Shown one piece after another: positions 1 to 33,571 of a stretch of DNA of 33,571 nt. Under the pieces are notes generated by a model, which had not been told where the DNA came from, made no database searches, and saw nothing but the letters and a program-made list of their open reading frames with translations. The DNA lies in assembly GCA_903861835.1 (NCBI GenBank), contig CAIOVX010000051.1, positions 1 through 33,571 on the forward strand. The letters are read 5' to 3'. The position numbers and the translations under genes are program-made. The stretch's first letter is position 1, and every line of letters starts with the position of its first letter. The DNA is from Candidatus Firestoneibacteriota bacterium (lineage in GTDB: Bacteria > Oederibacteriota > D2-FULL-39-29 > CAIOVX01).

Positions 1-783
1 AGGATACATTGTTCCCGAAGCGCCGTTCGGGGTCTTGCTTATGGCCACATTAAGATAATTGATGGCATTTGCAAGATCGCCAACCGCGCGTGTCTTATTG
101 GATCCGTCGATTGAAACAGTCCAGCTGCTCCAAATGTTGTTTGCATCCACAGCGCAGGCTTTTATTTTCTGGTCAGTTGTATCGCTTACCAGGTTATACT
201 CAAGAGTTCCGTCCTGGTTTGTATCAGCGACCACCAGTATGCCGTCAAGCATATAGGCGAAGGCAAGATTGACGTTCAAGCCCGCAGCGTCTTTAGGTAC
301 AACGCCGTCGCAATTCCCATCGGCTATTGGTTTCAGATAGACTATTACAACGTTTGCGAGATTCTCAAGCTGAGATAGTGTCATACCGAAAGGAAGAGTC
401 TGGCTGTTGATAAGCATATATGAACCTGCTCCTGGTTGCCCCGGCGCGCCCATATATCCTGGAGTCATTGAACCCGAGTAGGCCTTTAGGAAGGCCGCGA
501 GGTCAAGTCCTGCATTCTTGCAATAAGCTTTTACATAGCCATATCTTGCTTCGCTATCCGGGCTTCCCGCAACGCCGCCTGAGGCCGCGACTGCCGCGTT
601 AAAGTCCGCCATTGCTTTGGCATAATTCCCCTCTGCGAACGCAGCATTACCGCTTGATTTTGAAGCCGCTACACTGCTGCCGCCTGAAGGTGCCGCCCAG
701 GCAAGCACGTTGGTGCTCTTTGTGCAGCCGGAGAAGATGGCCGCAAGTAGCACCAGCACAAGAACTATTGCTGTTTTTTTCAT
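1..783 (-). CDS. Putative lipoprotein with one TPR-like repeat, C-terminus cut by window edge
   Basis: The reading frame is open from an ATG at 783 to the first base of the window with no stop, so the C-terminus is missing. The N-terminus is MKK followed by a hydrophobic stretch and a lipobox ending FSGC (Cys at about residue 20), so a lipid-anchored exported protein is expected. Residues 37-80 contain a single TPR-like helix pair (GNAAFAEGNYAKAMADFNAA). The rest is rich in Ala, Asn, Ser and Gly and resembles no enzyme I know. A clear AGGAGG site precedes the ATG. TPR lipoproteins often act as scaffolds in the envelope, but no specific role can be given. The gene call is secure; the function is unknown. 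Confidence 0.8.
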   Translation of the reverse strand, partial: MKKTAIVLVLVLLAAIFSGCTKSTNVLAWAAPSGGSSVAASKSSGNAAFAEGNYAKAMADFNAAVAASGGVAGSPDSEARYGYVKAYCKNAGLDLAAFLKAYSGSMTPGYMGAPGQPGAGSYMLINSQTLPFGMTLSQLENLANVVIVYLKPIADGNCDGVVPKDAAGLNVNLAFAYMLDGILVVADTNQDGTLEYNLVSDTTDQKIKACAVDANNIWSSWTVSIDGSNKTRAVGDLANAINYLNVAISKTPNGASGTMYP

Positions 784-873
784 AGCTTCCTCCTGTTAGA
801 ATTACTAATTTTAATTGTTCACTTGTATGAGCGCGCGGATTAACAATCGGCAGGCTCTTGTTGTTGTGTAGTA

Positions 874-901
874 ATTATAACATCTAAATGATTATTGTCT
901 A
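874..901 (-). promoter_or_regulatory. Predicted promoter of the lipoprotein gene
   Basis: On the minus strand a TAGACA -35 (896-901) is followed after 16 bp by a perfect TATAAT -10 (874-879) preceded by TG. The predicted 5' leader is about 80 nt. The region is AT-rich and non-coding. Confidence 0.5.
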
Positions 902-986
902 CATCAAAGAAAGTGATTTAAATTACAATAGTACCCGTAAGGCTTATTTGATGACACCGGTGATTTTACTTGTGCAGATAAACCTG

Positions 987-1547
987 CTACTTTTTGTCTG
1001 AGGAGCGTTTCTGGATTATTTTTCCGACAAAAACGCGAATTTCACCTACTCTGTCAACGCCTAATATCTCTTCCAGGTACTCTTTTGCGCCATTTTGTAT
1101 ATTTATGACGGAATCACCGATGGGATTCTCCGACCAGAGGGATACCTTCATATAGACCTTTACCTTCCCTTTTCTGAGAAAGACCTTGGGGAATATGTTC
1201 CTCACGCCCTTGATGTCATTCTTCAGCATCGCGAGGTAGTCTTCCACCGCGCCGGCAGAAACTCCGACTCGCCCGTAGGGACTGTCAATGCCGAGGGTCT
1301 GCTCGCGCCTGCCGAACTTTATGGCAGAAACAATAGCCCCGAGCGAAAGCAAGAGGAAAATAGTGGCAACGGTGAGCACAATTATCCTGACATCCAGGTC
1401 CGTATATATGTGGGTAAAGACCTGGTCCAGAAAGTAGCGGACGGTTTTGTTTACATTCTCATTGAAACCTAGCAGGACACAGAAGACGGAGAGGACGAAA
1501 AGAAAACCCGCGGAGATGTATTGGAGAAAACGTTTGAGTAGAAACAA
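987..1547 (-). CDS. AmaP-like alkaline shock membrane anchor protein
   Basis: Two hydrophobic segments near the N-terminus (about residues 5-25 and 52-75) are followed by a cytoplasmic Asp23-like domain (GRVGVSAGAVEDYL to RVGEIRVFVGKI). This is the layout of AmaP, which anchors Asp23 at the membrane in Gram-positive bacteria; relatives occur in many diderms. I chose a TTG start at 1547 because a perfect AAGGAGGT lies just upstream at 1551-1558. The frame could start at ATG 1565, but the ribosome site would then be inside the gene. About 186 residues. No asp23 partner is visible in the window. Its role here is unknown; envelope stress is an inference from the family. Confidence 0.75.
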   Translation of the reverse strand: MFLLKRFLQYISAGFLFVLSVFCVLLGFNENVNKTVRYFLDQVFTHIYTDLDVRIIVLTVATIFLLLSLGAIVSAIKFGRREQTLGIDSPYGRVGVSAGAVEDYLAMLKNDIKGVRNIFPKVFLRKGKVKVYMKVSLWSENPIGDSVINIQNGAKEYLEEILGVDRVGEIRVFVGKIIQKRSSDKK

Positions 1548-1565
1548 GGGACCTCCTTGTACCAT

Positions 1566-1627
1566 TGATTACGCAGATTAGATAAACAGATTACACAGAT
1601 TAAAACCAGACCTAATCAGCGTAATCA
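1566..1627. repeat. Iterated GATTACACA-type element with inverted ends
   Basis: The arms 1566-1580 and 1613-1627 are reverse complements over 15 bp with one mismatch. Between them the unit AGATTACAC recurs. The first 37 bp (1566-1602) match 22762-22798 with only a few differences. It fills most of the gap between two genes and could also work as a transcript hairpin. Confidence 0.75.
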
Positions 1628-1638
1628 TTATGCCTTTT

Positions 1639-2640
1639 CTATTTTAGAGGCAGCTCAACTGCCTGCTTCTTTTTCGCGGACTCGTAGGCTCCGAGGGCTA
1701 CTTCCATTGCCTTAAGGCCGTCATAGCCGCTTATCGCCGGTTCTTTGTTGTATCTGATCATATCCACGAAGCTTCTCAGCATTTTCGTGTCGGCATTTGA
1801 GCCCCAGTTCGCCCAGTAATGTTTATTCTTCGTATCATCAAAAACATTTATCGCCTGGGCAAAAGCGTCAACCTGTATCACGCCTTTCTCCCCGATGATA
1901 TCCAGGGTAACATCGCCCCAGGTCATAAAGGATTTCGGTCTCGACCAGCTGGGGTCAAGCGTGGCAATAACCCCTCCGTGAAACTCAAAGGCCAGGGTGC
2001 CGCAATCGTCTATCTTTTTATTGTGAATGCTCTTGTCTATCTCGGCGTAAACGCGCTTAACTTCTTTGTTCAGTATCCAGCGCATAAGATCAACCACGTG
2101 GACGGTGTGGTCCATAACAGCTCCGCCGCCTGATTTTTTCACATCGACAAACCAGCCCCCCGGGAAACTGCCGTGATTCGTGCCCTTAATGGCAAGGATG
2201 CGCCCTATCTCGCCGTTTTCTATAATTCTTCTCGCGCGGGTAACCGAGGTCAGATACCTGCAGGGGAAGGCTAGCATAAGCTTGACGCCGTTCTTCTTGC
2301 AGGCCTCAATCATCTTCTGCGCGTCTTTGATATTTGTGGAAATGGGCTTCTCGCAGAGAATGTGTTTCTTGGCCTCGGCGGCCATTATTGCCAATTCGGC
2401 GTGTTTTGAGTTCTCGGAACAAATAACTACGGCTTCTATATCCTCTTTCAGGAGTTTTTTGCAGTTATCAAAGGCCTTGATTTTGAACTCTTTTGACATC
2501 GCCCGCCCGCGTTTTTTGTCGTCATCCGCGAGGCCTATTACCTTTACGGAATCCATTCCCATAAGGTAGGCGGTGTAGGAGTGCGCGTGCATATGGGCGA
2601 AACTCATAATGCCGATCTTAACTTTATCGTCAGAAGCCAC
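1639..2640 (-). CDS. Gfo/Idh/MocA family NAD(P)-dependent sugar dehydrogenase
   Basis: An N-terminal Rossmann domain (KVKIGIMSFAHMHAHSY) is followed by the EKPIS motif and the C-terminal catalytic signature GGAVMDHTVHVVD, typical of enzymes that oxidise a sugar or inositol hydroxyl with NAD(P). Length 333 residues is normal. The first motif reads GIMSFAHMH instead of the usual GxGxxG, as in part of the family. I chose GTG at 2640 because GGAGG lies 5 nt upstream; the longer frame to 2709 only translates an intergenic repeat. It lies downstream of a second Gfo/Idh gene, msbA-like and lpxB genes, so a surface sugar is a plausible substrate, but this is inference. Confidence 0.85.
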   Translation of the reverse strand: MASDDKVKIGIMSFAHMHAHSYTAYLMGMDSVKVIGLADDDKKRGRAMSKEFKIKAFDNCKKLLKEDIEAVVICSENSKHAELAIMAAEAKKHILCEKPISTNIKDAQKMIEACKKNGVKLMLAFPCRYLTSVTRARRIIENGEIGRILAIKGTNHGSFPGGWFVDVKKSGGGAVMDHTVHVVDLMRWILNKEVKRVYAEIDKSIHNKKIDDCGTLAFEFHGGVIATLDPSWSRPKSFMTWGDVTLDIIGEKGVIQVDAFAQAINVFDDTKNKHYWANWGSNADTKMLRSFVDMIRYNKEPAISGYDGLKAMEVALGAYESAKKKQAVELPLK

Positions 2641-2649
2641 ATTACCTCC

Positions 2650-2905
2650 GGAAGAACAAATTCGAAGCACAAAGCACGAAATTCGAAACAAAATTAGAGC
2701 AAGCACCAAATCTCAAGTCCGTCCGCAAGCGGACGAGATCTCGCCACAATTATAGATTGTGGCGGACACCAAGCACCAAATAAACACCAAAAAATAACAA
2801 TTCAAAATACGCTAAATTATAATGTCAGTTTGCAGTTTGTGTTCCTTTTGTTTTTATTTGTGATTTGGTGCTTGCAATTTGTGATTTCATTTATATTTGA
2901 GTTTA
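2650..2905. repeat. Complex intergenic repeat with nested hairpins
   Basis: The motif AAGCACCAAAT occurs at 2701-2711 and 2771-2781 and in reverse at 2863-2873. Between the first two copies sit two perfect hairpins: 2720-2735 (7-bp stem, 2-nt loop) and 2742-2764 (9-bp stem CGCCACAAT, 5-nt loop), joined by the palindrome GAGATCTC. The flanks carry AT-rich reiterated words such as AAGCACAAAGCACG and AATTTGTGATTT. No coding potential beyond chance frames. It separates the two Gfo/Idh genes. Confidence 0.7.
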
Positions 2906-3871
2906 GAATTTGCCTTTCTTTATCGTTACGACCTTGCCGGTCTTTGTTGATTCGAGCGCCGCGAGCGAGACTTCAAGACAGCCGTAGGCGTCGTCAATAT
3001 CAAGTTTCGGTATCTTCCCGCTCCGCGTGTAGTTGATGAAATCTTTCAGCTCGACGAGCGTCGCGTTCTCGTCAACCGGGCTGTCTTTAAAATTTCTGCC
3101 GCCGGCGAACTCCACAGCCAGCGTGTTCGGATTCCTGCTGTCATAGGAAATCAGTCCTTTGTCACAGGCCATTTCCACGGAAGTGCGGAAGCCCGAATAA
3201 TGCGCCCAGCTGGCTTCGAGGTGCGCGATAACGCCGTTTTTAAAACGCAGAACCGCGAGCGCGTAATCCGTGTCCTGGACGCCCTTGCTCATAAGGTTCA
3301 TCGCGTAAACGCGTTCAACGTCTCCGAAACACCACATCAGAAAATCAATATCGTGGATCATAAGGTCAAGAATGACCCCGCCGCTCTTTTCCAGCGAGGA
3401 GAACCAGTTGTTTGAACCTCTGCGGAAACCGTTAACCCTGGAGATGCGGACGACGCAGGGCTTGCCGGCGGCTTTCGCATCAACCAGCCGTTTGATATTC
3501 GCGTACTGGTTGAAGTAGCGGAGGATATGCCCGACCATTATCTTGGCCTTTTTCTTCTTTGCTTCCTTAAGAATCTCGTTGGCCTCGTCCATAGTGCGGC
3601 AGAGAGGTTTTTCCACGAAGACGGCCTTCTTCTGTTTAATGCCTTCCATTATGTATTCTTTATGAGTGTTGGTGGGGGTGCAGATATCTACAATGTCACA
3701 GTCCTTGAAAAGCTCGGCGACGGTCTCGTAGTGTTTGACGCCGCTGCATTCCTTGCACTTTACCGCATTCGTGTCATAAACGCCCACGACTTTGACTCCC
3801 GGGATACGCCGGAAGCAGTCCATATGCTTTAAGCCCATCTTACCGCAGCCGATAACGCCTACTCTGTCCAT
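2903..3871 (-). CDS. Gfo/Idh/MocA family oxidoreductase, possibly nucleotide-sugar dehydrogenase
   Basis: An intact 322-residue member of the family. It has the NAD(P)-binding GVIGCGKMG at residues 5-13, the EKPL motif near residue 95 and the catalytic GGVILDLMIHDIDF. The start ATG shares bases with the TAA stop of the upstream exporter gene (TAATG), so the two are translationally coupled. In several diderms a Gfo/Idh enzyme (GnnA) lies among lipid A genes and makes the 3-keto sugar for amide-linked lipid A. The neighbourhood here fits such a role, but no GnnB aminotransferase is present and the substrate cannot be read from the sequence. Confidence 0.85.
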   Translation of the reverse strand: MDRVGVIGCGKMGLKHMDCFRRIPGVKVVGVYDTNAVKCKECSGVKHYETVAELFKDCDIVDICTPTNTHKEYIMEGIKQKKAVFVEKPLCRTMDEANEILKEAKKKKAKIMVGHILRYFNQYANIKRLVDAKAAGKPCVVRISRVNGFRRGSNNWFSSLEKSGGVILDLMIHDIDFLMWCFGDVERVYAMNLMSKGVQDTDYALAVLRFKNGVIAHLEASWAHYSGFRTSVEMACDKGLISYDSRNPNTLAVEFAGGRNFKDSPVDENATLVELKDFINYTRSGKIPKLDIDDAYGCLEVSLAALESTKTGKVVTIKKGKF

Positions 3872-5616
3872 TAAACACTCCTCTCAACTGCAAACTGCAT
3901 CTCGTATAGTTTTTTGTAGGTGGCACTCGTCCCGAGCAGTTCGGAATGCCTGCCCACGGACTCTATGACTCCGTCTTTCAAGACCACTATCTTATCCGCG
4001 TTGACGACGGTGGAAAGCCGGTGCGCTATCACCACGGTAGTTCTGTTTTTCATAAGGTTTTCAAGGGCTTCCTGGACAAGCTTCTCGGATTCAGTGTCAA
4101 GGGCCGAGGTGGCCTCGTCAAGGATGAGTATCGGAGGATTTTTTAAAATAGCCCGCGCGATAGAGAGCCGCTGCCTTTCTCCGCCGGAAAGCTTTACTCC
4201 GCGTTCGCCAATGAATGTATCATACCCCTTGGCGGTTTTCAATATGAATGCGTGGGCGTTTGCCGCCTTCGCCGCGGCTTCGACTTCCGCCTGTCCCTCG
4301 TCCTTCCTGCCGTAAGCGATATTGTCGCGTATGGAATCGTTAAACAGTATGGTCTCTTGCGTCACTATTCCTACCTGCGCGCGAAGCGAGGCAAGCGTGA
4401 GCTGTCTTATGTTAATACCGTCAACGAGCAGTACGCCCGAAGAAGTATCGTAAAATCTCGGAATCAGGTCAACCAGTGTGGATTTGCCGGAACCCGAAGG
4501 ACCAACGATGGCCACAACTTCGCCTTTATTAATTTTTAAGTTTATATTTTTCAGAACCGGTTTATCCTGCGTGTATTCGAAACAGATCTCCTTAAACTCC
4601 AGGGATTTCTCAAAACCCGGGAGCGTGACGGCTTGCGGAGCATCGGAAACTTCCAGCTTCTCGTCAAGGAGCTCAAAAACACGCTCGGAGGAAGAGAGCG
4701 CCTGCTGAATGGAGATATTCACGCCGTTAAGATTTCTGATGGGATTGAAAAGAAGAAAGAGCGCGCCCGTGAAGGCCGCGAACGAACCGACTGTGATCTG
4801 ACTGCCCGGCTTGCCTATCTGGAAACCGCTGATGACTATGATTATTGAAATTGCGAGTATGCCGATAAACTCTATGACCGGGTGCGAGAGCGCCGTGACT
4901 CTGATGGATTTCATAAAAGTGTCAAAGTAGGCGCGGCTTGCTTTGTTGAACTTGGAAAGCTCGTGGTTCTCCATTGCGAAGCCCTTTACTATCCTGATAT
5001 TTGAAATGCCCTCATAGGTTACTGCGGTTATCTCACCTATCTTATCCTGGGCAACAAGGCTGATGCTGCGCAGGCGCTTGCCGAACTTATAAAGCGGAAG
5101 AACAATAAGAACGGAAGCGGCCATTGAGATAAGCGAAAGCTGCCAGTTCATTGTGAAGACCACTATCAAAAGACCGATAAAGTTCATACCGTTGCCGATG
5201 ATGCCAGAGGTTAAACCTACTGCCTGCTGCATCATTACGACATCCGAGGTTATCCTTGAGATTATCTGGCCGGTGCGGTGTGAAGCGAAATAGCGGAGCG
5301 AGAGTTTCTGGACATGATTGTAAACTTCGGACCGGATGTCCATAATCATCTTCTGCCCTGCATTATTCATTATGTAGTCTTGAACGTAGAAAGCGAGACC
5401 TTTGACGGAATATAGGCCAAGCAGGAACAAGGCAATTTTAAGCGTCTCCCAGCCGGCCTGGGGATCGCCCTGCTTGAGGCCTTTATCAAAAAGGGGTTTC
5501 AACATATACATAGCGCCGGCAGAACAGGCAGAAACAATAATCATCATACAGATGCCGATGGCTATACGGAATTTATAAGGTTTTGCGTATTTTAGGACAC
5601 GGAGGAATATATTCAT
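3871..5616 (-). CDS. MsbA-like ABC exporter, fused membrane and ATPase domains
   Basis: A 581-residue half-transporter. The N-terminal six-helix membrane domain (about residues 15-300) is joined to an ATPase with Walker A GPSGSGKST (372-380), Q-loop around VTQET, signature LSGGERQ (near 477), Walker B ILILDEATSALD and H-loop AHRLS. Such proteins work as homodimers in the inner membrane. The neighbour lpxB favours export of lipid A core, as MsbA does, although drug and lipid exporters share the fold. It is followed with a 1-bp overlap by a Gfo/Idh gene. No strong ribosome site precedes the ATG. Confidence 0.88.
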   Translation of the reverse strand: MNIFLRVLKYAKPYKFRIAIGICMMIIVSACSAGAMYMLKPLFDKGLKQGDPQAGWETLKIALFLLGLYSVKGLAFYVQDYIMNNAGQKMIMDIRSEVYNHVQKLSLRYFASHRTGQIISRITSDVVMMQQAVGLTSGIIGNGMNFIGLLIVVFTMNWQLSLISMAASVLIVLPLYKFGKRLRSISLVAQDKIGEITAVTYEGISNIRIVKGFAMENHELSKFNKASRAYFDTFMKSIRVTALSHPVIEFIGILAISIIIVISGFQIGKPGSQITVGSFAAFTGALFLLFNPIRNLNGVNISIQQALSSSERVFELLDEKLEVSDAPQAVTLPGFEKSLEFKEICFEYTQDKPVLKNINLKINKGEVVAIVGPSGSGKSTLVDLIPRFYDTSSGVLLVDGINIRQLTLASLRAQVGIVTQETILFNDSIRDNIAYGRKDEGQAEVEAAAKAANAHAFILKTAKGYDTFIGERGVKLSGGERQRLSIARAILKNPPILILDEATSALDTESEKLVQEALENLMKNRTTVVIAHRLSTVVNADKIVVLKDGVIESVGRHSELLGTSATYKKLYEMQFAVERSV

Positions 5617-5669
5617 GCAGGAACGGCTCTTTCTCGCTGTTGGGAAAGGATCAATCTATCCATTTATCA

Positions 5670-5698
5670 ATATTACTGATATTTTGGGCCTCTTTCAA
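5670..5698 (-). promoter_or_regulatory. Predicted promoter upstream of the MsbA-like gene
   Basis: TTGAAA (5693-5698) and TAATAT (5670-5675) on the minus strand are separated by 17 bp, giving a leader of about 45 nt. It lies in the 197-bp gap after lpxB, in which nothing else is recognisable. Confidence 0.45.
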
Positions 5699-5813
5699 CC
5701 CTAAAATGATTTCATATATGAAACGCCTGCACCGCAAGCAATTACAGCATTAAACCAGGGTATTTGTAAATGGAATGGGTTTGAAGGCATACAGGCCGTC
5801 TATTCCCCGTATT

Positions 5814-6923
5814 TCAACCCTTCAAAATACTCTCTGCTACTTTCGCGGACGAACCGCCGTCCCCGAGAGAAACTGAAACCTCTTTAAGCGCCGCACGCAT
5901 CTTTTCTATATCGGGTCCGCTTGACAGCAGGCGTTCTGTTGCGGTCTTAATTCTTTCCGGAGAAGCCGCTTTCTGGATAAGCTCGGGATAGATTTCCGCG
6001 TTCTTTATAATATTTGGAAGCGCGGCGTATTTCCAGTCAATAAAGAGGTTTGCCAGCATCCAGGTAATACTTGAAACCTTATAAATCACGACTGTTGGCA
6101 CTCCGATGATAGCGGCTTCAAGGCAGACAGTGCCGGAGGACGCGATGATTGCGTCGGACGCGGCCAAAACATCGTGAGCGCGGTCCTTCACGACAAGGAT
6201 TGAGGAAAGAACGCTGCCTCCCGAGTTTTTCAGCAAACTGTCGCTGACCGCCGAAGCCTGCCCGAGAACAAACTTTACTCCCGGCATTTCCCTGGCGCAT
6301 TGAAGCATCACAGGCAGAAGCAGTTTGATTTCCTGGGTCCTGCTCCCCGGAAGAAGACCTACAAGTTTATCATTTTTTCCGGCTCCAAATTCCTGCCTCA
6401 GGGCTTCCCTGTCTTTTGACGGCTTTACAAGGTCTACCAGCGGATTACCATAGAACTCTGCGGGAACGCCGGCGTCTTCAAATACTTTCTTCTCAAACGG
6501 AAGTATCGGATAGACTTTTTTGAAATTTGCCTTAATCTGTTTTATCCTTCCCTTTCCCCACGCCCAGACCTGCGGAGTAACATAATAGTAACAAGGTATC
6601 CCGTACTTTTTGAGTTCGGCGGAGAGCAGGAGGTTGAAACCGGGATAGTCAAGCGTAACGGCGCGGTCTATCTTTTCTTTTGCCGCGAAGAGCGCGGTTT
6701 CCCTGATTATTTTTTTCAGCTGCAAATAATTTTTGGCGGCTTCGGAGAAACCGACAACAGAATGGCTGACAAGGTCATTGAGCAGAACCGCCCCGGCTTT
6801 TGACATAAGGGCGCCGCCGTTGGCATAAACCACGGAACCGGGAGCCTGTTTGAAGAACTCTTTTATGAGGAGCGCGCCGTAGACATCTGCTGAAGGATCA
6901 CCGGCGCTTAGCAGGAGCTTCAT
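5814..6923 (-). CDS. lpxB: Lipid-A-disaccharide synthase
   Basis: LpxB (GT19) joins UDP-2,3-diacylglucosamine to lipid X to give the lipid A disaccharide, at the inner face of the cytoplasmic membrane. The protein (369 residues, normal length) begins MKLLLSAGDPSADVYG, contains the YYVTPQVWAWGKGRIK segment, the LLPGSRTQEIKLLLP motif and the donor-site motif SSGTVCLEAAIIGVPTVV. I chose the ATG at 6923, which gives the family's usual N-terminus; a TTG at 6932 is in frame but only 2 nt from GGAGGG. It proves an outer membrane with lipid A or a relative. The msbA-like gene follows after 197 bp. Confidence 0.93.
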   Translation of the reverse strand: MKLLLSAGDPSADVYGALLIKEFFKQAPGSVVYANGGALMSKAGAVLLNDLVSHSVVGFSEAAKNYLQLKKIIRETALFAAKEKIDRAVTLDYPGFNLLLSAELKKYGIPCYYYVTPQVWAWGKGRIKQIKANFKKVYPILPFEKKVFEDAGVPAEFYGNPLVDLVKPSKDREALRQEFGAGKNDKLVGLLPGSRTQEIKLLLPVMLQCAREMPGVKFVLGQASAVSDSLLKNSGGSVLSSILVVKDRAHDVLAASDAIIASSGTVCLEAAIIGVPTVVIYKVSSITWMLANLFIDWKYAALPNIIKNAEIYPELIQKAASPERIKTATERLLSSGPDIEKMRAALKEVSVSLGDGGSSAKVAESILKG

Positions 6924-6945
6924 TTTAAACAATACCCTCCGTGTT

Positions 6946-7001
6946 GGATGATTAGATGGTTGGATGTTTAGACGCTGGCATTAAACATCTTCCCATCCTG
7001 G
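6946..7001. repeat. Small iterated GGATGnTTA element with inverted arm
   Basis: GGATGATTA, GATGGTT and GGATGTTTA follow each other at 6946-6970. A perfect 8-bp inverted match GATGTTTA/TAAACATC pairs 6963-6970 with 6982-6989, and the inverted arm continues to about 7001 (CCATCC). The rest of the gap to 7063 holds reiterated CCACCCTCTAAACC-type words. Confidence 0.55.
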
Positions 7002-7063
7002 AACCTATGTGGCAGAGGTCTTGACCTTGTCTTTAAGCATCCCACCCTCTAAACCTCCACCCT

Positions 7064-8350
7064 CTACTTCAGATTTCCCAAGTATTCGGGTTGCAGTTTC
7101 ATCATAGTTTCCAACATATCTTTTGCGATATCGGTATCAGTGCATGCCGGATCCGCAAGAAGAGCGGCCAGGGCTTTCTTCTTATCTCCAAAAACAGCGG
7201 CTTCCATCGCGAGTTTTAGCTTTATGGAATGGCTGAGCGTATTCCAGAGCAGGGTATCAGGAAGGGCCTTTAACGGCAGGGCCTTAAAACCTTTCGCGCT
7301 TACCCGAACCGGCATCTCAAGCACAGAGTCTGCGGGCATATTTGGTACCGCTCCGTAATTTAACATGTTGATATTGAAGACCTTCTGCTTGCCGGTCATG
7401 ACGGATTCTATCACTTCAACACCCAGCTCGCGGGAAGGAACGCGGAGCCCTTTTATCTCCTGCGTTCCGTTAACCTCAGCCGTGATATCGGCAACAATTG
7501 TATCCCTCTCTTTCATCATCGGCTTTAGCGCGTCCTGCCTCAAATCAAGTTTCCAGTCCCTCTTGTAATCCACATCGGGTCGCAAGTAATAAGGGAAAAA
7601 CTCCGCGACGTGCTTTTCTCCGGCGGCAGGGATATAGCCGAAGTTCTTGAACACATCAAATTTAACCCGCATATAGTCCGGAATTTTATTCTTTTTTGCC
7701 AGCGCTTCCAGTTTAGGGTATAAACTCTTTCCGCCCTTTAATATTTCCAACATCCAGACACAGTGATTAAGGCCGGCGTATGTGAATTCAATATTGCCGC
7801 CAAACAGGTCATTGATTTCCTTAACGGTTTTCAGATAATCATGACACATGCCGATGGCCTGTATCTTAGTGTGAAGGTTGACAGCCTGGATAATAGGAAT
7901 CATCGGGTTTGTATAGGAAATCATAACTGCTTTGGGGCAGAGCTTTTCCATATCCCTGCATATGTCAAGCACAGCCGGCACAAACCTGAGCGTCCTGAAA
8001 ACTCCGCCCGGGCCGACAGTGTCGCCGACAGACTGAAGAATACCTCTGCTATACGGAACTTCAATATCCTGAAGATGCGCCTTGAAACCGCCGACATTTA
8101 TTGAAAGAAAGACAAAATCCGCGCCGGAAAGAGCCTTCTTGCGGTTCTTCTCTACTCTTAATTTGAGGCCTGATTCTAAAGTTTCGTTCATTCTAAGCCC
8201 GAGTTTCAGCATCAGAGAGGCAAGTTCGTTGTTAGGGTCAAACAGGACAAATTCCGAATCGTGCAGGTGCTTTGAAAGCAGGGCGTTCTTCATAATGCCG
8301 GGGGCGAACTTAAAACTGCCGCCGCCGACTAAAACTATCTTTCTTTTCAT
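7064..8350 (-). CDS. GH4 family NAD+/Mn2+-dependent glycosidase
   Basis: A complete family 4 glycoside hydrolase (428 residues). These enzymes cleave by transient oxidation at C3 using bound NAD+ and a divalent metal. Visible are the NAD site GGGSFKFAP (9-17), the loop VGDTVGPGGVFRTLR (108-122), the NPM motif (148-150), and the metal ligands expected at C169 (GMCHDY) and H196 (AGLNH). The C-H-D-Y tetrad is not one I can tie to a known specificity; alpha-galactosidase, alpha-glucosidase and alpha-galacturonidase are all possible. Start ATG has GGAGG nearby. It is transcribed divergently from an MFS transporter, which may import its substrate. Confidence 0.88.
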   Translation of the reverse strand: MKRKIVLVGGGSFKFAPGIMKNALLSKHLHDSEFVLFDPNNELASLMLKLGLRMNETLESGLKLRVEKNRKKALSGADFVFLSINVGGFKAHLQDIEVPYSRGILQSVGDTVGPGGVFRTLRFVPAVLDICRDMEKLCPKAVMISYTNPMIPIIQAVNLHTKIQAIGMCHDYLKTVKEINDLFGGNIEFTYAGLNHCVWMLEILKGGKSLYPKLEALAKKNKIPDYMRVKFDVFKNFGYIPAAGEKHVAEFFPYYLRPDVDYKRDWKLDLRQDALKPMMKERDTIVADITAEVNGTQEIKGLRVPSRELGVEVIESVMTGKQKVFNINMLNYGAVPNMPADSVLEMPVRVSAKGFKALPLKALPDTLLWNTLSHSIKLKLAMEAAVFGDKKKALAALLADPACTDTDIAKDMLETMMKLQPEYLGNLK

Positions 8351-8378
8351 TTATTAGGCCTCCGAAACAATATGTTTG

Positions 8379-8407
8379 ATTATAGTATTGATGGTAGTGG
8401 CAGTCAA
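8379..8407 (-). promoter_or_regulatory. Strong predicted promoter of the GH4 gene
   Basis: TTGACT (8402-8407) and a perfect TATAAT (8379-8384) stand 17 bp apart on the minus strand, close to the sigma-70 consensus, giving a leader of about 20 nt that contains the ribosome site. Confidence 0.75.
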
Positions 8408-8470
8408 TAGGTTAATATGGTTTATGAAATAGCGTTGTGGTAATATTATTCGTAGCAACTAAGTCTTGAG

Positions 8471-8620
8471 AAGTTTATAAGGTTCATAAGGTTTGTAAAG
8501 TTTGTAAGGTAAGTGCCAAAGTCGTAGAAGCATGACAAAGGCAAAGTTTCCAAAGTACAAAGGTTGTGGGAGTTGCCTTTACCTTAAAAACCTTATTAAC
8601 CTTACAAACCTTATAAACTT
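8471..8620. repeat. Long inverted repeat made of 9-bp units (AAGGTTnnT)
   Basis: Two 42-bp arms, 8471-8512 and 8579-8620, are reverse complements with about 6 mismatches. Each arm is itself a run of 9-bp units: read on the plus strand the right arm is ACCTTAAAA, ACCTTATTA, ACCTTACAA, ACCTTATAA. The mismatches fall mainly at variable positions of the unit. An inner 8-bp perfect stem (AAAGGCAA 8537-8544 with TTGCCTTT 8573-8580) lies inside. The element fills the divergent promoter region between the GH4 and MFS genes and ends only 6 bp before the MFS ribosome site. Confidence 0.85.
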
Positions 8621-8637
8621 TTATTGAAGGAGCATTA

Positions 8638-9822
8638 TTGAACCGTAATATTTGGATCATACTTATTTCCTCCGCCCTATTCAACGTTTGCTTGGGTATG
8701 TACGACTTTGCCCTCCCCTACTTCTTTGATTCCATCAATATTTCCTACGCGAAGATGGGGCTAATCTTCGGGATATCCTCAGGGCTGATTTTTTTCCTGA
8801 GAATGTATGTCGGGGCGCATTCCGACAGGATAGGGAGAAAACCTTTTTACTCAATGGGGCTGCTGCTCTCGGCCCTCAGCATCCTTGCAACACCGCTTCT
8901 CCCGGGATTGATAGCGCAGGCCTCGTTCAAGACTGTCAGGGAGGCCTCTCTGATAGTCCGCGACACCATGAGGTCAATCCTCGTCTTTGAGAACACAAAA
9001 AAGGATTTCCACAAAATAATTTCAAAGATAATCGGAATAGAGTTTTTTCTGCAGGGCGCCGGAACATTAATATCCGGCATAATCATGACCGGCGGGATGC
9101 TCTCCGCGGGTTTCCTCGCCAAAGAAGCAAAACTGTCCCCCGCTCAGGCCTCTCTTCCGCTATATGCCTGCGGGGCGATACTGCTCGTTGCCTTCATATT
9201 CTTCTCCTCTCAGTTCAAAGAAAGCTTTAAAGGGAACGGCAGTAAGGCAGCCATCGGCTTTAAGGACCTTGTCAAAATCAACCTGCCGCCGAAACTGCTG
9301 CTTTTGACGGCGACAATGTTCATTTTCAACCTGGGCGTTTCCATCAGCCATTCTTTCTTTATGCCGCTCTTTTTCAAAAACAAGTTTCTGCTCGGAGCGG
9401 CCGTTGTCGCAATCATCCTTATGATACACCGGTTCACGCTGGGACTCCCGATGTTCGTATTCGGCAACTTCATAAAAAGGAAAGATTTTAAAAAGGTTTA
9501 TATCCTGTCAATGATTTACGAGGGGCTTGCTATCGGGGCGGCCGCACTGATCCCCAATTTCTGGATTGCCACCTGCCTCTGGCTGACACACGACTTCTTC
9601 GGGGCTGCCTTCTGGTCTCCGATAAACACTTCTTTCATTCAGGAATTCGCTAGGCCGGAAAGCCGCGGGAGGGACACCTCCGAAGCCGCAGCGCTCGGTT
9701 CGCTTGGCGCCATCCTTGGACCAATCATCGCGGGCTGGCTTGCAGGCATCTCCTTGGACCTTCCCTTCTTAGTCAGCGGCATTGTAACGGCCCTTTCCGT
9801 CGTTCCGCTTTTCTGGCTTTAG
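8638..9822 (+). CDS. MFS transporter
   Basis: A 394-residue protein with about 12 hydrophobic segments and the MFS motif A (AHSDRIGRKP, near residue 60) after the second helix. The start is TTG at 8638, with GAAGGAG 5 nt upstream; no better ATG exists before the first membrane helix. Substrate cannot be told; sugar or drug efflux are both possible. It is divergent from the GH4 gene and 105 bp upstream of the radical SAM operon, which has its own predicted promoter, so it may belong with either neighbour. The protein ends right after the last helix, slightly short for the family. Confidence 0.82.
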   Translation: MNRNIWIILISSALFNVCLGMYDFALPYFFDSINISYAKMGLIFGISSGLIFFLRMYVGAHSDRIGRKPFYSMGLLLSALSILATPLLPGLIAQASFKTVREASLIVRDTMRSILVFENTKKDFHKIISKIIGIEFFLQGAGTLISGIIMTGGMLSAGFLAKEAKLSPAQASLPLYACGAILLVAFIFFSSQFKESFKGNGSKAAIGFKDLVKINLPPKLLLLTATMFIFNLGVSISHSFFMPLFFKNKFLLGAAVVAIILMIHRFTLGLPMFVFGNFIKRKDFKKVYILSMIYEGLAIGAAALIPNFWIATCLWLTHDFFGAAFWSPINTSFIQEFARPESRGRDTSEAAALGSLGAILGPIIAGWLAGISLDLPFLVSGIVTALSVVPLFWL

Positions 9823-9858
9823 CTTTCAACCCTCCTCCATTGCTTTTCCAGAACATCC

Positions 9859-9888
9859 TTGTATTTAAACCTTTTGCTGTTATATAAT
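9859..9888 (+). promoter_or_regulatory. Predicted promoter of the radical SAM/GT2/DUF362 operon
   Basis: TTGTAT (9859-9864) and a perfect TATAAT (9883-9888) are 18 bp apart, about 40 bp before the first start codon of the operon. This suggests that the four genes are transcribed independently of the MFS gene. Confidence 0.6.
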
Positions 9889-9927
9889 TGAATTCGCTTC
9901 AACTCATTTTCCTTAAGGAGTTAACGC

Positions 9928-11427
9928 ATGAAATACGGCAATGCAGCAATTTACTATCCCCCGACCCTCAAAAACGGCCAATTCCCTCTGCTGGGCCAGA
10001 ACCGCCAGTTCAAGTTCACAAGTTCAAAAGAGATAAGGATATTTCCCTTGCTCCCCGCTTCCACTGCCACCATGCTGAAACAGAAAGGATATGGAACGCT
10101 CTTTCTTGACGCTATTAACCTGAGATTAAGCGCTGAAGAATGTTTTGCTCAGTTAGACTCCTTCAAACCTGACATTATAATAATGGAGACCAAAGCGCCG
10201 CTCTTTAGTCTGCACCTTGCTATAGCGGCTGAACTTAAAGCCAAATACGGGGCAAAGATAATCTTCTGCGGCGACCATGTTTCCTTCTTTCCGGAAGAGA
10301 CGCTAAAGTCAGGAGCCGTGGATTACGCCGTAACGACCGGCTACTATGATTTTATTATCACGGAACTTCTTGATTTCCTTAACGGGAAGACTGCCTCTAT
10401 GCCCGGCGGAGTTTATTATACGGAAAACGGTAAAGCGGTGAATTCCGGAAAAATAAAGGACTACGACCTTAACTCAGCCCCCTTCATAGACAGGGACCTT
10501 ACACATTGGGAAAAGTACGGCGAGGCCTACCTTTACAAACCGGCAGCCTACATTCTTTCAGGCAGGGGCTGCGGCGGCGCCAGCAAGAACCCTTCCGGGC
10601 TTGTATCCGAAAAACCCGGTAAATGCGCTTTCTGTATCTGGCAGCACGCGCTCTGGGGAAGGGCGGCAAAACTCCGTTCCGCGGCTAACTTCGCAGAGGA
10701 AGTGGAAATACTCGTGAAGAAATACCGGGTTAAGGAGATTTTTGACGACAACGAATCCGGCGGCACCTGGCACGAAGGCTGGCTGAAAGAACTTTACGAG
10801 GAACTGAATAAAAGGAAGCTTCTCGGCAAGTTTTATATCTCTTCCAACGCGCGCGCGGACGCCCTTACCGAAGAAAGATGCGCTCTGCTCAAAAAGATCG
10901 GCTACCGGCTGCTCAAGGTAGGGCTGGAATCCGCCAACGACAAAACTCTTCAAATCATCCAGAAGGACGAGGATTTTGCAACAATAGAAAAAGGCATCAA
11001 GACCGCCAAACGCTACGGGTTCGCCGTGCTCCTTACCACAATGGTCGGCTATCCGTGGGAGAATGAGCAGGACGCCGAGAACACTTACCGCAAGGCAAAA
11101 GAACTGATGCTCTACAAGACCCATTTCGGAGACTCAATGCAGTCCAGTATAATCCTCCCGTATCCCGGCACTCCCCTCTTTATTTATGCCGAGAAGAACG
11201 GTTATCTGACAAAGAACGCTTCGGACTACACGCTCTATGATATGGAACACGATATAGTCAAGGGCTCCTTTGATAACGCGGCCTGGTGCAAGAAGATGTG
11301 GAAAATACACCTGCACCCGCTCTTTATGTTAAGATCCCTCATTACCTTGCGCAGACTCCAGGATATAAAGCTAGCCGTAACCGGAATGCTCTCCCTCCTT
11401 GGGCACCTGAAGGATTATGGCGAATAA
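9928..11427 (+). CDS. Cobalamin-type radical SAM enzyme with atypical CX17CX2C motif
   Basis: A 499-residue protein with an N-terminal B12-binding-like domain (about 1-165; IIFCGDHVSFFPEE, then VTTGYYDFIITELLDFL), a radical SAM barrel and a helical C-terminus. The segment CAFCIW...G...KLRS resembles the HpnJ-like subgroup, which often acts on lipids or isoprenoids. The three cluster cysteines are C215, C233 and C236: the first spacing is 17 residues instead of 3, with an in-frame insert (GASKNPSGLVSEKP). The rest of the fold (FDDNESGG, LKVGLESAN) is intact, so the gene is not obviously decayed. Good site AAGGAG upstream. First gene of an operon; the next start overlaps by 11 bp. The reaction is unknown. 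Confidence 0.85.
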   Translation: MKYGNAAIYYPPTLKNGQFPLLGQNRQFKFTSSKEIRIFPLLPASTATMLKQKGYGTLFLDAINLRLSAEECFAQLDSFKPDIIIMETKAPLFSLHLAIAAELKAKYGAKIIFCGDHVSFFPEETLKSGAVDYAVTTGYYDFIITELLDFLNGKTASMPGGVYYTENGKAVNSGKIKDYDLNSAPFIDRDLTHWEKYGEAYLYKPAAYILSGRGCGGASKNPSGLVSEKPGKCAFCIWQHALWGRAAKLRSAANFAEEVEILVKKYRVKEIFDDNESGGTWHEGWLKELYEELNKRKLLGKFYISSNARADALTEERCALLKKIGYRLLKVGLESANDKTLQIIQKDEDFATIEKGIKTAKRYGFAVLLTTMVGYPWENEQDAENTYRKAKELMLYKTHFGDSMQSSIILPYPGTPLFIYAEKNGYLTKNASDYTLYDMEHDIVKGSFDNAAWCKKMWKIHLHPLFMLRSLITLRRLQDIKLAVTGMLSLLGHLKDYGE

Positions 11428-12385
11428 CATTTTTATATCCTTCATAATCCCGCACAGGGAATCGGAGGATGTTTCCGGGACTGCAAAACTGGCAAGGGAA
11501 GCCTGTGAGAAGAACGGTATAGAGTGCGAGATTTACGCTATAAGCGGGAATCACCCGACCAAACAGCGAAACATCTGCCTCGGACTGCCTTTAAAGGGTG
11601 AATTCGTCTACTTTATAGACAATGACACTTGTGTTACCGAAAAAGCCCTGGCTGAATTTAAGAGAGTTCTTGAAAACAAAGGCCCGGAACTCGGCGTGCT
11701 CGGAGGCCCGACGCTTACGCCGGAAACCGACACCTACCTTATGAAAAATTTCGGGGCCGTGCTTTCAAGCCCTGCCGCTGTCGGAAAGATATCCTCAAGG
11801 TATTCAAGGCAGGGAAAATTCAGAGAGACGGACGATTCAGAACTCATTCTCTGCAACCTCCTCGTGCGCCGGGAAATCTTCACCAAATTCGGCAAGTTCA
11901 GCGAAAAACTCTACCCAAACGAGGAGAATGAATTTATATTCAGACTCAAGCAGGCAGGCGTGAATGTCTATTACAGCCCTGACTTTTCCATTTACCGCTC
12001 GCAGAGAAAAACAATAGGCAATTTTCTCAAACAGATGTTCGTTTACGGGCGCGGACGCGGAGAGCAAACGCGTTTAGCGCCAAAAAGCCTGCGGCCGGGA
12101 CTGCTCGCTCCCTCTCTCCTTTTTCTTTACTGCGCCGCGCTTATACCGGCGCTATTACTAGGGGTCTCCGCGTTTTTCGCACTGCCCCTGGCATTTTACG
12201 CTGGCTTGCTTGTTGCACCGCTCTTGGCTTTCTTTCCCGGGCTTCTTCCTGCGCACCTTTATCCTGTTCTTACTTTCTCCGCCCACATAATGTACGGTAT
12301 CGGTTTTCTGTGGGGCGTCATCAAAGGCAGATACAAAGCCGACAACATAGATTTTACTTACAAGCTCAATAAGGTGGAAAAATGA
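11417..12385 (+). CDS. Membrane-anchored family 2 glycosyltransferase
   Basis: A GT2 (GT-A fold) protein of 322 residues: N-terminal ISFIIPHRES, the metal-binding DND of FIDNDTCV (near 70), and YPNEENEFIFRL supplying the acidic catalytic motif. Residues about 230-300 form two or three membrane helices. Such enzymes transfer a sugar from a nucleotide donor to a lipid or polyprenyl-phosphate acceptor at the cytoplasmic membrane. The start overlaps the end of the radical SAM gene by 11 bp, and the stop overlaps the next start by 4 bp (ATGA), so it is translationally coupled on both sides. Donor and acceptor cannot be told. Confidence 0.88.
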   Translation: MANNIFISFIIPHRESEDVSGTAKLAREACEKNGIECEIYAISGNHPTKQRNICLGLPLKGEFVYFIDNDTCVTEKALAEFKRVLENKGPELGVLGGPTLTPETDTYLMKNFGAVLSSPAAVGKISSRYSRQGKFRETDDSELILCNLLVRREIFTKFGKFSEKLYPNEENEFIFRLKQAGVNVYYSPDFSIYRSQRKTIGNFLKQMFVYGRGRGEQTRLAPKSLRPGLLAPSLLFLYCAALIPALLLGVSAFFALPLAFYAGLLVAPLLAFFPGLLPAHLYPVLTFSAHIMYGIGFLWGVIKGRYKADNIDFTYKLNKVEK

Positions 12386-13539
12386 CGGAAGTTATAATCA
12401 AGAAATGCCCCTCCTATGCCTCAAGCCTGCTGAAGGCGGCCGCGTCAGAAATCTTTAAGCATTTCGGCGGCGTGAACGCCCTTTACAAAAAAGGCAGCAG
12501 GGTAGCGGTAAAAGTTAACCTCATAACGCCAGCAAAACCCGAAGAGGCGATAGTCACACATCCGGCAGTCGTCCGGGCTTTCTGCGAGGAATTGGTTTCA
12601 GCGGGTGTAATTCCGGTGATAATGGATTCGCCTAACGCCGCGATCAAGTATTCCCCTGAATCATTAAAGAAGATCTATGAGGAGTGCGGCTACATAGAAC
12701 ACCTGAAAGGCCTGCCGGTGGAATTTAATTATGACGTCTCAAGCGTTAATGTGAAAATAGAGAACGGAAAGGTGATAAAGTTCGCGGAACTTATCTGCCC
12801 TCTTCTTAAGGCTGACGGGGTACTCAATTTGGCCAAAGGGAAAACTCACGCCTTTACCTATATTACGGGAGCAACCAAGAATCTTTTTGGAACGGTGGCA
12901 GGCATAAATAAGGGCGCCTATCACGCGAAACTCAAAAATGTTGAGAATTTTTCGGAGATGCTGCTTGATATCGCGGGCTTCGTGAAACCGGCCCTCTCCG
13001 TGATAGACGCCGTGCTCTGCATGGAAGGCAACGGGCCAACAGGAGGCACGCCGAAACAGGCAGGCTACCTGATTGCCTCAACAAATACCTGCGCGGCTGA
13101 CAAGGTATTCTGCGACCTTATAGGTTTCCCCTTCCTGTCGTACCCGCTCCTTAAAAAGGCCTCGGAAAGAGGAATCCTTGCAGCGGATTCAATAAGACTT
13201 ACGGGCACCTACGAACAAGTACAAAACTTTAAGATGGCCGATACTTCGGCAGGCCTCTACGGATTTGTAAACCCCAACGCCGTCACCAGGCTCTTCGCCG
13301 TACTGGCCAAGGACCTGCTTACTTTAAAGCCGGACATGAATTCGAACTGTACGGGCTGCGCCGTCTGCGCCAAGGGCTGCCCTATGAAGGCGATATCTAT
13401 AAAGAAGAAACGGGCGGTCATAGACCACTCTAAATGTATCAGGTGCTACTGCTGCCACGAGATGTGCCCCAATAAGGCCGTTGACCTCAAGAAGAAAGCG
13501 CTTTACCGGCTCGGCGAAAAACTGCTCGGGAGGAAATAA
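12382..13539 (+). CDS. DUF362 protein with C-terminal double [4Fe-4S] ferredoxin domain
   Basis: Residues 1-310 form a DUF362 domain (KGSRVAVKVNLITP, KGKTHAFTYITGATKNLFG). Residues 322-362 hold two cluster motifs: C323, C326, C329, C333 and C352, C355, C358, C362, a classic 2[4Fe-4S] pattern. DUF362 proteins are widespread in anaerobes and poorly characterised; a redox role is suggested only by the clusters. Sitting between a glycosyltransferase and a radical SAM gene, with a 4-bp overlap upstream and 1 bp spacing downstream, it may pass electrons to the two radical SAM enzymes of the operon (inference). Confidence 0.85.
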   Translation: MTEVIIKKCPSYASSLLKAAASEIFKHFGGVNALYKKGSRVAVKVNLITPAKPEEAIVTHPAVVRAFCEELVSAGVIPVIMDSPNAAIKYSPESLKKIYEECGYIEHLKGLPVEFNYDVSSVNVKIENGKVIKFAELICPLLKADGVLNLAKGKTHAFTYITGATKNLFGTVAGINKGAYHAKLKNVENFSEMLLDIAGFVKPALSVIDAVLCMEGNGPTGGTPKQAGYLIASTNTCAADKVFCDLIGFPFLSYPLLKKASERGILAADSIRLTGTYEQVQNFKMADTSAGLYGFVNPNAVTRLFAVLAKDLLTLKPDMNSNCTGCAVCAKGCPMKAISIKKKRAVIDHSKCIRCYCCHEMCPNKAVDLKKKALYRLGEKLLGRK

Positions 13540-13540
13540 C

Positions 13541-14605
13541 ATGTCGCTCTTAAACAAAGTCCGGCTCGGGTCCTCGCTGCTGGGCTCAAAAATATCCGGG
13601 CATTCAGCGCCTCTCATTATAAACTGGGCTATAACAGGCAAGTGCAACCTGCGCTGCACCCACTGCTACGGCTCCTACGGGAGAGTGCAGAACGAAGAGT
13701 TGAGTTTTGATACGATAACAAAGACCATTGACGAGGCGCGCGAGCTGGGGACTAAAAGGATAACTATCGAGGGCGGAGAACCTTTAGTCCGGCATGATGT
13801 TGCCGAAATAATTGATTATATCAGCAAAGCAGGCATGGAGATGAGTCTCTGCACGAACGGCGTACTGCTTGGACGCTATGCCGAAAAGATAAAAGACAAA
13901 ATAGACCTGATAGTCCTGAGTCTCGACGGAAACGAAGCTCACCACGATAAAATACGCGGAGCGGGAAACTTCAGGAAGGTAATGGAAGCCGTTGAGACAG
14001 CAAAACAGAACAAACTGAGAGTGCTGCTTTTCTCCTGCCTTATAGACGAAAATATGGCCGACATTGACTATCTCGTCAAACTGGCCGAAGAAAAAGGCGT
14101 AAAGAGCGCCTTCAACATTGCCGTATCAAAATTAAAGGACGCGGGCAAGAGAGAAGAAGGCCTTAAGCTTTCCGACGAAACCTACAGAAAAGCAGTCGCG
14201 CAGATAATAGCCGCAAAAGCCAAAGGGGCTCCGATCTATTACTCGGACAGGAACTTTAACCAGGCCCTATGCTGGCCGACTTTCACCTCCGAAAAACTAT
14301 TTAGCGCCGACATAGAAAAACTATCAGCTGCTCAGAGAAAAACGCTGGTGAGGTGTTTTGCCGGCAAGCACTTCTGCTACATTGAATCAAGCGGCGGGGT
14401 CTATCCCTGCTATCAGACGGTAGGCACGCTTACTGCGGGAAACATAAAGGACGCCGGAGGCTTGAAGGGCGCGTTCGATAATCTTTCTAAACTTGAGTAC
14501 TGCAAGGCCTGCTACAATGTCACACTCTCGGAATTAAACCTGCAATGCCGCCTGGACTTTAAATCGGTGCTTAAAGTGGGCGCGAATTACTTCGGAAGGA
14601 AATAA
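13541..14605 (+). CDS. Radical SAM protein with SPASM-like C-terminus
   Basis: A 354-residue protein with canonical CX3CX2C (C35, C39, C42 in TGKCNLRCTHC), GGEP (near 85) and a cysteine-rich C-terminus (RCFAGKHFCYIESSGGVYPC, then CKACYN and QCRLD) that can bind extra iron-sulfur clusters, as in SPASM/twitch enzymes such as PqqE and sactipeptide synthases. I chose ATG 13541, preceded by GGGAGG, over the in-frame ATG at 13481 that lies inside the previous gene. No short precursor peptide was seen in the neighbourhood, so a peptide substrate is not supported. Last gene of the operon; it runs toward the aconitase gene with an 18-bp gap and no visible terminator. Confidence 0.87.
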   Translation: MSLLNKVRLGSSLLGSKISGHSAPLIINWAITGKCNLRCTHCYGSYGRVQNEELSFDTITKTIDEARELGTKRITIEGGEPLVRHDVAEIIDYISKAGMEMSLCTNGVLLGRYAEKIKDKIDLIVLSLDGNEAHHDKIRGAGNFRKVMEAVETAKQNKLRVLLFSCLIDENMADIDYLVKLAEEKGVKSAFNIAVSKLKDAGKREEGLKLSDETYRKAVAQIIAAKAKGAPIYYSDRNFNQALCWPTFTSEKLFSADIEKLSAAQRKTLVRCFAGKHFCYIESSGGVYPCYQTVGTLTAGNIKDAGGLKGAFDNLSKLEYCKACYNVTLSELNLQCRLDFKSVLKVGANYFGRK

Positions 14606-14623
14606 CGCTCTTTTAGTTTAGGA

Positions 14624-16546
14624 TTATCCTTTCTTTCCGGCCGCATTGAGCAAACTGCCGGCAAGCAGGATACTTACCTGCCGTTCGCTTAAAGCCGCTT
14701 TCGCCTTGAATTCAAAACCCTTAGCGGTGTTTGAAACAGTCAAAAGCCCTGTCTTAAGCTGAGAATGGTAATTCTCTATCTTTAGCACATCCCCCGCGTC
14801 AACTTTCTCATAATCTTTCTCGTCCGCGAAAACAAGCGGAAGTATGCCAAAATTTATCAGGTTAGCGAAGTGCATTCTCGCGAAGGATTTTGCGATGACC
14901 GCCTTGACTCCGAGGTACTTCGGAGCAATGGCCGCATGCTCACGGCTTGAACCCTGCCCGTAATTTGTTCCGCCTACTATGAAGCCCCCGCCTGCTTCAA
15001 GCGCCTTCTTTGCAAAATCCTTGTCTAATCTTGAGAACACAAACTGCGAAATAGCCGGAATGTTGGAACGGAGCGGCAGTATCTTCGCTCCCGCGGGCAT
15101 AATGTCATCGGTGGTTATGTTGTCTCCTAGTTTTATCAGAACATTCCCTACGATAAGTTCTCCAGGAACCTTAAAATCAGGAAGCGGTTTGATGTTCGGC
15201 CCGCGCAAAACCTCTACCTGCTCCGGTGAATTTGACGGCGCAAGAATAAGCGAGTCGTCTATTTCCAGTGCCGCAGGCAGTTTTATCTCAGGCATAACGC
15301 CAAGCGCGGAGGGGTCTGAAATCTCCCCCAGAAGAGCGCTGTAGGCCGCTGTCTCAGGGCTTACCAGATACACGGAAGCGTCCGCGGTGCCGGAGCGCCC
15401 CTTGAAGTTGCGGTTAAAAGTGCGCAGCGTCACGCCGCCGGAGCAGGGCGCCTGCCCCATCCCAATGCAGGGGCCGCAGGCGGTTTCAAGGATCCTCGCG
15501 CCCGCTTTAATAAGGTCCGCGAGCACGCCGTTTCGCGCGAGCAGTTCGAGCACCTGGCGCGAGCCGGGCGCAACCGCGAAACTTACATTCGGGCTTATCT
15601 TTTTTCCTTTCACTATATGCCAAACGGCCATCAGGTCACGGTAGGAAGAGTTTGTGCAGCTGCCGACAATAACCTGGTTAACTTTGACACCTTTTAGAGA
15701 ACTGACAGCGGAGACATTATCAGGGCTGTGCGGTTTGGCAGCCAGCGGAACAAGGCCGGCGAGCTCAATAACTATTGTTTCGTCGTATTCAGCGTCATTA
15801 TCGGCAAGCAGTTCAACCCAGGATTTCTCCCTCTTTTCAAGTTTAAGGAAGGCTTTTGTGACAGCGTCTGACGGAAAAATAGAAGTGGTGGCTCCGAGCT
15901 CGGCGCCCATATTACAGATAGTCGCCCGGTCCGGAAGTTCAAGAGAGGCAACGCCTTCCCCTGAATATTCAAATACTTTTCCTACTCCGCCTTTGACCGT
16001 CAGGCGCTTTAAGAGTTCAAGGATTACGTCTTTCGCGGATACCCAGGCGGAAAGTTCCCCCTTAAGTTCAACCTTAACAACCTTGGGCATCGTGAGATTG
16101 AACGCCTCTCCCGACATAGCGAGGGCAACATCCAGCCCTCCCGCTCCTATGGCAAGCATTCCCATACCGCCTGAAGTCGGAGTATGCGAATCAGAACCGA
16201 GCAGAGTCTTGCCGGGAACGGCAAAGCGCTCCGTGTGGAGCTGGTGGCAGATGCCATTGCCGGGTTTTGAGAAATAGATGCCGTATTTCGCGGCAAAACT
16301 CTGCAGGAAAAGATGGTCGTCAAAATTCTCAAATCCCTCCTGCAGGGTGTTGTGGTCAACATACGAAACAGAAAGCTCCGTCTTCACCCTCAAAATCTTC
16401 ATGGCCTCAAACTGCAGGTACGCCAAGGTTCCGGTCGCATCCTGTGTCAGAGTCTGGTCTATTTTTATGGAAATATCGGAACCCGCTTTCAGTTCTCCGG
16501 ATACAAGGTGTTTTCGTATTATCTTTCTTGTTAGATTTTCGCCCAT
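14624..16546 (-). CDS. Aconitate hydratase (short, 640-residue type)
   Basis: It interconverts citrate and isocitrate through a [4Fe-4S] cluster. Visible are the substrate-loop motifs VDHNTLQ and GSDSHTPTSGG, the cluster ligands in GSCTNS and CGPCIGMG, and the swivel domain motifs DNITTDDIMP and NYGQGSSREHAA. At 640 residues it belongs to the short aconitase group common in anaerobes and is complete. Homoaconitase or 2-methylaconitase activities are related alternatives, but the whole-length pattern favours aconitase. It is the last gene of a minus-strand run after a DUF362-ferredoxin (10-bp gap); no other citrate cycle gene is in the window. Confidence 0.9.
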   Translation of the reverse strand: MGENLTRKIIRKHLVSGELKAGSDISIKIDQTLTQDATGTLAYLQFEAMKILRVKTELSVSYVDHNTLQEGFENFDDHLFLQSFAAKYGIYFSKPGNGICHQLHTERFAVPGKTLLGSDSHTPTSGGMGMLAIGAGGLDVALAMSGEAFNLTMPKVVKVELKGELSAWVSAKDVILELLKRLTVKGGVGKVFEYSGEGVASLELPDRATICNMGAELGATTSIFPSDAVTKAFLKLEKREKSWVELLADNDAEYDETIVIELAGLVPLAAKPHSPDNVSAVSSLKGVKVNQVIVGSCTNSSYRDLMAVWHIVKGKKISPNVSFAVAPGSRQVLELLARNGVLADLIKAGARILETACGPCIGMGQAPCSGGVTLRTFNRNFKGRSGTADASVYLVSPETAAYSALLGEISDPSALGVMPEIKLPAALEIDDSLILAPSNSPEQVEVLRGPNIKPLPDFKVPGELIVGNVLIKLGDNITTDDIMPAGAKILPLRSNIPAISQFVFSRLDKDFAKKALEAGGGFIVGGTNYGQGSSREHAAIAPKYLGVKAVIAKSFARMHFANLINFGILPLVFADEKDYEKVDAGDVLKIENYHSQLKTGLLTVSNTAKGFEFKAKAALSERQVSILLAGSLLNAAGKKG

Positions 16547-16556
16547 TTTTCCCGCC

Positions 16557-17729
16557 TTAAATGTGTTCTTCGGCTTTGCCGGCTTTGCCGGCTTTGCCTT
16601 CGCTTTTCAACTCGATTAGCTCGTACTTGCTGGAGCCCAGGCCGTACTTCTCGGATTGTTCTATGGTAATGTTTGTATCTCTTTTGTTCACTTTGCCGAG
16701 CACTTCTCCGGCTTCCATCAGGCCGTAGTCCTCAGCCCTCGACTGCGGCAAAGGTTTTGCCTTGTTGACCATATCGAGCGAAGCGCGGTCAACCGCCACA
16801 AGATCGTCGCTGATAAGGATGCCCTGATCCTGAACCACCGGAGTGTCCGCCACCGGCATGCAGTCGCATTCCGGCTGGACCTCCATTATGAAATTGACAT
16901 AGATAATTTTTTTCGGTTTGAAAGTGCTTATGACCGCTTTGGAAGCTTCCGCTATATGGATTGCAAGCCGTTCCGAGGTTATCGGCATCGCAAGCGCCTC
17001 GTCGGGACAGATTCTCGCGCAGCGGCCGCAAATCCAGCAAAGATCCTTATTGACCGTGATGGATTCATTTTTCTTAAGCGTAATAGACTTTGTCGGACAG
17101 ACCTTTTCGCAGCGACCGCAGTAGGTGCACTTCCCCTTCTGCCATTCCGGCGGAGTCGCGCTGACAGAATGAAGCCTTCCCCTGTTGTTATGGCCGCAAT
17201 GCGTGTGGGGGCTAACGCCGCCCATGCCCATATTCTTAATAGCGCCGCCGAAACCCGCCTGAATGTGCCCTTTGAAATGGGAGAGCACTACCATCGCGTC
17301 GGCGTGATAAATGGCCCCTGCTACATCAATTTCCTGGATGTGTTTCGCGCCGGGAACCTTTACGGTGACCGCGTCCTTCCCGAAGAGCCCGTCAGCAACA
17401 ACCACGGGCGCCCCGCAAGTAAGGTGCGTGTACCCGTTATAGGCCGCAACCTCAAGATACTCAAGGGATTCAATCCTGGTAGTATCTGTGACAAAGGGCC
17501 TGCCGCCGGCGGCTTTTATGGCGTCCACGGTCTTCCTGACGAATACCGGGCGCACCGTGCGGAAAGAGCCCTGCGAGCCGAAATGTATTTTTACTGCCAC
17601 TTTCTCCTTCGGCGATATGTATTTTTTCAGGCCGGCAAGAAGCAGCAGCTGCTCATACTTGAAAGGCAGTGAATAACTTGAATCCCAGACCGTGCAGCGC
17701 GCGCTTGTAAAATAAACTTTAGACGGCAT
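16557..17729 (-). CDS. DUF362 protein with internal double [4Fe-4S] domain
   Basis: A second DUF362-type protein, built differently from the one at 12382: the 2[4Fe-4S] ferredoxin unit lies in the middle (C201-C211 CTYCGRCEKVC and C231-C241 CWICGRCARIC), followed by about 150 further residues. The N-terminal half has KVAVKIHFGSQGSFRTVRP and a His/Gly-rich stretch (KNMGMGGVSPHTHCGHNNRG). I chose ATG 17729, with GGAG 8 nt upstream, over longer frames reaching 17798. The start overlaps the upstream GT2-like gene by 11 bp. The C-terminus ends in a Lys-Ala-Gly repeat encoded by a 9-bp tandem. Function unknown; cytoplasmic redox protein likely. Confidence 0.83.
   Translation of the reverse strand: MPSKVYFTSARCTVWDSSYSLPFKYEQLLLLAGLKKYISPKEKVAVKIHFGSQGSFRTVRPVFVRKTVDAIKAAGGRPFVTDTTRIESLEYLEVAAYNGYTHLTCGAPVVVADGLFGKDAVTVKVPGAKHIQEIDVAGAIYHADAMVVLSHFKGHIQAGFGGAIKNMGMGGVSPHTHCGHNNRGRLHSVSATPPEWQKGKCTYCGRCEKVCPTKSITLKKNESITVNKDLCWICGRCARICPDEALAMPITSERLAIHIAEASKAVISTFKPKKIIYVNFIMEVQPECDCMPVADTPVVQDQGILISDDLVAVDRASLDMVNKAKPLPQSRAEDYGLMEAGEVLGKVNKRDTNITIEQSEKYGLGSSKYELIELKSEGKAGKAGKAEEHI
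16571..16597. repeat. 9-bp tandem repeat inside the DUF362 gene
   Basis: Three perfect copies of CGGCTTTGC encode the Lys-Ala-Gly repeats just before the C-terminus of the minus-strand DUF362 protein. A copy-number change would keep the frame. Confidence 0.8.
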
Positions 17730-18810
17730 TTTGTTTTCTCCAGGTGATATATACAGCTCTAATAGACGCATAATTGTGAAGCGAGACATAATAGGCAATT
17801 TTTGAGATACCGGTTACCGCGGCGGCATAAAATATTATCTGCGCGCCAAAACTGAAGGCAAAAAAGATATCTGTATTGAGGAGCAGCAGGTTAAGAATAA
17901 AAAGGAGCAGCGCCGCAACTCCGGAGGCCGGCAGCAGCAGGTTATCAAAAGAGGCGCAGAGCCAAGCGTTAAGTTTTCTTTTTCCAAGAAGTTCCCTTAT
18001 TGAGCCCGCTGAACCGAGGGCCGCGGAAAGTTCAACTGCCTCTTCCTCGGCAAGAACTCCGGCTTTCCCGTGAAGTTCAAGCTCGGTAACCGCGAGAGGT
18101 TCATAACGGGAAAGATGGCCGCTGCAGATTACCGCAAGGGGAATAGCCGAGCTTCCGCTTGAACCGGCCGGTATGCTCTTTACCGCATCTTTCCTAAAAG
18201 CGTAAAGCAGCATATTGGCGGAAACTACCAGACCGACGGCGTCAAGCAGGCGTGTGACATATTCATTATAGGCCTCTATTTTATTAAGCCCGCCCCTGTA
18301 ATTCTCGTGCCCTCCGGTATAAACCGCCTTTCCGGAAACAGCCCCGGTCTTTTCGTCGGTGAATTTCCTGAGAATGTTTTTCACCGCGTATTTGTCAAGC
18401 ATAGAAGCCGAATCGGTGACTATGACAACTTCGCCCTTGCACTCGGTCGCGCAGCGTACCATGGTTCCGGCAGGCGTCTGCTTTTCGGCAGGGTAAAAGA
18501 GCTTTACGCCTTTCTTGAAATAACCTGTGACCAGCGAGTCAACCGAGGCGTCGCGCTCGTTCACGGCAACAACCAGCTCTGGTCCCTCGCCTTTGGGTTC
18601 AAGCAGCAGGCAGTTTTCTATCTTGGCCTTAAGCTGTTCAGGGTTTCCGCCGTAAAGTATCATAAGCGAGGCAGAAGGGACCGCGCATAAATTAATCGCG
18701 CGTTTTCTCGAAAATAGACCAAGTAATCTGACATAAACTGGGAAAAGGAAATAAAGCAGGAACAACAGGGAGACGATAAGCCAGAATGTGATAGTAAATA
18801 TGATCGCCAT
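17719..18810 (-). CDS. GT2-like membrane protein with degraded catalytic motifs
   Basis: The layout is that of processive GT2 enzymes: an N-terminal membrane helix, a GT-A-like domain and two or three C-terminal helices (about 285-345), 363 residues. The segment DEKTGAVSGKAVY matches the motif after the DxD site, and VIVTDSASMLD stands where family members have TDADT, so the second metal Asp is lost. The usual ED motif is replaced by AVICSGHLSRYEP, and Q(Q/R)xRW is absent. I infer a non-catalytic or highly diverged member. No Shine-Dalgarno site; a promoter places the transcript start at the ATG. The next gene overlaps its end by 11 bp. Confidence 0.72.
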   Translation of the reverse strand: MAIIFTITFWLIVSLLFLLYFLFPVYVRLLGLFSRKRAINLCAVPSASLMILYGGNPEQLKAKIENCLLLEPKGEGPELVVAVNERDASVDSLVTGYFKKGVKLFYPAEKQTPAGTMVRCATECKGEVVIVTDSASMLDKYAVKNILRKFTDEKTGAVSGKAVYTGGHENYRGGLNKIEAYNEYVTRLLDAVGLVVSANMLLYAFRKDAVKSIPAGSSGSSAIPLAVICSGHLSRYEPLAVTELELHGKAGVLAEEEAVELSAALGSAGSIRELLGKRKLNAWLCASFDNLLLPASGVAALLLFILNLLLLNTDIFFAFSFGAQIIFYAAAVTGISKIAYYVSLHNYASIRAVYITWRKQNAV

Positions 18811-18816
18811 GAAGGA

Positions 18817-18845
18817 AGTATAGCAGACCTGCCGGAGAAAGTAAA
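18817..18845 (-). promoter_or_regulatory. Predicted promoter giving a leaderless mRNA for the GT2-like gene
   Basis: On the minus strand TTTACT (18840-18845), 17 bp spacer ending in TGC, then TATACT (18817-18822). Only 6 nt separate the -10 box from ATG 18810, so transcription should begin at the start codon. The -35 box abuts the terminator hairpin upstream. Confidence 0.6.
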
Positions 18846-18871
18846 GAACCGCGGCCTAACGGCCGCGGTTC
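18846..18871 (-). terminator. Intrinsic terminator after the DUF2723 operon
   Basis: A perfect 11-bp GC-rich stem (GAACCGCGGCC / GGCCGCGGTTC) with a 4-nt loop, followed on the minus strand by the T-rich CTTTACTTTC. It lies 27 bp after the stop of the DUF2723 gene and just before the promoter of the next gene. Confidence 0.85.
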
Positions 18872-18897
18872 AGGTTTAACGGAAGAAGCAACTCCTC

Positions 18898-21003
18898 TTA
18901 GTCGGGCATATTCTCTAGCATCTGCATCTCTTTCTTTATTCTGTCAACTTCAGCATCTGTGGGATTATAAATAAGGTACTTCTTCCAGATATCCAAAGTT
19001 TTCTTCTTCTCGCGATAAATATTCGCATAAATTATCCCGAGGTTTTTGTACGGAGAGGAAAAGCCCGGGTCCATCTTAATGGCGTCAAGATACTCCTTCT
19101 CAGAGTAGCCGAACAGTTTCTTGGTCGCGGCCGAAATAGGGCGTCCTGCCCTCATATCCTCGTTGAGCAGTTGTCCGGCGTAAAGATCATAGGTCCAGCC
19201 CTGGTTGAAGCGCGCTTTCGCGTAAATGGTGACCAGCTCGGATTCAAAGGAGTTGGGGTCGTAGAACCTGGGCTCCGCCCGCCTTAAAACATACCTTCCC
19301 CATGCGCGATCATTCTCGCCCTTGAGCGCATCAACGCTTATGGGCTCGGTGACCGGGAAAGCTATTCGAAGCAGTCCCGAGGCCAGCAATTTGTAGTCTT
19401 TATCCATACTCGGATCGCGCGGACCAGAGAAATACATGCGTCTTCCCGGATTTGCTTCCAGGAACTGGCGAATAGGGTAATTCACGCCGTCGTAAAGCGG
19501 GAATGGGACGTTTACATCTTTCATTCTGTATCTGAGCTGATCGCAGTACCAGGGATAGGTTAATTTTTCCTGGTCTATTACATAAATGTTCGGCCTTCTC
19601 TTGTCTACCATCTGGTAATAATCAAGACCCATCGAGAGCGTGTCTCCGCTCACAACCATAATAGAGCCATGCGGCTCATAGCGTATCATATTGCCGCAGA
19701 AATCGTAGAGGAGCCAGTTATCCGATTTGTTTGGATTTCTTGAGTTGGGTCCTACCGTAAGGACAAGTATCAACGTGAGCAACCCGCCGATGATGTATTT
19801 TCTGGGCAGCTGTTTAACTCTGTCAAGTATTGTTTCATAACCCGCGGCGACAAAGATGCCGAAAATCAGGAAGGAAATAATGTACATCCTGCGTATCACA
19901 TGCAAAACTACCTTATCCCTGACAATGTCAAAAAGAGAAACAAAGACAAAGCTCATAAAGATAAAAGTTATAAGCAGAAAAACAGCTTCCTGCCTCTTCT
20001 TCCAGAAGAGTCGGACCATACCGAAAAAGCCTATAACCAGACCGAGGCTGGTATACAGCGCCAGAAACAGTGCCTGGCCCGCTACCGGAATATTGGAAAG
20101 TGATTTCCAGTTTATGGACGGGCTGATTCCGGCATAAGAAAGCAAGTTGTGAACACTAATGCCCAGGAACTCGTCGGCAAGCTCGCGGGTATACAGATAG
20201 GCTTGTCCCAATTCCAGATCAAAGAAATGATCTATATGAAAGACTGACGGCGGATAATTCTTTCTGAAAAGCATATGCAGGAAATTCTCGACGTTTACCG
20301 GGTTGTCCCAGTTAAGCGGCGGATGAGCGTTGGCTGATATCGGCAGGTAAATATAGAATAGCATTCCGGCAAGTGCCACGAGACAGCCGAGCATAACGGC
20401 AAGCCCGCCCTCCAGAAAATAGGTGCCGCGGTCAGGCATTCCGAACTGCTTGTAGTATTTTGACATGTAAAGCAATACCACAAACATTCCGGGTCCGAGG
20501 ATTATGATGGTATGGTGGTGAGACACGCCAAGGCCGATAAAAAGGAACATCAGCAGGAACGTTTTAAGGTCTTTCTTCTTCCTGAAGAGCAGGAACATAT
20601 ATATAGTGAGATAAATAAAGAAATTATTCAGAGTGAAAACTTCCGCCACAACGGAGTATTCCCAGATGATAGGCACAAAAGCCAGCGTGAGCAGGCCAAG
20701 AATCCTCGCGGCCTTGCTGTCAAGCAGTTGCTCAAGAATCTTGTAGAAGAAAAAAAGCGAAAGGAGCGCAAAGAAGACGGACATCGCATTGACCCTGCAG
20801 GCAATGTTGCTTATAGGCAGATAAGTAAAGGCCTTGCCGAGCAGAGTGTAGAGCGGGTAGCCGGGTTCGTGCGCCACGCCGAGAGTGTAAGAGGCGACCA
20901 CCATCTCAGAGGAATCGCCGGTGGCGGTTATGCAGGGAGCCAGCGAAAAGATATACGCAGTTCCTATTACTAAAAGAGCAATGATGTGTATATGTTTTTT
21001 CAT
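18898..21003 (-). CDS. DUF2723 (GT117-type) membrane glycosyltransferase with C-terminal TPR-like region
   Basis: A 701-residue protein with an N-terminal signal anchor, the DUF2723 signature GDSSEMVVASYTLGVAHEPGYPLY (two overlapping motifs, residues 29-52) and about ten membrane helices in the first 420 residues, followed by a soluble region. The last 70 residues (KMDPGFSSPYKNLGIIYAN) look like a TPR. DUF2723 belongs with GT-C transferases that use lipid-linked sugars; the eukaryotic relative TMEM260 is an O-mannosyltransferase. The start directly abuts the stop of a sugar-nucleotide pyrophosphorylase gene, suggesting that this enzyme feeds it through a mannose-type donor (inference). Ends at a strong terminator. 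Confidence 0.82.
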   Translation of the reverse strand: MKKHIHIIALLVIGTAYIFSLAPCITATGDSSEMVVASYTLGVAHEPGYPLYTLLGKAFTYLPISNIACRVNAMSVFFALLSLFFFYKILEQLLDSKAARILGLLTLAFVPIIWEYSVVAEVFTLNNFFIYLTIYMFLLFRKKKDLKTFLLMFLFIGLGVSHHHTIIILGPGMFVVLLYMSKYYKQFGMPDRGTYFLEGGLAVMLGCLVALAGMLFYIYLPISANAHPPLNWDNPVNVENFLHMLFRKNYPPSVFHIDHFFDLELGQAYLYTRELADEFLGISVHNLLSYAGISPSINWKSLSNIPVAGQALFLALYTSLGLVIGFFGMVRLFWKKRQEAVFLLITFIFMSFVFVSLFDIVRDKVVLHVIRRMYIISFLIFGIFVAAGYETILDRVKQLPRKYIIGGLLTLILVLTVGPNSRNPNKSDNWLLYDFCGNMIRYEPHGSIMVVSGDTLSMGLDYYQMVDKRRPNIYVIDQEKLTYPWYCDQLRYRMKDVNVPFPLYDGVNYPIRQFLEANPGRRMYFSGPRDPSMDKDYKLLASGLLRIAFPVTEPISVDALKGENDRAWGRYVLRRAEPRFYDPNSFESELVTIYAKARFNQGWTYDLYAGQLLNEDMRAGRPISAATKKLFGYSEKEYLDAIKMDPGFSSPYKNLGIIYANIYREKKKTLDIWKKYLIYNPTDAEVDRIKKEMQMLENMPD

Positions 21004-22044
21004 TTAGCCCCTCAGCCTGCTGTACGGCGCGAGCACTGTTCCTTCTCCCAGGACTGTCTCTCCGGAAATGAAAGAGGAAGCGCCCACTTTGACACCGCCT
21101 GCAAGCACGCAATCAGAGAGAACACAGTTGTCTCCGATTTTGACATTATCCCATAATATGGCCCGCTCGACCATACAATTTTTCCCGATGATACAGTTTT
21201 TTCCGAGCACAGAGAGTTCACCGATAACGGAATTATCCCCGACAACCGTGCCTGCCCCGATGCTGAACGGCTTCACCGCTCGCGCTCCCTTGCCGAGCTT
21301 CACGCCTTTGCCGGCGGTTTCGAGCCCCTTAACTCTGTAAGAGCCCTCAAGGATATCCCTGCATGCTTTGGCGTACTTTGCCACCGTGCCTACGTCCATC
21401 CAGTAGATATTGCGGGAAACAAAGCCGAAGAAGCCCGCTCCGATGAATTTCGGGAAAATATCTCTCTCGATTGAATAAACCTTTCCCGCTTTCATAAGCG
21501 CTACCATTCCGGGTTCAATAATGTAGACACCGGCATTGATGTTTAGAACCTTGCCCGCAACTTCTTCCGGGGACGGTTTCTCAAGGAACTTCAAGACATT
21601 ACCCCCGCGCCCGGTCTCTACCACTCCGTAAGCGGAAGGATTGCTGACCGGGGTAAGCGCTATGGTAGCCCGGCTCTTCTTCTCTCTGTGAAACTTGAGC
21701 ATTTTTGAAAGGTCAAGACTCGTAAGAATATCTCCGTTCATAACCACGGTAGTTCCGTCTATATATTTCTCAGCCCGTTTCACTGCCCCGCCCGTGCCAA
21801 GCGGGCTGGCCTCATAAATGTAATCTATCTTCATGCCCCTATAACTGCTGCCTATGACTTTTTTCAGCATAGCGGGCTTGTAACAGGCGCTCAGCACGAC
21901 TTCGCTGATGCCGTGAGATTTGAGCCAGTTGAGGATATAAAACATCATCGGCCGGTTCACAACAGGGACTACAGCTTTCGGCACGCAAAGCGTAAGAGGC
22001 CGAAGCCTTGTTCCTTCACCGCCGACCAGGACTATTGCTCTCAA
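21004..22044 (-). CDS. Sugar-nucleotide pyrophosphorylase, mannose-1-phosphate guanylyltransferase-like
   Basis: The N-terminal nucleotidyltransferase domain shows GGEGTRLRPLT and PKAVVPVVNRPM (residues 8-32), the metal site GDIL near 100 and WMDVGT near 215. The C-terminal 90 residues form a left-handed beta helix of hexapeptide repeats (IGELSVLGKNCIIGKNC). Enzymes of this type make NDP-sugars from a sugar 1-phosphate and NTP; the layout is like GDP-mannose pyrophosphorylase, but glucose-1-phosphate transferases are close. Start is TTG at 22044, 4 nt after GGAGG. It lies 16 bp after cmk and abuts the DUF2723 gene. Confidence 0.85.
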   Translation of the reverse strand: MRAIVLVGGEGTRLRPLTLCVPKAVVPVVNRPMMFYILNWLKSHGISEVVLSACYKPAMLKKVIGSSYRGMKIDYIYEASPLGTGGAVKRAEKYIDGTTVVMNGDILTSLDLSKMLKFHREKKSRATIALTPVSNPSAYGVVETGRGGNVLKFLEKPSPEEVAGKVLNINAGVYIIEPGMVALMKAGKVYSIERDIFPKFIGAGFFGFVSRNIYWMDVGTVAKYAKACRDILEGSYRVKGLETAGKGVKLGKGARAVKPFSIGAGTVVGDNSVIGELSVLGKNCIIGKNCMVERAILWDNVKIGDNCVLSDCVLAGGVKVGASSFISGETVLGEGTVLAPYSRLRG

Positions 22045-22060
22045 ATTTCCTCCGGTGCTT

Positions 22061-22729
22061 TTAAAGCTTCTCTTTTATTATGCCGTTAATCTTGGCAGTT
22101 ACCTGTTCGATGGAAAGCCCGGTCGTGTCCACGGTCACCGCGTCTTTAACCTTGACCAGGGCGCCGAAGAGCCTATTCCTGTCGCGCTCATCGCGTTCTG
22201 CTATATCCTGCCTCACAAGGGAAAGCACTGTCTTGATCCCTTTCTCCGTGAGTTCTTTATAACGCCTTGCGGCTCTCTCTTCAACCGCGGCATCCAGATA
22301 AATTTTCACTTCCGCATCGGGAAAAACCACGGAGCCGATATCTCTGCCGTCCATTATAACACCGCCGGCAGCTCCCATCTCCTGCTGTTTTTTAACCAGA
22401 GCCTGCCTTACGCCTCTTGAATCCGCTATGTCTGAAGAGGCCTTTGAAACCTCCGGCAAGCGGATAGCTTCCGTAACGTCCGCGCCGTCGATAAACACTT
22501 TTAATACGGCTCCGTATTCAAAACCTATTTTTGTCCTGCCTGCAAGTTCCGTAAGCGCTGTCTCGCTCTTTCTGTCAGTCCCTTCGCGCAGAGCTTTGAG
22601 CGTTATGGCGCGATACATTGCGCCCGTATCTATATAATGAAAACCCAGGGCAAAGGCCACGAGTTTTGCTATTGTGCTTTTGCCTGAGCCCGCCGGCCCG
22701 TCAATGGCTATTACCGGTTTTCTCTTCAT
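22061..22729 (-). CDS. cmk: Cytidylate kinase
   Basis: Phosphorylates CMP and dCMP with ATP in the cytoplasm. The 222-residue protein has the P-loop GPAGSGKST (10-18), the nucleotide-monophosphate motif DTGAMYRA, and MDGRDIGSVVFPDA, all typical of Cmk; length is normal. The usual neighbours of cmk (rpsA, ispH, plsC) are absent. A GAGGAG site lies 13 nt before the ATG, rather far. Upstream there is a 77-bp gap with a repeat shared with the 1.6-kb region. Confidence 0.93.
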   Translation of the reverse strand: MKRKPVIAIDGPAGSGKSTIAKLVAFALGFHYIDTGAMYRAITLKALREGTDRKSETALTELAGRTKIGFEYGAVLKVFIDGADVTEAIRLPEVSKASSDIADSRGVRQALVKKQQEMGAAGGVIMDGRDIGSVVFPDAEVKIYLDAAVEERAARRYKELTEKGIKTVLSLVRQDIAERDERDRNRLFGALVKVKDAVTVDTTGLSIEQVTAKINGIIKEKL

Positions 22730-22761
22730 CTGAACCCAAGAACTCCTCGTGAACGTTTTAA

Positions 22762-22798
22762 TGATTACGCAGATTACAAAAACAGATTACACAGATTA
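22762..22798. repeat. Copy of the GATTACACA-type repeat
   Basis: Thirty-seven bp nearly identical to 1566-1602, about 21 kb away: TGATTACGCAGATTA, a 3-bp difference, then AAACAGATTACACAGATTA. It lies between cmk and the HIT gene and lacks the right inverted arm seen in the other copy. Confidence 0.8.
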
Positions 22799-22806
22799 GA
22801 CCATTC

Positions 22807-23151
22807 TCAACCGGGGGGCCAGGCGAGATGCCTGCCTCCAAGCAGATGCATATGAAGGTGAAAGACTGACTGACCGGCTTCGGCATTGGTGTTCATCACA
22901 AGCCTGAAACCGCGGGAATCAATGTTCCTTTCCTTTGCTATCTTTGAGGCGGTTTCATACATACGGAAGAGAGCTTCCTTGTGAGCGGATGTAAGGTCAA
23001 GAACCGTGGGAATATGCTCCCTGGGTATTATCAGTACATGAACCGGGGCTTTCGGTTCAACATCCTCAAAAGCGACAACCAGTTCATCTTCATAAACAAT
23101 CCTGCTGGGAATCTGCTTCCCGGCTATTTTACAGAAGATACAGCCTACCAT
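22807..23151 (-). CDS. HIT family nucleotide-binding protein (HinT-like)
   Basis: A complete 114-residue HIT protein. It starts with CIFCKIAGKQIPS, has GQSVFHLHMHLLGG with the catalytic His triad (H-x-H-x-H), and ends in WPPG, all characteristic of the HinT branch of purine nucleoside phosphoramidases. Cytoplasmic. The cellular role of HinT proteins in bacteria is poorly defined. Upstream lies a 220-bp gap with no gene and, at its far end, a repeat array. Confidence 0.92.
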   Translation of the reverse strand: MVGCIFCKIAGKQIPSRIVYEDELVVAFEDVEPKAPVHVLIIPREHIPTVLDLTSAHKEALFRMYETASKIAKERNIDSRGFRLVMNTNAEAGQSVFHLHMHLLGGRHLAWPPG

Positions 23152-23313
23152 TCACCCGCCTTTTCCAGCCTTGGAGGTTTTTGATTGTTCTGCCCTAACT
23201 ATGCTATTTACCAGTTTTTCACGGCCATTTTCAAGGAAAACTCTTTACTAAATCGACAAGAATTCGTTTCATAGCACTACCTGCGTTTCACAGCGTAAAC
23301 ATGATTGAATCCG

Positions 23314-23377
23314 GTTTGTAATGGTTTGCATTACGTTACAAACGTTACAAACGTTAAGAACATTACGAACGTTATAA
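23314..23377. repeat. Five-unit ACGTTACAA array with an inverted half-copy
   Basis: Five 9-bp units run without a gap from 23333 to 23377: ACGTTACAA, ACGTTACAA, ACGTTAAGA, ACATTACGA, ACGTTATAA. GTTTGTAA at 23314-23321 is the reverse complement of TTACAAAC at 23336-23343. The last unit overlaps the stop codon of the M24-fold gene, so the array lies in its immediate 3' end. Confidence 0.85.
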
Positions 23378-24484
23378 ACCTTTTATTTCCAGTATATCCG
23401 GCCTTAGTACCTTCTCATTCCCTACCTTTACTTCAACCATCGGCCAGCCGGGGGTAGGCGTGATGAATTCAATTTTATTCTTCCTAACTATGATTGTATC
23501 TTCACATTTTGTTCCTGATATGGACGGGTTCCAGGCAAAGGCCTGATTGACCAATACCACCTCTTCTGAATTCGCCATGCCTCTGTACTCTCTGCCCGCA
23601 TAGCCAGTCGCGCCGCCCTGGTGATGCAGAGTCCATTCGGACGCAAAACCGGTCTCCTTATAGGCGTCCTGCGCTTTCTTAAAGATATCTTTTATGTTTA
23701 CTCCGGGTTTTGAACTCAGATTGAAGACTGAATCAACTTTAACAACCGCGTTATGTTTCTTCCTGAGCTCCGCAGAAATCGGCCCGAAATGGACAAGGCG
23801 CGTAAGGCTCACTATCAAGCCCCATTTTCTGGCGCAGAGAACGACCATCATAATTTTTTCAACTTTTTTGTCGGTTGGGATGGGATGCCTGTATTTGGAG
23901 ATACGCTCGTCGGCCGCCATAAGCAGGACCGTCGGCGTAATGCCGTCTTTATAAAGCTCTTTGGCGAGCAGTCCCGAGACTTTATGCTCCGAATAGCCCT
24001 TCTTTATCTTTTTGCAAACGCGGACCATCGCCCTGCCTGCTTTGCGCCCGAGCCATTTATACTTCTTTATCTCACCGCCGTTTAACTGAAAGCGCAATTT
24101 CGAAAACTTGCCGTCAATATTCTGATAGCCGCCAAACCCGTCGTCTGTTCCGAGAACCCCTTCCTTAACGATCTCCTTAATGAACTTCAGCTTTTCAGCG
24201 TCTTCCCACCAGTTGAATTTCTTCACTATAAAGCCCTGGCCTTTTATCTCCTCCTCGGAGGACCTGCCCGCCTCAATGTTGTTTGCTATGAGGTATTTCT
24301 TGTCTCCGGTAATGATTATTGAAACGGCGCCAAAATCAGAAGCAATGACAACGTGATTATCGCCGCCGCAGGTAAACCAGGCAAAGTTATTAAACTTGGT
24401 CAGCATAACAGCGTCGAGTTTATTTTGTTTCATAAACTTTCTTACCTTACGTTCTTTCAACAAAATCTCGGTTTCAAGGGACAT
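23372..24484 (-). CDS. M24 (creatinase/aminopeptidase-fold) protein lacking metal ligands
   Basis: A 370-residue protein with an N-terminal creatinase-like domain and a pita-bread M24 domain. In active M24 peptidases two Asp, one His and two Glu hold two metals. Here the segment with the two Asp reads VVLCARKWGLIVSLTRLVHFG, so Cys and Ser replace them, and the first Glu position reads AFAWNPS. The His in HHQGGATGY and the last Glu (CEDTI) remain. A metal-dependent peptidase is therefore unlikely; creatinase shows that this fold can work without metal. I chose ATG 24484, with GGAGG 6 nt upstream; the longer frame to 24547 translates a repeat. Function unknown. Confidence 0.8.
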   Translation of the reverse strand: MSLETEILLKERKVRKFMKQNKLDAVMLTKFNNFAWFTCGGDNHVVIASDFGAVSIIITGDKKYLIANNIEAGRSSEEEIKGQGFIVKKFNWWEDAEKLKFIKEIVKEGVLGTDDGFGGYQNIDGKFSKLRFQLNGGEIKKYKWLGRKAGRAMVRVCKKIKKGYSEHKVSGLLAKELYKDGITPTVLLMAADERISKYRHPIPTDKKVEKIMMVVLCARKWGLIVSLTRLVHFGPISAELRKKHNAVVKVDSVFNLSSKPGVNIKDIFKKAQDAYKETGFASEWTLHHQGGATGYAGREYRGMANSEEVVLVNQAFAWNPSISGTKCEDTIIVRKNKIEFITPTPGWPMVEVKVGNEKVLRPDILEIKGL

Positions 24485-24507
24485 AAAGGCCTCCAAAAAA
24501 AGAGTAT

Positions 24508-24601
24508 CGTTCTTAACGTTTACAACGTAAGGCAAAACCAAGAACAAATTTGCTCAAGAATCTTTACGTTATGAACGTTACGAACGTTACAAACGTTATA
24601 A
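24508..24601. repeat. Four-unit ACGTTACAA array with 23-bp inverted arm
   Basis: The arms 24508-24530 and 24564-24586 are reverse complements with 3 mismatches; the right arm continues as the 9-bp array ACGTTATGA, ACGTTACGA, ACGTTACAA, ACGTTATAA (24566-24601). It lies just upstream of the M24-fold gene; a like-oriented array lies at that gene's other end. Confidence 0.85.
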
Positions 24602-24613
24602 ACCATTATTGCT

Positions 24614-25339
24614 TTATATTTCGTTAAATATTTGCATTATATTCGCCGCAGCTGCGATTGCCGCGGTATCAGTCCTTAAAATCCTTGAGCCGAGCGAGAC
24701 CGGAATTACTCCCGCGCCCTTCGCGAGCTCCGCTTCTTCGTGAGAGAAACCGCCCTCCGGCCCGATAAACACTATCACTTCCGTAACCGCAGTATCCTTG
24801 ATGACATCTTTAAGGCTCTCACCCTTGTGCACTTCCCAGGGTATAAGCGCGAGCTGCCAGCCGGAGGCACGCTTAACCAGCTCAGCAAACTTCTCAGCCG
24901 GCTGCACTTCCGGGATTACCGTCCGTCCGGATTGCTTGCAGGATTCAACCGCTATTCTTTTCCAGCGGGCGAGTTTATGCTCGAAATTGCCCTGCACCAC
25001 TACCCTTTCGCTGATGACAGGTATGAATTCTTTCACGCCAAGTTCCGTCCCCATACGGATGATGGTATCCATCTTGTCCGACTTGGGAATAGCCTGGGCA
25101 ATGGTGAGGTTTATCTTTGTTTCGCGGGTAACCGTATTCTTCCCTATTATCCTGCCGGCAACCCTGTCCTTACCGATAACTTCAAGGGCCACCTCATATT
25201 CCGCGCCGGTGCCGTCAACGGCCTGAATCTTGTCGCCCGGTTTTAATCTCAAAACATCGCGAATATGCCTGACATCGCTGCCGCTGATGACTACTTCATC
25301 CGCCCTTATTATTTCCGGATCCACGAAAAACCTGTGCAT
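24614..25339 (-). CDS. rsmE: 16S rRNA m3U1498 methyltransferase
   Basis: A SPOUT methyltransferase of 241 residues that methylates N3 of U1498 of 16S rRNA. The N-terminal PUA-like part begins MHRFFVDPE with HIRDVLRLKPGD. The C-terminal SAM-binding knot carries IFIGPEGGFSHEEAEL-like residues and the conserved SLGSRILRTDTAAIAA. It starts 2 bp after the dnaJ stop, a linkage seen in many bacteria (dnaJ-prmA-rsmE), here without prmA. Last gene of the acpS-to-rsmE run. Confidence 0.93.
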   Translation of the reverse strand: MHRFFVDPEIIRADEVVISGSDVRHIRDVLRLKPGDKIQAVDGTGAEYEVALEVIGKDRVAGRIIGKNTVTRETKINLTIAQAIPKSDKMDTIIRMGTELGVKEFIPVISERVVVQGNFEHKLARWKRIAVESCKQSGRTVIPEVQPAEKFAELVKRASGWQLALIPWEVHKGESLKDVIKDTAVTEVIVFIGPEGGFSHEEAELAKGAGVIPVSLGSRILRTDTAAIAAAANIMQIFNEI

Positions 25340-25341
25340 GC

Positions 25342-26433
25342 TTATTTCCCGAAGAGACTCTTCATTTTCTTAAAGAAAGTCTCTCTATTTGGATTTGAAG
25401 AAGCATCCGAGAGTTCAGAGAACTCGCGGAGCAGTTCTTTCTGTTTGTCGCTTAATTTCGCCGGCACTTCCACTATTATCCTGACCAGCTGATCGCCCCT
25501 GCCGCCCTTTTGCAGATCTACAACGCCTTTGTTGCGGTACCTGAATACTTTTCCGTAAGCGGTCCCGGAAGGTATCTTTATCTTCATCGCGCCTTCCAGG
25601 GAGGGGACTTCAATCTCCGCCCCGAGCGCGGCTTCAGGAAAGCTTACCGGCACTTCACAGATTACATCGGCGCCTTCACGCGTGAAGATCTGATGAGGGT
25701 CGACGTTTAAGATGATGTAAAGGTCTCCGCCGTCCTCGCCTTCTCCGCCGACACGCAGCGTTGAGCCGTTGTCAACTCCGGCGGGGATATTCACCTTTAT
25801 TTTTTTTAGTTTTCTTACCTTGCCGTGGCCGCGGCACTTATCGCATTCCTGTTCAATTATCTGCCCTACGCCGCCGCATTTTCCGCAGGGCTTCTGTATA
25901 GAAAAGAAACCCTGAGAGTAGACCACGTGCCCCCTGCCTCCGCACGCGGAACAGGTTTTCAGTTTGGTGCCGTGTTTCGCGCCATTGCCGCCGCAATCCG
26001 CGCAGTTCTCCGAGCGGGATAGTTCTATGGATTTCTCCACGCCGAATACTGCTTCGTCAAAAGCCACGGTCAAGTCATAGCGCAAATCCGACCCGCGTTT
26101 CCGGCCCCTGCCCCCCGAACCGCCTCCGCCGAAGAAACCGTCAAAGATATTTTCGAAGATATCTCCATATCTCTCGTAGGGATCAAAATCGGCGCGGAAA
26201 CCGGAGGAAGAGAGGCCTTCGTGGCCGTAGGTATCATAGATTTTGCGTTTTTCCGGGTCGGAAAGAGCTTCATAGGCTTCACTTGCCTCTTTGAACTTGT
26301 CTGAAGTGGCGTGATCTCCCTGATTTTTATCGGGGTGATATTTTTTCGCGCTCTCGCGGAAAGCCTTTTTTACCTCTTCCGTGGAAGCGGTCTTTGAAAC
26401 TCCGAGAACCTCATAGTAATCTTTCTTTGCCAT
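25342..26433 (-). CDS. dnaJ: Chaperone DnaJ (type I)
   Basis: DnaJ stimulates the ATPase of DnaK and delivers unfolded clients. All type I parts are present in 363 residues: J domain MAKKDYYEVLG with HPD, a G/F-rich linker (GGGGSGGRGRKRG), four CxxCxGxG zinc motifs (CADCGGNG, CSACGGRG, CGKCGGVG, CDKCRGHG) and the C-terminal client domains. I chose ATG 26433, the family N-terminus; an in-frame TTG at 26445 is only 2 nt from the ribosome site AAGGAG, which is itself 14 nt from the ATG. It follows grpE directly, with no dnaK between or near. Confidence 0.94.
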   Translation of the reverse strand: MAKKDYYEVLGVSKTASTEEVKKAFRESAKKYHPDKNQGDHATSDKFKEASEAYEALSDPEKRKIYDTYGHEGLSSSGFRADFDPYERYGDIFENIFDGFFGGGGSGGRGRKRGSDLRYDLTVAFDEAVFGVEKSIELSRSENCADCGGNGAKHGTKLKTCSACGGRGHVVYSQGFFSIQKPCGKCGGVGQIIEQECDKCRGHGKVRKLKKIKVNIPAGVDNGSTLRVGGEGEDGGDLYIILNVDPHQIFTREGADVICEVPVSFPEAALGAEIEVPSLEGAMKIKIPSGTAYGKVFRYRNKGVVDLQKGGRGDQLVRIIVEVPAKLSDKQKELLREFSELSDASSNPNRETFFKKMKSLFGK

Positions 26434-26496
26434 ATAAAAATACAAGTCTCCTTCAATGAATTTCCTGCCGGATTCCGGTATAAAACGGTAGCGCGT

Positions 26497-27102
26497 TTAT
26501 TCAGGAGCTGCGGCTGACTCAGCGGGGTCCTGCGGCGGCTCTTCGTGTTTTTTCTTTGAAATTTTTACCATCGCCGGACGAAGGGTTATGCCCTTAAAAG
26601 AATAACCTGTCCTCAACTCTTCGGCAACAATACCTTCAAGATTCTCGTCTTCCGTCTCTACGGTGCCAACAACTTCATGCCTTAAAGGGTCAAACTTCTG
26701 TCCCGTCGAAACTATTTTTTCAAGTCCCTCCCTCTTCAGCGTCTCGAAGAGGTTATTTTTTATCATTACCACGCCGCTGACAAAGTTCTTATCCAGATCC
26801 TCAGGCGCGGCTTTAACCGCCATATCAAAATTGTCGAGAATAGGCAGCAGCCTGCTCACCACGCCGGAAGCCGCGTATTTGGCAAAATCCTCTTTTTCTT
26901 TTGAGGTACGCTTGTGAGTGTTGTTTAGCTCGGCCAGGGCGCGCAGGTATTTGTCCTTGTAATCGGCAGCCTCCAGTTTCCATTTCTCCTGCTCTGCGGG
27001 CTCTTTCTTTTCGCCCTGTTTTTCGGCAGAAGGCAGTTTCCCGTTATCCGGAGACTGCTCCTTTTTATGCTCTTCTTTATTATGTTTGTGCTCGTCCTTC
27101 AT
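26497..27102 (-). CDS. grpE: Nucleotide exchange factor GrpE
   Basis: GrpE releases ADP from DnaK. The 201-residue protein has a very charged, disordered N-terminus (Lys, Glu, His-rich, about 1-40), a long coiled-coil helix, and the C-terminal beta domain with FDPLRHEVVGTVE and GYSFKGITLRPAMVKIS, the family signature. It starts 5 bp after tsaE and ends 63 bp before dnaJ. I see no CIRCE element (TTAGCACTC/GAGTGCTAA) near it, so HrcA control is not supported. Confidence 0.93.
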   Translation of the reverse strand: MKDEHKHNKEEHKKEQSPDNGKLPSAEKQGEKKEPAEQEKWKLEAADYKDKYLRALAELNNTHKRTSKEKEDFAKYAASGVVSRLLPILDNFDMAVKAAPEDLDKNFVSGVVMIKNNLFETLKREGLEKIVSTGQKFDPLRHEVVGTVETEDENLEGIVAEELRTGYSFKGITLRPAMVKISKKKHEEPPQDPAESAAAPE

Positions 27103-27107
27103 AGTCC

Positions 27108-27548
27108 TTATTCACCTTTCGGGGAGCTAAATTTAAGATTTCTTACGCTAAATTCCCTTAAATTCCCCCCTATCGTTTTAATGTCTATATATACACTATT
27201 TTCAGGCAATAATCCCGAGATTTTCTCCGCCCACTCAACCAGCGTAACGCCTTTGCCGTAAAAATATTCTTCATAGCCTATATTCTCGAGATCGGCGTTA
27301 TTCTTTAGCCGGTAACAATCAAAGTGGTAGACCGGAACTCTGCCCTCATAAATATTTATGAGGGTGAAGGTAGGGCTTTTTACTTCCCCGGAAAAACCCA
27401 GAGCTCTGGCAATGCCCTTGGAGAGGTAAGTCTTCCCCGCCCCAAGCCCGCCGTTCAAAGCAACCACGGCGCCAGGAATTAATTTCTTTCCCAGTTCTTC
27501 TCCGAGAGCTATTGTTTCCCCGACGCTCTTAGTTTTAAAGGAAAGCAT
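27108..27548 (-). CDS. tsaE: tRNA t6A biosynthesis ATPase TsaE
   Basis: TsaE is the ATPase of the TsaB-TsaD-TsaE complex that makes threonylcarbamoyl-adenosine at A37 of ANN-decoding tRNAs. The 146-residue protein has the P-loop GGLGAGKTYLSKGIA (34-48), SPTFTLINIYEG and the conserved HFDCYRL, at normal length. It overlaps the end of thiL by 14 bp and precedes grpE by 5 bp. tsaB and tsaD, often close by, are not in the window. Confidence 0.93.
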   Translation of the reverse strand: MLSFKTKSVGETIALGEELGKKLIPGAVVALNGGLGAGKTYLSKGIARALGFSGEVKSPTFTLINIYEGRVPVYHFDCYRLKNNADLENIGYEEYFYGKGVTLVEWAEKISGLLPENSVYIDIKTIGGNLREFSVRNLKFSSPKGE

Positions 27549-28467
27549 CGTAGCCTCCGCGGGGTAAAGCTTTGGCTTTTCCGCCGCTGAAAACTTTCAC
27601 ACCCTTCCCGGCCGGCAGCATCCTGCCGAGAACCGTGAACTTTGAATATTTACTTCCGAGTTTCAAGGCCGTTCCCAGAAATTCCGCGGGAACGCTTAAC
27701 AGCAGTTCGTAGTCTTCTCCTCCGGAAAAAGCAGCCGAAAGAGCCTTGCGCCGGTTGCCGCCGGAAAGCTTCAGCGCGGCTTTTGAGAGAGGCACCAGTT
27801 CCTCATATATCAACGCGCCCGTTTTGCTCTCGGCGCAAAGGTGGTAAAGTTCGCTTGAAAGGCCGTCGCTTATATCTATCATTGAACTTACCAGCCCCCG
27901 CCCGCAAAGCGCCGCGGAGAGCTCCGGTCTCAGAGGAGGCAGCCAGGCACTATTTTTTTTAAGCGCGGCTGCGCCATTTCCGAGTTCCCCCGTCACGAGG
28001 ATATAATCGCCGGGCCGTGCGCCGCCTCTGGTAACCGCTTTGCCCGAAGCGACTTCGCCGAGCGCCGTAATACTTATCACAAGTTTTTCAGACCTGACGG
28101 TATCTCCTCCGACAATTTTAACGCCAAACTTATCCGCGCACTTTCTCAAGCCGGCATAAAGCGAGAGCGCCGCACGCATAGAGCCCTTCTCTCGCAGTCC
28201 CACCGCGACAAGCGCGTAAAGCGGTTTCCCGCCGCACGCGAGAATATCAGAGATATTCGCGGCCATTGACTTATAGCCGACAGCGGAGAGCCCCTGGGAT
28301 AAGCGAAAATGCACCCCTTCGACCAGCATATCGGAAGTGGCAAGCGTTTCAAAACCGGGAGCGGGCCTGAAAGCGGCGCAGTCATCGCCGATGCCGAGCA
28401 CAAGAGCTCCCGACGGGCGGCCTGCGGCCTTCCTGAGCCTTTCTATGATTTTGAATTCTCCGGGCAT
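27535..28467 (-). CDS. thiL: Thiamine-monophosphate kinase
   Basis: ThiL phosphorylates thiamine monophosphate to the active cofactor thiamine diphosphate. Family motifs are all present in 310 residues: LGIGDDCAAF (24-33), TSDMLVEGVHF, VGGDTVRS, ISDGLSSEL and SGGEDYELLLSVP. Start ATG is preceded by GGGAG at good distance. It lies 36 bp after a radical SAM gene and overlaps tsaE by 14 bp. No TPP riboswitch was recognisable upstream. Confidence 0.93.
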   Translation of the reverse strand: MPGEFKIIERLRKAAGRPSGALVLGIGDDCAAFRPAPGFETLATSDMLVEGVHFRLSQGLSAVGYKSMAANISDILACGGKPLYALVAVGLREKGSMRAALSLYAGLRKCADKFGVKIVGGDTVRSEKLVISITALGEVASGKAVTRGGARPGDYILVTGELGNGAAALKKNSAWLPPLRPELSAALCGRGLVSSMIDISDGLSSELYHLCAESKTGALIYEELVPLSKAALKLSGGNRRKALSAAFSGGEDYELLLSVPAEFLGTALKLGSKYSKFTVLGRMLPAGKGVKVFSGGKAKALPRGGYDAFL

Positions 28468-28503
28468 TTAAATTGCTCCCTATTTAATCAGACCTGCTTT
28501 CTC

Positions 28504-29877
28504 TTAGTGCTTCGCTTTGAAAACAAAATGCAGCACTCCGCTCAGCGCGTCCTTAAGGTTTGAAGGCCTCAGCGTTCCGATTGCCAGTTTAATAAGCTTA
28601 AACGGTCTAAAGTAAAAGCTTCTGTAAGCCTTCTTGACATAACCTTCAACCAGCGCGCGGTCAATATAGCCGAAATCGAAATAACTTTTGCGGTCGAACT
28701 GGCTGTAAGAACTCCAGTCAGAGGTGTCAATTTTCCCTTCCTTTTTTATCACTTCAAAAAGGCGGGTCCCGGGAAAAGGAGTTGCCACGGAGAACTGAGC
28801 GAAATCAAGCTCCGTCTTTAGAGCGAAATCAACCGAATCCTGCAGGGTAGCGGCAGTCTCGCCCGGGCTTCCCATAACGAAAAAGCCTACAGTCTTCAAA
28901 CCCGCCTTCTTGGCAATACGTATTGCCTTTCTTATTTCTTCGAGGTCTATTTTTTTCCCGATAGAATCCAGCATTGCCTGATTGCCGGACTCTATCCCAA
29001 ACGCAATTCTGTAGCAGCCGGACTGCCGCATTAGCCCGGCCAGTTCTTCATCAAAAGCGTCCGCTCTTATTCCGTTGGGCGTCGTCCAGGGCAGAGTAAT
29101 TCTCTGTTTAATTATCTCCCTGCAGATATCCTTGGCGCGGTCCAGGCGTATATTAAAGAGGTCGTCCTGAACGGAAATCTCCTTTACCCCGTGTTTTTCA
29201 ATAAGCCAGCGCCACTCGGCAGTGACGCTCTCTTTGGATCTGAACCTGTACCTTCTGCCGTAGACCCCTTTAAAACAGAAAACGCAGTCATAGGGGCAAC
29301 CGCGGGAAGTCAGTATGTTTGCCGCGGGAGTTCTCCCTGAAATTAGCGGCTGGGGGTTCGTATAGTTTTTCTTGAGGTCAGGAAATAAATGATACGCGGG
29401 GAACGGCAGGGAGTCAATATCTGCCAGCGGCTCCCTTGCGGGACCTTCAACAAGTTTTCCTCCGCGCGCGCTCACTAACCCGGCAATGCCTTCAGTCGCG
29501 CCGCCCTTTTCCAGGGCTGCACAGAGTTCAAGCATGGTCTGCTCGCCCTCGCCTTTCACCACAAAATCCACAAAAGGAAGAGCGGCTGATTCCGACGGGA
29601 TCGCCGAGACATGCGGGCCGCCGATTACGGTTATGACGCCGAGTTTTTCTTTAGCCTCTTTCAAAACCCGCCAGGCTTCATTTACTGTAGGTGTGGTCGC
29701 AGTTACTCCGACCAGATCGGCATTTTCAATTTTCGCGTCCGGAGTGACTCTCAGGTCTATTACTGTTACCGAGTGCCCTGCTTTCTCCAGTACCGCCGCT
29801 ATGTAGGCCAGTCCGAGCGAGATAGTTCTCGCGCGTATCCAGATCTGTTCCCGGGGCTGAACCAGCGTAATCCTCAT
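28504..29877 (-). CDS. B12-binding radical SAM protein (BchE/HpnJ-like superfamily)
   Basis: A 457-residue protein with an N-terminal cobalamin-binding domain (1-125; VTVIGGPHVSAIP, VVKGEGEQTMLEL), a canonical radical SAM cluster motif SRGCPYDCVFC (C194, C198, C201), FGIESGNQAMLDSIGK and a C-terminal helical region (YFRPFKLIKLAI) of the kind seen in members acting on lipids. The substrate is unknown. It serves as a useful internal comparison for the paralogue at 9928, whose cysteine spacing is different. A GGAGGAAG site precedes the ATG. It is inserted between nnr and thiL in an otherwise housekeeping run. Confidence 0.87.
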   Translation of the reverse strand: MRITLVQPREQIWIRARTISLGLAYIAAVLEKAGHSVTVIDLRVTPDAKIENADLVGVTATTPTVNEAWRVLKEAKEKLGVITVIGGPHVSAIPSESAALPFVDFVVKGEGEQTMLELCAALEKGGATEGIAGLVSARGGKLVEGPAREPLADIDSLPFPAYHLFPDLKKNYTNPQPLISGRTPAANILTSRGCPYDCVFCFKGVYGRRYRFRSKESVTAEWRWLIEKHGVKEISVQDDLFNIRLDRAKDICREIIKQRITLPWTTPNGIRADAFDEELAGLMRQSGCYRIAFGIESGNQAMLDSIGKKIDLEEIRKAIRIAKKAGLKTVGFFVMGSPGETAATLQDSVDFALKTELDFAQFSVATPFPGTRLFEVIKKEGKIDTSDWSSYSQFDRKSYFDFGYIDRALVEGYVKKAYRSFYFRPFKLIKLAIGTLRPSNLKDALSGVLHFVFKAKH

Positions 29878-29940
29878 GCTTCCTCCGATTAAAAAAAACC
29901 GTAACCTGCAGAAATACCGGGCAAAATCTAAATGCTTGGT

Positions 29941-31494
29941 TTACTTGGAAATGGTCTTCCTGATTGCGGCAGGTATATTTGCCGTCACATCGGAAGCTAT
30001 CAGGCCGTGTTCCCCGTAAATATCCCTCGCCAGATCACCCGCGAGCCCGTGGATATAGGTTCCGAGTATAGCGGCATTCAGAGGTTTCGAGCCCTGCGCG
30101 ACGAAAGAGGCAATAACACCGGTCAGGACATCCCCCGTGCCGGCGGTCGCCATCCCGCAATTACCGGTAGAGTTTACAAAAACCTCTCCGTCAGGCGAAG
30201 CCGTGACCGTGCGGGCGCCCTTAAGCACCACGATGACACCAAACTTTTTGGCAAACTCGCGCGCCGTTTCGACGCGGGCGCCCTGAACAAATTCCACGTT
30301 CATACCAATTAGCCGGCTCATTTCTCCCGGATGCGGAGTGATGATGACCGGGGCCTTTGTCTTAGCGAACTCCTCGACGTGGTTTGCCATCAGGGTAAGT
30401 CCGTCCGCGTCAAGCACAAGCGGAATCGGACACTCCGCGACGAGCATTCTCACGAAAGCAGCGGTCTCTTTGTCCCTTCCAAGACCGGGGCCAAGCGCCA
30501 GCACATTGTAACCCTTTAGCAGTTCCAGCAAACGCGAGCCGGCTTTGAGCGAAAGAGTCTTAGCGCCGGTCTCCGGCAGAGGCAGAGTCATTAACTCTAA
30601 AGTTTTGGCTTCTACTATGGCGCAGGAACTCTCGGGAACTCCCAGGGTGACAAGCCCGCAGCCCGAACGCAGCGCGGAAATTCCGGCCATACAGGGCGCT
30701 CCCGTCATGCCGGGGCTGCCGCCCGCGACAAATACTTTTCCGAGCGTTCCTTTATTGCAGTCCTGCCCCCGAGGGGGAAACAGGACAGCAACATCTGAGA
30801 CCTCGACAAGATTGGTCCTGATACTTTCCCTGTCGACAGCCTTTTCCGGTATGCCTATGTCCGCCAACACGACCTCACCGGCGAACTCTATTCCGGGATA
30901 GATGCAAAGCCCAAGTTTATTCAGACCAAAAGTAACGGTATAATCGGCTTTTATGCAGGCGCCTGCGCTCTGCCCGCTGGAGGCGTTAAGCCCGGAAGGC
31001 AGGTCAACCGAGACGACAAGACAGGGAAGCGAGTTCACAAAATCAATTACGTTGGAGAGAAACCCCGAAACTGCCCCGCGAAATCCGGTGCCGAGCAGCG
31101 CATCAACAATCACATCGCAGGAGGAGAGTTCTTCCTTGAGCGCTTCAAAATCCTTTGAGAGGGTTATATGCCTGACCTTTACGCGTTCCTTCAAGCACTT
31201 AGCGAGATTTAGTTTTACATCTCCGTCCGCTTCCTCTTTCCGGGCGAACATCACCGTCTCTACAATACATTTTTTCTTTGCCAACAGGCGGGCAACAACC
31301 AGCCCGTCCCCTCCGTTGTTTCCTTTTCCGCAGAGCACCAGCACGCGGGGAGGTTTGCCCGCTGAAAACTTGCCTGAGATAAAGTCAGTCACGGCCCGTC
31401 CCGCGTTTTCCATAAGGACTTCGCTCTTTATTCCGAGCTCCGCGGCAGCCTTTCTGTCAATGCGCCGCATTATGTCGCCGGTTGCTATCTTCAT
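29941..31494 (-). CDS. nnr: Bifunctional NAD(P)H-hydrate epimerase / ADP-dependent dehydratase
   Basis: Repairs hydrated NAD(P)H. The N-terminal epimerase (about 1-215) shows NAGRAV, GNNGGDGLVVARLL and the PSGLNASSG motif; the C-terminal ribokinase-like dehydratase (about 225-517) shows GSPGMTGA, DADGLTLM, TPHPGEMSRL and the catalytic GTGDVLTGVIA. Full length at 517 residues. It starts 5 bp after acpS, a frequent bacterial pairing, with a GAGGAT ribosome site. Cytoplasmic. Confidence 0.94.
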   Translation of the reverse strand: MKIATGDIMRRIDRKAAAELGIKSEVLMENAGRAVTDFISGKFSAGKPPRVLVLCGKGNNGGDGLVVARLLAKKKCIVETVMFARKEEADGDVKLNLAKCLKERVKVRHITLSKDFEALKEELSSCDVIVDALLGTGFRGAVSGFLSNVIDFVNSLPCLVVSVDLPSGLNASSGQSAGACIKADYTVTFGLNKLGLCIYPGIEFAGEVVLADIGIPEKAVDRESIRTNLVEVSDVAVLFPPRGQDCNKGTLGKVFVAGGSPGMTGAPCMAGISALRSGCGLVTLGVPESSCAIVEAKTLELMTLPLPETGAKTLSLKAGSRLLELLKGYNVLALGPGLGRDKETAAFVRMLVAECPIPLVLDADGLTLMANHVEEFAKTKAPVIITPHPGEMSRLIGMNVEFVQGARVETAREFAKKFGVIVVLKGARTVTASPDGEVFVNSTGNCGMATAGTGDVLTGVIASFVAQGSKPLNAAILGTYIHGLAGDLARDIYGEHGLIASDVTANIPAAIRKTISK

Positions 31495-31499
31495 CCGTT

Positions 31500-31871
31500 T
31501 TATCCTCGAATCGCGACCATGGCCACGGCGTAATTCTTATCCTGCGAAATGGTCAGGGATACATGTTTTATCTTTTTCATAAAGGCGAGTTTTTTTCCCG
31601 GAAGCACGTTAATGTAGGGCTTGCCGAATTTATCTTTGGAGACTTCCATATCAGTCCAGTTTAGCCTTCCCTGCCAGCCGGAACTCACCGCCTTAAGAAA
31701 GGCTTCTTTGGCCGCGAACCTGCTGGCGAAATGCGGGTAAGGCGTTTTCTTTGACAGGCAGTATTTTATCTCTTTCGCGGTGAAAAGTTTTTTCAGGCGA
31801 GCCCTGCGGTGGGCGCAGATATCCCTTATTCGTTCGACTTCCACTATGTCTATACCGTAATTTATCTCCAT
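31500..31871 (-). CDS. acpS: Holo-[acyl-carrier-protein] synthase
   Basis: AcpS transfers phosphopantetheine from CoA to acyl carrier protein. The 123-residue protein begins with the metal-binding GIDIVEVERI and has RFAAKEAFLKAV, the Mg2+-binding segment, plus GKPYINV. The late motif usually SISH reads TISQD, a conservative oddity outside the metal site. No Shine-Dalgarno site precedes the ATG; instead a near-consensus promoter predicts a leaderless mRNA. It is the first gene of the run to rsmE and is divergent from the membrane protein at 31965. Confidence 0.93.
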   Translation of the reverse strand: MEINYGIDIVEVERIRDICAHRRARLKKLFTAKEIKYCLSKKTPYPHFASRFAAKEAFLKAVSSGWQGRLNWTDMEVSKDKFGKPYINVLPGKKLAFMKKIKHVSLTISQDKNYAVAMVAIRG

Positions 31872-31877
31872 CTTCTA

Positions 31878-31907
31878 AATATAGCAAAATAAGTCCGGAT
31901 AAGTCAA
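31878..31907 (-). promoter_or_regulatory. Strong predicted leaderless promoter of acpS
   Basis: On the minus strand TTGACT (31902-31907), 18 bp ending in TGC, then TATATT (31878-31883); 6 nt (TAGAAG) separate the -10 box from the acpS ATG. The transcript should begin at or within a base of the start codon. Confidence 0.7.
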
Positions 31908-31929
31908 TGCGGGCGGCCGGCGGTTCAGG

Positions 31930-31959
31930 TTGTCTTTTCAGGCGTTTTTGTGCTAAATT
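31930..31959 (+). promoter_or_regulatory. Predicted leaderless promoter of the divergent membrane protein gene
   Basis: TTGTCT (31930-31935), 18 bp ending in TGC, then TAAATT (31954-31959), with only 5 nt (AACTT) before ATG 31965 and no ribosome site. It mirrors the acpS promoter, with 22 bp between the two -35 boxes. Confidence 0.6.
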
Positions 31960-31964
31960 AACTT

Positions 31965-33571
31965 ATGACACAAAACAGAAAGTTCCTCGTCATCGCGATA
32001 ATCTGGTCCGCTTTCGCAGCCTTGCTTACCCTGCTGCCCTACCTCGCGGGACACGCTGTCGCTCCGCAGGGCGCCCGGTTTATGTGGTTTATCGGAAACA
32101 ACCTTGACCAGAACAGCTATATGGCCTGGATAAAACAGGGCGCGGAAGGGCGCCTGCTCTTTGAAGACAAGTTCACGACTGAACCGCAGTCCGGACTCTT
32201 CTTTTTTCCTTTCTTTCTGATCCTCGGCTGGATTTGCCGGCTGACAGGCGCGGCGCCGCTCTTCGTCTACCACGGAGCAAGGGTGCTGCTCGCGTTTGTT
32301 CTCCTCCTCTTTGCGTGGTCCTTCTCCGGGAGATTCCTGAAAGACCCTAAACAACGGCTCTACTTCCTTATACTTCTTTCTGTCTCGTCCGGGTTTGGAT
32401 GGCTGTTCCAGGACAAGGTCTCACTAAACCCCGAACGGAATCCGTTTACCCTGACCGCCGCGGATATGTGGATAACGGAGACCATCACCTTCACGACAAT
32501 GCTGACTAAGCCGCTTTTCACGGTATCGGTAATATCAATGCTCGGGATATTTTCCTGGATGTTGAAGGCGTTAGAATCAGGAAAAGCGAAATACGCGGTC
32601 TTCGCGGGGGTGGCGGGTATTTTTCTTGCGCTTACGCACCCGTATGATATGGTCACCGTCTACGGAGCCCTCTCACTGTTGTGCGTTTTCGCATATTTCG
32701 GGCCGGGAGGAAAAATAACTTTTCCAAAAACCCTTCTGCTTTTCTCACTGTTTCTCGTCTTAACTCTTCCTGCAATGCTTTACGAGTACCTCTTCTTCAC
32801 GCTGGATCCGGTGTTTAAGGAATGGGGCAGGGCCAATCTGACCGTCTCCCCAAACCCGTACAGCTATGTAATAGGATTCGGGCTGGCCGGGCTGGGCGCG
32901 CTGTATTATGCGGTAAAGAAGAACTTCAAGCCGGAAGAGAATGAAAGGCTGCTTTTTGCCTGGGCCCTCGCGTTTTTACTCCTTACGTACTTCCCCGTAA
33001 AATTCCAGAGAAGGCTCGTGCTCGGGGTCCACATACCGCTCTGCATTCTTGCGGTCAAAGCCCTTTACAATTACGCTCTTCCCGCCCTAAAGAAGGCGCT
33101 GCCTTCGCTCAAGAAGCAGTTCGTTCTTGCCGCTTTCGTCGCGCTCGCCGTCCCGACAAACATTATCTTCATAATTGACGACCTCAAGGACACCGCGGCA
33201 TTCCCGGAAAATTACAATATCCGCGAAGCGGATTATCAGGCGCTCCGCTGGATAGACAACAATATCCCGGAAGGCCATACTTTCATCTCCTCTTTTCTTA
33301 TGGGGGTTTACCTTCCATCCGAGACCGGCAGCAAGGTATACGCCGGACACTACGATCAGACTATAGACTGGGAGCGCAAGCGCAGGGATATAAGAGCTTT
33401 CTACTCAGCCCCGGTATCCGTCAAGGAAAGGCTGGAATTCTTAAGGGCGAACGGCATAGACTATGTTTTTCTCGGGACCTGGGAAAAACTCCTTGGAAAA
33501 CCGGAATTGCCTCACGCCTCATTTGAAAAAGTTTATGACAACGGCGCAACGGCGGTTTTTCGCGTGAAGGA
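31965..33571 (+). CDS. Multi-pass membrane protein, GT-C glycosyltransferase-like, truncated by window end
   Basis: The frame is open from ATG 31965 to the end of the window (535 codons and 2 bases), so the C-terminus is missing. About ten hydrophobic segments span residues 8-400, after which a soluble domain begins (YQALRWIDNNIPEGH, GVYLPSETGSKVYAGH). The first loop has an acidic stretch LDQNSYMAWIKQG with a possible catalytic Asp, and later TEPQSG, as in GT-C type transferases that use lipid-linked sugars. I know similar proteins only as uncharacterised. A leaderless promoter is predicted; it diverges from acpS. The gene call is secure, the function is an inference. Confidence 0.8.
   Translation, partial: MTQNRKFLVIAIIWSAFAALLTLLPYLAGHAVAPQGARFMWFIGNNLDQNSYMAWIKQGAEGRLLFEDKFTTEPQSGLFFFPFFLILGWICRLTGAAPLFVYHGARVLLAFVLLLFAWSFSGRFLKDPKQRLYFLILLSVSSGFGWLFQDKVSLNPERNPFTLTAADMWITETITFTTMLTKPLFTVSVISMLGIFSWMLKALESGKAKYAVFAGVAGIFLALTHPYDMVTVYGALSLLCVFAYFGPGGKITFPKTLLLFSLFLVLTLPAMLYEYLFFTLDPVFKEWGRANLTVSPNPYSYVIGFGLAGLGALYYAVKKNFKPEENERLLFAWALAFLLLTYFPVKFQRRLVLGVHIPLCILAVKALYNYALPALKKALPSLKKQFVLAAFVALAVPTNIIFIIDDLKDTAAFPENYNIREADYQALRWIDNNIPEGHTFISSFLMGVYLPSETGSKVYAGHYDQTIDWERKRRDIRAFYSAPVSVKERLEFLRANGIDYVFLGTWEKLLGKPELPHASFEKVYDNGATAVFRVK

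Follow-up and report, generated by a model that had tools for sequence, protein, structure and literature searches.

Radical SAM enzymes usually carry the signature CX3CX2C. One gene in the window (the whole 33,571-nucleotide stretch of DNA analysed here, from a member of the Firestonebacteria) encodes CX17CX2C instead, which raises the questions of whether this spacing is genuine, whether the first cysteine still serves as a cluster ligand, and whether the added residues have a role. The open reading frame starts with ATG, with AAGGAG just 5' of it, and its translation reads SGRGC215-GGASKNPSGLVSEKPGK-C233-AF-C236-IWQH across the cluster segment, as the original prediction had proposed (Table 1). 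The cysteines of the protein are residues 72, 114, 215, 233, 236, 318, and 454. A paralogue on the reverse strand (28504-29877) has RGCPYDCVFC and thus the expected CX3CX2C. The surplus of the window protein over CX3, given earlier as 14 or so in-frame residues, is exactly 14, and the frame is open in two congeneric species; the FDDNE and GLESAN motifs, said to be intact, were both found.

The match to PF04055 (60.1 bits, cut-off 29.5) identifies a radical SAM barrel but begins at residue 231, profile position 9, leaving C215 outside. The B12-binding profile PF02310 scored 23.2 bits, below its cut-off of 32.1, which relatives at L042, L088, and L005 passed (36.8, 41.2, and 38.6 bits, respectively). 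Matches among plasmid records were all distant, at less than 60% identity (about 28% among the matches listed).

Table 1. Positions of the radical SAM gene, its motifs, and the neighboring genes in the window.
Feature	Position	Strand	Evidence
MFS transporter, directly upstream	8638-9822	+	PF07690; kept in both congeners
Radical SAM enzyme, 499 aa, Rossmann (B12-binding-like) domain and radical SAM barrel	9928-11427	+	ORF, Pfam, AlphaFold2 model, Foldseek
C215, first cluster cysteine	10570-10572	+	Invariant in 37/37; aligned to first cluster Cys of MgmA (9ccb)
17-residue loop, first to second cluster Cys (residues 216-232)	10573-10623	+	Orthologue lengths 8-26
C233-A-F-C236, second and third cluster cysteines, followed by IWQH	10624-10635	+	C233, C236, W238, Q239 invariant in 37/37
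FDDNE (272-276), end of next strand, place of usual GGE-type SAM motif	10741-10755	+	D273, D274, N275 in 37/37; E276 in 36/37
GLESAN motif (332-337)	10921-10938	+	E334 invariant in 37/37
GT2-type glycosyltransferase, overlapping end of radical SAM gene	11417-12385	+	PF13632, 35.5 bits, above cut-off
DUF362 protein with ferredoxin domain	12382-13539	+	PF04015 and Fer4 domains
SPASM-type radical SAM protein, end of gene set	13481-14605	+	PF04055, 95.1 bits; weak SPASM

Homologues were collected from a scan of genome contigs, which gave 15 loci, and then from additional genomes of the window's phylum and of the phyla of L005 and L009. After removal of redundancy, the 136 proteins fell into four motif classes: 37 with a long first loop, which include the window protein, 45 with CX4CX2C, 31 with CX3CX2C, and 23 with none of the three cysteines. 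First gaps among the 37 were CX10 (10 proteins), CX9 (8), CX8 (6), CX12 (5), CX17 (4), CX26 (3), and CX22 (1). The records come from Spirochaetes (Spirochaetota), Actinomycetota (an actinomycete MAG), Chloroflexi, Planctomycetota, Woesearchaeota, and Firestonebacteria, names that belong to metagenome bins and could be incorrect for individual records. The four CX17 proteins are those of the window, its two congeners, and L087, from another phylum. The expectation that several unrelated genomes would share CX17CX2C if it were real agrees in spirit with these data: L087, from the Spirochaetota sample, has the same spacing, and the remaining orthologues have CX8 to CX26 and not CX3; the length of 17 itself is not fixed. 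A lone insertion among homologues uniformly CX3CX2C, which would have told against the spacing, is not what these first gaps of 8 to 26 residues show. The remodelling of the cluster-binding loop proposed in the original prediction extends to all 37 members, and the long first gap is a property of the whole clade, variable in length, rather than a CX17-specific motif.

We placed these proteins in an unrooted maximum likelihood tree of 82 sequences from which all columns between C215 and C236 had been removed; it was used in place of a first tree that contained the loop columns. All 29 long-loop proteins in the tree lay on one side of a branch with 100/100 support, adjoining the CX4 arm; another 100/100 branch set the CX3 proteins apart. 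By this topology the long loop has a single origin. Because CX3 is the general state of the superfamily, a change from CX3 to CX4 and to the long loop would be the natural reading of the unrooted tree. The sister of the window protein was L087 (100/98), whose genome comes from the sample of L005's phylum (Spirochaetes).

The residues around the loop are strongly conserved. Y10, P11, Q24, R26, G212, R213, G214, C215, C233, and C236 are identical in all 37 long-loop proteins, as are W238, Q239, D273, D274, N275, S305, N307, R309, E334, G374, P376, and D402. From this conservation we infer that the enzyme binds a cluster and cleaves SAM, and the position of FDDNE suggests that it takes part in SAM binding. 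An AlphaFold2 model of the window protein built from 16 sequences had a mean pLDDT of 89 and a pTM of 0.90, with residues 216-232 in its lower-confidence blocks. The model of L005, which has CX26, reached pLDDT 86.9 and pTM 0.90, with loop residues 220-225 below 50. The order of core elements is identical in the two models, the last strand before the motif being 202-205 in L005 and 206-209 in the window protein and the helix after it 242-247 and 237-241, respectively. The best solved matches to the window model in Foldseek were AprD4, TsrM, MgmA, and OxsB. A profile alignment to MgmA (9ccb) set GRGC on RGC and CTFC on CTFC, with the length difference between them.

Very probably, the cluster site is an ordinary radical SAM site apart from a lengthened loop between its first two cysteine ligands, and it most likely still binds an ordinary cluster despite the stretched loop. 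C215, C233, and C236, which would meet at one cluster, would together hold a site-differentiated [4Fe-4S] cluster whose fourth iron is bound by SAM. The additional residues would protrude from the barrel in the stretch that joins strand 1 to helix 1, a place in which their length and sequence would be free to vary.

The neighboring genes bear on the possible substrate. In other phyla, too, a GT2 of the same family adjoins the radical SAM gene. At the locus of L087 (L146), the radical SAM gene is followed by a GT2 gene and a SPASM radical SAM gene as in the window, where the DUF362 gene stands between the latter two. As raw counts, a GT2 of one family lies at most two ORFs away in nine of 33 long-loop loci and seven of 10 CX4 loci; since the window, L125, and L126 are congeneric and count as one lineage, about seven long-loop associations are independent. 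No such GT2 was found within two ORFs in the other 24 long-loop loci, and several Spirochaetota and same-phylum long-loop loci have unrelated neighbors (LysM/M23 peptidase, epimerase). Other neighbors that recur at some loci are a second GT2, polysaccharide flippase-type proteins, an NAD-dependent epimerase, and an LPG_synthase_TM protein. Because the GT2 recurs on both arms of the family, we tentatively propose a sugar or lipid-linked sugar (glycolipid) of the cell envelope as the substrate, an assignment that we consider somewhat less likely than not. The reaction might be a methylation, a dehydration, or a rearrangement. A mycofactocin-like system was considered since the GT2 and SPASM proteins matched the MftF and MftC models best, but the scores (57.6 against a cut-off of 280 and 120.8 against 265, respectively) led us to reject it.

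Two further features of the region deserve mention. The DUF362-ferredoxin protein at 12382-13539 has a second of its kind at 16557-17798, a few genes apart and on the opposite strand. We would guess that the first is a possible electron donor and that both may donate electrons to radical SAM enzymes. In addition, a gene for a TMEM260-like protein O-mannosyltransferase (18898-21003) adjoins one for a sugar nucleotidyltransferase (21004-22044), a pair that is consistent with the presence of envelope glycosylation genes in the region.

Whether the long loop itself has a function, for example in covering the cluster as a lid or in docking the substrate or an electron donor, and was lengthened to suit the local pathway, is a separate matter, and we consider such a function possible but rather unlikely. 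Within a subclade the loop does not change in length (CX26 in three proteins, CX10 in ten, CX12 in five), its sequence is largely preserved in the three congeners, and CX17 occurs together with the radical SAM-GT2-SPASM gene order in two phyla. Constant length within a subclade may, however, reflect simple inheritance; between subclades little of the loop sequence is conserved beyond the flanking GRGCG and [GS]xC, and the longest loops are modelled with low confidence. The more specific proposal that the loop forms a lid or docking arm carrying the first ligand, gates access of the substrate or electron donor, and sets specificity through a length that follows the partner pathway is more doubtful still.

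A displaced first ligand, with C318, C454, a loop cysteine, or a non-cysteine side chain taking the place of C215, had been raised in the original prediction and now seems very improbable. C318 and C454 are each kept in 28 of the 37 long-loop proteins, and a few members (L007, L013, L015) have an additional cysteine inside the loop. Yet C318 and C454 are each absent from the other nine, and the loop cysteines are sporadic, with none in the window protein. C215, on the other hand, never varies, whether in the long-loop clade, its CX4 sister clade, or the CX3 outgroup. As C215 is both invariant and aligned to the normal first ligand of the solved MgmA structure, the first ligand most likely still sits in its usual place, and we rejected this candidate.

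It is equally hard to credit that the protein is a degenerate, inactive homologue. Such a reading could draw on the weak B12-domain score in the window and on the existence of inactive-looking relatives that lack the three cysteines. These relatives, though, sit in the CX4 arm outside the long-loop clade, whose members invariably keep all three cysteines, DDN, R309, and E334. Codon changes between the congeners are also mostly synonymous. In assemblies of two congeneric species (L001 and L002), the proteins are 96 and 93% identical to that of the window, and the genes differ from it at 153 and 212 of 1,497 nucleotides (10-14%), with 120 synonymous and 20 non-synonymous codon changes in the first comparison and 156 and 33 in the second. 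Within the 22 codons from C215 to C236, each comparison showed one amino-acid change, and the 17-residue loop is intact and in frame in both congeners.

The chance that the 42-bp insert is an assembly or sequencing artefact is practically nil, because the same in-frame insert is kept in the assemblies of two congeners at 10-14% nucleotide difference and all 37 orthologues have a long gap; the congener comparison thus ruled out assembly error, and conservation from bacteria to archaea argues that the odd spacing is genuine.

The other branches of the family have peculiarities of their own. The sister clade uniformly has CX4CX2C, also a non-standard spacing (for example, L042:5708-7153 and L088:1459-2940), within GRDCxxxxCxFCSWT in most members. 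An N-terminal YPP...QNR motif and the GT2 neighbor are common to both arms. In 22 low-GC (24-28%) genomes of the Spirochaetota sample, a paralogue from the CX4 arm lacks all three cluster cysteines (L117:5779-7242, L118:5050-6513, and one each in L162-L181). Most of these have SX4YX2N and some AX4YX2A, the residues equivalent to Glu334 and Arg309 are also lost, and most of the 22 genomes have an intact CX4CX2C copy as well. Because its frame is open and its sequence conserved, this paralogue looks like a maintained pseudo-radical-SAM protein. A further relative without the cysteines (L120:5485-6954, YX4SX2S), from another genome of the same sample, did not group clearly with the others in the tree, and a second loss of the cysteines is possible there.

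The long-loop proteins, which are both bacterial and archaeal, make up a single orthologous clade whose first gap ranges over at least seven lengths (8-26) within conserved surroundings. Searches for the pattern CX3CX2C miss these proteins, and the Pfam domain match starts past the first ligand. With its range of gaps, the clade provides a natural experiment on how far a cluster loop can stretch and on whether the loop does anything.

Several known enzymes resemble the window protein in part. Its best NCBIfam match is HpnJ (TIGR03471; residues 30-433, 141.5 bits, E 3.7e-41), but the curated equivalog cut-off is 577.6 and the first gap differs; related CX3CX2C proteins have CLWP where the long-loop clade has C[IV]WQ. 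AprD4 (6fd2), the best Foldseek match (TM-score 0.72 by query length, E 9.7e-22, 16% identity), is a radical SAM 1,2-diol dehydratase that acts on a sugar (paromamine), and the window protein scored 39.7 against the cut-off of 500 for the NCBIfam AprD4 model (NF033070). Membership in HpnJ, BchE, HpnR, and AprD4 was rejected, as the scores fell below the curated cut-offs. The B12-domain radical SAM enzymes MgmA (the MCR glutamine C-methylase), TsrM, and OxsB share domain order and fold with the window protein, for which cobalamin binding would be a possibility; the motif of MgmA, unlike that of the window, is canonical CX3CX2C (RGCPGNCTFC).

Other spacings are on record. A literature search for CX10, CX12, CX15, CX17, or CX26 followed by CX2C returned plant GATA zinc fingers (PMC8153473, PMC11608367) and also matched a Dehalogenimonas genome report. 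GenD1, the gentamicin C-methyltransferase, is a cobalamin-dependent radical SAM enzyme that acts on an aminoglycoside and has CX4CX2C (PMC4340712) like our sister clade; its size is about 77 kDa, and the common CX4 may be a coincidence. A parallel for the long gap is QueE, which has a minimal (beta6/alpha3) core and whose CX14CX2C has been described as a canonical cluster motif in which one loop is extended (PMC4389238). Together with the CX4CX2C sister clade, this makes the spacing less isolated than first supposed. The likeness is confined to the extended first loop: QueE makes a deazapurine, whereas the window family has gaps of 8-26 residues and a Rossmann domain before the barrel, and no QueE model was among the 23 NCBIfam matches of the window protein. 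By analogy, the cluster site of the long-loop family would be canonical, with its first loop extended in the way already known from QueE.
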